Assembly: GCA_021292105.1 (NCBI GenBank)
Contig: CM037871.1
Location: forward strand, 14,828,460 to 14,892,459
Origin: Anadara kagoshimensis
Taxonomy: Eukaryota > Mollusca > Bivalvia > Arcoida > Arcidae
Direction of reading: 5' to 3'
Length of the DNA: 64,000 nucleotides
Shown: one piece after another, positions 1-64,000 of the stretch
How the letters are laid out: every line of letters begins with the position of its first letter
How positions within the stretch are numbered: position 1 is the first letter of the stretch
Notes under the pieces: generated by a model
What the model saw: the letters and a program-made list of their open reading frames with translations, nothing else
Databases searched by the model: none
Told to the model about the DNA's origin: nothing
Translations under genes and position numbers: made by a program

Positions 1-225
1 TTAAATTTTCGATAGATCTGTACTATAACTACGTGTATCGATATTTGATCGATTTTTTATGACATTCGTCTGATCTTAAGTATTTTATTTTCTTGCAATA
101 ATATTTACTCATCAAGATGTTTAAGTTTGATTAGGATACCCGCAGTAGAGCACAGATCTGTCGAAAGTTTAACACTAAGCTAACGAAAAGGAGTCGAAGC
201 TAGAGGTCCATAAGCTACGAGGAGA

Positions 226-411
226 TACAGTCCAACCTGCCTTAAAGGTCACCTCTATATAACGGCCTCCTGCTTATAAAGGCCACTAAAATTGTATCCC
301 AAATGTTCTTTATTCATATTATTTGAACTTGTATATAAAGACCACCTGTCTATAAAGACCACTTTTGCTGGTTGCCTTAGGTGACCTTATTAGACAGGTT
401 TGACTGTACAT
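226..411. mobile_element. MITE with CAGTCAAACCTG-type inverted ends
   Basis: The left end reads CAGTCCAACCTGCCTTAAAG and the right end TTATTAGACAGGTTTGACTG, an imperfect inverted repeat of roughly 28 bp. The interior repeats phrases such as TATAAAGACCACC. Related ends occur at 5486-5935 and 28703-28883. The copy sits inside the MITE-A copy at 147-905. No coding capacity. Confidence 0.5.
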
Positions 412-474
412 GTGTACAGTACAGGCATGTAGAAATTAAGCACTTGAGCTTACGAATCAGTGCCAAATTCGGTT

Positions 475-743
475 GCCGAGGTACCGGCCTGTGGACAGCC
501 TTAAGCTGCCGAGGTACCGGCCTGTGGACAGCCTTAAGCTGCCGAGTACCGGCCTGTGGACAGCCTTAAGCTGCCGAGGTACCGGCCTGTGGACAGCCTT
601 AAGCTGCCGAGGTACCGGCCTGTGGACAGCCTTAAGCTGCCGAGGTACCGGCCTGTGGACAGCCTTAAGCTGCCGAGGTACCGGCCTGTGGACAGCCTTA
701 AGCTGCCGAGGTACCGGCCTGTGGACAGCCTTAAGCTGCCGAG
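475..743. repeat. 33-bp GC-rich minisatellite, 8 copies
   Basis: Eight head-to-tail copies of a 33-bp unit built of GCCGAGGTACCGG, CCTGTGGACAG and CCTTAAGCT; the third copy is one base short. A single-copy relative (CTGTGGACAGCGTAAAGCT) is present inside the MITE-A copy at 27366, so the unit is ordinary MITE-A interior that was amplified. Because 33 is a multiple of three, frames stay open across it, but nothing suggests coding. Confidence 0.9.
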
Positions 744-1454
744 GGTCCGAGATAAGCAGCAGATTCGGAATTAATTTGGTAATAAAGTGTTAAACTTTCG
801 ACACGTCTGTACTGTAAACAGTTGCGGAGATATAACAAGCCAAGATAAGCTTTCGACGCGGCATTAATACTTTAGCCTAGCTTTAAACTTTCGACAGGTC
901 TGTATGTTTGGTCACATAATTTTATAACATGTTAGAAAATTGGGTGTTTAGTTACTTAGTTATGGTGTGTGAATGACTGGAAGAGTCCCTGTGGTGATAC
1001 AAACAATCTCCATTTATATTAATAACAATCTTGGTTACATTTAGATATACTCTGACAAACCAGCTTGGTATGTGCAAGTTAGTTATTAATACCGGGAATT
1101 GGCAGTTTTACACATATTCCTGACACCGGGTTTCAAACTTTTATACCGAGATGATCAGTTATGGGGTCATGGAAGATACCGAAGTACCCTCAAAAAACCC
1201 ACCGACCTTCGACAAATGAACTGACAAACTTTCTGACACTAGTATCTGTCACATGCGGGATTATAGACAGGCACTGTGATCCATAACCCTTTTTGTAAAT
1301 GGAGAGAGTCAGAACCTTAGTTAGACGAGGATATCAAAATATGAAAATATTGAAGAGCCTCCTCACAATGACTACTCTCGTCGGTAACGAAATTCTGAAT
1401 CGACCACCATGAATGGTTGAGTAGATTGATTGAATGCGACTTTATGTGCAGTCA

Positions 1455-1650
1455 AGATGTCATCATCAAGTTCTTCTATATCGATACGTCACCAGCTGTT
1501 AGTAAAATGTTTGGCGTGCGCTATGGACAATATGCAGTTATATGCGCGTCCCAATCCTATCATGACACGGGCCATCAGGTTTTTAGGCCTCTACTGAAGA
1601 ACAAGCTTAAGAATAAGATGATAAAGAAGGAATGTCAGTCAAAACCTGGT
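1455..1650 (-). repeat. Degenerate SINE-1 fragment
   Basis: Contains recognisable body words of SINE-1 in reverse orientation: TATATCGATACGTCACCAGC, then a stretch ending in ATGACACGGGCC. The tRNA head is missing. It lies directly next to a better copy at 1668-1985. Confidence 0.5.
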
Positions 1651-1667
1651 ACTGAAACGTCAAGATT

Positions 1668-1985
1668 TATTGGTTGAATAAAGTTCTAAGTCCCATTCAA
1701 GAATATTTCACTTATATCGAGACGTCACAAGCTATCGGTGAAGTGGTAGAATATTTGACTTTTGCAGAGCGCTCAGTTCAATGTGCTGGGAAGGTTCTTT
1801 TACGTGACACGGGGGTGGGGTGGGTTTTAAGTCCTCTTACGAAGGACACCATGACTTTCTTTTCTTAGATGCCGAGCGCTTGGCAAAAAACAACAGTTAC
1901 TACCTATTATAAAGTCTTGGTCAAACCCGTCTGGGGATTGAATCACCAACCTCCTAGATACAGAGCGAACACTGACACATCGAGA
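1668..1985 (-). repeat. SINE-1 copy (tRNA-derived), reverse orientation
   Basis: The body starts TTCACTTATATCGAGACGTC and runs through GTGACACGG, GCCGAGCGCTTGGC and GGTCAAACCCG to a decayed tRNA head. Several indels mark it as old. Confidence 0.65.
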
Positions 1986-2632
1986 GACGGTTGAATTCCC
2001 ATATCAGAAACGCAAATACTAACTACAGATTGCGTATTAACCAAACACTAAAGACGATGCTTATGTGCTTTCAACGCGTCAGCCGATGTCAATATATACA
2101 TGCATTTAGGCTTTTGGCTGTTTGCATGTGCGATGTTATAAACTACTTTCTTGGACAATTCTGTGGGTACGTTTCAGTCAAGCTTATTACCCCCGCCCCT
2201 CCCTTCCGCAAACGAAGTCTATGGGAATATTTAGTGATCATCCTGCGGAGCTAGAAATCAATAGCTCGTGTTAAATGTGAGATACAAAACACTTGTGGAA
2301 ATGTCAAGTATGTGGTAGGCAATCAACCTCTGTATAAAGTATTTGAAAAAATCGAAATACATGCATGTTTAAATGGCATGATTCCACCATTTATCGTTTT
2401 AAAAAAAAACGTAACTCTAGGACAAAATAAAGGAGCTACAATTGCAGAAATATGGTCTAGCTTGCTATAGTCTGAGTAATATATCTCGCTAATAGGTTGA
2501 AGAATTCTCATCTGACAATGTAACTAACTGCAACAGATAGTCCCACTACCACAGTACCTAAGAGTTGATAGGAGTTATCCCTCTTTATTTAAAAAAATTG
2601 TCTATATATACCTGACAGTTTGTGTGTCTTTA

Positions 2633-2897
2633 GGTTGAGTAATGGTGTTTTGCATCCCTGTCCAAAAAATCACTTATATTAAGACGTCGGCAGCTATAGT
2701 CGAAGGGGCAGAAGTTTGGCCTGTATGTTGCGCTTATGACATTACACAGCAGGATTCTTTATCATGCCACGCCTACCGTGACATGGGCCTCGTTTATTTT
2801 AAGTTCCCATCCGAAAGACACGTGACTTTTATTCCGTAATGCCGAATGCTTGGCGAAAGAACAGTCACTCCCCACTCTCAAGTATTGGGTCAGACAC
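2633..2897 (-). repeat. SINE-1 copy, truncated in the tRNA head
   Basis: Starts GGTTGAGTAATGGTGTTTTG, the reverse of the usual 3' end, and runs to GGGTCAGACAC, where the tRNA-like head would begin. The break could be a truncation or an overlapping insertion. Confidence 0.65.
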
Positions 2898-3017
2898 TGA
2901 TTTTCTCTATATAAAAAAGAAATCAAGATAATTTTAAAGTGCAATAAAATCAGTTTATTTCTGGTGCATTGAGTTCAGAATATTGTCAAATATGATAAAA
3001 TAGCAAAATATATCATT

Positions 3018-3285
3018 GCTTGGTCGATAAAATAATAAATTGAAAAAAAAAATACCTGACTCCAAGCGCCTGTGGTATTTAACGCTTGCGATACAGTAAG
3101 CTGGCACATATTTCATGTCTACTTAGTGGAAATAAAGGGATCTTTACCGCAGAAAAAAAGCCACAAACTGTCATTTGACATTACAGAGTTATTTCGCTTT
3201 ATTCATATAACCACTGCGGTATGCTTGCGATAAAATAATAAACTGAAAAAAACCTGACCCTAAGCGCCTGTGTTAAATACATGCA
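3018..3285. repeat. Direct repeat of ~55 bp, spacing ~207 bp
   Basis: GATAAAATAATAAAYTGAAA followed by ACCTGACYCYAAGCGCCTGTG occurs near 3026 and again near 3229. The intervening part also contains CCACTGCGGTATGCTTGCG. No gene or known element recognised; from 2.9 to 4.0 kb nothing else stands out. Confidence 0.5.
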
Positions 3286-4043
3286 TAACCACCAACCTCA
3301 ACTTATTTGTTTCTGATTTTCAGTCTTGTAGAAATCTCGTTCGAAATTTATATCCAAAAAACGTATGAAGTGCGGAATCGACAAGGGAATTTAATATGTA
3401 GTTGTTATTTTAGCATTGTAATTATTTTCCGTTTTACGATTAAAAACATCAATGGAGTCAGCTAAAAAGATCTACATGTATAAATTGGTTATCAAAGTGA
3501 AATACTGTAGTTTAAATTTTCTTTTATTTACTCTAAGATACATGCATTGTTGTTTTGTGCAATACATATATTAACTCATAACAAATATAATTTTCTCAGC
3601 AAAAGTACAAAAAAACGAGAAAACATAAATACATGAAATATTAAAATAAATTGGGCAAATAAGGGGTAGAATATAGACGAAAAATGTATCATGAATCCTT
3701 TCTCTTGATAAATCGTTTACAATCAAATCGTTAAAATATGAGACAAAGAAAAACAGTTTAATAAGAGAATCTGTGCTCCAAAAGTTGAATGAATGGGAAT
3801 AATAGTTATAGTTAACAATGCGCCATGCATGTGTATGGACTCCGGGAAACGAGCGTCTTTAATTTGCGTGCAGCTGCATGAAAACCAAATACATGCACAT
3901 GAATAAACAATCATTAAAATAGAAATGACATAAAAACAATAAGAGTAAATGGTTTAAACTTATATAATTAAGTGCAAAGCATAAACCAATCTTTTTTATA
4001 TCGTATATTTTTGGGAGATATACCAAAGAAAATGTTGAGGATT

Positions 4044-4044
<1 letters not shown>

Positions 4045-4094
<50 letters not shown>

Positions 4095-4145
4095 CAAATT
4101 TTAAATCTTTCATAAAAAAACGTCATTAACAAGCAAGTAACAATA

Positions 4146-4190
<45 letters not shown>

Positions 4191-4280
4191 CAAGCAAGTA
4201 AAAATCTCTCGCTGTGAGTGCGCAAGATGTGCGTGTGTGTGTGTGTGTGTGTTGTATGTGTGTGTGTGTGTGTGTATATA
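4045..4280. repeat. Microsatellite cluster: two (CT)n tracts and a (GT)n tract
   Basis: (CT)n at about 4046-4094 and 4148-4187, then (GT)n at about 4231-4275 ending in TATATATC. The Arg/Glu-repeating minus-strand frames over the CT tracts are artefacts. Confidence 0.95.
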
Positions 4281-4889
4281 TCATATAGTTAGCAAGGTAA
4301 ACTAAAAACTATCATATCAATATTCAAAATGACCCTATACCTGATATATGAGTAATATCTATAACTTGTCATTTATGACACCTATACAAAAAATAACAGC
4401 ATCAAAGTATTACCAAAACAAAACTGGTAATCCCGAACACAGGAACATCATGATGAGGTACTTATGAAACCAAAATACAAACATAAAAAGTATATATTTA
4501 TATTAAGTTTATTTATAATGAATTCTGGAGTTTAATCCGGTATTATAATATTTTCGTGTCGTGTTTTGTAGTGCGTGTCAGTGACGCAAGTCTCTCGTGA
4601 TTCAAGATCACAGCTAAATTAATTTTCTTTTTTAATTTCATTATTTAAAAATTGAAACTAAATTTTCAAGGCAATAAAAACATTTTAATCCCGCCTTTGT
4701 GATATGTCCCTGACTTATCAAGTGAAAGTCACGTGATATTTTTGTGTCCAATACGCACGTATAGGTGCGATGTCGGTAACTCCTTTGAAAATTGTACAAT
4801 ATTTTTTTAAATAAAGTTTCAAAATGAGTGACAATTGTGTCACAATGTAGAACGTTTGATTTTCCAAAATAAATTTCTTATTCAAAATT

Positions 4890-5190
4890 GAGTTGTGTAG
4901 TGGTGTTTAACGTCCTAGAAAAGGATATTTCACTTATATCAAGACGGCGCCAGCTGAAGACGAATGTGTACAAATTTTGCCTGTGCGTTGCACTGCAGGG
5001 TTCTTTATCGTGCCAAGCCTACCAAGACACGGGACCTCTCATATTTTGAATCCCCATTTGAAAGATTCGTGACTTTCATTTCGTAATGTTGAGTGCTTGG
5101 CGAAAGAACAGTCAGTATCCACTTTCAAGTCTTGGGTCAGACCCGGTAGGGGTTCAAACTCATGATCTTCTTCTTACTGAGCCAGCAATG
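4890..5190 (-). repeat. SINE-1 copy, reverse orientation
   Basis: Nearly full length: GTTGTGTAGTGGTGTTTAACG (3' tail, reversed), CACTTATATCAAGACGGCGC, a body ending GAGTGCTTGGCGAAAGAACA, then GGGTCAGACCCGGTAGGGG of the tRNA-like B-box region. Confidence 0.75.
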
Positions 5191-5304
5191 TGTAACTTTA
5201 GCTACATGTATATGTAGGTGTCACAGTGGTATTATTCAAAATTGATAGAACTTTATTAACAAAACACGTAAAACCATTCGCAATGAGCATAATGAAATTA
5301 TTTT

Positions 5305-5330
5305 TTTCTAACGCAGAATGCTTGACAAAT

Positions 5331-5364
<34 letters not shown>

Positions 5365-5470
5365 AAAAAAAAAAAAAAAAAAAAAACAGGCAATACTTTC
5401 TTCAAGTCTTGGTCAGACCCGGCCGATGTTCAACCTTCACCTCCAACATATAAAGCGAACACTCTAACAA
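5305..5470 (-). repeat. SINE-1 5' part interrupted by a long poly(A)
   Basis: AATGCTTGACAAA is followed by about 50 A residues (with one C), then TCAAGTCTTGGTCAGACCCGG and a decayed tRNA head. The poly(A) replaces the usual CGAAAGAACAGTCAC segment. Confidence 0.6.
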
Positions 5471-5485
5471 TTGATATACTGTAGT

Positions 5486-5935
5486 GGCATACAATCAAAC
5501 TTGTCTTATGTGCATTCGCTTTATAAGAACCACTTGCTCATAAACGTCAGAAACTACCCACCTACCTATCCTCTTCATCGCGGTGGGGCATACTTTCAAC
5601 ACAAGACTTCGCCACTGAGCTCTAATCTTTGCTTTGGGCTCTGCATTTCCCCATGCTAGGCTCAGGTCTTTTAGTTCTGCTTTAAACTGATCTGCGCCAG
5701 GTTGTTTTTGGTATGCCTCGTGGTCTTTTTCCCCGGTGGTGTCCATCTAAGGGCAGCTTTGGTGATGTTATTACTTTCTGCCATTCTAAATACAAGTCCT
5801 GCCATCTGTATCTGAACCAATTTATCGAAATTGCTCTTTATTATTGTCATTTGAACCTCCATACAGGAGTTACCTGCCCAAAAATGTCTCTTTAACTTGT
5901 TCATGGATGACCTTTATAAACAGGTTTGCCTTAAC
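5486..5935. mobile_element. MITE with CAATCAAACTTG/CAGGTTTG ends enclosing the LINE relic
   Basis: The left end (ACAATCAAACTTGTCTTA with TTATAAGAACCAC) and right end (GACCTTTATAAACAGGTTTG) match the ends of the MITE at 226-411. The LINE tail lies between them, so either the LINE piece inserted into the MITE or two MITE ends flank it by chance. Confidence 0.4.
5495..5904 (-). pseudogene. Relic of the C-terminal end of a LINE reverse transcriptase protein
   Basis: Two minus-strand frames together read like the tail of a non-LTR retrotransposon polyprotein. The first (5904 down to about 5700) contains GLVFRM followed by NNITKAALRWTPPGKK. After a frameshift the second (from about 5720 down to 5540) gives AELKDLSLAWGNAEPKAK, then QWRSLV and CPT. 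The order W/GH-x-LRM, A-L-x-W-x-P-x-G-K, then W-RSLV-x-x-x-CPT is typical of LINE proteins after the RT domain, as I know the family. The RT catalytic part is absent and the frame is broken. It sits between the ends of a MITE with CAATCAAACTTG / CAGGTTTG termini. Confidence 0.6.
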
Positions 5936-6243
5936 ATGAACCTAGAGAAAGCCCATTGACCTTCCAAAATCGAACTGACTTACCGAATTTCGATGATTTA
6001 TGATGGGTTCGTTGGTACATTGTTGTAGGTGGACAAACTCCCAGTATCTAAATATACTATAGATAAACACAAATCTCATAAACCATATCATCTCGATATT
6101 TATTTACTTTTGACATTATTACATTAATCTATTACAATTACCTACAAAAGACGAAATAAATTGGATTTTGATAAAGTTAAAATTGGCACCATATTATCGA
6201 GTCGCAATATGTTTGTACTTTTGGCACTAGTATTCTGACAGTT

Positions 6244-7007
6244 GTACAGTACCTGTCGAAAGTTTAACGCTGAGCTAACGAAAAAGAGTAGAAGTTCAGC
6301 TGCCGAGAAACCTTCATTAGGGAAACTAGTGACTGAAAAACTGCCAAGAGAGAGAGAGAGAGAGAGAGAAGCTGCCGAGATATCGTCAACGTCCATTTCT
6401 TCATCGCACTTGACCACTGCGGTAGCTCAGTTGGTAGAGTGCTCGCTCCATAAGTGGGAGGTCGTGAGTTCAATCCCCGGCCGGGTCTGACCCAAGACTT
6501 GAAAGTGGACATTAACTGTTCTTTCGCTAAGCACTCGGCATTACAAAATAAAAGTCATGGCTCTTTCGGATGGGAACTTAAAATGAACGAGGTCTCATGT
6601 CACGGTGGGCTTGGCACGCTAAAGAACTCTGCTGTATATATAATGCCATCAGCGCAACGGACAGGCAAAATTTCTGCACCCTTCGCCTATAGCTGTCGAC
6701 GTCTCGATATAAGTGAAATATTCTTGATTGGGACGTCAAACACCATTACTCAACTCAACTGACCTCTTCATCGCACTCTCTATAAAGTGAGGCATTTGGG
6801 TACAATAGCGGCGCAAAAGGATTAAGGGTTTTTAAACAGTTGGTGGCGGAAATGATTTACTGGCGCAAAAAGGTTGTGGCGGTAAAAGACGCTAAAATGG
6901 CGCAAACGGGTTTCACTCACCCGTAAACAAGAAACCGAGGAGCCGATGTGGCACAATTTCGTTAGTTAGTCTAGATCTTATGTTAAACTTTTGACAAGTC
7001 TGTATTG
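6244..7007. mobile_element. MITE-A copy 2, carrying a SINE-1 insertion
   Basis: Left end GTACAGTACCTGTCGAAAG at 6244; right end GTTAAACTTTTGACAAGTC near 6983-7007. The SINE at 6411-6764 accounts for about half of the excess length. A short (AG)n tract lies at 6351-6368. Confidence 0.7.
6411..6764 (+). mobile_element. SINE-1, full length with a perfect 13-bp target duplication
   Basis: The tRNA-like head has an A box (TAGCTCAGTTGG, 6423-6434) and a B box (GTTCAATCC, about 6468). The body includes GACCCAAGACTTGAAAGTGG, CACTCGGCATTAC and CGACGTCTCGATATAAGTG. The 3' tail includes GGACGTCAAACACCATTACT and ends in CAACTCAACT. TCTTCATCGCACT is present at both 6398-6410 and 6765-6777, the signature of LINE-mediated retroposition. 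This is the best reference copy of the family in the window. Confidence 0.9.
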
Positions 7008-7287
7008 TTTACTTAAAACGGAGTAAATAAGAGTCTGATAAAGCTAAATAAAGTTAACTGCTCTTGAGAATTGCTTAGGTGTACGCCGTTATATCAAAAT
7101 ATACACACGGAACTAATCGAACAATGAAAGTTTCCATCGAGTTCAATTTCGGACATTTCGGAAATAAATCACGCCGACGAAAACAAGGCAATTGAGTACG
7201 ATGTGTAAGCTTTCCGATCAATTTGGTATTTTAGTATTCTGAATCTAGATCGTACACTGCTATGGCAAACTTTATGTTTAGAAACCT

Positions 7288-7400
7288 CTAAATTGAACCA
7301 ATTAAAGTTTAGAATCCGAGCTGAATTGAACCAATTAAAGTTTAGAATCTGAGCTAAATTGAACCAATTAAAGTTTAGAATCTGAGCTAAATTGAACCAC
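7288..7400. repeat. 33-bp tandem repeat, ~3.4 copies
   Basis: Unit AAATTGAACCAATTAAAG + TTTAGAATCTGAGCT repeated three times plus a partial copy, with one or two substitutions between copies. Unrelated to the GC-rich 33-bp unit at 475-743. From here to about 9.1 kb I see no gene or element that I can name. Confidence 0.85.
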
Positions 7401-9103
7401 ACCACTAGATATCCCCTTTTGTTTAATACTCAGTGCCAGTAAAACAAAAACAAGGGTAAATGCGATATATGTAGTATTGAACAGAATAGGGTATGATGTT
7501 TTAAATCCACAGCGTCCTATTCTAGAATCTTTGACATATATTAGAGAGTTTTATGATCAGATGATGACAATCTGACGTCATGAAGCAACGTCGATGACGT
7601 AAGCAAATCATCTGGAAATCTGTGTCCGAGTTAAATTGTCTTTTATAGTTACAGTTTGATGGCAACGGCTTAAAGATTTTGTCATAATAACCACCACAAC
7701 TTTTGGCGGGTGAAACTAAATTTTTAAAGTCTTGAAACTACATCACGGTTCTCCCTGCAAGAAAATGCTATACCACCCAACTCCCGGTAGAGCGTACATA
7801 ATAAGGTTCGCCGCTGAATCTCATGATACGCTCTAACGTTTTTGCGAAACAAGTCTTTCCAATGGATATGGAATCGCATAAGATATTGACGTTTTCCTGT
7901 AAGAAAACGAAGTTATTTCGGATGTTTGAGACGTTAACGTTTTCCAAGATTTCCTGCACACAAAAGTTAAGAGGTATAGATCACGTAAATGTAATACAGC
8001 GGCGAACGCGATTAACATGAAAATTGGCTGGAAATACTTGTCTGATGGTGTAGGTACTTTCCATAGATAGTCCGAGGTATCAAAAGGAATGACGAGAATG
8101 GACTATTCTCCAGTCCTAACTAGAAAGAGTGGGATTAAGTATTAGACTTTACGTCCCAGTCAAGATGATTTCGCTTATTATACTGAATAAATCAGTTCAA
8201 AGAATATAGAGGAAGCTGAATGCCCGTCTCACACTAGGATCTGTACATCTTCCTAATATAGTCGACTGGAACTGCGATGCGTAAGGGAGCGCTTTAGAAC
8301 ACTCGTCCCCCATTAGCAAGGACACGGTAGAATTGATATTTTTTTCAAAACGCAGTTGTCTTTTCTGATTATTTTACATAGATATATAAAGGTAAAATGT
8401 ACAATTTTGTATCCTATAACATTATTTCAATCTGACAGACGTCATAAATGTATATTCAGCTTATTATTTTATTCCAAATTAACGAAATTTAAAAAAAAAG
8501 TTTCTTTTTCATTTTGTAAGCTTTCGTAGTTTTGTCGCATTACGGTAATTAATTTAATGTACTTTTACTTACCAAAATGAACTCAAATACTCGGTTTTAA
8601 TTTCCACTTTATTTTGTTTAAAGTGGATACAATATACGTATACAATTCTTTATTAAACGTATTTGATGTACTTTAAAGAAAAAATAAAGCATTGCTGTCA
8701 GCTACATGTATACCACGTCTCTGAAATTGACGAAGGCGTCAACATTATTTTATTTATTTTTGTGTTGTTTTAAATTTTTTTTCCCAATATCATCGTTTGA
8801 TAGTTTTACCATTTGACTGATAAATGCCCTTTAAATGAACCAATCAGTTATTTTAACAATATAATTTGACGTCATACACATCTATGGCATTAAGTGTATT
8901 TGTAAAAATAAGGAGTTAATTATTGCCAAAAATTGTCAAGTGCCAACAGGTTATTTTATTAGTAATAATAATGTTTGCGAAGGTTATTCGTAATGTACTC
9001 TAAAAACATCAATACAATTTCTGATCAATCTGAGAAAAAAGAACGACAAATGCAAGTTTAGCATTCAAAACTTGTCTTCTTAGTTATTATTATTTTTAGA
9101 ACC

Positions 9104-9363
9104 TGGCCCCGGTTTCACAATCATTCCTTAACTAAGATTTCCCTTAACTTAAATTGAGCATATTTTTGTGTTATCTTTTTGGAACTATTGATGAATATTT
9201 TTGTAAAAACTAAATGCAAATGTTTTAATCTTGAGGTGATTTTAAAAATAACACCTTAAGTTCCTGAAAATCTTGAAAATTAACAAAACTATGAAAATTT
9301 GAAATTTTGCAAGATTTAAGTTAAGGGAAATCTTAGCTAAGGAATGATTGTGAAACAGGGGCC
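9104..9363. mobile_element. Foldback MITE with ~50-bp inverted ends
   Basis: Left end GGCCCCGGTTTCACAATCAT then TCCTTAACTAAGATTTCCC; right end is the inverse, AAATCTTAGCTAAGGAATG then ATTGTGAAACAGGGGCC. About 260 bp in all. Degenerate relatives lie at 29000-29263 and about 32300-32520. Confidence 0.8.
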
Positions 9364-9560
9364 TGATTTTAGAACTAGCACATAATCTTGTGAACCACCG
9401 AACTTACAGACATATACATGTACAAAGTATCTAAGCCTCTCGACAGCTTCTACATTACAGACCTGTTGAAAGTTTAACACTTAGCGAACGAAAAACAGTG
9501 TAAGCTCGGTCGCTGAGATATAGATCGTTCATGATCGAAAAGTTGTCGAGAGATAGATAA

Positions 9561-9690
9561 CAGCTGTCATGACCTGATTTTGAAATTTGATTAAAATAAT
9601 GCACTCAAAATCAGTGCATGATTGTCATGTGTTGATTTTGAATGCATTATTTTAATAAAAATTCAAAATCAGCATATGACATGGCTGCAA
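9561..9690. repeat. Imperfect hairpin of ~130 bp
   Basis: GTCATGACCTGATTTTGAA on the left mirrors TTCAAAATCAGCATATGAC on the right, and inner blocks built on TAAAATAATGCA and TGCATTATTTTA pair as well. Confidence 0.6.
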
Positions 9691-9738
9691 AAAAGCTTGT
9701 AAAATGTAGTTAAAGATGGACTGAGATATAAACGGTAC

Positions 9739-10177
9739 TACTGTGCATAAAGGCTATTTTGAACATGGAATATGGTAAATTACATTTTAATAAAGAATTG
9801 CTTGGACAAATTAACAGTGCATATTTATTCATTATTCAGAGACCTAACTAAAAATTATATTTTTGTCAATGCTGCATGTTTTAGTTAACGTCTGTAAATA
9901 GAAAAAATCACATTTGTGACAGAAAATATGTATTCCAGCTAACCATTTGGCCCCTAATCACAAATGAATGTATCTTTTACCTGCGTGATTGAATAAAGAC
10001 AATTCACACCTGGAGGACCAATGAGGTACCTTATAGGAGTATATACTTAACCATTTTGATTTGATTGAAAAAATAGCAAAATTTATGGTATGTACACTCA
10101 CATAGACTGATTTAAAAGAAAACATTTTTTTCTACGTTTTTCCCTTTTCTGTGTTGAAATATAATTGAAAAGTTAAC

Positions 10178-10208
<31 letters not shown>

Positions 10209-10264
10209 GAATTAAAAATTTAATCGCAATATATGCATGTTCAAAATAGCTTTTATGCACAGTA
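9739..10264. mobile_element. 526-bp inverted-repeat element (TACTGTGCATAAA ends)
   Basis: TACTGTGCATAAAGGCTATT on the left is matched in inverse by AATAGCTTTTATGCACAGTA on the right, and the match continues into GAACATG. The interior is AT-rich with a ~29-A run at 10179-10206 and has no reading frame. Confidence 0.65.
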
Positions 10265-10587
10265 ATTAGTTATATAATGTTAAACTTTAGACAGGTGCAT
10301 GATCGATATAAAGGCCTCTTGACAGTCGTGTTTCTACTCTAGATCTTTTTTGTTAGCCTAGTGTTAAACTTTCGACAAGTCTGCACTGTATTACAGATTT
10401 AATATATATAAACTTTTTGCCCTTAAATTGTATATTTTCATAAATATTCGTCACCGTGTCCACTTTTAGTGAATCAACTATTAAAGATATCAATATATTT
10501 ATGAAAATGTTTGTAAGAGATATTAAGTGGTTATATGATAGCCTTGGGACAAATCAAATATTGTGATATCGAACAGCTGGTTAAAAT

Positions 10588-10660
10588 TCATATGACGTCA
10601 TTGTCTAACATAACATAAAATTCATAACATAAAATTCATATGACGTCATTGTCTAACATA
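10588..10660. repeat. 48-bp tandem pair, each with a full TGACGTCA site
   Basis: TCATATGACGTCATTGTC followed by TAACATAACATA occurs twice with a 48-bp period. The palindromic TGACGTCA (CRE/ATF-type) sites are at 10593-10600 and 10641-10648. No promoter context is evident. Confidence 0.7.
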
Positions 10661-10758
10661 ACATATTGGTGCACGTGTACTTGTCTGTTTTTGAGATTAT
10701 ATAAAAAATAGATCGCGGTTCTGAAAATTTTGCTTACCCCAGAGGATACGGTGACAAA

Positions 10759-11365
10759 TATATTATACAATGATGGACTTTTTAGTGGTTGTATATGGTG
10801 TGATATTCACCGGAAAAATAAATATTGATCGAGGCGACAGCCGAGGTCAATATTTATTTTTCCGGTGAATATCACACCATATACAACCACTAAAAAGTCC
10901 ATAACTGTTTTATTATATAATTTAGCCACTGTGGCACTTCGGTTGACAATGTTTACTCAAATCTGTGACCAGGCAATCCAACTATTTTACCGATGTTAGA
11001 TTTCCCTGCCCACCTAGTTGATCACACTAAACTCATCCCATTAGTTAGATCAATCTGACTTTTTAAGTCTGATTCTATGAAAAAATAAATGGCATTCCGG
11101 ATGAGACACAATTAATTACACACTACATTGTAAATTGATAATGCCATAACGTCAACGTTCTATGAAAAAAATAACAAGACACAATCACTTGCGTACACTT
11201 AATTGATGACGTTCTAATCATTTTACGGAGAACGTCAACAAAAATCGATGACGTACACCGAATTTGATATTCACCGGAAAATCCGTGGTATATGATGTGA
11301 GATCCAATGGTCACGTGTTACCGTTTTAGCCAATCATAAAGATGGAAATTTATTAATTATATAAT
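10759..11365. mobile_element. ~600-bp element with a 55-bp perfect palindrome (copy 1)
   Basis: Opens with TATTATACAATGATGGAC and closes with ATTAATTATATAATAAA. Arms 10774-10828 and 10847-10901 are perfectly complementary, with an 18-nt loop TCGAGGCGACAGCCGAGG. The remaining ~450 bp contains several ATGACGT/AACGTCA words and no open frame. A near-identical copy is at 20985-21595. Confidence 0.75.
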
Positions 11366-11949
11366 AAATATATATGAACCACAACCGTAATCATCTTCGG
11401 TTTGATTGGACATGTTCATCTGATTAAACATACATGTATTGATATGCATGTCTCGTTTTGAGATTAAAAAAATAATTTACCAGACAGTGCCATGACAAAT
11501 AGTCAATGCAAATATTTTCATCTTCGGTTTGATTGGAGATGTTTATTTGATTAAACATATTGATATACACGTATAATTTTGATATTATATAAGAGTTCAG
11601 GTTCTGAAAAAAGCTGCTTTGTAGAACGCGTCAAAAGAAATATCAACCAAAACCTTTCTCATCTTCGGTTTGATTGGAGGTGTTTATATAGTTATTCATG
11701 ATGATGTCTTCAATTATGCAAAAAGTGTCCATTACAATGTCTTTTCCAATATTTTTTTCAATCTTCATGAAACGATGTCTATATACATTAACTGCAAGCC
11801 AGTTTTTACTACATGAGTGTCCAGTTACACATCTATAAGTGAGGCAAGTAATCAATGGGATTCATAATTCAAATAATCTCAATTACACTCAAACAAAATT
11901 TAATGAAATAACATCTATGCGGATGTAAATATTCTTAATTTTTGGTTTC

Positions 11950-12120
11950 ACGCCTGATGGATGTACCTATATGTAGCTAAACAGAAGGTGCTTACCATTC
12001 CGGAGCACCCGGTCTAACTTCTCTGGTGGAAATTTACAAGTTTTTTTATCAGTTTTCAAAGTTTTTGCTTTTGTTTTTTGGTAGTGTGGTTTGGACACGG
12101 GGCGATATGCAAGTGTTATA
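11950..12120 (-). repeat. R200 dispersed repeat, reverse copy
   Basis: R200 is a ~200-bp repeat recognised by GGTGCTTACCCTTCCGGAGC, then ACCCGGCCTCACTTCCCTGG and TGGAAGTTCACGTG (reverse orientation), often flanked by GTTTTTGCTTT and GTGATTTGGACATGG. This copy shows AGGTGCTTACCATTCCGGAG and GTGTGGTTTGGACACGG. Confidence 0.6.
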
Positions 12121-12214
12121 TTTTAACTACAGGCGTTAAAGAAATTGTTTTTTTCCCACATCATTTTGATGTTCTGTTGCTCCACTGATAATTCAGCTTT
12201 CGCACATATACATG

Positions 12215-12490
12215 TTACTGACCACCCGTCGAACGTTTAGCTCAGAGCTAAACGTGCATCTTCTCAGCTGTTAGCTATCTCTCGGTAGTTGTTCGGCCTT
12301 CTCGCAGTTCGGCAGCCGAGCGTCGACTTATCATCGATACCGCAGCGTTAAACTTTCGACAGGTCTGTACTGTATCTCTTCAGCTGCTACCTATATATTT
12401 CTCGGCAGTTTTTCGGCTTTTTAGTCACTCGACATCCGAGCTTCGATACATTGTCGATAGCTCAGCGTTAAACTTTCAAAAGGTCTGTAC
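12215..12490. mobile_element. MITE-A copy 4 with a duplicated right half
   Basis: One left end (GACCACCCGTCGAACGTTTA) is followed by two right ends, finishing near 12373 and 12490. The second ~117 bp repeats the right half of the element, as after unequal exchange or slippage. Confidence 0.7.
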
Positions 12491-13111
12491 CGCGAGTACA
12501 TTTGTACTGATGCGGTACAAGAGGGTCCCCTGGCTAAATCAGGTTTTATCCTAGCTGCAAGTTTTTGTAAACAGTTAGTTAAGCCACATGTATTATTGAC
12601 AGACCAGCGAGACTGTCTGTCCAGAAAGTGGTCAAGGCATGTCCAGTTGTTGTGACTAATTTAAGTATTAGGATTAACGGATTTGTGGTATTAAAATACA
12701 TTAGCAGATTACGCCGGTGTCACTAACTAGCACGCTATTTTCACTTTTGTCATTCATAAAAATTATTTAAGATCAGCTGTTTACAAACCTACTACATGTG
12801 TGATAATAATCATTGTCGCCCTATTTGACCTTTCCACACTGGCAACGGAACAAACAGCTATAGAAGTCAAGGTAAAGAAACACGGGCATTGAAAAACAAC
12901 AATAAAAAATTCTTATATTATACATTAATCGTTAACTAAAATCAGAAGTCCATAAAATACTATTATACAGTTGGCTTCTGTTAAGGTGTAATCTCGCTTC
13001 TATTTACTGACTATATAGATGAACATTTGCAATAAAACCAGAGTTTGTAAGCCGTTTGCATCACACAAAGCTATATTAAACTGGTCGCTCAAACCGTAAC
13101 CATAGGGTATT

Positions 13112-13112
13112 T

Positions 13113-13155
<43 letters not shown>
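13112..13155. repeat. (CT)n microsatellite in the left duplication unit
   Basis: Uninterrupted CT tract whose counterpart in the right unit lies at about 22353-22400 and is slightly longer. Confidence 0.95.
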
Positions 13156-13159
<4 letters not shown>

Positions 13160-13643
13160 ATTTTATTTTTATCATAATGTATATGAAAAGGGCCCTTTGA
13201 TCAAAGTAAGTAAATCGAATATTTGTTTTTTGTATCAAATCATGTGGAAAGTAATTTGTTGACGAAAGCGTTTTATTAACTTGTAACCAATATTCTTAAT
13301 TAAAAATTTTTGTTTACTATGTGATGTGTAAATAACTTTTAACTCGTGTCTCATAAGTCTTTTAAGCCTGGATGTTATTATTTTATGTAATATTTAAACA
13401 TGTATATTATGTTTTATAACATGTGACACGTAAATAAACTACATGAACTGAACTGTTTAAGTCAACGTGAAATTAGGGATCTTTTTAATGAAAATTATCA
13501 AGCATAAAAGCAATAACCTCCTATATATGAGACTAATTTGTAATTATAAGATTTGGGAAGTCATGTTAATGTAATATTTGATATACAAACATATTGGTCC
13601 ATGCGTAAATCACAATTCCAAATAGAGTAAATAAAAACAAGCC

Positions 13644-13857
13644 ACAGTAAAGACCAGTCGAAAGTTTTACAATAAACAAACGCATACATGTAGGTACCAA
13701 ATCTACAGCTCTTAATCACCTCGGCTACTCATAGATTTATATTTCGATAGTAGTTGTCATCTGTCTCGCAGGCCATTAGTTATCCATATATGCATAGTTC
13801 GGACACTCTCGAATTATTTTTGTTTAGCCCAGTGTTAAACTTTTGACAGGTCTGTAA
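13644..13857. mobile_element. MITE-A copy 5
   Basis: Ends GACCAGTCGAAAGTTTTAC and GTTAAACTTTTGACAGGTC. It is shared with the right duplication unit (22887-23098), so it predates the duplication. Confidence 0.75.
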
Positions 13858-13890
13858 GGTATAGACGTGCTTTAAGACAAGAACAGTTCC

Positions 13891-14089
13891 TAACTAGAAA
13901 AACTGTGATCCATCGGATCATTTTAATAGGAGGTGCACATCTACATTATATCACAAAGATTGTGTGAAAGTTTCATGAAAATCCATTGAAGGGTTAAGGA
14001 GGAGTTGCGGATAAGAGATAGGTACCCTAAGGTGTAAAGGAAGGACGGAAGGACGGACGGACACCCTTATCACTATATACCCCCAGGTA
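13891..14089. mobile_element. 199-bp element present in the left unit, absent from the right unit
   Basis: Runs from TAACTAGAAAAACTGTG through AGGAGGTGCACATCTACA and GAAAATCCATTGAAGGGTTA to GGACGGACGGACACCC and CCAGGTA. The right unit has the unoccupied sequence TTCCTAATTATAG at about 23113, so the insertion point and length are fixed, with a likely TA or TAA target duplication. A reverse partial copy lies at 27835-27981. I associate this wording with repeats common in bivalves. Confidence 0.8.
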
Positions 14090-14337
14090 TAATTATAGTT
14101 TTCCCTTATTACAAGTTATTATCTTGTCCAATTACAAATTACTGTTACAATACTTATCATTTTAGTTCCAATTGCCCTGTTTGAAATGAAAAATGGCCGG
14201 TGTACTGTTTGAATTTGATACCACAATTATGGTGGTTCTATGTGCGTCATAATTTTTGTAAATGTTTTCTCGCTTTTGTTCCGATTTTGTCAATCTTTGT
14301 AAGTAACACCATGACATATTATTATACCTATATATAT

Positions 14338-14545
14338 AGTACAGACATGTCGAGTGTTTAACATTGTGTAAATGAAATAGCGTTAAAGCTCGGCCACCGA
14401 GTAGCCGAAATATGTGGATACCTAATTGCAAAAAGATAGCAACTAAAAAGCTGCCGAATATAGCTAACGAGAGTCCTAAATGAGCTTCTGATTCAGCACT
14501 AATTCATCAGCTAAGTAAATGCTTAGTAAGCTTTTGGCAGGTCAT
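14338..14545. mobile_element. MITE-A copy 6
   Basis: Left end AGTACAGACATGTCGAGTG; right end decayed to GCTTTTGGCAGGTC. Shared with the right unit (23365-23580). Confidence 0.7.
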
Positions 14546-14585
14546 TTGTTAGCAATATATATTCTTATCAGTTATATACATGTCC

Positions 14586-14842
14586 ACTACAGATCTGTTG
14601 AAAGTTTAACACTAAGCTAACGCCCGAGTGCTGAATTGGCACACAGGACCTCACCTCGATTCTTGGTACTCATAGAGCTAAATCTCGACTATTTTTTTTT
14701 ATTATTTTATTATTATTATTATTTTTTTTTTGCAAATTTACATATAGCTTTTGGTAGTTTTTCTGCCATTAGATATCAATAGCTCAACGACCTAACTCAT
14801 TTTCGTTAAGCCCAGTGTTAAACTTTCGACTGGTCTGTACCG
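14586..14842. mobile_element. MITE-A copy 7
   Basis: Ends ACAGATCTGTTGAAAGTTTA and GTTAAACTTTCGACTGGTC. Shared with the right unit (23643-23885). A T-rich tract at 14692-14730 is internal. Confidence 0.75.
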
Positions 14843-15280
14843 TACGTGTCAGGTATATATTTTACAATTATCCCAAATTACGAAAATAATTATAATATCT
14901 CTACAAATCGCCGAAATTTATATTTTTAAAGTCACCCTTTCATTGTAATCAATAGTTCAAATATAGTAATTTGAAAAGATAATATATAATTTTACACGAA
15001 GTGCAAGAACATATATCACCAAAATGTCAAAATTCACAAATTACTACAAAATTATCGCAATAATGGCAGATAAAGCGAGTATATTAACTTTTCCTTCAAA
15101 ATATAAAATACCTAAAATGTCGTAACTGATCTTATTATTATTTTTAAAATTAAAATTAATGTCAAACTAATTCGAAATTATAAAAGTGTCTTATATTAAT
15201 TGACTATAATGTATGGCAAAAAGGTTATCTAGAACATCAACTAAGAGATAACTATATTTAGTTTGGAGTCACTTGAATTG

Positions 15281-15725
15281 CACTAGAAGGGGGTTTTACC
15301 GGAATAATTGCGAAATTCCGGAATAGTTAGACACTTTCCGTAATCTTTGGAAAAATCCGGAATCGTTAGACAAAAATCCGGAATAATAAGTCAAAATCCG
15401 AAATAATTAGGCAAAATCCGGAATAATCAGACAAAATCCGGAATAATCGGTCAAAATCCGGAATAATTGGGCTATATTTTTTACGGTAAATTTTCCGGAA
15501 TCTAACGATTCCGGATTTTGTCTGATTATTCCGGATTTTGTCTAATTATTTCGGATTTTGCCTAATTATTTCGGATTTTGACTTATTATTCCGGAAAACG
15601 TCCAATTATTACGGTAAAGTATTTTAAAAAATTTAAATTTTCAATTCGCGCCATTTCGTCGTTTTTCACCAACGTGCAAATAGTCGCACTTTCAAGAAAA
15701 CTGTGTGAGGGGAAAAAAATACCTA
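15281..15725. repeat. Left terminal inverted repeat with subterminal 20-mers
   Basis: Tandem 20-mers CCGGAATAAT(C/T)(A/G)GNCAAAAT run forward to about 15480 and then in reverse after TTTTCCGGAATCTAACG, so this single end can fold on itself. It closes with AATTCGCGCCATTTCG and ACGTGCAAATAGTCGCAC. Confidence 0.9.
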
Positions 15726-16640
15726 AAACTATCTATCACTAAGCTCTGAACAGCAGTCGACATCCTTTCATACAGAGGCTTTCCGTACGAACGCATGTGC
15801 GCATGCGCGGATTTATCGTGTTGATACCGTGCTAACAAAGATTTATGAAGGATTAACTTTAACTTCTTAATAAAGTATTGAAATATTAAAAACATTAATT
15901 TATTACTCATATCATGAAAAAGTAAAAGTTTGATGTTTTTAATTCATTTTATTTAGAGATTTTGGGACTTTTTACGTTTGAATTTTTTAAGCTTTCAATA
16001 TAGATAAAGAGGGTAATATAAATTTATTTAATAAGCTTTTGGAGCTACTTAACTTTTTTTTTAAAAAACCCAGATTTTTACGTAAAAAATCACTTTATAT
16101 AGACGGAGTTATATGACATGATACCTATGATAAACTGATACAGGTACATGTATTGGATAAAATAAAATAAACTGCTTCATTCATTCATATGCCTACCATT
16201 TATATCTACTTGCATCACTTAAAAAAGTTAATTTCTACAAATATGCAGTGGCGGATTCAGCGGGGGTTGGGGGATTGTCTCTCACACCGCAAATTGTCAC
16301 TCAATCAGTGGACCACTGGTTAATTATCCACGTACAGGTATAAGGTGATGATGTAATGTGCCAGTTCGCTGAGGCATGAAAGAATTCAGGTAGTACTGAC
16401 CAGTCTAAGTGATAATGTTATTCACCTGATCGCTGAGGCATGAAAGAAATCAGTAGATGACGTTAATTAGGAATACTAATTAAGAGACTTCGGTCTTGTC
16501 AAAAAAAACTGAATTGTAAACATGATCGTTATCAATACTCCAAGCGTAATTCTTATTCGAGGAAAGATTCCATAGAGAATGTGATTTCATTAATCATACG
16601 TGAATAATTTAATTTGACTTTTCAAACAAAAGGACAAGAC

Positions 16641-16642
<2 letters not shown>

Positions 16643-16680
<38 letters not shown>
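16643..16680. repeat. (AG)n microsatellite
   Basis: Uninterrupted AG tract inside the 1.78 kb element. Confidence 0.95.
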
Positions 16681-16685
<5 letters not shown>

Positions 16686-16907
16686 TAATTCAGAATATTA
16701 CATTTTTAGCACACGATTATCATTTTTTGTATACTTTTATAACGCGAATAAAAGCCACACTTTTTATACATTAAAAAAAATTATTTGGTTTAAATGAAAA
16801 AAAAAAAAAATCAGTCTCTATTCGTCCGTTTATCGGCTTTATGAAACTAATCAATCTAAAATGATCAGTGTTCTTTTCTGATGACGGGATTCTTGTGTGT
16901 CGCACCT

Positions 16908-17033
16908 GTCATATACCATTTTTTAAATTTAATCAAAAACTACATTCAAAAAATGGTATTGTCCATGCCATATACCATTTTTTTTAATGTATTTTTTTTT
17001 ATTAAATTAAAAAAATAGTATATGACACACCTT
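16908..17033. repeat. Double hairpin element of the TGTCATATACCATTTTTT family
   Basis: GTCATATACCATTTTTTAAA and AAAAAAATAGTATATGACAC bracket two partial inverse blocks. Related single hairpins occur at 52567-52632 and 58426-58472, with more divergent ones near 57264-57350 and 56848-56919. Confidence 0.7.
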
Positions 17034-17123
17034 TAATACACAATGCTGAAACTGACTAATTAGTCATTTTAAAACTAATAATATGATAACATTAACTTGA
17101 AAGTACAGGAGAGGTAGGAGACC

Positions 17124-17440
17124 CACCACTTCGGTAGCAGCCAGCATAATTGGTAGAGTGCTCGCTCCGTAAATGGGAGGTCGCAGGTTTTGTCCCGCGG
17201 TCTGATCCAAGACTTGAAAAAGGGTAGTGACTGTTCGCTCGGCATTAGAAATGAAAGCGGGTCTTTCGGACAAACCTTAAAACCCGAGGCTCCTTGTCAC
17301 TGCAGACATGGCACGATGAAAAATCCTTACTCATAATGCCACCAGCCCAAAGCACAGGTAAATTATTCTGCAACTACACCTGTAGCTGGTGATGTCTCGA
17401 TAAAAGTGAAATATTCCTGACTTGGACGTTAAACCCCCTT
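17124..17440 (+). repeat. SINE-1 copy, forward
   Basis: ACTTCGGTAGCAG and ATTGGTAGAGTGCTCGCTCC of the head, GATCCAAGACTTGAAAAAG, then GATGTCTCGATAAAAGTG and a tail with GGACGTTAAACCCCC. The B box is damaged (AGGTTTTGTCCC), so it is probably transcriptionally dead. Confidence 0.75.
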
Positions 17441-18089
17441 AATTAATGATCAATCAGACACAGGTCCGGGATTCAAACAAAGATATTTTCCACTCATGAG
17501 CGTGAAGTTTATCAACCCGACTGAATCACCCTGACTACCAGATCACGTCCATCCATTATCGACCAAATTAAATAAAAACACTGGTATCCCTCAGAAGGAT
17601 CGACGTATCGATCTACCATTTCCAAGGGGCCAACAACCTCTCTTTAATAACACAATAAAGAGTCGATCTGGAAATGCGTTGCACGACTACACCCCGATAG
17701 ATAAAGAGACTGACACGACAAGTTACCGACGGCGACGAATTTCGACAGTACAGCTCTGACTCATTGACACTCATAGACTCCTGTCAGTCTGCCGTCAATG
17801 TTAACATTTTTGAAAAAGGCTGATTAGTTCTTTAACTCGCTTACATCCACTTTGAATGTAAGGTAAGAAGGACGTACGACAGGGTTCTAGATGCAAGAAA
17901 TCGCATCATATGTAATGATAAAGCGGAATTTTTAAGGGAAAACATGCCTCAGATCTTCCTAGGAGATCGCGTCTTTAGCGCGAAGTTGTGCCCCCCCCCC
18001 CCTTCAACAAAACTCTGGATCCGCCCTGATATGTTTAAATTCAAAATTCTTTCATTATAATATTTTCAGACAACATAAAAAATAGAGGG

Positions 18090-18511
18090 CTCACATTTAT
18101 TTATTTATTTATTTATTTATTTTTTATTTCAATAGTGGCAATTTGACAACTAGTCGTTAAAATTAAAAAGGTGTAAATAAGAGACATATAATAAACGTAT
18201 CACGGTTACTAATTAATTATCATCGGCATACTTCACAAACAACATACGTAACTATTGATAACCGACGCAAATTCAACCCCTTTAACCGTGGCAGACGAAT
18301 GGTATATTCTACGTGACAAATTTACATGTATGGTGTTAATTACATACTAGATTTCTTCTTCCCAATCTCAATATGATAGAGAGGGAGAAGAACGGAGAAG
18401 ACTACTGTATCTTTGAATTCAAGTAAATAAAAAAAAAAAAAATAAATAAATAAATAAATAGGGAGAGGGGGTTAGTAACGGAGAGAAGACTACTGTATCT
18501 TTGAATTCAAG

Positions 18512-18550
<39 letters not shown>

Positions 18551-18700
18551 ATATGATAGAGAGGGTTAGTGACTGAGAGAAGACTACTGCAACTTTGAAT
18601 TCCACACAGATTTCTTATTTTATGACTTCGCGGTTAAGAAACTTGTAAATGAACAAACAAACGAACAAATAAATAAATAAATAAATAAATAAAAAAAACC
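18090..18700. repeat. (AAAT)n/(ATTT)n tracts with a repeated ~40-bp flank
   Basis: A (TTTA)n tract at 18094-18126, (AAAT)n at 18440-18460, 18512-18552 and 18668-18692. The phrase AGAAGACTACTGTATCTTTG precedes the tract at 18397, 18486 and (diverged) 18578, so the unit itself was duplicated. Confidence 0.8.
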
Positions 18701-18929
18701 ACCATTTCATCAAGTGAAACTAGTAAATCTTTCTGCACTATCGTCTTCATGTGAAGATCCTTGGATCTAATTAAAAAATTATTCCCTGAACTGATTAAGT
18801 TGTATATGGAGAGAGAGAGATCGTTTTGTCAATCGGAACTTTTTCCACAAACAAACGTTTATAAATTTGTCAATATTGCATGATTTTATAATCGTAGAAG
18901 AGGTCCATAATCACGACACATTTAATTAG

Positions 18930-19093
18930 TCATTTCGTACCATAACCATTTCGTACCCAAATTAACCATTTTGTACCCAACTCTGTCCATTTTGTACCAT
19001 GCCATATGACCATTTCGTACCCAGGTACCATAACCATTTCGTACCATGACCATTTCGTACCCAAATTTTACATGTCTATGGTACGAAATGACT
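18930..19093. mobile_element. Small foldback with internal ACCATTTCGTACC repeats
   Basis: TAGTCATTTCGTACCATA at the left is the exact inverse of TATGGTACGAAATGACTA at the right. Between them are about seven irregular copies of ACCATTTCGTACCCA. About 164 bp. Confidence 0.65.
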
Positions 19094-20239
19094 AGCAAAT
19101 TTTTAAAAATCTGCGAAGATCATAACGACTTTAATTCTGAAACAAACCTGTGATAACACGCATTTCTTGTTTATATATTAACAGCAACATTTGTATCAGT
19201 ACGTGAATTTATCGTCTTTACCGGGAAAAGATTTAAATCTTGTGTACAGATGACGTTAACCACTACGTAGTGCCAGTAATGGTGATAAGACCTGGAAAGC
19301 AAAAACCTAAATTTATCGATGAACACGCCTGCTGCATGATCTGTGATAATTTTAATATGTAATTAACATAATTAATCAGTAGTGTGGTCCCGAACGCCTA
19401 ACCTTACTAGAGATGGGGATTAAGGGGCCTTTTTAAGGGTGTTTGACCTGTAATTTTACCTATAATTTACCTTTTCAAGTTCGAGTTCTATATTACCTGT
19501 ATTTTAATGTCGTAATAATTATTTAAAATTATTTACTGTTATCCCCATTACATGATATATAGTTATTTAATTCTGTATCTTAACTAATTATATAACAGAA
19601 CATGTGAACGAACATTACATAACCATGAACAGAAACAATTGAACTGTGAAAATTAATAACTATTTACACTATTATTTATATAGCAGTAAGAAATTATGGG
19701 TTTTGGAGTATCCGCGGATGGTGTAAATCAAGCATTCAAGGTTCATACAGGGTATTAAGAAAATAAAAATCATCACAGACAAGTGTTTATGTAATCGATA
19801 ATTTTATCCGGGTGAAAATGTGTCCGGGAGGATATGCTTTCGGCATGGTAAAATCTATCCGGTGGAATAAATGTTATGGCTTATCCGTAAAATATTGTAT
19901 ATGAACAATATTTACTTGCATGGATCAAAGAAAATATTACCCTACGAAAATATTCCATGTGGATAAAATAAACCATTCAATGTACATTATTTCGAAATTA
20001 TCTACACTCGAAACGATGATATAAATATAAATCTACTCTTTGTTCGTGGAATAATAATAAATATTTAAGTTGTTCCTATTTACAAAGGACGAATTAAATT
20101 ATAATTAAATTTCCGATATTTTATTTATCGCAGTTTAGAAAACTAAATACATTTAAAATATATACATAGTCACGGTGAACACTATACCGGCAAATTAAAA
20201 ATGGCGGCTGATCGAGGGCGGAACATTTATTACAAGTAT

Positions 20240-20686
20240 TTGAAGGTATTTTTTTCCCCTTACACATATTCATGAAAGTGTGACTATTTGCACGTCGGTG
20301 AAGAAAGACAAAATGGCGCGAATTGAAAATTTAAATTTTTTAAAATACTTTACCGTAATAATTGGACGTTTTCCGGAATAATAAGTCAAAATCCGAAATA
20401 ATTAGGCAAAATCCGAAATAATTAGACAAAATCCGGAATAATCAGACAAAATCCGGAATCTTTAGATTCCGGAAAATTTACCGTAAAAAATATAGCCTAA
20501 TTATTCCGGATTTTGACCGATTATTCCGGATTTTGTCTGATTATTCCGGATTTTGCCTAATTATTTCGGATTTTGACTTATTATTCCGGATTTTTGTCTA
20601 AAGATTCCGGATTTTTCCAAAGATTACGGAAAGTGTCTAACTATTCCGGAATTTCGCAATTATTCCGGTAAAACCCCCTTCTAGTG
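20240..20686. repeat. Right terminal inverted repeat with subterminal 20-mers
   Basis: Inverse of 15281-15725 with only scattered substitutions. The close match of the two arms suggests recent activity or gene conversion. Confidence 0.9.
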
Positions 20687-20984
20687 TTGGTCAATTATTG
20701 TTGAAATACTTGATTCTTTTATAACAATTATTTTAAAGGGTTATTGAAATGATGTGAAATATTGTACCGAGTTGACTCGGTCGAGTTTGGGAGTACAAAT
20801 ATCGATTCAACGAGGGCAATATTTCACATTATTATATAGCAAAACTGTATTTAGACCATTAATGAAGAGAAAATTATTTTTAGTTTGGAGTCACTTGAAT
20901 TGGTCAATTATTTTATTTTCTTAATATTGATATACTTGTTTTCTATTAATGTAATTTCTGTATAAAATAATTAGGAGTTATAAC

Positions 20985-21595
20985 AGTTATATATTATACA
21001 ATTATGGACTTTTTAGTGGTTGTATATGGTGTGATATTCACCGGAAAAATAAATATTGATCGAGGCGACAGCCGAGGTCAATATTTATTTTTCCGGTGAA
21101 TATCACACCATATACAACCACTAAAAAGTCCATAACTGTTTTATTATATAATTTTGCCACTGTGGCACTTCGGTTGACAATGTTTTCTCAAACCTTGACC
21201 AGGCAATCTAACTATTTTACCGATGTTAGATTTCCCTGTCCACCCTGGTTTATCAAAATACTAAAATTATCCCGCATTAGTTAGCTCAATCTGACTTTTT
21301 AAGAAAAATAAATGACATTCCGGATGAGACACAATTACTTACACACTACATTGTAAATTGATAATGCCATAACGTCAACGTTCTATGAAAAAAAATAACA
21401 AGACACAATCACTTGCGTACACTTAATTGATGACGTTCTAATCATTTTACGGAGAACGTCAACAAAAATCGATGACGTACACCGAATTTGATATTCACCG
21501 GAAAATCCGTGGTATATGATGTGAGATCCAATGGTCACGTGTTACCGTTTTAGCCAATCATAAAGATGGAATTTATTAATTATATAATAAAACAG
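20985..21595. mobile_element. ~600-bp element with a 57-bp perfect palindrome (copy 2)
   Basis: Arms 21003-21059 and 21078-21134 are perfectly complementary around the same 18-nt loop as in the 10.8 kb copy. ACAG flanks both sides (TAACAG ... AAACAG), and the right duplication unit lacks the element at about 24415, which supports insertion. Confidence 0.8.
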
Positions 21596-21715
21596 GATTA
21601 TTGACCTGATATTGTGAAATATTGTCCTGAGTTGACTCGACATTTGCACGAACTTGAAAGTGCAAATGTCTAGTCAACGAGCGGCAATATATTTTACGAT
21701 ATCAGTTCAATAACT
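21596..21715. repeat. ~120-bp foldback with CGAGTTGACTCG-type core (left unit)
   Basis: TTATTGACCTGATAT mirrors ATATCAGTTCAATAA, and TGCACGAACTTGAAAGTGCA closes a central stem. Counterparts lie at 24427-24545 and, more diverged, at about 20740-20845. Confidence 0.65.
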
Positions 21716-22350
21716 CTTTTATCTTATAGAAAATTAATGCCGTTAACTTCCTACTAATATTTCATCTGAAAATACCATTTGGTCTTACAATACATAATTA
21801 TTACACTAGTTCTAGTACACGGATATAAAAACTTTTGCAATTGATAACAACATTGCGATGACGTCTTCAGCCAAAAGTACATGGCGTCACGTGACTAAGT
21901 ATTAGGATTAACGGATTTGTGGTATTAAATATATATTAGCAGATTACGCCGGTGTCACTAACTAGCACGCTATTTTCACTTTTTTTCATTCATAAAAATT
22001 ATTTAAGATCAGCTGTTTACAAACCTACTACATGTGTGATAATAATCTTTGTCACCCTATTTGACCTTTCCACACTGGCAACGGAACAAACAGCTATAGA
22101 AGTCAAGGTAAAGAAACACGGGCATTGAAAAACAACAATAAAAATGTCTTATATTATACATGTATATTAATCGTTAACTAAAATCAGAAGTCCATAAAAT
22201 ACTATTATACAATTGGCTTCTGTTAAGGTGTAATCTCGCTTCTATAGACTATATAGATGAACATCTGCAATAAAACCGGAGTTTGTAAGCCGTTTGCATC
22301 ACATAAAGCTATATTAAACTTGTCGCTCAAACCGTAACCGTAGGGTATTT

Positions 22351-22352
<2 letters not shown>

Positions 22353-22400
<48 letters not shown>
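22353..22400. repeat. (CT)n microsatellite in the right unit
   Basis: Allele-like counterpart of the tract at 13112-13155. Confidence 0.95.
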
Positions 22401-22402
<2 letters not shown>

Positions 22403-22886
22403 ACTATTTTATTTTTATCCTAATGTATATGAAAAGGGCCTTTTGATTAAAGTAAGTAAATCGAATATTTGTTTTCTGTATCAAATCATGTGGAAAGTAA
22501 TTTGTTGACGAAAGCGTTTTATTAACTTGTAACCAATATTCTTAATTAAAAAAAAATGTTTACTATGTTATGTGTAAATAACTTTTAACTCGTGTCTCAT
22601 AAGTCTTTTAAGCCTGGATGTTATTATTTTATGTAATATTTTAACATGTATATTATGTTTTATAACATGTGACACGTAAATAAACTATATGAACTGAACT
22701 GTTTAAGTCAACGTGAAATTAGGGATCTTTTTAATGAAAATTATCAAGCATAAAAGCAATAACCTCCTATATATGAGACTAATTTGTAATTATAAGATTT
22801 GGGAAGTCATGTTAATGTAATATTTGATATACAAACATATTGGTCCATGCGTAAATCACAATTCCAAATAGAGTAAAAAACAAGCA

Positions 22887-23098
22887 CAGTATAGACCAGT
22901 CGCAAGTTTTACTAAACAAACGCATACATGTAGGTACCAAATCTACAGCTCTTAATCACCTTGGCTACTCATAGATTTATATTTCGATAGTAATTGTCAT
23001 GTGTCTCGCAGGCCACTCGTTATCCATATATGCATAGTTCGGACACTCTCGATTTATTTCCGTTTAGCCCAGTGTTAAACTTTTGACAGGTCTGTAAG
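22887..23098. mobile_element. MITE-A copy 8 (duplicate of copy 5)
   Basis: Ends AGACCAGTCGCAAGTTTTAC and GTTAAACTTTTGACAGGTC. Confidence 0.75.
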
Positions 23099-23364
23099 GT
23101 ATACAAGAACAGTTCCTAATTATAGTTTTCCCTTATCACAAGTTTTAATCTTGTCCAATTACAAATTACTGTTACAATACTTATCATTTTAGTTCCAATT
23201 GCCCTGTTTGAAATGAAAAATGACCGATGTACTATTCAAATTTGATACCACAATTAAAGTGGTTCTATGTGCGTCATAATTTTTCGTGAATGTTTCTCGC
23301 TTTTGTTCCGATTTTGTCAATCTTTGTAAGTAACACCATGACATATTATTATACCTATATATAT

Positions 23365-23580
23365 AGTACAGACCTGTCGAATGTTTAACATTGTGACAAT
23401 CAAAGGGAGTCGAAGTTCGGGCTCCAAGCTGCCAAAATGTCGATGCCTAATTGCCAAAAGATAGTTAGCAATGCCGAAATATAGCTATCGAGGTTCATTA
23501 ATGAGCTACTCATTCAGCACTAATTCATCAGCTAAGTCAATGCTTCACTGAGTAAGTAAGCGTTTGGCAGGTCTGTACTG
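23365..23580. mobile_element. MITE-A copy 9 (duplicate of copy 6)
   Basis: Left end AGTACAGACCTGTCGAATG; right end GGCAGGTCTGTACTG is better kept than in the left unit. Confidence 0.75.
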
Positions 23581-23642
23581 AATCTGTTTATAAGCAATAT
23601 ATATTCTTCTTAACAGGAATATTTTAATATGTGTACATATAC

Positions 23643-23885
23643 AGTACAGTCCAGTCGAACGTTTAACACTAAGCTAACCTGTTAGTGCCGAATTTGCACC
23701 TCACCCTAATCCTTGGTACTCATAGAGCTATATCTCGACATTTTTTTTTAAATATTTTATTATTATTATTATTATTTTGGTAATTGACATATAGCTTTTG
23801 GCAGCTTTTCTGCCATTAGTATCATAGCTCAACCACCCGACTCATTTTCGGTTAGCCCAGTGTTAAACTTTCGACTGTCCATACC
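23643..23885. mobile_element. MITE-A copy 10 (duplicate of copy 7)
   Basis: Left end AGTACAGTCCAGTCGAACG; right end GTTAAACTTTCGACTGTCC. An AT-rich (TTA)n tract lies inside at 23755-23777. Confidence 0.75.
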
Positions 23886-24426
23886 TTACGTGTCAGGTAT
23901 AAAGACAGAGTTATATATTTTACAATTATCCCAAATTACGAAAATAATTATAATATCTCTACAAATCGCTAAAATTTATATTTTTAAAGTCGCCCTGTCA
24001 TTGTAATAATATTCAAATAAATAATCTTTAAAAAAGAGAAGTAATATATATAATTTTACACGAAGTGCAAAACATATATCACCAAAATGTCAAAATTCAC
24101 AAATTACTACAAAATTATCGCAGTAATGACAGATAAAGCGAGTATATTAACATTTTCTTAAAATATAAAATACTTAAAATGTCGTACTGATCTTATTATT
24201 TTTAAAATAAAATTAATGTCAAACTAACTCTATATTATAAAAGTGTCTTAATTAATCATAATGCATGGCAAAAAGGTTATCTAGAACATCAACTAAGAGT
24301 AAGTTATTTTTAGTTTGGAGTCGCTTGAATTGGTCAATTATTTATTTTCTCAATATGATAAACTTGTTTTCTATTAATGTAATTTTTGTATAAAATAATT
24401 AAAAAATAACAATTATATGTAACACG

Positions 24427-24545
24427 GTTATTGACCTGATATTGGGAAATATTGGCATGAGTTGACTCGACATTTGCACGAGCTTGAAAGTGCAAATGTC
24501 TAGTCAACTAGGGGCAATATATTTCAGGATACCAGTTCAATAACT
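24427..24545. repeat. ~120-bp foldback (right unit copy)
   Basis: Same layout as 21596-21715. Between 24.7 and 25.2 kb I see nothing recognisable. Confidence 0.65.
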
Positions 24546-25238
24546 CTTTATCTAAACTTCCCCACTGTATTTCATCTGATATACTATTTTTCCTCACAAT
24601 ACAATACACAATATTATACTACATACGGATATTAGGACAACAACATTGCGATGACGTCATGTGACAACATTCGCATGACGTCACTTGAGAAAACGTGTGA
24701 ATATGAAAAATTGATTGGTAAACCTCAGACTGGAACAAAGTTTGCGTGCAAATATCGACCATCGAAGTGTTTTCTGTGTTATAAATCTTGAAAATCAATT
24801 TTCTTCAAATTTTCTTAAATTTTTTGGGAAAAAATTGAGAAAATTAAATTTAAGATAAAAACACTCAGCTTGATCATAATGATGTTTTCAACAATTTAAT
24901 TTTGTAAAAGTTTTGAGTCGGTTATGATGCATGCAATAAACAATGTATGAACTCGTCCCCACGAACATTTGTGATTTGACAGTACAGGAACTTATAAAAA
25001 TAAATGTCAATGCGTTTATTTTAGTAAATCACTGGGTTTTTATTCAGCTAATTGTGACAAATTATGATACAATTAAACTAATTCAGAAAATTAAAATAAA
25101 CATTTTATTGACACATAAGATTAATCAACCGTCAGTTAAAACAAATAAATTATTTCGATCGACGTAACCACCCGTAAAATGGTCATTTAAATCATATCGC
25201 ATTACAGCTGATATACTGAAATAGCTTCTGAAAATATA

Positions 25239-25453
25239 GTACAGACCTGTCTAAAGTTTAACACTTGGCTAACGATAAAGAGTCGAAGCTTGACTGTCAA
25301 ATACCCATATATTGATAACTAAAGACCACAAAAAAAGCTCTGAGAGATAGATAGCAGCTGTCGAAAAAGTTCCGATACGAAGAGGGTCGGGATGAGCTGC
25401 CACTTCGTCACTAATTCGTTAGCTTAGTGTTAAACTTTCGACAGGTCTGTACT
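25239..25453. mobile_element. MITE-A copy 11 (well preserved)
   Basis: Left end AGTACAGACCTGTCTAAAG; right end GTTAAACTTTCGACAGGTC then TGTACT, with the interior showing AGATAGATAGCAGCTGTCG and GATGAGCTGCCACTTCG. About 215 bp: a good standard for the family. Confidence 0.85.
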
Positions 25454-25696
25454 GAAAGAATAGTGACAAAATGCCGTGTCAGGGAACACCCTGTACGTGT
25501 TTTATAATTATCTAAGTTTGACGTAATCTTGATTTTATCAGAGATTATTTATCGCCCTTTATCTAGTGAGATAATCTTTTATCGGATAATCTTTTGTCCG
25601 GTAATCCGGTATGTAGAACAAATATTGCACCCAAACCTGCTAAATACGGCGGCACAGCAGTGACATAAAATATAATATAATTATACTCATAAAAAA

Positions 25697-26000
25697 TCAG
25701 GTAGCACAGTTGGTAGAGTGTTCACTCCGTAGGAGGGAGTTCGTGGGTTCGAACCCCGGTTAGTCTGACCCAAGACTTATTTCGCGAAGCGCTTGGTATT
25801 ACGGTTTTTTTTGGATGGGAACTTAAAATAAACGAGGTCCAGTGTCACGGTGGGCTTGGCATTCTAAAGAACCCTGCTGTATAAGGCCTTTAGCGCAACA
25901 CACAGGCAAAATTCCTGCACTTTCGCCTATAGCTAGCGACGTCTCGATGTAAGTGAAATATTCTTGACTGGGACGTTAAACACCATTACTCAACTCAACT
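25697..26000 (+). repeat. SINE-1 copy, forward
   Basis: Head with CAGTTGGTAGAGTGTTCAC and a canonical B box GGTTCGAACCCC, body with CACGGTGGGCTTGGCATTC, tail GGACGTTAAACACCATTACT then CAACTCAACT. A-box and B-box look intact. Confidence 0.85.
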
Positions 26001-26094
26001 CGTAACAAATTCTGTGTATTGCGGTCAATCAGTTGTTTTCTTATAGAGAAGACGAGATGTATTTTTTTTAACATAAACCATTTTATCCTGGATT

Positions 26095-26236
26095 ATATAA
26101 TAAATAATATCTTACACAAGTGTTTATGTAATATTGAATTCATTAAACTCGTTGAATAATTCATTTATACAACTCGTTTCACAAAACATATTCGTTTAAT
26201 ACTCGTTTAATAAATTCAATATTACATAAAGACGAA
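26095..26236. repeat. Foldback with ATTGAATTCATTAAACTCG arms
   Basis: GTTTATGTAATATTGAATTC at 26122 mirrors AAATTCAATATTACATAAA ending near 26230, with further pairing around AAACTCGTTGAAT and internal copies of the word ACTCGTTT. Confidence 0.6.
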
Positions 26237-26238
26237 CG

Positions 26239-26241
<3 letters not shown>

Positions 26242-26324
<83 letters not shown>
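26242..26324. repeat. (CT)n-(AT)n compound microsatellite
   Basis: CT tract to 26292 followed directly by AT tract, abutting MITE-A copy 12. Confidence 0.95.
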
Positions 26325-26326
<2 letters not shown>

Positions 26327-26334
26327 ATAACACC

Positions 26335-26563
26335 AGTACAGACATGCAAACATTAAACATTAAGCTAATAAGCTACCTGAATTAGTGACGAATGGGCAGC
26401 TCATCTCAACCGTTCGTTACCACGTTACCGACAACTTTTCATTATCTGTGATCTATCTCTCGGTAGATTTTTGATTACTTGCTATCACTATCTCGACAGC
26501 CGAGCTTCGACTCCTTTTCGTTAGCTCAGTGTTAAACTTTAAATTTCGAAAGAACTATACTGC
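26335..26563. mobile_element. MITE-A copy 12
   Basis: Left end AGTACAGACATGCAAACATT (diverged); right end GCTCAGTGTTAAACTTT with a short duplication AAATTTCG before the terminus. Confidence 0.65.
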
Positions 26564-26704
26564 ACGTGTGTGCGTAGAAGTAACAATCATGTAATTAACA
26601 TGGAATTTCCAGGTGGAGTTCAATTTTCGTTTATTTCGCGAAATTACAGCGAATATTTAACCCCCGCGAAAATGTCTACCATGCCGGTTAAATATCAAAA
26701 TATA

Positions 26705-26860
26705 TAGAATATAGACTAATAGAATCTATCACAACTTGCGGTGCAAGATAGGGGAATCTCAACCCGAGTTCTAATATATTTAGTCCATTACGAGGCTTGC
26801 CGAGTTCGGGACCAAATATATTAGAACAAGGGTTGAAATTTCCTTATCTGGCACTACAAG
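26705..26860. repeat. Foldback with TTCTAATATATTTAGTCC arms
   Basis: CCCGAGTTCTAATATATTTA mirrors AAATATATTAGAACAAGGG. The core is ACGAGGCTTGCCGAGTTCGG, again with a CGAG ... GCCGAG centre as in the other foldbacks. Confidence 0.6.
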
Positions 26861-27365
26861 TAGTGATTGATTTTATTTCTTGCACCAGAAAATACTTAAT
26901 TTAACTTATTGATACACCTCTGATTTTATTAATAAAATTTTGCGGGAAAAACAGCGTGTAGGCTATCTTGCACAGGGGGCACAAGATGGAGATATCTTGC
27001 ACCTCTCTTTTCATGGATGTTTCTATCTGGGGTGCAAGAATCACTTATATTGGTTACGCGAAAATTATACCCACACGAAATATCAGATTTCAGAAATCGC
27101 GAAAAAATTTACCCCGCCAAAATAATACACTTTACAGTCTTTCATGTCATGTGTGTGCCACCGTACCTGATAAAGTTATTTATATAGTGTATTTATTGAC
27201 AAAAGCAACAAATAAGTATGTTAATGATTGTTTTAATTATAGAACGATATCGATATTAATAGCAAATAAAACAAAAATCAATTACAAAACATGACAGATA
27301 AATTTATCAACGCTGAAAATACTGCGTTACTTAAGCCGTGTTCATTAGATGCACGTACTGTGCCA

Positions 27366-27545
27366 ATACTGTCAAAAGTTAAACACTGGCGTACGAAAAA
27401 TGAGCCGAAAGTCGAGTGACTGAACTGTGGACAGCGTAAAGCTGCCGAACTTTAGATTGGTCTCTCTGACATGGCCATAGCTCGGAAGCTCATACGACCC
27501 CTCAGCAGCAGTCGAGTTCGATCACAAGCTAACATTAACTACGTT
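27366..27545. mobile_element. MITE-A copy 13 (right end lost)
   Basis: Left end ACTGTCAAAAGTTAAACACT. The interior holds one copy of the CTGTGGACAG...AAGCTGCCGA segment that forms the 33-bp array at 475-743. Confidence 0.55.
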
Positions 27546-27834
27546 GTTGCTCAAATAAAAGCTTTGGTAAAATGCCTAAAATTCTGTATGTGGAGTCGAT
27601 TTTCAAAAGAATGGTGAAAAAGCCAAATGATTTTCTGATTGGCATACCAGTAGCCAGCTGATTATGTTTGAATTTCCTCCTCTAGTTTGAGAATTGTAGT
27701 TAAGCTTTGTGACCAACTTAAAACTGAGAAAGTCAGCTTCGGGATGGTGGATTGGACTTGGAAAACTTAATAAAACTGACCACCGGCAAATTTAAAGCGA
27801 ACAGTTTCCCAATTCAAGTTTTGCCTCGAACGAG

Positions 27835-27981
27835 ATTCAATGGATTTTCATGAAACGTTCACAAATCTTTGTGATATAATGTAGATGTGCACCTCCTATT
27901 TAAAAATTTAATCCGATGATTTTTTTATGTGAGGGAGTGGGGGTATTTTTGTGAGCTTGTGGCTCACAGTTTTTCTAGTTT
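27835..27981 (-). repeat. Partial reverse copy of the 199-bp element
   Basis: ATTCAATGGATTTTCATGAA, GATATAATGTAGATGTGCAC and CTCCTATT match the element at 13891-14089 in reverse; it ends CACAGTTTTTCTAGTT. From here to 28.7 kb I see no other feature. Confidence 0.65.
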
Positions 27982-28702
27982 TTTCATGTGTTGCAATTAC
28001 TCTATCAAAGTACAAATCGTATGCACTTTTTGTCATTATAATTACATTCCAGACAATTTTAACACGACAGTTTATTATCAATAATAACATATATTCACGT
28101 AGGTAAATATATTAATGATGCGATTTTTACCACTCAAATAAAATTATTTACCCGTGTTGAAATGTGACATATTTTTCTTCAGATCTTAAATTACCTGTAA
28201 TCCAAGCCCACTTATGTACTTGAAAATCTCATTTTTTACGCAATATAATTAAAATGTTGCAAGCTAAACTTAATTTACATATTGAAAAGACAAAACTAAA
28301 ATTCGAAAAAAACATGCAAACTGCGTCATTCTTGATACTTTTGGTTAATAGAGTGTAAATGGATAATAGAAAATGTTAATACATTGATCAAGAAAAAAGT
28401 TCAAGGGAGGTTTTTAAATATGACACAGTTTTGTTAAAAAGTGTATCTTTCAAAACAACACGTGTTTTTAATGATTTGATAAGGAATGTTTCACAAAACG
28501 CAGAGCGTGTGAGAGGTAATTCATTTTTTTATTTGGAGTTTTTCTATTCAGAATTAATATGAAAAACCTTTCAAAAGAAGCGAAGCATACGGGTTGAAAG
28601 TTTCTTACACTTAATCTCCACCTACGATTTCAAACGTCACATGTCTAGGCCTTCCTTTTATTGTATAATTGCAATCGTGTGCAGTTCATTTTCAAAATGT
28701 GT

Positions 28703-28883
28703 ATAGAGACAACCCTGACTAAAAGGTCACTCAATGTAACCAAAACAAAAAAACGGCGTTATGGGCAGATGGTCTCTATATACAGGTTTAAATAATATGA
28801 ATAAAGAGCAATTTGAGATACAATTCTACTGGTCTTTAAAAGCAGGTGGTCATTTTATAGGGATGTCCTTTAAGGACTGTAAT
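28703..28883. mobile_element. MITE related to 226-411 (diverged)
   Basis: ACAACCCTGACTAAAAGGTC at the left, AGGTGGTCATTTTATAGGG with TTAAGGACTGT at the right, and the internal ATATGAATAAAGAGCAATTT is the inverse of the 226-411 interior. Confidence 0.5.
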
Positions 28884-28999
28884 TCATAATTGCAAATGTT
28901 CTGTACATACCTATTGAAAGTTGAACACTGAGCTAACGAACGGGGTCGAAGCTCAGATACCTAATGGCCTAGATATATATAGAGAGACTGATTTCATTT

Positions 29000-29263
29000 A
29001 GCCAGTTTTGAATTCATATCTTAACTTAGATATTCCTTAACTCAAATTTAGCAAAGTTTGATAATCTGACAATATCTTTTGCGGCACTAAAAATTAACAT
29101 TTTGACACTGACTTAATATGAATGATAGCACCTTGAAAGGGTCTAAATGTAATCTTATATTTAAAAAAATCTTACAATTTAACAAGATTATTAAGATTTG
29201 ACATTAGCTGAATTTTAGTTAAGGAAAACCTTTGTTAAGGAATGATTGTGAAACTGGAGCCAG
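29000..29263. mobile_element. Foldback MITE, degenerate relative of 9104-9363
   Basis: AACTTAGATATTCCTTAACTC on the left and TTAAGGAATGATTGTGAAAC then TGGAGCC on the right match the 9.1 kb element; the interior word ATAGCACCTTGAAAG also corresponds. Confidence 0.6.
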
Positions 29264-29330
29264 CATCCAAAACACTGTCCAGATGTACTATAAGTAACGG
29301 AGATTGAGGTGGGCTGCCGATTTGCCACCA

Positions 29331-30338
29331 GTGCTTAGTGTTAAATTTATAGTGCTTAGTGTTAAACTTATAGTGCTTAGTGTTAAACTTATAGTGCTTA
29401 GTGTTAAACTTAAAGTGCTTAGTGTTAAACTTAAAGTGCTTAGTGTTAAATTTATAGTGCTTAGTGTTAAATTTATAGTGCTTAGTGTTAAACTTAAAGT
29501 GCTAAGTGTTAAATTTATAGTGCTTAGTGTTAAACTTATAGTGCTTAGTGTTAAACTTATAGTGCTTAGTGTTAAACTTATAGTGCTTAGTGTTAAACTT
29601 ATAGTGCTTAGTGTTAAACTGATAGTGCTTAGTGTTAAACTGATAGTGCTTAGTGTTAAACTTATAGTGCTTAGTGTTAAACTTATAGTGCTTAGTGTTA
29701 AACTTATAGTGCTTAGTGTTAAACTGATAGTGCTTAGTGTTAAATTTATAGTGCTTAGTGTTAAACTTATAGTGCTTAGTGTTAAACTGATAGTGCTTAG
29801 TGTTAAACTGATAGTGCTTAGTGTTAAACTGATAGTGCTTAGTGTTAAACTTATAGTGCTTAGTGTTAAATTTATAGTGCTTAGTGTTAAACTTATAGTG
29901 CTTAGTGTTAAACTGATAGTGCTTAGTGTTAAATTTATAGTGCTTAGTGTTAAACTGATAGTGCTTAGTGTTAAACTGATAGTGCTTAGTGTTAAACTGA
30001 TAGTGCTTAGTGTTAAATTTATAGTGCTTAGTGTTAAACTGATAGTGCTTAGTGTTAAACTTATAGTGCTTAGTGTTAAACTTATAGTGCTTAGTGTTAA
30101 ATTTATAGTGCTTAGTGTTAAACTGATAGTGCTTATTGTTAAACTTATAGTGCTTAGTGTTAAACTGATAGTGCTTAGTGTTAAACTTATAGTGCTTAGT
30201 GTTAAACTTATAGTGCTTAGTGTTAAACTGATAGTGCTTAGTGTTAAACTGATAGTGCTTAGTGTTAAATTTATAGTGCTTAGTGTTAAATTTATAGTGC
30301 TTAGTGTTAAACTTATAGTGCTTAGTGTTAAACTTATA
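29331..30338. repeat. 21-bp minisatellite, 48 copies without a single indel
   Basis: The unit is GTGCTTAGTGTTAAA followed by TTTATA, CTTATA, CTGATA or CTTAAA. First-to-last unit spacing is 987 bp, exactly 47 periods. The unit equals the MITE-A right subterminal phrase GCTTAGTGTTAAACT. Because 21 is divisible by three, a 348-codon frame stays open over it (heptad VLSVKLI); this is an artefact of the array. Confidence 0.95.
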
Positions 30339-30834
30339 GTATATCTTTGACCGAAAAATTGTTTATGCCTAGCTATAATTGTATTTATTTTTTATTATTA
30401 TCTTTTTGGTTACCCATGTACGACCACCTCGTGTCACCAATTGCAATCAAACATTCATCATGCAGTCATTTAATAGATACAAGGCAATTAAATCAATTTC
30501 AGACCAATTCTGGACACGTTTTAAATGAAGCATTTATTTATTTACAAAATGTCTATTTTTTAAAATATTCTATTGATATAAAAGTTCATGAACTTATTTG
30601 CTTCATTTGAAAAAAAAGCCTTTTAAGATTTGAATACACTTTAAATTGAACTAATTCCGTATCAAAATGTTTATTTTTGATTCATTAATATACTATAACA
30701 CACTTGCATTCATTTCCAATTTCAAACTGTTTCTGTAATTATAACTTGCTGTCAATGTTATAGGTTTAACCTTGGATTTAAACATTTATTATTGTTTTGC
30801 TGTGCTACCTTAATCATATTGATAACGAGGTAAC

Positions 30835-32100
30835 AAACCATGAATCAATAAAAACGAGTTTCATCTTTTAAAATTGACCAAAAACGACGTTGACGGCGAC
30901 AACCTTGACTGATTTGGTTACGCACTTTTAAATAGAATCGTACAAATATCTAAATAAAACTCCCAATCATACGCATCACCACGTGGACTCCAGTTTCACA
31001 GTTATTACGTCATATATCCTTAAATTGTCTAGCAAACACGTGGTACACTAAACTGTCTCATTCCTTGTTAATTTATTTCTTTATTCGTAAGAAGCAGAGA
31101 TTTATACAGATCCTTGCTAAATCTTGATTTGACCTAATTTTATGTTGATAATTGTGTGTCTCTATGTCCAAAGTTACCCTGGGTATATATTTTGTAATGT
31201 CCAATAGTTCCATGTTCATTGATAACGCGATATCTAACCATGAATCAAGGTCAGTCAAACATATTGGTCCATGTCCAAATCACAATCTAAAACTTTTTCA
31301 AAATTGGAAATAAAGTTAAACATTTAGATTTCCAACAGCTACGGTGGCTGAATAAGGTCATGCGAAAAAAGTCTACGTGCGAGCGTAAAGATTTCCACGT
31401 GTGCACGTAAAAGTAAAATAGTAAAAGCTTTACGTGCGCACGTGAGTTTTTTTTCTGCGTGGTCTCATTCAGTCGTCGTAGTAAGCACACCCTTAATCAA
31501 GTTAGCTTCACTCCCCTATAGGGTGTTAAATATATCCAAGATAGATAGTGACATCGACAATCATCAATATTGTGATAAGTGTTATAAAACTTTTTAAGGG
31601 TCTAGATAAGCCTAGGTTTGTAAACAGCTAGCATCGTTGTATAAAGTTCCTGTTGTGGGAATTACATTCTTGCGTGTTCTACATCAATCTGTTGTCTGGC
31701 GAATCTCCATTTCAGGCTTTATTTCTATAATTTATAATTGGAAATGTGTTTAGAAGAATGAGTTGCATCTTTTAAGATCGACGGTCGACGACATTGACGG
31801 CGACAACGTTAACTTGATTGCTTTGGTTACGCACTTTTCAGAAGAATCGTGTAAATATTTTAATAAAACTCAATCGTGAGCACACTGACACCAGTTTCAC
31901 ACTCTATCATTTACCTCTACATTTTCCATCAAATAATCGGTTTGTACCACATGTTACAAACTGGCTCATTTTTTGTTTCCTTATTGGTACGAAACAGAAA
32001 ATACAGAGACTTGCTAAATCTCGATTTAACTAAATCATGGTGTCTCTAGTCCAAACTTACCCTGGGTATATTTTTTAACGTCCATCATTTCCATGTTCCT
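30835..32100. repeat. ~0.9 kb module repeated twice
   Basis: CATCTTTTAAAATTGACC, then GACGGCGACAACCTTGACTG, GGTTACGCACTTTT, CTTGCTAAATCTTGATTTGA and TTACCCTGGGTATAT occur at 30860-31220 and again, diverged, at 31770-32100, about 915 bp apart. Confidence 0.65.
31335..31483. repeat. ~145-bp foldback
   Basis: CTACGGTGGCTGAATAAGG at the left mirrors CTCATTCAGTCGTCGTAG at the right, and ACGTGCGAGCGTAAAG pairs with CTTTACGTGCGCACG. Confidence 0.6.
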
Positions 32101-32280
32101 TTTATTTCCAATTTTAAATACACACGTGGCAGGTGTAGCTAACTCAACAAAAAGGTGCTTATTCTTTAGGAGTACCGGCTTCAATTCCCTGGTGGAAACT
32201 TGATGCCTGTGTGTCGGTTTTTACTTTGCCTATGGATTGTGATTTGGACATGGAATATTTGTTTTTGAATGTGACAATCA
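32050..32280 (-). repeat. R200 repeat, reverse copy
   Basis: CACGTGGCAGGTGTAGCTAA, AAGGTGCTTATTCTTTAGG, CCCTGGTGGAAACTTG and GTGATTTGGACATGG. Confidence 0.6.
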
Positions 32281-32689
32281 ATACAAACACATTAAAATGA
32301 TATTTGACAATGCATTAAGTATGATTTCTCTTAATTTAAATTTAAAACTTATTATTTATGGTACTATAAATAAAAATTGTCTTCAAAATTAGAACAAGAG
32401 TGAAATAAATTTGAAGTGATCTTCAATATGACACCTTCTATTCATCAATATCATGAAAACTAACAAAATTATTAAGGATTCAAATTTGACAGATTTAAGT
32501 TAAATAAAATTAAGACATCAATGAACAGATTTACAGATTTAAATAACTTCAAATTTTCTGTTGTTTGTAGTATTATTAATAATTTGAATTTATATTTTAT
32601 TTACAGTTTTTAATCGAACACAGTGGGTTTACCTTGGAATTCCAAAAAGAAAATTTAATAAACAAATCGAAATCGGTCAAACATAAGAA

Positions 32690-33420
32690 GGACAGTCATT
32701 GTTGTCTTAAGAAAATTAAAACCAAAACAAAGTTTACAATCGAAGGACATCTAGCAGAACAGATTATTATTAGCATGTAAGACATTGGTGATAAAATCTA
32801 TATTGATAAATAGTATATTGATAATGAAAAGTCGATTGTGAGGTCATAACCTAAACCGAACAGTTTTTACACTACCAGTGTGATTATAATTTCATTTACA
32901 ATCTCGAATTGTCTTAAGCATTGACATACGGACCACATAGTCTCTCATCGCCTAGGTTTGAATCCATGTTTGAGTATATCCTTGTGTGAGATTTCTTTTT
33001 CTTTTCTTCCATCTTCCAATGTTTGAGATAAAGATTCCCGCCTTAGGAACCTATCTTCACTTCCACTTGCGTATTTTCACCTACACTTATGGACATGGCG
33101 TCGTATTGCGGGAAAATGACAAACGAGTCTAAAAAAATAGAAATTTCCATTGCGTTTAAATTTCAAAAGAAAATTTGATAAAGAAACTTAAATCGGTCAA
33201 ATAAAAGGAGGACAGTCATTGTTGTCTGAATAAAATTAAAACCAAAACAAAGTTTTCAATCGAAGGACATCTAGCTGTTTTGATGGCATAGACCAGATTA
33301 TTATCAGCATGTAAGAAATTGGAAATTGAATCTATATTGATAAATAGAATATCAATAATGAAAAGTCGGCTGTGAGGTTGTAACCTAAACTAAACAGTTT
33401 ATACACAACCAGTTTGATTC
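32690..33420. repeat. Direct repeat of ~200 bp, spacing ~535 bp
   Basis: AAAACCAAAACAAAGTTT, ATCGAAGGACATCTAGC, TATATTGATAAATAG and AATGAAAAGTCG occur at 32716-32860 and 33236-33400. The flanking ACAGTCATTGTTGTCT is repeated too. Confidence 0.7.
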
Positions 33421-33799
33421 TAATTGAATTGGCACTGTCGAATGGACTAAAGCACTGACCTACGGCTCACATCGTCTCTCATCGCCAAGGTTCGACTCCT
33501 TTACTCGGGTAGATCCTTGTGTGATGTTTCTTTACTTTTCCCGAGGAAGCCACGATTTTTATTCATCATTCCTAAGCTCACCGCCTCGATATCAATGAAA
33601 ATATCTTGGCGTAAAAATCATTATTCGTCTCTTTTCTTTTACGGAGTTTTTGTTTGAGTATTGTAAAAGGTTGGGAAAGGAAAGGACAGATGTCAGAAAC
33701 CAAATTTGCTACGTATACCTTTCATGTTTTCAGGGAAATGATAATCTAATAATTAAAAACGAACATGCCAGTCAATATTCAAAGTATCATCCTAGTAAC

Positions 33800-33930
33800 A
33801 AAGTTAGAACTTTAAATACTAAATGTGAACTATAACAACGGAATTGAAGCCGGGTGCTCCAGAAGGGTAAGCACATTCTGTTAATTTAAGCTATCAACAC
33901 CTGTAACGTGTTTGATTAGAATTTATAATG
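33800..33930 (+). repeat. R200 repeat, forward copy
   Basis: GAATTGAAGCCGGGTGCTCC followed by AGAAGGGTAAGCACATTCTG. Confidence 0.55.
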
Positions 33931-34360
33931 AGAGAGACTTATTGGAATTTATTTTAAATCAATGAGGAATAATAGGACAAGAGAATGGTTATTTTCCATC
34001 AACCCAAAACAAATCAATGAGGTAAAATCGGACAATTAATGGTTATTTTCCATAAAACCAAAACAATTTTTTTTTGCAAATCGATCAACGTCTAGATATG
34101 TACGTGATAAGGTCGGGTATCTAACAGCATGTAGGATATTTTAAGTCAATCATGATATTGATAAAATGCAATATGGATTATAAATAGGGCCGAAAAATCA
34201 CACTAACTACTAACCCAAAAAGACGGGTATTATGTGTGCCAAGGTGATACGATATCCTTGTTAAAAAGGTATAATTCGCAACTTGTTCATAGAGGCTGAA
34301 ATATTGTTGCCGTGTCCAGCACCGCTAGATATCAATTTGACATTTATTTATTGGCGTAAA

Positions 34361-34560
34361 ACACAAACATACAAGTCCATGTTTAAATCACAGTTCCAAA
34401 TATCGAAGTAATAACTTTAAAAAGATTGGCAAATTCAGTTACACACGTGAACTTCAACCAATAAAAGTGAGTCCAAGTGCTCCGAAAAAGTAAGCAACCT
34501 CCATTCAGTTAGCTAAACCTGTCATCTTTGCAAACAAAATAAAAATGATCGGAACGGTGA
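34361..34560 (+). repeat. R200 repeat, forward copy
   Basis: AGTCCATGTTTAAATCACAG, ACACGTGAACTTCAACC, AAGTGCTCCGAAAAAGTAAG. Confidence 0.55.
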
Positions 34561-34719
34561 TTACAACACAACTGGATGGTTTTATATTAATTCAATGTGC
34601 GTCCAAAGTAGGCGTCAAAATGAGTTTATCTTTTCTAAGCGTACTTTCTTGGCATATATCTTTCTAATGTTGTCTCGTGTACAAATGCATTAGATAAGAT
34701 AGGTTACTTATCAGCTTTA

Positions 34720-34870
34720 TTTCAACTGAGGTGCTTACCCTTTCGAGGCAATCGGCCTCACTTTCGTTGTGGAAGTTCATGTTTTTAAAATAATTTTCAG
34801 TTTTTAATGGGTTTAATTGGCTTTTTAAATGTGCTTTTAGCATTGATTGAAATGTTTGTTGTTCATTGAA
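34720..34870 (-). repeat. R200 repeat, reverse copy
   Basis: AGGTGCTTACCCTTTCGAGG, CGGCCTCACTTTCGTTG, TGGAAGTTCATG. Confidence 0.55.
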
Positions 34871-35401
34871 TTTTACTCATTTTCATTGGGTGTTTTGAGC
34901 TTGAAATTGCTTTCTTCTATGAAAAAAGGGTTTAAGATGTCAATAACAATATCAATGTTGTGACCATTTGATGTGTATTTCTTAACCAGACACATTAACT
35001 TAAATTAGTCGAAAATATGTAGAACAGTTTTCCCCAAAAATCCGAATAAACCATTTCGAAAATCAATATGCAACATGCCGTGTCCGTGGTGAAAAGAAAT
35101 GCCTATCAGCTTTAGGATAATGAAATTAGTTTAGATATTGGGGGATTGGACTATCGATTTTTTAAAAAGATCGAACGCCACCCACTAACCCAAAAAGAAG
35201 GCTAAAACGTGTGTCAAGGTGATACAATATCTATAAGAAAGAACTTGCATGTACATCCTTCTAATATGGCAAAATGTAATAACTTTTAACTTTTAATGGA
35301 ATAAATGCACAATAAACTTGAAATCCTTTACGGCAACATAAACTTTGATTCAGAGTTACGACTGTCAAAATAACAACAAACACATGAATTACTTTTATTG
35401 T

Positions 35402-35513
35402 CCGGACATTACTTACTAGCTAACTAGCTTAAAATAAATAAATAAATAAACAGTGCCAGGACATTACTTACTAGCTAACTAGCTTAAAATAAATAAATAA
35501 ATAAACAGTGCCA
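35402..35513. repeat. ~55-bp tandem dimer
   Basis: GGACATTACTTACTAGCTAA, CTAGCTTAAAATAAATAAAT and AACAGTGCCA occur twice with no mismatch that I can see, implying a recent duplication. Confidence 0.9.
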
Positions 35514-38099
35514 GTTGGAAACGTATGACCTTAGACACTTTCTGTCTTTTTTATACTCATGTGTTTTGTTATTTCTTTTTATTATAATATATTTTTGTTA
35601 TTTCTTGTCTTCAATTCGAATGTTTTTTATATAAGTATTGCATCCAAATGAACAAAGAGTGAGGTGGAAAGGAATCTTCAGTTATATATATGATGTTCGT
35701 CAAATTCGTCAATCTAGTATCTTAACAAACAATGGAAGCCTTAACATGACTTAGTAAGACAAGCTGGTATAAAATAAAGTGTTCAATCAGTATCGAGAGT
35801 ATAACATTATTTACAGTTTTCAAATAATAAAAAAAAACTAAAATATATATAAAAAAAATATTTCGCCTTTTTGGATTGCGGTTGTGATTTAAACATGTAA
35901 TGGTATGCCTGTATTCGATTGGTGAATATATTATTGATAAACAAATAGTGTATGCTTGCCTTTTTGCATTGGGCGTTTTTAGTTTGAAATTGCTTTTTCT
36001 ATGGTAAAACATTTTGAGGTGTAAATTACAATATCAATGTTGTGACCATTTGATGTGCAATTTTTAACTTGTAAAATTATCTTAAATCGGTTGAACACAT
36101 GTAGAACGATTAATATTTATTAGCGAAGCCCAAAACAAACCATTTTTAAAATCGACGGGCAAATCACTGTATCCGTGGTGAGAACGTATACCTTTCAGCA
36201 TGTAGAGTATTGGAATTAATTTAGATATTGATAGATTTGATTATCGATAAAAAAGGTCGAAAATTGAGCCACCCACATATACAGGTTAGCTCAAAATTGT
36301 CACTGAAAACAGAAACCAAGAAATCATTAATATCCTATGCTGTGGTCCAAAAACTAAATAAATAAAAATGATGATTTGTCTGGTTTAAAAAGTTGCACAT
36401 TAAATTATTACAACATTGATATTGTCATTTTCTTTCTTTCATTCATTGGGTGTTTTAAGTTTCAAATAATTTTCCTCTATTTGAAACTGATTTAAGAAGA
36501 GGCTGTTAGAATCACTTTAGGTGACATGTGTAAAAATTATTCCGAAAATTCGAAATACTATTTCGAATATATGAATCTTTACACATGCCGCCTTATTTTA
36601 CGGGCCCCAAGGAAATGTCAGTTGCAATGTTTTGATCATGATATGTTTATTTTGTCAACCAGATTTAACCTAATAACCAACAAGGAAAAGTGGAATGCGT
36701 GTTAAGGTGATACAAATATCAAGAGTAAGATATTGCAGCCTTCATTTTTTGGGGAAAATATAATACCTTTTCAATGGAGTAAATACAAAATCCACATGTC
36801 GCCTTTAGTTACGGGCTCCGACAAATGGCAGTTGCAATGCTTTGATCATATGTTTATGTGTGTCAACCAGAAATATCATCTAAAGTCAGTCGGGCAATTG
36901 TAGGAGAATTCATGTTTATTTCCAACAAAAAAAAACCCCAAACTATTGCCAAAATCAATTGACAGCTTACTGTGAAGATGGTGAGAACACATGCCTGTCC
37001 GCATGCTAGATATTGAAATTAGTTTCGATATTTTATGAAATGGACTATCTATTAAACAGGGTCAGAAATCAATCCAACTAATAATCAAAAAAGAAGAGTT
37101 AATTGCGTGTCAAGGTGATACAAATTTCAAGAGGAAGATATTGCACAATTCATTTTTAGGAAAAATACAAAGCTATTAATTTTAAATAGTTTAAGTACAA
37201 AATGTACTGAAAATTAATGGCAGTTTATTTAACAATTGGCTCAGAATTTTGATTGACAGCTGAAAACTATCGTTAAAAACCCGCGGTTTGGAAAACTAGT
37301 ACGGCTTTAAATATTAGATACATATTTTCCCATTTTCTCTTACTTCTCTCTTTTATAAACATTTAATTTTTTTATTTATTAAGATTGTATTTTTATTTCT
37401 TGCCTTCACATTTTGTTTGATACCATTGTTATCTTAAAGGAACCCAGGGAATGGTAAAAACACGTCTGTAATTGTGCTTATCACAGCTACATTTTTTAAA
37501 ATTTCAATATTTTTTTTTTCTAATGAAAAATGAAAGTGTTAAGAAAACCCGTATGTCTAGCTGACATTAAAGAAACTGTTTACTTAATATAAGTGGTTTA
37601 TAATAATTTGCATTTTTGAATTTTATTTTTACTTCGCTGTGGGATTGGGGCCGCTTTATAAGTCTTTAACTGATGAACAGAATATTTGTAAACAAGTCGT
37701 GTTTACTTGTTTTCTTCATTGAGTGTTTTTAACTTAAAACTGCGTTCTTCAAATGCAAGTCATTTTGAAAAGGAAATAGTAATTGCAATGTTTCAATCAT
37801 GTGTTGTGTATTTCTTATCCAAAGACAAAGTCGTTCAAACATATGAAGGACAGTTAATGTTTATTTCCAACAAAAACAAATGATTGTCTAAATCGATGGA
37901 CGACTAGCCGTGCCCGTGGTGAGAGCGAATATCTATCAGCATGTTAGATATTGAAATTAGGTACAATATCGATAGATTGGATTATAGATTTCAAAGAACA
38001 AGGTCGAAAATCAAGCCACCTACTAACCCAAAAAGAAGAATGAAACGTGTGTCAAGGTGATACAATATTCATAAGGATGAAATTTGAACCTTTCAAGCA

Positions 38100-38345
38100 G
38101 AGTGACAGAAATATACTATTGTCTAAATTTGCTGCTATTTAAATTTTTAATTTCCTTAAATCCTAAGGTATACGACCTAATACTCCTTTAGCTTAATTTG
38201 GTAAAAAATATTGTGGTGCTTTGGGCAACATTTTAACCTCTCAAAAAAAAATGTTGGTTTCTCAATTTTGGTTCAAGCACTACTGATGAGAAATCGTTTT
38301 CCGAAACGACCATCTAGTGCTGTAAATTAAAACTGGTGTAATATG
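38100..38345 (+). repeat. Hammerhead-bearing repeat, isolated unit
   Basis: GACAGAAATATACTATTGTC and CTAAATTTGCTGCTA through the ribozyme motif (38277-38320) to AAAACTGGTGTAATATG match the unit at 57040-57280 with many substitutions. It lies at the end of the 0.95 kb module array. Confidence 0.65.
38277..38320 (+). ncRNA. Type I hammerhead ribozyme motif, decayed copy
   Basis: Stem I GCACTA/TAGTGC pairs fully. CTGATGA at 38283-38289 and GAAA at 38303-38306 are intact. Stem II (GAAATCGTTTTCC) is weakened, and the stem III closing pair is lost because the cleavage triplet reads ATC instead of GTC. Probably inactive or slow. Confidence 0.6.
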
Positions 38346-38512
38346 TGATAAAATATTATTTTTAGAAAATTTTAATGAAATAAATACAAAACATATACTA
38401 AAAACATTCAAAAGTAGTACATGCCAGTATTTAAAAAAAGGAAGTTGGCTCAGAATAGCGATTGGCACCATAAAACATTTATATTTTTCATTATGTTAGA
38501 AGCATAAATAAA

Positions 38513-38584
38513 TAAATAAATTAATTAATTAATTAATTAATTAATTAATTAATTAATTAATTAATTAATTAATTAATTAATTAA
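38513..38584. repeat. (AATT)n microsatellite
   Basis: About 17 repeats of TTAA/TAAT, self-complementary throughout. Confidence 0.95.
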
Positions 38585-39410
38585 AATTAATAAAAATAAA
38601 TGAAAAACAACAGTACATGTGTCATGTATCAAAATAATGTCACATAATAGAAAAAACTCGGATTAAGACATTTGAACCCTTTTGCTTTTCTTTTTATGTT
38701 GTATTATCATTTATTTTTATATATATATATATATATTTCTTGCATTCAAATGCTTTTATAAAATATGATACCAAAGCTCATCAATACGAGCACAATATCA
38801 ATGCACACGCATAACAGAAGTCACCTCACCATTCGGATTAATAGGGATACTTCTGTTTTATACGTATATTGGGCTTGTCACAATCACATTTTTTTTCCAT
38901 TTTATTCGATGTTATCGCACAACAACACCAGGGAATGATGGAAATACTTCTATTATTATTGTGTCCGTCACTATCACAAATCTTTTTTTTTTTTTTTTTT
39001 TTTATTCCACATCATTCTTTGCAACAAAATATAGAGACTTAAGTAAACAAGTAAGAAGTTAGCCTGTTTAGTGTCAAATTGGATATTTAATCAATATCTG
39101 TCGACTTAAGGGGTCTTAATATCTTATTCAGATACACAATTTATATTATAATGATCAACATGGGACTTTGAGACCTTTGTAAATAAACAAAATATCAGTA
39201 AACATAAGACTAGTACTAAGACAAACAAAAACAAACCAGAAATCATTATTAATATAAACAGATGGGGTAAACATGTGCGCAAGACATGTGATCGCATTGT
39301 CCAAAGTCAAACCAATTCAAAGTATAGTGTGCCAAGTTTGACCTGGTCGTTTGACCTTAATTCTGTACATTTAAACAGATACACCCCTTGTGTAAATTAT
39401 AAGATATCAA

Positions 39411-39545
39411 AAAAACATACTAATCCATGTCTGAATCACAATCCAGAAGCAAAGAAAAAACTTTGGAACTGACAAGTTAGGTTAGACACGTGAACTTCCA
39501 CCAGGGAAGTCAGGACGGGGGTTTCAAAAGGGTAATAGATATATA
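39411..39545 (+). repeat. R200 repeat, forward copy
   Basis: ACTAATCCATGTCTGAATCA, CACGTGAACTTCCACCAGGG, CAAAAGGGTAA. Confidence 0.6.
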
Positions 39546-39894
39546 ACCAGAGATTATTAAATATATTAACTCTGGTTATCGGGTGTTTATGGTAATGAAA
39601 CACGGTGCTTTACCTAAATCACAAATTTATTAAACAAACTTTACATTAATATTGAATTCATATTAAAGGTCAAGCGGCCGGGTCAAACTTGACGCACTAT
39701 ACCACACGTTTTGATGGGGCTAATGTCGAATTAAACACTAAGATGATCTGAACCAATCGTTAGCTATACCTAGATTACAGAATTCTGACACCTTTTCGAG
39801 AGCTTCTAGCGTTTCTGCAACACTGCTATTCGGCTCCTTTGGTTATCCTTTATGGTTTCTTTATCAGTCATTAGCTTCATAATTGTTAATTTAT

Positions 39895-40120
39895 GTCTTG
39901 GTTGCCCTGGATGTATTTGACGTCCGATAGTTCAATGTTCCTTTCAGTCAATTTTGATTACATATGTGGGGGTGTTACTAGCTAAACAGGGGGTACTTAC
40001 CCTTCCGTAACACCCGGCCTCACTTCTCTGATGGAAGTTCACATGTTTAACCTATTTTCTCAGTTTCATAGTTTTTTCTTTGCTTCTGGATTGTTATTTG
40101 AACATGAATTAATGTGTTCG
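39895..40120 (-). repeat. R200 repeat, reverse copy
   Basis: GTTGCCCTGGATGTATTTGA and CGTCCGATAGTTCAATG upstream, then GGTACTTACCCTTCCGTAAC, ACCCGGCCTCACTTC and ATTTGAACATG. One of the longest copies. Confidence 0.65.
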
Positions 40121-40371
40121 TTTTACTATTAAAGTCTTGTTCATTTTTGTATTGAGTTTTGTATCCCCTTACGGTTTCCAAGTTCAGATAGTAAGCGAAT
40201 TTATTTAAGGAATAGAATTTTGTTATCCATTCAAGTAAAAAGTAGTGACTATGACCTTCATGAATAATATAACTTCAACATGCATTCAATTTGGACTTGT
40301 CAATGTTATTCATACTCGAGTGGATAACGCAAAAAAGAAGAAAATTTAAGTTTCAAAAAAAAAATTAATTC

Positions 40372-40530
40372 AAAATACTTGAAAAAATTACCTGAATTTA
40401 TTTTAAACACTTGAAAAAATTACCTGAATTTATTTTAAACACTTGAACTTTCACCAGGGAAGTGGGACCGGATGTTCCGGAATGGTAAGCACCTTCTGTT
40501 TAGCTAGCTGCACCCACCACAATGTATAAT
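40372..40530 (+). repeat. 36-bp tandem duplication followed by an R200 core
   Basis: ACTTGAAAAAATTACCTGAA + TTTATTTTAAAC occurs twice (40377-40442), then CACTTGAACTTTCACCAGGG and ATGTTCCGGAATGGTAAGC. Confidence 0.7.
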
Positions 40531-41299
40531 CAAAGTTGAGATTAAATGAATACAGAAGAAATATACAATGTCGTGTATATTAAGTTGTTACGTATGTATC
40601 TATCTTTATGTTGAAAATGAAGGTTTAACGTTAAACTAAATGATATAGAACTAGGTAACGACCGGCGTAATCGAGAATAGTTAAGAAGTCTTATTAGGAT
40701 CCATAAAGAGATATGGACTGATGTATCCGATGACGATTTAAAAGGCACAAATTATGACGGTTAAGAACCAGATACTGACCGGCGTAATCGATGACGATTT
40801 AGACAGCTGTTATACGTACATATAGGATAATATGGTGATACCAGGGATTTGGACACTGATAATATAATATATAGGACAAGATAAAGATCACGTGTATAAC
40901 ATTCATTAGACAATGAGGTCAAATAAACAAACACTGTTATATTGTATTGCAAACAGCGCATATGTATGCGTTGCTGACTGCGGGAAAATAACAATTTCGT
41001 ATTGTCGGAAGACGAATTCCTTTTACCACCGAAGAATCACAATTGTCCAAAGTATTATAAAACGTTGAATAGGGTTTGGGAATCGCAAGCCATTTCGATG
41101 TGCTAAAATTGCACTTATTGATTTTTTTCTGTTGAATTATTGACTTTGGTGAAATAGTAAAGTTTACATAGCGAAACAATCGAATGCAGATAATGAATTT
41201 ATGGTATTAAAAGAATTATGACATAGAACATGGGTAAATCCAATAAGTAAATGAAGAATTTCGCTACAAGATTCTATAATTGGCGATGTTTCTATTAAA

Positions 41300-41660
41300 T
41301 ACAAACATTCCACATAAAACATCAAATCATAATCCCAAATGTAAAGCAGTAACTTTGGAAGATGGCGATTAAGTTAAATACATGAAATTTAACCCTCCAC
41401 AAAAGGAGTGAGGCCGGATGTTTCGTAAGCGTACCTCATATCTAACTAGCTACTAACTGATGAATAAAAAACAAACACACTAATCCATGTTCAAACGACA
41501 ACCTCAGAACAAAGTAAAAACTTTGAAACTGACTAATTCGGTTAGTGAACTTCAACCATTGAATTGAAGCCTGTTGCTCTGGAAAGGTAAGCACCCCCTG
41601 TTTAGCTAGCTACATCCGTCATGTTGGTAATCCAATTTGAGAGTGAAAGGAACATGGAAC
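41300..41660 (+). repeat. Two R200 copies in direct orientation
   Basis: Cores at about 41390-41450 (GAGGCCGGATGTTTCG) and 41550-41620 (CTGTTGCTCTGGAAAGGTAA), each preceded by CATGTTCAAA- or CATCAAATC-type lead text and followed by AGCTAGCTAC. The second continues to GAAAGGAACATGGAACTAAT. Confidence 0.6.
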
Positions 41661-41959
41661 TAATTGACTTTATATATATATATATATCTATGGCAATCCT
41701 GGACATATAAAATAAAAGGGTTAGAACAGGTCCAAGAAATAGCCTTAACAGAACGTCTAACAAACATATCGTTCAAAACCTCCATTGTCTCCAGTTTGAA
41801 TGGATACACTTACCTTGTCAGTCGTAATAAAAGCTTCAATATGGCATTATTTTCTCTTCGCAAATACTTAAATGGCAACGTGTTAATTCGAATTGTTAAC
41901 TACAATTTACCAACGCTGCATTAAAATTCGTTTCGGATCTGTCAATTGATTGTTGTTAT

Positions 41960-42062
41960 GAAATTCAATCTGGCAGCGTGTTTAACCTCACTTGTCAGTT
42001 TCAAAGCTTTTACTTTTTTTTCTGGAATGTGATTCGGACATGGATCAGTATGCTTTGTTTTT
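41960..42062 (-). repeat. R200 fragment, reverse
   Basis: TTAACCTCACTTGTCAGTTT, AAGCTTTTACTTTTTTT, GTGATTCGGACATGG: only the distal half of the element is present. Confidence 0.4.
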
Positions 42063-42194
42063 GATTTATACGGAACATATTGTGCCTGTTCCGTCATTAC
42101 AGCATATATTATTATGTGCATGCAACATCTTTGAGTCTGAGAAACTCTTCAGGTAATTTACATATGAATATATCATTACAACAAGGCAGCAGGT

Positions 42195-42245
42195 CAGAGA
42201 TTTCGAAACGGCCGTCTGGTGCTGTAAAAGTAACACTTGTATATA
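42195..42245 (+). repeat. 3' half of the hammerhead-bearing repeat
   Basis: TTTCGAAACGGCCGTCTGG followed by TGCTGTAAAAGTAACACTTG aligns with the right half of the ribozyme and its downstream flank. The 5' catalytic strand CTGATGA is not recognisable, so it cannot cleave alone. Confidence 0.5.
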
Positions 42246-42888
42246 ATGAACAACTTGCTTATTGCGAAAAATGTGATAACAGAACAAATAAGGACGAGTT
42301 GATTATAAAACTTTTTCGACCAAAGACAGAAGCCACATCAACTTATTTATACCTGAACTTTTTTGCTGGTGGTTGGTAAGCATGCGCATTTGAATCTTTG
42401 AAAAAAGCTGAAAATAAGGGTCTCTTGTAAGTCTCGTTGAAGATCCTTCATTTCGTACTCGGTAAAAATTGTTCGTTGTATTTCACGTTAGAGAATAAAC
42501 GTTCCCGACGGAACAAAATTGTCAGAACAAAACCTGTAGTACTCATAAGTTAAAACGCAATATAATAATATGCAAATAATTATTTTATTCATATAAACAT
42601 TATACAATTGCATGGTTTGAATGAAGAAATATAAAATACAAGCTTCATATGACAGCGTAGCTATAGGTCGCTCACAATCTCATGGCAAAGTGTTTATTGA
42701 CACAGACGAATCTAAACCACCCAAAAAGGACTGTGTTCAGATAAAATCACGCCTTTTCGCGCGTTTTTTGCCACTGTAAAATCCGTCATATAAAAACAGC
42801 CTGGTTATATACATTGCCATCAGATCGTGAATGACCTACATGCATTTCATATATAATTATAACATTAACAATAATAACATGATCTAGT

Positions 42889-43141
42889 ATAGGTAAACAA
42901 CTTTGACCTGTCCGCTTGACCTTTCATTTAAATATTTATCACGGACCAAGTACATCTGTGTATAAGGGACACAGTTGTTTATTTTGTATTCGTCGTGAGA
43001 TATACTCATCTCATAGAGTACACCTGTGCATTGGGTATGTATTAACTTGGATCTTAACACTACCCATATATTGGATGGATCCTCCTACATGAATATTCCT
43101 AATAAAAGGTCAAGCGGACAGGTCAGTGTTGTTTGCCTATA
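42889..43141. mobile_element. ~253-bp MITE with 36-bp ends carrying TGACCT direct repeats
   Basis: The left end ATAGGTAAACAACTTTGACC + TGTCCGCTTGACCTTT is matched in inverse at the right end with three mismatches. TA lies at both edges. Each end holds two TGACCT hexamers 7 bp apart. A diverged copy follows at 43203-43415 and an end fragment occurs at 39666-39695. Confidence 0.8.
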
Positions 43142-43202
43142 ATATTTTTCTTTTTATATATATTCTAAGTAAGTGCATAGTTTCATTTTACACAAAAAAA
43201 TC

Positions 43203-43415
43203 AGGCGTAACACATAACTTTGACCTCTACGATTGACCTTTAACTCTATTCATTGTGGATGAGTGTATTTATATGTTTAGGAATCACGTGGGTTTATTTT
43301 GTCTACATAATGCGAAGACTAACCATGTATCTTAAATACAAATTATTAACAATGAATCCTACTACTACCCATTTATTGGAAGGTCAAGCCGACAGATCAA
43401 TGTTGTTTGTCTGTA
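43203..43415. mobile_element. Diverged second copy of the TGACCT MITE
   Basis: AACTTTGACCTCTACGATTG at the left, AAGGTCAAGCCGACAGATC then AATGTTGTTTGTCTG at the right. Adjacent to, and in the same orientation as, the better copy. From 43.4 to 44.8 kb I see no supported feature. Confidence 0.6.
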
Positions 43416-44826
43416 CGCACATATTATAGGATGCAACGACTATAATATAATAATGCAAAATACTAACTGAGCAAGATAACAACAATTATTCCAAAACAAT
43501 TTACAATGCTTAGATTTATAAATATATAAACATCCAGTATTCGTACAATATTTGACACTACATTTTGATACTAAATAAGGCTATATCAAATCTAACTGTA
43601 CAAAAGGTGGCTATGAATCGTGTTTTTTTTTCAGAAGTGTTTTTTCCATTTGCAGTCGATGTCATACACATTTTGTCTTGTTTCGAAAATAAACTCAAGA
43701 AAAAATGTGTCATTTGGAAAATGCTCATTGCAACATGCATATGATTTATTTTACCTAGCTAGATCAATGGTCAAGATTAATTGCCATTTTCGGAGTCGAA
43801 AATGTAAAATAAAATCACATAAAACATGATAATGACTAGTCAATGATTTGTTGTACAAAAACACCCAAACGTTTTAAAAAGGACTTTTATCCACGTACTA
43901 TTTAAAACGCGTTTAGACATACCCATGTACATGCGGCTTTTTTGTCTTTGAAAAGGGTCAACGAAACTACATGCCTTTGAGTTTTTGTTATGCCATGTTA
44001 AGCAATATTTGTCATGAAGATAAAATTAATTAAACTCTTTTCAAGTTAATATTACTCCAAATCTGGTTGCACTTCTTAGTATCGGAAATATGTTAAGCAA
44101 GACAAATGTCCTTCTAAGAAGAACAACGCTTTGGAGAGCACTATTCATTATAGCACATATCCCAGATTTTTTTCAATATGACTTGCTGTATCAAATGTGA
44201 CACAGGTGTAATACCTTGCTGGTGAGTATTTCAATGAATCAGGTTCCTTTTAGATTGCTCTTCTCAGATTCGAAAAAATATGTTTTTAAAATACATTGTA
44301 TAAAGGGAATCTTTATTTGTGTATCTATCGAAACATCGAAAGAGACTTGCAGAGAAATTCTCAATATGACCTGCACATCTTTATTTTTTTTGAAATACAC
44401 TGCTAGTCTCCAAAACTTTGTTACAACTGCATTGTTCTTTTCAAAGTCGAAAAATGAAACGAAAACGAAACTAAGCAATGGTTTTCTGAGAAGAACAACC
44501 TTTCGGAAAGAACATATATATATATATTCTAGTAATTGGGATGTTTCGATCTCTTTCATGCACAAAAAATAGAAAAAATAGTCATTTGGGACGAAATGAA
44601 TTGGCAAGTTTGACAGAGAGCTTACTTATATGATAAAAAAAACATGCCACAAAAGTCATTATTGGGATCGAAAAGATAACATTAAAATTACTTTTACTTC
44701 ATTACTTCCGTTACCCAGACTCACTTCCGGTATCGGTCAGAATATCAAATGATGCCTTTACGTTAATCATATATTTTCTGGTTTTTTTCTCTGTGTGTTA
44801 AAATGGTGTTGAAAGTGAAGTAAAGG

Positions 44827-45050
44827 GTGATGGTGTTTTACGCCTCGGTCAACAGGTACGCGTATATGGAGACGGTAATTTTAAAGATGGTTGAGGAAAC
44901 CGGAAAGACTGTTGAAAACCACCCACCTTAGGCGAGAGAACTGCCAATAATTTTCCCACACCAGGACCTGTCCCGAATAGGATGCGAACCTAGACGGTAA
45001 GAGGCACTTAGAGCGCACGCTTTATACCTCGCCATATAGCCCCCACCCCT
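44827..45050 (-). repeat. SINE-2, tRNA-derived, reverse orientation
   Basis: Read on the minus strand: a tRNA-like head GGGGGCTATATGGCGAGG with B box GGTTCGCATCC, then TTATTGGCAGTTCTC, and a tail GAGGCGTAAAACACCATCAC. The tail resembles the GACGTTAAACACCA tail of SINE-1, which hints at a shared LINE partner. Confidence 0.6.
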
Positions 45051-45485
45051 TCCCCACCCACTGATTGCGTAGAAAAACTGTTCGAACTCTTGTTTGTAAT
45101 AGACAGACATCTTCTGATTGAAACGTTTTTACATGTTTAGAAACATTAAAAAATCATTTTATATGTTGTTATTGAAAAAAATATTGACACACTTCTAGGT
45201 GCCTAATAGAATAATACGGAATAAGTTTGGCAACAACAGAAGAATAGAAAAACTATTCTTGCCATGATCGTCTGTGATCTCGTGTGCTTCTTGATTGAAA
45301 TACCAACGGCTACGTCAATATGTGTTAAAAGTCACTGACATACATTGTGATAATTTTACTAAAATGTTATCTTAAGGTTGTGTCTAAATTAATTATAATT
45401 TAAGCATTATTGTATGGGGTACATAAACAACTGTATCGTCACGCAAAATACAACTTGTTTTATTAATATAGACCAAGAATTTTAT

Positions 45486-45711
45486 AGTACATACCTGTCA
45501 AAAGTTTAACACGGTGTTAATGAATTGAGAACGAATCGACAGTTCATCTCGACGCGGTTAGTTTTTTTTTTTTTTTTTTTTGGGGGGGGGGGGTTGCTGT
45601 CTATCTCTCGGCACCTCTTCGATCACTAGCTGTCAATATATCTACCACTCGACATCCGGCCATAGACTTCATTCTGTTAGCTCAGTCTTAAACTTATGAC
45701 AGGTCCGTACT
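45486..45711. mobile_element. MITE-A copy 15
   Basis: Left end AGTACATACCTGTCAAAAG; right end CTTATGACAGGTCCGTACT. An internal T run followed by a G run lies at 45562-45594. Confidence 0.75.
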
Positions 45712-46112
45712 CTATGTTACTTGGTATCACAGATAGTGTTTAAAAACCCAAGGTTGAATAAACTTAAAATTAAAATTTTTGACAATCGCTTTTTTATATA
45801 ACTACTATAAATGCAACTGCATTTATTTAATTTGTCACACATATTTTCTTAAAAAAGATCAATGAGATATTTAACAAATTAAAAACAAACTTTAAAAGAT
45901 ATTTTTGAGTTTGTTTTCACAACAGAAAAGAAGGGAATTCCCATTCGTAGGTTCGTATCTAAAACACGAATCACAAATACTTTTTTCACAAAAATGTAGA
46001 CCTCAGAACAAGTTAATTCTTTTTCCGCCTTTTTATAAAAATTATACAATTAAAATAAATATTTATCGGGTATTTGTATAGACAACGCCGAACATGAAAA
46101 CTGAATGTATAA

Positions 46113-46326
46113 AGCACCGACCTGTCAAAAGTTTAACATAAAAATAACGAATTAGTACCGAACGGGCAGCTTATATATCTGCCCCTCGTTAGCTACATCT
46201 CGGCAGCTGCTATCTGTCTCTCGGCTGCATTTCGACTGCCAGCTTCCCACATTTCGGACACTAAGAGACCGATGATTGAATCCTTTTCGTTTGCTCAGTG
46301 TTAAACTTTCGGCAGGCCTGTGCTGT
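46113..46326. mobile_element. MITE-A copy 16
   Basis: Left end CACCGACCTGTCAAAAGTTT; right end GTTAAACTTTCGGCAGGCC then TGTGCTGTA. Confidence 0.75.
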
Positions 46327-46904
46327 ACATATCACGGCTTGTTACTCAAATATTTAGAGTCAAAATATTTTGATTTCGACCAGTCTAATTAAATACTACG
46401 ACTATTTACGGTATATACCAATATTTATTTAATAAAACTACTTCTCAGTTAAATATATTTTTAAAGAATAGGTTACCTTTATATCTATTTACCTATATTT
46501 GCTTATTAAAGAAAAATCTTACAATTATATGATACATATGAACATTAAACTTTAACGTGGGTGCCGTTCTCATAATTCTATATTAATCGAATTGAATTGG
46601 AAAAAAATATCAATCAGTACGCGTTTATATAAATGTGTTGCGATAAAACCTTTGTAAGATTTCTTCCCAAAGTTCGGTAGTTTTCTATGGGCGCTCTTGT
46701 TTCCTCAAAGATTGGCCACTTTGATATAACCGAAAGAATCCCGACTGGCCGTGAAACCCCGTTACTTCATTCTATCCCTGTACTCATAATTTAATATTAA
46801 TTGAACTGAATTGTTCAAGTATCATTACTACACGGTATTAATTTTGTTACGAAGCGAAATGCTTAAGACAAAATTTTTCACATGTACATATGCTGAGATT
46901 TTTT

Positions 46905-47110
46905 TTCAGGTATAGGTCTTGTAATCAAACACGAATAACCCATCTATGTTCAAATCACAAAGTAAAATAGGAAAATTTACAATGTGAACTTCTACTACGG
47001 ATGTGAGACCTGCATTTCCTTTAGAGAAGTGAGGACGGGTGATAAGGAAGCGTAAGGAATCCCTGCTTAATTTAATTAGTCTTAACCTACACGCGTGAAA
47101 CAAAGAAGTA
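46905..47110 (+). repeat. R200 repeat, forward copy
   Basis: CATCTATGTTCAAATCACAA, GTGAACTTCTACTACGG, AGAGAAGTGAGGACGGGTGA. Confidence 0.5.
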
Positions 47111-47568
47111 TGGCGCAATCAATTCTAAAAAATAAGAAAATGCAGTTCTGTAGACATATTGGAAATTGCAAACTGAATTAGATCTTAATCATAATAAATT
47201 AAACATAACGATTCCGGAAGTGAGATCTGGTAAACTGGATATAATTGAAAAACATATACGTATATAAGTATCCCGATTTTTGAATAAAAAGCACTGAAAG
47301 CTAAATTGAATTTGCACAGGTGTTTTGATTTACAAATTCACCCTGGCTTGTATTCTGAACAAAATTTTAGAATGAAAAATACTGCGTTTGACCGAATGCA
47401 TATACTCTAACGGTATGTATATGCATACAATTTGTGAATATTCATAATCTTATAATTAAGTGGCTAAAGGGTAACTAAGAGTGACTTATAAAGCAATACA
47501 CCTCGCTACAAAGCGTTAACATAAACTATAAATTCAATTCAAATGTTAAACATATTAAAATTGCGTAA

Positions 47569-47574
47569 TTTATT
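47569..47574 (-). terminator. Poly(A) signal AATAAA
   Basis: AATAAA on the minus strand is 231 nt past the TAG stop and is the first canonical hexamer I find downstream of it. The implied 3' UTR is about 250 nt of AT-rich sequence with no repeats. Confidence 0.5.
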
Positions 47575-47804
47575 TGTAATCAACATATTACCTAAGGTAA
47601 ATAATGAACATAAAATATACATGTAAGCATGATAATTAACAAATGATGATTCTTCATTAACATAACTAAATGTTTTTGTCTTTAAGTAAAATGTTAAAAT
47701 GTATAAAATGAACACTAGCACTGTCTTAATATTGCAAGTTACGTTTGTCAATTAAAAATGCTACACATGTACATTACTACGTGTATTGAAATTGTAAGTT
47801 CTCC

Positions 47805-49292
47805 CTATCCTTCTACGCTCACCATCGTAGAGTTTGACTGATGTGCAAGATTTGGCACTTGTGAACATGTGCTTAATAATCGGTCTAAATACGTGTTCGA
47901 ATTCACATGAATCTCCTTATCATCATCAGAAGTCAATGGCTCCTCGGTAATTATTCCGTTGTCCATACTTTCCCTTTTTCCCAACACTGTGTCATTTTTA
48001 GATGAAGTACCTATCTGGTAACGAGAACTGTTGGGTTCCGAATGTCTTTTCAAATTGAGTTTAATCCCTCTGATGTTTTGCATATCGTCAATATCAATAA
48101 CTGTCAACACAGCAGCGCTCATAGTCGCTATCATTCTACCATCTGGACCTTTTTCGAGTTTTGAAACCGTGTCCTTTTTAGACATAGAAAATGGATTCGG
48201 CGATTTTAAAAGTTCTTTCATTGCTTCCGAATAACAAAAACACTGACAAGCACCCGGTCCCTTTTTTTCTTCCACTTTTTTCAAGTTTATCGAAAGAGAG
48301 TTTTTCCTTACCGAACCAGCATTTGACATCCTCCTAGTTGAATTTATCGGTGAATTGCGTAGAGGCAAGAGTTTGTTATTATTTGGTCGGGAATCCGGAA
48401 GATCCCCAACCGATTTCCTCATCACCTTTCTAATTTCCTTGGGCCTCTTTTCTTTAAAAACAAATCTATTTGAATTTAGTTTTGGTTCCTCGGTTTTCCT
48501 GTATGAATATTCAACTGATTCTTCCATTATGTCAGGAAATGGTGAAATTCGAACCGAAGTCCTGGTGTGGGAATCACTCTCTACACTTGATTTATCTGAA
48601 TCAAAGTCATCTCCAAAAAATTTCTGACTTGCAAAACCACTATCAGCTGAATTACGATTCGAATTCAACTTCCGGAAACTCTCTGGGCTCGGAGGTGAGA
48701 TAATTCCTGTTTTCCTCCGTCGCCTTTCCTCCGATTTCTTACTAGGATCACTAATGCTCACCGAATGGCGCGGTCTAATGATTGGATTTACATCCAGTAA
48801 ATGTCCTTCTGTGCCATGATAAGTCATTTTTCTGTTATTTGACCGCAGAGTAAGCGGTGACAATTTTCTGTATGACTCCTTGGTTTCAGCAGAGTTTCTC
48901 ATTGAATGAATGTCCTCTTCTAAACTTTTCAATTTTTCAGAAGAAACACTTCGGCTAATATCGCGGCTATCACCAACAGACCAGTATTTTGTAAGTTGAA
49001 GACTCGGCAAGACCGGCAAAGAATTTCGCTGTCTGTTTATTTCTTTCATTTTTTCACTGTAGGCGAGCATGGATTGCTCCATTTCGCGTTTACTTTTATC
49101 TAAATTCCTCATCTCTTTTTTATGCGCACCTTCAATAACAGTCATGTCATTCCTGTATTGTTTATCAAAATTATTTTTCCTTGCTAAAGATTTGGGACTT
49201 GTTTCACTATGTAAACCAGCTACACTCGCATACGAGGTATACTCTGACCAAACTGAAGGCCGACTGATCCTAAATACCGCCTTATTCGGCAT
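47805..49292 (-). CDS. Uncharacterised 495-aa basic, Ser-rich, largely disordered protein (single coding exon)
   Basis: This is the only long open frame in the window not made of repeats. ATG is at 49292-49290, with an in-frame TGA just upstream (TGA TTG ATA GAT ATG); the stop is TAG at 47805-47807. I take the ATG rather than the TTG three codons earlier. Seen: a charged helical stretch at about residues 40-90, rich in Lys/Glu/Arg/Met and plausibly coiled coil; a shorter one at 118-144; a basic cluster RRRRK at 190-194 that could be a nuclear signal; many Arg-x-x-Ser sites (for example RPRHS, RRMSN, LKRHSEP) that would suit basophilic kinases or 14-3-3 proteins; three Cys at 349, 351 and 353; and a more hydrophobic, probably ordered block at about 387-404. 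No membrane segment, signal peptide or known catalytic motif is visible. I do not recognise the family and assign no function. An upstream 5' exon is proposed separately. Confidence is high that it codes, low on its role. Confidence 0.85.
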   Translation of the reverse strand: MPNKAVFRISRPSVWSEYTSYASVAGLHSETSPKSLARKNNFDKQYRNDMTVIEGAHKKEMRNLDKSKREMEQSMLAYSEKMKEINRQRNSLPVLPSLQLTKYWSVGDSRDISRSVSSEKLKSLEEDIHSMRNSAETKESYRKLSPLTLRSNNRKMTYHGTEGHLLDVNPIIRPRHSVSISDPSKKSEERRRRKTGIISPPSPESFRKLNSNRNSADSGFASQKFFGDDFDSDKSSVESDSHTRTSVRISPFPDIMEESVEYSYRKTEEPKLNSNRFVFKEKRPKEIRKVMRKSVGDLPDSRPNNNKLLPLRNSPINSTRRMSNAGSVRKNSLSINLKKVEEKKGPGACQCFCYSEAMKELLKSPNPFSMSKKDTVSKLEKGPDGRMIATMSAAVLTVIDIDDMQNIRGIKLNLKRHSEPNSSRYQIGTSSKNDTVLGKRESMDNGIITEEPLTSDDDKEIHVNSNTYLDRLLSTCSQVPNLAHQSNSTMVSVEG

Positions 49293-49358
49293 ATCTATCA
49301 ATCAAAAATTCTTGACCCTGCCCCTCAAATGTTGTCTTAAGACTTTGCTTGAATAGCT
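49293..49358 (-). other. 5' UTR part of exon 2, with splice acceptor at 49359-49360
   Basis: On the minus strand the sequence just before this segment is TTTGATTTTATTTGTAG, a T-rich tract ending in AG, which is a good 3' splice site. The exon would begin AGCTATTC at 49358 and run 66 nt to the ATG. The acceptor pairs naturally with the strong donor at 54568. No transcript evidence is available here. Confidence 0.55.
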
Positions 49359-49421
49359 CTACAAATAAAATCAAATATTGATCAATGAAGTCAATACACG
49401 ACTGTTTATACATTGATATAT

Positions 49422-49643
49422 AGTACAGGCGTGTCGAAAGTTTAACACTAACTCGCGAATTAGTTCCGAATCAGCAAATGATCATCCCGACCCCGTGTTA
49501 CCAATACATGTATCGTGACAGCTTTCTGACAGCTGTTGTCAATCTCTTGGCAGTTACTAGTTATCGATATCTCAGCCACTCGGTAGCTAAGCCTGGACTC
49601 CTTTTTGTCAGTTCGGTGTTAAACTTTCGACAAGTCTGTACTG
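49422..49643. mobile_element. MITE-A copy 17 (in the gene's intron)
   Basis: Left end AGTACAGGCGTGTCGAAAG; right end CTTTCGACAAGTCTGTACTG. TA flanks both termini (ATATAG ... TGTAC). It lies only 64 bp upstream of the exon 2 acceptor. Confidence 0.85.
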
Positions 49644-50140
49644 TACATTTAAAGAACGACCTATTTCTACCCATATTTTAATTCCTTTACGATATCAATG
49701 CGTATCAGCTGTGAAATTATCTGATAACCTCTTACGACAAGCGTTGTTGTTGTCGCAATATTAATGATATTCAATATAATAAAACTCATCATTTATCAGC
49801 GCTTAACTTCTAAACAAATATTTTAATCTTAAAATCGACCGATAGAGGGCAGGGGTTACTAAACTGGGTATTCAAATTTACAGGAAAGTAAAGCCGCCTC
49901 TACATTTAATGTCAATAAGGTTTTAGTTTCGCACGTGAAAGTATTGAATTTATGTTACATAACACGTGAATGATATTCTCTTTTTTTATTAAAAATTCTT
50001 TTGATGACCGATTTTTAAATCAAATCTCCTTAAAATGACAAAGTGTGGTGTTTATTTTCATTTTTCCCGCCAAGTTTCTTTCCTCTTGGGAGTGTAAGAC
50101 AAATTCAGGGCAGGAAAACCTCTAAGGTTTCTTAGAAATG

Positions 50141-50478
50141 AGTTAAGTAATGGTGTTACACCTCCCAGTCAAAAATTTTCACTTATATCGCGACGTCGCC
50201 AGGTTCATGTTTACGCGAAGGTGCTGAAATTTTGGCTGTGCATTGCGCTAATGGCAATATACAGCAGGGTTCTTTATCGTGTCATGCTTACCGTGACATG
50301 GGATCTCGTTAATTTTAAGATCTCATCCGAAAGAGCAGTTACTTTTATTTCGCCGAGTGTTTGGAGAAAGAACAGTCACTATCCACTTTCAAGTTTTGGG
50401 TCACACCCGGCCGGTGATCGAACCCACAACCTCCCATTTACGGAGCAAGCGCTTGACCAACTGAACAACCGCAGTGGT
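50141..50478 (-). repeat. SINE-1 copy, reverse orientation (in intron)
   Basis: Full length: AGTTAAGTAATGGTGTTACA, CACTTATATCGCGACGTCGC, GCATTGCGCTAATGGC, ATACAGCAGGGTTCTTTATC, then GACCAACTGAACAACCGC of the head. The B box reads GATCGAACCC in reverse. Confidence 0.85.
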
Positions 50479-50971
50479 AAAGGAATCAATTAAAATGTTA
50501 GGGATTCTGAACGCAAAGGACGATACCCAAAACGCCGAGCTATCCGCCTACAGGATTCAAAAATTTAAATGTATGTTGAATACATATTGATAGTGAAAAA
50601 ACCTAAAGCTACCATCATTATGTAAAAGTTTATATGGTAAAAATCTCAGTAAAACATTGCATTATATGTTTAACTCATGTAATCCTTTAGGTTTGTCTCC
50701 ATAGAAGTCAATACAAACATGGAACAAGTCAGTGAAAATCAACACGTTTTTTAATAAATGCATATAGAGCGCATGCCTCTCCATTAAAGATATTTTGAAT
50801 ATAAAAACTATATTATTTTACTGTTCGATATGCAAAGTATGGTTAATGGAGAGATATGCGCTGATACTGAATTTTGTAAAAATCAATGTTTTGAGAGTTA
50901 CCCCAATATAACCTCTTAATATACCATACTATACTCGTACTTGACATTAATAAACCTTATTGTCAACCATT

Positions 50972-51045
50972 ACCTGCGTGGTGTAGTGGGTATACGTAGG
51001 TACCAGTAAGGCTTACGTTGTTGGTTCGAATCCCAAAGTTATAAT
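50972..51045 (+). repeat. tRNA-like fragment with A and B boxes
   Basis: CGTGGTGTAGTGGGTATACG resembles an A box and GGTTCGAATCCC is a perfect B box 3'. The T stem is mispaired and the acceptor ends do not pair, so it is a tRNA pseudogene or the head of a third SINE, not a working tRNA. Confidence 0.5.
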
Positions 51046-52343
51046 TTTATTTTTCAACTTATTTCATTTTAATAAAATGAATATTTTACGGCTTTATTTC
51101 TTTTTTTTATCTTTCTTTGTGTTAGAATTTAAATGCAATATTATTTTTATGCCACAAATAACATAACAGAAAGAAAAACATGCACGCATATTTGTTTTAT
51201 ACATACAATATATATAACGACATTACAATTCATATTAAGGCCACTTGCATTTTGTCATTTCCCGTGTGTTTCGTGTATGTTGAACACGTACTAGTAAATC
51301 TTTTCTAAGTGCATTCGTCGCACGAATAAAGGCCATAGACGAAAAGTCGGGGTAGGTTTCATATGTGATGAATGTCACTAGCTGGACAAGAATGAATACC
51401 ATGAACCTGCGGTTTGTCGAATAAGAATATTTTATAGTTAAAGTAGACAAATTGATTTCGATTATACAAATGGCCTTCCTGATGATGACTATTATACATT
51501 GACTGGACGTAGCATATTGTAACAAAGGTTATATCAGTAAAGTCCACAGCACTAAGGCTAAAATCTTTGCGTTAGGACTGCTCTTGACAAAGCTTAAAAC
51601 TGGTCTTTATCATGAACTCTTAGCAACACCATTTTGTCTGAAAAATGCTTCACAGGTGTCAAACATGCTCTCGGGTGGCTCTAACAACTTGAGTTTCTTG
51701 AATGCCTTCTATCACTGATTTCATCAAAATAAAAGTATGATGGCCTAAATCAAAGTATTCTTCTATGAAATCACACTGACATGCCGTCAATAGACACAAC
51801 GTATACGCATTATGACGCAAAACAAAACAAGTCATTGTGACACCTGAGTTTTTGTTTTTGTGCTAGCAAAGAAATGACAATGACAGTAGCGCTACACTTT
51901 GGTACAGAATAACAAATATTTAAATTATATAGACGGCTAACTACCCAGTAAAGTCAGCTTCCACACACGTCATTATAAAAGAAAGGAAAAATGTTACTCA
52001 TATGCAACGTATATATTTACACAGAGATTTATTTGTACTTGGCCTCGAAGTAGTGACGGGTATAGAGGCCTGAAAAGGGTGTAACCTAGTTTCTTGCGTA
52101 TATATTCCTATAGGCGGATAGCTCGGCGTTTTGGGAATCATTCTTTATTAAATGGACATTAATCCTGTAGGGTAAGCTTCGAGTTACCCAGCCTAGGTTT
52201 ATATTATTATATTCCGTCGGGAAAAATATTTCAATAATTGCACCTAAATGGAACAGAACAATCTTGACAATGTAAATCAAATAGCTTACCATCTCTGGTT
52301 TGATTGGAGGTGTTCGTTTAGTCAGACAATAATCAGTAGTGTA

Positions 52344-52559
52344 CAGTACAGGCCTGTCGAAAGTTTAACACTAGGTTTGCGAATAAGTACCGAAACTGCA
52401 TCCCATCCACGTTTCCTATATATCTCGGCAGCTTTTCAGCAGCTGTTGCCTATTTCTCGCCACCTTTTCGGTCAGTAGCTAACCATATCTTGTCCACTAG
52501 ACAACCGCTCTTCGACATTTTTCGTTATCGCAGCGTTAAACTTTCGACAGGTCTGTACT
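52344..52559. mobile_element. MITE-A copy 18
   Basis: Left end AGTACAGGCCTGTCGAAAG; right end GTTAAACTTTCGACAGGTC then TGTACTA. Good standard copy, 216 bp. Confidence 0.85.
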
Positions 52560-52566
52560 ATATAAA

Positions 52567-52632
52567 TTAGAACTGTCATATACCATTTTTTGAATTTAAT
52601 AATAAAATACATTCAAAAAATGGTATATGACA
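52567..52632. repeat. 65-bp near-perfect hairpin (TGTCATATACCATT family)
   Basis: TGTCATATACCATTTTTTGA pairs with TCAAAAAATGGTATATGACA around a short AT loop. It begins only 8 bp after MITE-A copy 18. Confidence 0.85.
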
Positions 52633-53201
52633 CAACGAATGACAGTAAACCGTTTTATAAAAGAACCATCCAAGGTACATAAGAAATATGGACATCTTAT
52701 AGACAGGTGACCTTTGCATCGAGGTTTGTATGTTGAATTATGAAGCAATGGAAGCCTAAGATACTGGTTTTAAAGGAAACATTTACATGTCGAGTTTCTT
52801 CATATTGAAAATTAAGCATACAGATCGCGAAACAATGGTCTTAATGGACATGTGGTCAATATGTACATACGTTCTTTTTGGCTGAAATATGAAGCAATGG
52901 GACCTTAAAACGCTAGTCTTAAATAGCAGATGATCCTTATAAAAAGGCGGTCGCTATAACATGAATTACCGTGGTCAAATACAAAATGAAATGAAAACCA
53001 ATTAGTATTGTAGTAACTTATTGAATGAAAATGAATATAAAAGTCGCAGCCAAATAGCCTGTACTAGCAGTGTATCGGAACCACCAAGTAAACGCCATGG
53101 TATAAGAAAACAATTTTAAGACAGGCACTGGTTTTAAAATTACAACTAGCAACGACCAACCCAAAAACAAGATGACATATGACAAAGTTGATAATATATA
53201 C

Positions 53202-53414
53202 AGTGCAGACCTGTCGAAAATTCAACACTAGACTGACGAATTTGTGCCCAATCCACAGCCCATCTAAGCCGCTCGTACGATAAAATTTTATATCTCATAT
53301 CTCTCGCCAGTATTTCTTCAGCCAATACCGTTTCTAATCTCGGTCACTTGGCAACTGAGCTTCGGATCCTTTTTTGTTTGCTCGGTGTAAAACTTTCGAC
53401 AGGCCTGTTCTGTA
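53202..53414. mobile_element. MITE-A copy 19
   Basis: Left end AGTGCAGACCTGTCGAAAAT; right end AAACTTTCGACAGGCCTGTT. Confidence 0.8.
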
Positions 53415-53487
53415 TTTTTAGTTCACTGTTTGGTAAAATAAGACTTATTTTAAGTCTTAAAATGCGCGTTTGTTCTATGAGTTGAGA

Positions 53488-53798
53488 GTTGAGTTATGGT
53501 ATTTGACGTCTAAATCAAAAATATTTCACTTATATCAAGACGTCACCAACTATAGGCGAAGGTGCAGGAATTTTGTCTGCATTTTACAGCAGGGTTCCTT
53601 ATCGTGTCAAGCCTACCGTGACACGGGTCTCGTTTATTTAAAGTCCCCATACGAAGGAATCGTGACTTTCAATTCGTAATGCCGAGTGCTTGGCGAAAGA
53701 ATAATCACTTTTGACTGACTCGGTCGGGATTCGAACCCATGACCTCCCACATACGGAACAAGCACTCTGCCAATTGCAACTGAGCTACCACCGTGGTT
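53488..53798 (-). repeat. SINE-1 copy, reverse orientation (in intron)
   Basis: GTTGAGTTATGGTATTTGAC, CACTTATATCAAGACGTCAC, GCCGAGTGCTTGGCGAAAG, GGTCGGGATTCGAACCC (B box in reverse) and TGAGCTACCACCGTGG. A short forward 3' fragment of the same family follows at 53858-53930, so the two face each other. Confidence 0.85.
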
Positions 53799-53857
53799 CT
53801 TATATAGACGTTCTTTTTGGCTGAAATACAATGTCAAAGGTAAAACTTCCTGCAAGA

Positions 53858-53930
53858 CCACCTATAGCTAGTGACGTCTCGATATAAGTGAAATATTTTG
53901 ACAGGGATGTTAACCTGATTCATTCAATTA
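53858..53930 (+). repeat. SINE-1 3' fragment
   Basis: CACCTATAGCTAGTGACGTC, TCGATATAAGTGAAATATT, GGGATGTTAACCTGATT. Confidence 0.7.
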
Positions 53931-54040
53931 ATCAATCCTCAATTGCAATTGTACGCGAACAAATGCAATCTATCAAAATTTGTAAGAAAACTTTCATTTA
54001 TAATCATTATGTTAGTTATAATATAAACATCAACTTGAAA

Positions 54041-54092
54041 ATAAATAAATAAAAAAATAAATAAATAAATAAATAAATAAATAAAAATAAAA
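54041..54092. repeat. (AAAT)n microsatellite
   Basis: Imperfect AAAT/AAATA tract of about 50 bp. Between here and the first exon I see no further feature. Confidence 0.9.
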
Positions 54093-54568
54093 ACAGCTCA
54101 CTCTGACTTAAGTAAAATACTATTTTGGTTCGGACGTAAACCCATTTATTCCATACAGTAAATCAAATCCTTAACCCAGCATTCGGCAAACGAAGGAGTG
54201 GGGGAAAGTACTGAAAAATGCATGCCAGGCGATAAAAGAAGTAACATCATATAGATAAAATATCGTATGATGTTAAAGAATCGGAATGACTTCCATTTGT
54301 GACCTCTACTAAAACCTTTCAAATAATAAATCAGACCATTTAAAACATTTTGTAAAAAAAATCTTATTGACTTTTTTCTTAAAAATAGAATTGAATCAGT
54401 GTGATGTCATATCATTTTTTTTAAATAATTTCTTTCAAAATTTTAAAATTTAAACAATTATATTTTGACAGATGAACAAAAATAAATCTTAACAAAATAA
54501 TAGATCTGTGCTTAAAAAATATTAAAATATTGTTAATCATATAATGAAAATAAAAATAAAAAACTTAC

Positions 54569-54673
54569 CGAAAATTGTCGATTCCTCAGTGCTCCTGTGT
54601 TCAGGGAAGGCAAAGTTTGAAGTTTTACCAAGTCCAGTACACGTGGTTCTATAACAGCAGACAAAAGGAAAAT
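54569..54673 (-). other. Predicted non-coding first exon of the 495-aa protein gene
   Basis: The minus strand shows a TATA box, then a TCATTTT initiator-like start near 54673, about 105 nt with no ATG, and a near-perfect donor TCG|GTAAGTTT with the last exon base at 54569. The base composition is richer in G and C than the flanks. It contains a palindromic E-box CACGTG at 54640-54645, downstream of the proposed start. Lack of an ATG fits a 5' UTR exon joined to the acceptor at 49359. The link between the two exons is inferred from strand, splice-site quality and the absence of a competing gene. Confidence 0.5.
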
Positions 54674-54696
54674 GATGGATATGAAGAAATTCAAAC

Positions 54697-54704
54697 TATA
54701 TATA
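54697..54704 (-). promoter_or_regulatory. TATA box of the minus-strand gene
   Basis: TATATATA lies about 31 nt upstream of an initiator-like TCATTTT, the usual metazoan TATA-to-start spacing. The local sequence CTATATATAG is palindromic, so direction is set only by the downstream donor. In an AT-rich window a chance match is possible. Confidence 0.4.
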
Positions 54705-55534
54705 GTACATTGGCAGCTATAAATACAGTCATTATAACATCATAACCTTTATTTTTGTTCCCAGTAAACAACATTTAATTTATGGTCCATGTTAGGTTTA
54801 AATTCTCATAAATTTTCACTTTTAAAGATGGTGTGAACTGATCGCGATACTTTATAATTGTCTGGCAACGTATCACGTGAAAATTGACCACCCTTGTCCA
54901 AAAAAAAACTTTTTAAAAAATAATAAGTAAGGTCATGTTTATTACAAAAACATGTTTTTCTAGTTCTTTATTTTTTATGTAATGTATTTTGCCTTGATAA
55001 TTTATCCAGATTAAGATAATGGTTTTAACTACGGTATGTAAGAAGTCTCCGAAAAGGTCGACTTTAAATTGTCGACGAGATTGAATCATCAAGCACTTGT
55101 TTTTTGACCCCGACATTGTCCTTTTCTATTAATTAGGGCCAATGTTCTTTAAATTGTAAAAATTTAAGATCTAGACACATACCCACGCACGTGTATACAT
55201 ATTGTAATAAAACTTAACACTTCTTTATGATCGGTATCTTTTAGGACCAAATATCAAACTCTTATCTCAATCATTTAAAGGTATGGGATTGTGAATCTAT
55301 TTTTGTGATTCTTTTTTTTTTAATTTTCGATATCAACATTAACGTGTAAATACACCTAGAATTAAATACATGCAGAAAAAAATCAAAAAAAAGAAAAGGC
55401 CTAACGAATACATCATACCCTAACCATATATTAAAGCAATTGCTTCCTATAATAATTGAAATTGCGATCGCTCGAACTTCGATCCTGTTGCTCAGTCATC
55501 TGTCATCCCCTATCAAACTTCAGTAACCCGAATA

Positions 55535-55675
55535 TGCATATATAATATTATATATATATATAATATATATATATATATATAATTATATATATAATATATA
55601 TATATAATATATAATTAAACAAATGATAAGTTTTCACTAGAATTAAAAAAAATGTATATAATATATATATATATA
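55535..55675. repeat. (AT)n tracts broken by AATTA, strongly self-complementary
   Basis: Three AT blocks at about 55538-55578, 55583-55612 and 55656-55674. The region from 54.7 to 56.7 kb is otherwise AT-rich and featureless to me. Confidence 0.9.
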
Positions 55676-56804
55676 TTCAGAAACGAACAAGTGTATTTTC
55701 TAAAACGAAACTACCCCAAATTAAAACGTTTTCAAGTTGCTTTAATTTATTAAATTTTCAAATTAAAATAAATAAATAAATAATAAAAAATAAATTCTGA
55801 TTGAAGAAAAGGGACTTATAACTTATAGTTTTAAAAAAAAATCATTTATAACATATTTGAATAATATTACCTCTTTTCTCGAAATATCGTAAAAATATGT
55901 CGGCAGTTACGAAATGATAAGTATTTTACTGTCGGTGACAAGATCTTAACTCATATATATATACACTGCCAATTCGCATCATCATTTATTTATAAATTTT
56001 TCGATCGTGCGATCGGAAGTGGGTACTATCGGAAGTGTTTTTTTAATGTTTATAGTAACTGAACACATTACTTCAATAATTAAATAACTAAAGGTTATTT
56101 AAATTGTTAGATTCCTTTATTTCAAGTATGTGTCGGAACTTTTCTAGTTTTAAATCTATGACGTCAATACACGATTAGGAACGATCGCCACAATAAGACA
56201 GACACACCTTTTTAAGAGATTCATAAGACTTGGAAGGATTAACAAATAAAGAAACACATACATTTGTACATAGTTGACTTTTAACAGATTCACCTTAACT
56301 TGTTGAAACCTTTGTTAAATTTGAGTCATTTTAAGTTAATTAAACTAATTACGTACTTGCGGTTAATTAAACTCGGGGCTCACTAATTGGAAACTTGTCC
56401 TATCTGTTTACAAGTTACATGTATAAATACATATTATCGCTTTCCTTTTACTGATTTATTGTCAAATAATGTGAAAATTGTGTTGGTTGTACTTGAAGTT
56501 TAGTTTTATTGAACTTTCGTTAGTGTTTGTGTGTGAAATGTATACATGTACCAAAACCTTTGTTCCGCCGAGGTCTTTGAGGACAAATATCAACTTTTGT
56601 TTGAGATATTATCAACTCATTTGAAAAATAAAATGGCAAAATTTCGACTTTTGTCCGAAACATTGTCAACTCGTTTCAATAAAACCGTAATAATCAGCTT
56701 ACGAATTATTTAAATTCTGAACATACCCCAAAAAATAAATTATACTCCCTCATGCAAATTTTCATATCCAAATTTGGCTCATTATTTTAAGTCCTTTGCT
56801 CCAA

Positions 56805-56848
56805 GCACTGCTGATGAGAAATTGTATTCCGAAACGGCCGTCTAGTGC
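56805..56848 (+). ncRNA. Type I hammerhead ribozyme motif, copy 1
   Basis: Stem I GCACTG/TAGTGC (six pairs counting a G-U); core CTGATGA at 56811-56817; stem II GAAATTGTATTCC with one A-C mismatch and loop TGT; GAAA at 56831-56834; a two-pair stem III (AC/GT) closed by GGCC; cleavage triplet GTC at 56840-56842. All strictly conserved core bases are present. A 72-bp insertion follows stem I, but the motif itself is complete. Confidence 0.75.
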
Positions 56849-56919
56849 ATGTATCGTATACAACTTTTTGTATTTAATCATAAAATGCATTTACAAAAAG
56901 TTGAATATTGTCTCATATA
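56848..56919. mobile_element. 72-bp hairpin element with 8-bp target duplication
   Basis: CAACTTTTTGTATTTAATCA pairs with the later GCATTTACAAAAAGTTG. GTCTAGTG stands at 56840-56847 and again at 56920-56927, an 8-bp target duplication that includes the ribozyme cleavage triplet. Confidence 0.7.
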
Positions 56920-57211
56920 GTCTAGTGTAATAAAATTAAAACTGGTATAATATGAAATTTAAACCAGTGAGCCTGTAACTCTGCTGGTGGCTGGTGCCCC
57001 AAAGACATAAAAACACCGAAGGCAATAACTGTGTATTATTGTCAGAAATATACAATTTCTAAATTTGCTACTAGTTACAAATTTAAAAATCCTAAAAAAC
57101 TAAGGTACACTAACTCATGCAAATTATTTCCCTTGCTTAATTTATTAAAATATGTTTTGGTCCTTTGGGTATCATTTCAACATTTCATTTTGTTTCATAA
57201 TTTTGGTCCAA

Positions 57212-57255
57212 GCACTGCTGATGAAGAATTGTATTCCGAAACGACCGTCTAGTGC
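57212..57255 (+). ncRNA. Type I hammerhead ribozyme motif, copy 2
   Basis: Stem I GCACTG/TAGTGC; core CTGATGA at 57218-57224; stem II AGAATTGTATTCC (four pairs, loop TGT, mismatch only at the core-side pair); GAAA at 57238-57241; stem III AC/GT with loop GACC; cleavage triplet GTC at 57247-57249. Copies 1 and 2 each carry a different single defect relative to a fully paired stem II. Confidence 0.75.
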
Positions 57256-57263
57256 TGTAAAAT

Positions 57264-57350
57264 TAAAACTGGTATAATACATTTGTATCTGATACCACTT
57301 TTTGAATCACGTTATTTTATAATTTAAAAGTGGTATATATATGACACATG
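57264..57350. repeat. Hairpin of the TATACCATTTTT family, diverged
   Basis: CTGATACCACTTTTTGAATC pairs with AATTTAAAAGTGGTATATAT. It abuts the 3' flank of hammerhead copy 2. Confidence 0.6.
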
Positions 57351-57647
57351 TATAACATATTATTGTTTGTGATTTGTTTAAGTGTTACAAAAATGTATGT
57401 ATAAATATTTTTATATTAAAAAATCACATATGATTCATAAAAAATCGATTATGATCTGATCATGATCAGCTTAATATAGATATATATATTGATTTATGAT
57501 ACTAAACATAGAATAAAGTAGTCTTTGTTGATATAGCTAAAGGTATACAACTGAATTTTTTTTAGATAGAGACTATCCGTAGTGGCAACACAAAATATTT
57601 GTAGTCATGTGTGTTGTGCAATATATAGAGTACAGTCATGTCGAAAG

Positions 57648-58007
57648 TTTAACACTAAGCTAGCGTATTGGTGTGACATGACTGTTTAACACTAAGCTAG
57701 CGTATTGGTGTGACATGACTGTTTAACACTAAGCTGGCGTATTGGTGTGACATGACTGTTTAACACTAAGCTGGCGTATTGGTGTGACATGACTGTTTAA
57801 CACTAAGCTGGCGTATTGGTGCGACATGACTGTTTAACACTAAGCTGGCGTATTGGTGTGACATGACTGTTTAACACTAAGCTAGCGTATTGGTGTGACA
57901 TGACTGTTTAACACTAAGCTGGCGTATTGGTGTGACATGACTGTTTAACACTAAGCTGGCGTATTGGTGTGACATGACTGTTTAACACTAAGCTGGCGTA
58001 TTGGTGT
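57648..58007. repeat. 37-bp minisatellite, 10 copies
   Basis: Unit TTTAACACTAAGCTGGCG + TATTGGTGTGACATGACTG. The first part is the MITE-A left subterminal phrase; GACATGACT is its outer terminus (AGTCATGTC) in inverse. Copies differ only at A/G in GCTAGCG/GCTGGCG and one T/C. Confidence 0.9.
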
Positions 58008-58129
58008 TAAATCGGTAGTTTATCTTCGTTAGCTATATCGCGACAGCTTTTCAGTAGCTGCTACAGATTAATCTATGAACAATTTCGTGTAAATGCATGT
58101 GATCGAATGAAGTGCGAGCATGTTGTATG

Positions 58130-58364
58130 GTCGGCCTTGTACCAGGTCGCACTCGGGGCGACTTTAATGTGATTGCTCACCGAGTCAGTATACGCCGCAG
58201 ACCACGCAGCGTACCACTCCCCCAGTCACAGTATACTGACACAGGCCAACGGCATGGAAAATTCACTTTCCCATGTGTAGTCTGAGCGGGACTCGAACTT
58301 GACAGCGGTTAGAGACCCTGAATTTGTAGACTGACGTTTTATCCGTTAGTCCATCGCGGCCCCA
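58130..58364 (-). repeat. SINE-3, tRNA-derived, reverse orientation
   Basis: Minus strand: GGGGCCGCGATGGACTAACG head with B box GTTCGAGTCCCG, then ATGGGAAAGTGAATTTTCC and a tail region GTCGCCCCGAGTGCGACC. Different from SINE-1 and SINE-2 in both head and body. Confidence 0.65.
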
Positions 58365-58425
58365 CTACAGCGCTTGGCTTCTTCCTTTCAATATCTCTGC
58401 CACTCGGCAGCTAAAGGTTTGTCAT

Positions 58426-58472
58426 TTACCATTTTTTAATGTATTTTATGATTAAAAATGGTATATGACACG
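58426..58472. repeat. 47-bp hairpin (CATTTACCATTTTTTAA family)
   Basis: TACCATTTTTTAATG and TTAAAAATGGTATATGAC pair around an AT loop; a shortened relative of 52567-52632. Confidence 0.75.
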
Positions 58473-58779
58473 TTAGTTCTGTGTTAATATTTCGACTTGT
58501 ATGAACTTGCGAAAGTTTAACACTAGACTAATGAAAACGCGCCAAAGCTCAACTGCGCGACCAGTTGCTGACAAATGATGGTCGAAAATCTCCCGAGAAA
58601 TAGTTAGCAGCTGCCGAGAAGCTGTCGGAAGACCGAGATGAGCTGCCGATTCGGCACTAATTCGTTGGTTTAGTGTTTCGACAGGTCTTTAATGTAGTAG
58701 TTTGTACCGATACACTCTTGACTTATTATAAAAATAGCTTCCAAAATCGATTACAGATTAAGTTTGAAAAAATTGACTT

Positions 58780-59080
58780 TTTTCAAATTCCTCCGTAACA
58801 GTCGAACGGTTTTAACAAAGATTTTTTTTTAAACTGAATTCAACTTTCATGTATTTATATAAAATTCCTTCGCAACAGTTGATTAATTTTAACAAAGAGT
58901 TTTTACATTGAACTTAATTTTTTTATATAAAAATTCCTTCGCAACAGTTGATTAATTTAACAAAGATTTATTTTTTACATTGAAATAAATTTATTTTTTT
59001 GAGTAAAAATTCCTTCGCAACAGTTGATTAATTTTAACAAATATGTTTACATTGAAATTAATTAATTTTTTTTATTTATT
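58780..59080. repeat. ~70-bp tandem repeat, 4 diverged copies
   Basis: AAATTCCTTCGCAACAGTTG + ATTAATTTTAACAAAGATTT recurs at about 58786, 58861, 58930 and 59004 with variable T-rich spacers; the first copy is the most diverged. Confidence 0.8.
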
Positions 59081-59189
59081 TTGATAACTTGGTTTTAATT
59101 CACCGATTTTTAATCATCATGTAACGATACATATTGAAATAAATACGCTCGTTTTGTGTTTGTCCGTCGCTTTAACAACCCGCTTCTAC

Positions 59190-59353
59190 GAAAGCTTGTT
59201 TGTGCCACTTTGTAATTTGATATTTTTCTCAAATCGTAGGTACGAGTTTTTTTTAATTCGCACGTCCAATTTGTTATTCGTAGGTACGATTTAAAAAATT
59301 GTACCTACGATTTGAGAAAAAAATACAAAGTGGCACGAACACGCTTTCGTACG
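59190..59353. repeat. ~160-bp foldback
   Basis: TGTGCCACTTTGTAATTTGA and TTTTTCTCAAATCGTAGGTAC mirror GTACCTACGATTTGAGAAAA and ATACAAAGTGGCACGAAC. Loop about 55 bp. Confidence 0.75.
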
Positions 59354-59554
59354 TTTCGGATAATTTGTTATCGATTTCTTTTCATCGTAGGGTAAATTAT
59401 TTTTGTAAATGTCCAATCAGATACTTCATGCATACATGTACAGTATGTCATGGGGTACTTTTGATTTTCTTTATAAAATAATACGTTCAAAAGCTGCATA
59501 TTTGAAGTGGCAGAAATTATTACCTTTGAATTGCGCTTAGAGCAATGTGACACG

Positions 59555-59718
59555 GTGCATCAGTTTGTAAAGTCTCTTCCTCAGGACCGCGTGACTTTCA
59601 TTTCTAAATTCCGAGTGATTGGCGAAAGAACAACAACTACCTATTTTCAAGTCTTTGTCAGTCCCGGCCGGGGTTCAAACCATCGACTTCCCACACTGGA
59701 GCACACTACCGTAGTGGT
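59555..59718 (-). repeat. SINE-1 5' part, reverse orientation
   Basis: GACCGCGTGACTTTCATTTC, GAGTGATTGGCGAAAGAAC, CAGTCCCGGCCGGGGTTCAA and CACTACCGTAGTGG. The 3' half is absent. Confidence 0.7.
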
Positions 59719-59869
59719 AAATCGTGGGAACGAGATCAATGACTAAAGGTGCGATGAGACCTTGGATGCTCTCCTGAGAAAATATACTTTGAATTCACTT
59801 CCATTTTGTAAATGTAGGAGGTTAACTGAGTTCTTAAAAGCTTGAACCAATTACCTATTTGCAGTCATG

Positions 59870-60210
59870 CTTGTCCAAATTTGACGAAGACTGGCCTAAT
59901 TATCAATTTCGCTTCTAGAGTGGTTTAGGGACCTATTTTTTAACCAAACATAATCTTGTAAAGACGACGATCTTGTCTTTCTCAAAAAGATCATTCGAGG
60001 CATCTACATAAACAACGAAGTTATTTCAATGACTTGACACAGTGACCTACGGATTGACTTAACCCATGTAAAAACTTTACCTAGAATTTGTCAAGAGCAT
60101 CTGCGCCCAGGCTTGGTGTAGATTGGATACAAATTGTAATTGTGTAAACAAGAAAATGTTGACACACGACGCACACCGGACAAAGACCGATCATATTACC
60201 TTATAACCAT
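59870..60210. repeat. Fragment of a dispersed repeat with AGTGACCTACGGATTGAC
   Basis: TTGACACAGTGACCTACGG, CCCATGTAAAAACTTTACC, AATTTGTCAAGAGCATCTG, GGTGTAGATTGGATACAAA and GTTGACACACGACGCACACC follow one another. I recall this wording from mobile repeats common in bivalve genomes; that attribution is from memory. Confidence 0.5.
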
Positions 60211-60214
60211 AACT

Positions 60215-60580
60215 TTATGTCCAGATGAGCGAAAACGTCATGCTCCGTATTTCAGTCTCAGGTAACAATTTCTGTCGCCTATGGGTCAGTTTGTGGACGA
60301 CGTAATTCAGGTGGGTCAGCCACTTTGAGATTCTTATAATCGAAAAGCGATACCGATGCCAGTCGTTGTCCGATAGATATAGGGCTCCCGGCGTCCCTTT
60401 TCGTCGGGCTTTAACAAATCTAAGAGATCTTTGACTGAATCCGTTTGGGCCAAACAAATAGAGCTCACACGAGGGGTCTTTACAAATGGAGCTCTATACG
60501 GTATAATAGAGCATTTTCGAATGGCATGGGGTGATTCTGTCTGAAGGAAACTATTACTCGGCGTTATTGGGAACAAATGA
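60215..60580 (-). pseudogene. Coding-like but frame-broken stretch, identity unknown
   Basis: The minus strand has unusually high GC and codon-like text: one frame reads DSVKDLLDLLKPDEKGRREP before a stop, another LFDYKNLKVADPPELRRP, a third KWLTHLNYVVHKLTHRRQ. None spans more than 80 codons and no splice signals tie them together. It could be a decayed gene or element ORF, or chance. Confidence 0.25.
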
Positions 60581-60924
60581 TGATCGATGCTAACAATGGA
60601 AGTGTAGCTTTTGGTTACTCATTAGGTAGTATGAATAATCCCCCATTCTCCTGGTTTTCAACATGTACATTGTAAATTCCCTATACCGGCAAGGTTTTAC
60701 TCTTTGCAGAGCAGGCTGACCAAGGTTGCCATTTAAATACTTTTTTATCGTTAAGTGTTTGATTTTGGTACAATATCCATACAAAGAGTCGATTTTCCGG
60801 TACTTTCATTTAAAGAAGACCGTCAAAATGGGAAAATCCGTCTAATCTGACAATTTCATTTTATTTGTCCGTTTATCCATCATGGTAATTGCGAATGCGC
60901 TTAACGATTCCCCATTGCGACTAT

Positions 60925-61223
60925 TAAAGTTAGTTAAAGTCTGTCCCGAGCCATTAGGCCCATCAGGCCGGAGCTTATCCCGGTTTCCGTGGCGTTAAGC
61001 GACTGAGAGTACAAGACTCTCCCCTGAATGGGACGCCGATCCATCGCAGGGTTAACCCCCAGCATTTTGCTGGTACTCATTTATTTTTCAGCTGAGTGAA
61101 CTGGAACAACGTGAAATTAAGTGTCTTGCTCAAGGACACAACACATCACCCGGTCCAGGGATCGAACCCACGACCTTCGATCATGAGTCCAACGCCTTAA
61201 CCACTAGGCCACGCGCTTCCACA
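60925..61223 (-). mobile_element. SINE-4, tRNA-derived, with a perfect 13-bp target duplication
   Basis: Minus strand: head GCGTGGCCTAGTGGTTAAGG (A box) and GTGGGTTCGATCCCTGG (B box), then GTCCTTGAGCAAGACACTTA, a motif block shared by several metazoan SINE groups, and GGATCGGCGTCCCATTC, CAGTCGCTTAACGCCACGG. CCATTGCGACTAT occurs at 60912-60924 and 61224-61236. The intact promoter boxes and exact duplication point to a recent insertion. Confidence 0.9.
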
Positions 61224-62084
61224 CCATTGCGACTATAGGCCCAAGTTATTCAAAATACCAAACTTCAACCATGCTAATTTACTGTGTATAAAATATTTGC
61301 ATATGTTCCCAAAAACCATAGCAAACTAATCGATGTCAAGTAAAATGTTGATTACAAATTATATTTTTTATTATTCTTTAAATTTTTCTTAAGCAAATTC
61401 TCTAGAAATTATATATGAAGCAAATTAAATACTACCACGGTTAAGTTGATTTAAATTGCATATGGCTTGTTCCTAATTTATAAGTCATATACACATTTTG
61501 AATATTAAAGAAATAAACTTGTACATACAAAGTTAGTGTATTTCAATTGCAACTATAGGGGTAATTTAAACATATAATTTAAGTGCCAACATTTTCGTCT
61601 TACAATTGATTTTGTGATAGCCGGAAATTTTCCTTCTCTGCCCACCCCCCACCCCTCCAAAACAAAACCCCGTAAATTATACAAAATTGTTGAGTCATTT
61701 CTAGCTGAGAGTATTAAAATGCTAGTTTTAATTATGTAATTGTTTTTAATTACAGTTTTTTTTGTGAATATTTAACACGCTCCTTGACACCAAATTATTA
61801 ACGCACCATTAAAAAAGTATTACTAGTAAATAGAAAATTAAAACTTGGACCTACATATCGTTTAGCAAGAAGGTTCTTAAATATATTTTTGATGAACAAG
61901 GGTTTAATATCACGGCAACAAAATGCGCTTTATTGCGCTTTCGTAGAACTTGCATTGTCGCCGTCCGATTCTATAAATATAGTCAACCGTCATGTAAAGT
62001 TCTCTTGTAAATCAACTTTTTACCTTTCAAGATTTAGGAAAAAGGTAGGATCATTCCTCAATTTTAGACTGTTACACGAAACGC

Positions 62085-62160
62085 ACTTGGGAAAAGTTTT
62101 GTTCCTAAGTCGTACTTAGGAAAAAATATTTTTCCTAAGTATTCCTCGTGAAACGCTCGC
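62085..62160. repeat. Short nested hairpins (CTAAGTCGTACTTAGG)
   Basis: CCTAAGTCGTACTTAGG is a perfect small palindrome followed by AAAAAATATTTTTCCTAAG; the flanks ACGAAACGCACTTGGG and CCTCGTGAAACGC are related in inverse. From 61.3 to 62.1 kb I see nothing else. Confidence 0.5.
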
Positions 62161-62282
62161 TGGATAGTAAGAATTTATTACAAATTTTAGCAATGGCCAT
62201 AATCTTTGTAAATCGAAGGCATCGTAACGATTACAAATGCATAACGCATATCATCTTCTTTACTTCTAAACCCCTGACCACT

Positions 62283-62345
62283 TAGCAGCCCAGCTCGGAT
62301 CTAATTGCATTAGATCACTGTTAAACTTTTGTAAGATTTTTACTG
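62283..62345. mobile_element. MITE-A right-end fragment
   Basis: GCAGCCCAGCTCGGATC and ATCACTGTTAAACTTTTG fit the right end, but the terminus has decayed to TAAGATTTTTACTG. Confidence 0.4.
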
Positions 62346-62786
62346 ACATTTACGCTATCGTTTCTTTCTGAAAAAAGACCTGACAGCTTTTTAAAACTTC
62401 CGTTAACGCAAAATATTTTTTTTAAATTATATTACTTCAAGAGTAATGGGTGGGGATACAAAAGTAAGATCTACAAAGACCAAAATGTTTTCCAAGAAAA
62501 AGAGTGACACCACATCCACGTGAAAAGGAAAAAAGGTTAATTTGGCGTATTAGCTGTGAATGTGGACTTTTACCTTGGGACTTGACCCTGGAATAATTAA
62601 CTAGGGGTCACGCGACGTTTAAATATAAGAACGAGGAAAAAATTGATTCAAAATAAGGTCATAAATATGAACTAATTTTGAGTGAAAAGGTCAAGCTCTG
62701 TTCGCCAGCATATCACGCGACAAACTTGCACGTTTTTATACAAAGTAGTTTTTCCATTGAATATTGAATATCGTTTTTCAAGAATA

Positions 62787-62808
62787 AAAATAAAATAAAA
62801 TAAAATAA
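62787..62808. repeat. (AAAAT)n microsatellite
   Basis: Four to five AAAAT units following AAGAATAAAAATAAAATAA. Confidence 0.8.
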
Positions 62809-63139
62809 TCCGTTAGTCTGTGGCAGAAAGTCAGAGTCAGAGACTGAGAGAAACGCACCCCGGAAAAGTTTGCAGAAAATATTCTACTATGCATCTAATG
62901 AACAATGAAAAGCTCAGTTCATTACATCGATTCTCACATCCCGTATCTTTTGCGATAACCCCCCCCCCTCTTTTTAGGCCTGAATATTTGTTTAGATTTC
63001 TCTTTGAGCATCATTGTAAGAGCAAGAAGGGGAAATATACCCATTGCATTCGGCTAAGGATTAAGCTTAACTTTTCCACTAGTTAAGAGTGTGATTAACC
63101 ACATGGTTTCATTACCAGAACCAGAATAAATGGAAACAA

Positions 63140-63275
63140 ACTGCACATGTATACGCGTGCTATCTATCTTCCGGAAACTTTTCGGTCATTTGGTATCCAT
63201 ATCTTGATCACTTAGCATCCAAGTTCGGCTTATTTTCGTAAGCTCAGTGCTAACTTTCGGCAGGTCTATACTGTA
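63140..63275. mobile_element. MITE-A copy 21 (right half)
   Basis: CTTCCGGAAACTTTTCGGTC, ATATCTTGATCACTTAGCAT and GCTCAGTGCTAACTTTCGGC then AGGTCTATACTGTAC match the right half of the family; no clear left end. Confidence 0.65.
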
Positions 63276-63599
63276 CATGTAGGCTTCAGTTTATTTTGAT
63301 TGAAAAGGCCTGGCGGTTTTTTAACACTTCGGTAAACGTAAAATAAAGTGGGGACAAGGAAAGACAAAAGGGAACTTAAAAAAGGTACATGTACGCTACC
63401 CTGAATTTTCTATTTTTTACCGAAAAGGCCTGACGGTGGTCTCAGTTGGCGAGTAGTCTAAAGTGCTTTACGAATTACAACGCCTCTTACCATTTACATG
63501 TAGGATCGAATCGGCAAAGATCGTAATATCAGAAAGCTTGTAATATTGCTTGCAAATTATCAGATGTTTTTGCTCCAAAAACTCCGGGTTACTCCAACA

Positions 63600-63675
63600 T
63601 TTCATAATTCGCTGCCTCGATACAAGTGAAAGAATTATGACTTGGGAATAAAACACCATTAATCTTCTCCACTCC
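63600..63675 (+). repeat. SINE-1 3' fragment
   Basis: GCCTCGATACAAGTGAAAGA and GGGAATAAAACACCATTAAT match the last ~75 bp of SINE-1. Confidence 0.55.
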
Positions 63676-63834
63676 TAAAAATTACAGACTCAAGCAACTA
63701 CCGGGACTTTGTACAACGAAGTGACTGCTTGCAAATAAATTGTTGACTCAGGGATATTGCAAGCCTAGGCTTAGCAAGGCCCTCAAAATGTTTTATGCAT
63801 ATGGTCGTCATCACAGTATTGTTTATAAGTCTCT

Positions 63835-64000
63835 GTGTCCAGGATTGCCCGGCTAGGTATATTTGACGTCTCATAGTACTATGTTCCTTTCACACAGTTT
63901 TGATTACACACGTGGCGGGTGTAGCTAGCTAAACAGGAGGTGCCTACCCTTCCGGAGCACACGGCCTCACTTCCCTGGTGGAAGTTTACGTGTCTAACCT
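63835..64000 (-). repeat. R200 repeat, reverse copy (runs off the window)
   Basis: GATTGCCCGGCTAGGTATAT, TTGACGTCTCATAGTAC, CACGTGGCGGGTGTAGCTAG, GGTGCCTACCCTTCCGGAGC and ACGGCCTCACTTCCCTGGTG. This is the cleanest copy of the R200 core in the window. Confidence 0.7.

Follow-up and report, generated by a model that had tools for sequence, protein, structure and literature searches.

A probable retrozyme family of Anadara kagoshimensis with insertions that end at a common site past the predicted hammerhead cut

The DNA analysed here, a 64-kb stretch of the Anadara kagoshimensis genome that is called the window in what follows, quite probably carries an old insertion of an animal non-LTR retrozyme, the RNA of which would be cut, circularised and copied from a fixed start by the enzyme of another element. 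Judged by its sequence, the retrozyme is a non-coding, non-autonomous retroelement, present in thousands of copies, and most of its insertions stop some 37 nt beyond the site where the hammerhead is expected to cut. A fixed copying start that is readable from genome sequence would make this return to DNA testable, since it would predict where insertions join the flanking DNA, which form the template has and by what searchable signature the partner element can be recognised. By which enzyme and with what priming animal retrozymes return to DNA is only proposed in the accessible text of the paper that describes them (Cervera and de la Pena 2020, PMC7229834).

Hammerhead ribozymes in the window

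Two type I hammerheads are located on the plus strand of the window, at positions 56805 to 56848 (HHR1) and 57212 to 57255 (HHR2). In both, the core (CTGATGA, GAAA and GTC) is kept and the 6-bp stem I is complete; as to the type, stem I is the open helix in these window motifs and stem III is not open. The two are held in a 54-nt direct repeat (56795-56848 and 57202-57255) with 93% identity and a spacing of 407 bp, which confirms from sequence the original prediction of two direct-repeat hammerheads with intact core and stem I, and cuts are expected where it had placed them, after 56842 and 57249. Each window copy has one A-C mismatch in stem II, at different places (GAAAT/ATTCC and AGAAT/ATTCC), and the proposal of a common source with a fully paired stem II is borne out by the stem II stretch GGAATTGTATTCC, which occurs in 79 of the 103 motifs of the loci examined; the palindromic helix III loop GGCC occurs in 90 of them.

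The suggested check with the covariance model RF00163 (Hammerhead_1) gave matches when short stretches were scanned, with 27.0 bits for HHR1 (E 2.9e-4) and 21.7 bits for HHR2 (E 0.0018), but all scores stayed below the curated cut-off of 34, including the 28.1 bits reached by a young motif of locus L013 within 91 bases. The refuting outcome named originally, a lack of covariance-model hits, therefore applies by half. The short-stretch scan that matched HHR1 gave no row for HHR2, which was matched in a separate short scan. At gathering level, Rfam gave zero matches to any family in the full 64-kb window; on the entire genome it returned nothing and its controls were equally silent, and the Hammerhead row was absent from scans of seven loci and of 811 bases of L013. 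For the seven loci and the 811 bases this absence is probably a filter effect, given the score of the same motif in the 91-base scan.

Fold prediction suggests that the hammerheads may act as dimers. For one young motif, the predicted active fold has -7.8 kcal/mol versus -12.3 for the best fold, and two young motifs are predicted to co-fold to an exact double hammerhead (-34.5). The dimer cleavage that was suggested originally is thus supported as a prediction for young copies, whereas the window's own decayed pair of HHR1 and HHR2 gives no double hammerhead in the co-fold prediction. In keeping with this prediction, the accessible text reports that axolotl retrozymes whose helix III is similar act as dimers; in axolotl HHR_Amex1, helix III is likewise a single base pair closed by a palindromic tetraloop (PMC7229834).

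Structure of the window insertion

When the 339-nt unit of L013 is compared by BLAST with the window and with L001, the whole insertion is placed at about 56710 to 57279 on the plus strand. With unit positions numbered from the base after the hammerhead cut, it consists of a 5'-truncated first unit (56710-56842; unit positions 158-249 and 292-339), an insert, one full unit of 327 bp that is 82.6% identical to the L013 unit (56923-57249), and a 3' tail equal to unit positions 1-30, where the family match stops (57250-57279). The insert, 71 bp without assigned strand directly after HHR1 (56849-56919), is imperfectly palindromic and MITE-like according to its inverted and direct repeats, and it is bracketed by two copies of GTCTAGTG (56841-56848 and 56920-56927), an apparent 8-bp duplication. 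Because of this insert beside HHR1, the hammerheads are 407 bp apart despite a unit of 327 bp; the spacing noted in the original prediction is true, but it does not give the length of the repeat. By these features the window copy is old and damaged. Locus L002, at a distance of 0.85 Mb within the same contig, is a segmental duplicate that contains the 71-bp insert as well, and stretches resembling the insert occur in the window at 16909-16963, 16978-17029 and 52576-52628 and also in several fetched loci.

Two further copies on the plus strand of the window are additional to the original prediction. The first, at 38103 to 38349, is a second 5'-truncated insertion with 78% identity and one hammerhead in which GTC is read as ATC, and its BLAST match ends at unit position 36. 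The second is a short fragment at about 42200 to 42249 that seems to begin inside the hammerhead; BLAST covers 42219-42243 and the remainder was added by eye.

Copies in the genome

The genome that was searched comprises 1.115 Gb in 36 contigs, and a similarity search with the window element gave at least 83 matches. An exact 32-nt motif occurs 3733 times versus 0 for the reversed pattern, and for the looser core CTGATGA-N8-20-GAAAC-N4-GTC there are 8841 occurrences versus 21 for its reverse; by these comparisons the abundance of hammerhead motifs is not due to chance. A 22-base segment spanning the cut has 4776 copies, with 0 for the reversed segment. Among the 100 matches listed for the looser core, the places appear by eye to belong to one family.

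The unit is 339 bp long in 23 of the 51 full units that were extracted, the remaining ones being 325-357 bp. It has 33% GC, and with a longest open frame of 49 aa in three joined units it is non-coding. The possibility that the element is itself a Penelope-like element was rejected for want of a long open frame; a frame with reverse transcriptase and GIY-YIG domains is absent from the unit. The original description as a retrozyme-like element is thus backed by the genome-wide copies, the tandem arrays, the unit size, the low GC content and the ribozyme.

Tandem arrays with 339-bp spacing are present on many contigs, with up to five or more hammerheads per array, and the majority of insertions are shorter than two units. 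Identity is 0.986 within arrays (31 unit pairs) versus 0.946 between arrays (1244 pairs), a mean that takes in old copies. In seven of the eight multi-unit arrays the units have at least two private columns in common, and those of L011 share none. The most uniform array, L029, has a within-array identity of 0.995 (10 pairs), which suggests that it was inserted recently. The second refuting outcome named originally was a core no better conserved than the rest of the repeat. Copies with the exact motif differ at 64 of 4726 ribozyme sites versus 1157 of 22835 sites elsewhere, and the 16 copies without it, at 75 of 896 versus 319 of 3817, have no such difference, the division by motif biasing both groups; even decay would be expected of single dead copies anyway.

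Ends of the insertions

Matches to one real unit were chained over 80 loci, namely L001-L030 (best similarity to the window) and L031-L080 (chosen for the exact motif, and covering 51 of the 100 places listed for it). This gave 98 distinct chains, 96 of them clear of locus edges. The 3' end falls at unit positions 35-41 in 66 of these 96 chains and at 25-45 in 76. In the exact-motif loci alone, which were picked independently of where chains end, 48 out of 59 chains stop within positions 25-45, 43 of them within 35-41. The 20 chains that end away from the common site appear by eye to be mostly broken, interrupted or old, a description that does not extend to each of them. A tail-anchored profile, based on the 54 of 66 insertions in which the anchor was present and leaving out the segmental duplicates L048, L051, L065 and L002, has identities to the unit of 0.91, 0.81 and 0.80 at positions 35-37 versus 0.52, 0.46 and 0.35 at positions 38-40.

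The 5' ends, on the other hand, are scattered, as is apparent from the lengths of the chromosome-1 insertions, which range from 91 to 465 plus one of 1704 nt (median 266.5, n=44). For this set, which includes L024 and neighbours without the exact motif, an end at 25-45 was required; L001 was additionally left out of the length and of the open-frame and composition analyses, and L005 and L010, which look like one duplicated insertion, were both counted. More than one turn (over 376 nt) is found in nine of the 44, and in six of 38 if exact-motif copies with their shorter measured ends are taken. Of the 49 chromosome-1 insertions in the chain list, 40 have a single hammerhead, and many are shorter than one unit.

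These ends bear on the possibility that the family is an ordinary satellite or tandem repeat with an inherited hammerhead, propagated through recombination of DNA and with no RNA stage. Tandem arrays do exist, and homogeneity within them can be obtained by DNA exchange. However, the copies are dispersed, mostly with one hammerhead and often with less than one unit, and a common 3' end together with scattered 5' ends is unexpected from recombination alone, which makes a satellite origin very improbable; a standing satellite was rejected on account of the mostly dispersed insertions. A retrozyme with an RNA stage remains the preferred reading.

LINEs and SINEs, too, usually combine a fixed 3' end with truncation at the 5' end, and this pattern could point to copying of the retrozyme by a LINE-type instead of a Penelope-like enzyme. 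Nevertheless, neither poly-A nor a simple-repeat tail is present at the 3' junctions listed, and the copying start would be internal and downstream of the hammerhead, like that of a Penelope-like element in the available description (PMC11167929); we consider a LINE-type enzyme rather unlikely. With respect to the target, the AT content is 70% in the 5' flanks and 68% in the 3' flanks versus 67.5% farther out, and there is some T excess immediately before the 5' end of the insertion. Target duplications, which according to the accessible text are longer than 4 bp in metazoan non-LTR retrozymes when present (PMC7229834), gave no signal here, at least 6 nt being shared in seven of 70 insertions versus 8.3% of permuted pairs. 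They were dropped as evidence, the single long match (L039) being located in a tandem repeat.

Stand-alone matches to unit positions 1-37 were considered as copies of pre-cut RNA, and this interpretation was dropped since the majority either begin elsewhere or are preceded by a hammerhead that is still recognisable or has decayed. The tail fragments beside a tRNA-like stretch in L019 and L028 are explained by a SINE-like insertion, at about 1842-2272, that interrupts a retrozyme; these two loci look like segmental duplicates. A literature search of titles and the beginnings of abstracts, supplements and most subscription papers being outside its scope, brought up no paper on a fixed 3' junction in retrozymes of animals.

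Template and copying

In the proposed life cycle, genomic copies would be transcribed, the hammerheads, probably paired as dimers, would cleave the RNA to give units about 339 nt long, and a host ligase would close these units into circles. The enzyme of another element, most likely a Penelope-like one, would start reverse transcription at a fixed place about 37 nt past the cut and copy the circle in part or for more than one turn, after which the product would be joined to DNA. The fixed 3' end, the scattered 5' ends and the insertions of more than one turn fit such internal-start copying on circular RNA. Since insertions read through the cut site, the template would have been uncut at the hammerhead, either as a closed circle or as longer uncut RNA.

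The latter form, uncut multimeric transcripts in place of circles, would serve for the read-through as well, and unprocessed RNA is described as the dominant substrate in vitro in the available text on a Penelope-like element (PMC11167929). The private variants of seven arrays fit one circle, although a homogeneous array, when transcribed, would give the same picture, and on balance multimers seem a rather unlikely template. One circular template would also explain the homogeneity of arrays simply; it may, however, come from the transcript of a homogeneous array or from later DNA exchange within arrays. A generalisation that we put forward tentatively, and to which we assign somewhat less than even probability, is that retrozymes in animals owe their copying to a Penelope-type enzyme, which would start on circular RNA at a fixed internal site a few tens of nucleotides past the cut, partial and repeated turns leading to truncated single copies and to arrays, respectively. 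If this is true, the junction rule would make it possible to find the partner enzyme through its matching tail.

Candidate partner elements

Penelope-like elements are regarded as strong candidates for the copying of retrozymes in the accessible text of PMC7229834, which leaves priming open. The present genome has one Penelope-like open reading frame, in locus L088, with RVT_1 and GIY-YIG domains, for which no link to the retrozyme was found, and 83 GIY-YIG matches genome-wide with E values up to 0.01. Paired-stem scans of the eight loci L081-L088 gave no hammerhead, and the control recovered the four known ones of L013. A loose core (CTGAAGA, GAAA, TA) has two matches in L085, at position 524 on the plus strand and in a mirror copy, beside the GIY-YIG of a Penelope-like element on each arm of an inverted pair. 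This stretch has a perfect 10-bp stem I without a stem II, and a related one occurs in L084; it may be a minimal ribozyme or a chance match. Since it is unlike the motif of the retrozyme, the partner is still one that we infer.

Two of the candidate loci were rejected: in L081 a reverse transcriptase was not detected beside GIY-YIG, and L087 (C22:286000-288200) has UvrC domains. The latter is located on a 728-kb contig, perhaps of bacterial origin, and the GIY-YIG match beside UvrC has one in-frame TGA. Inverted pairs of GIY-YIG matches 2-4 kb apart were observed at C3:1658447/1660515, C15:54986423/54989902 and C15:59520667/59523173.

Relation to known systems

In its sequence features, the present family matches the published animal non-LTR retrozymes, as far as the accessible text describes them (PMC7229834). 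These have type I hammerheads in short, low-GC, non-coding tandem repeats of about 150-450 bp, arranged as dimers to multimers, with unit lengths of 350-390 bp in mussel and of 331 and 353 bp in axolotl. Further marks of this class are expression as linear and circular RNA produced by self-cutting, and the presence in the same genome of Penelope-like elements that carry hammerheads. The family described here has type I hammerheads with an open stem I (the RF00163 matches being below cut-off), non-coding tandem repeats of 339 bp in dimers to multimers, and 33% GC. It may be a separate sequence family, and it differs in its fixed 3' junction, of which the accessible text makes no mention.

The available description of Poseidon of Anolis, a Penelope-like element (PMC11167929), also has a hammerhead near the copying start, a tandem arrangement and an internal start of reverse transcription with a short tail past the ribozyme, similar to the start that we infer for the retrozyme. 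In contrast to the retrozyme, which encodes nothing, Penelope-like elements encode a reverse transcriptase and a GIY-YIG endonuclease. In plant LTR retrozymes, hammerheads likewise bound a non-coding unit, but according to the accessible texts they are of type III and are accompanied by LTRs, a primer binding site, a polypurine tract and 4-bp target duplications (PMC7761336; PMC7229834). A plant-type LTR retrozyme was rejected because the hammerhead is of type I, not type III.

Other sequences in the window

A 498-aa open frame on the minus strand (47808-49301) gave zero Pfam matches above the curated cut-off, the best being SOAR with E 0.03. The window further contains two satellite-like arrays, one at 29330-30340 with 48 copies of a 21-bp unit and one at 57647-58007, 370 bp from the retrozyme, with about 10 copies of a 37-bp unit.
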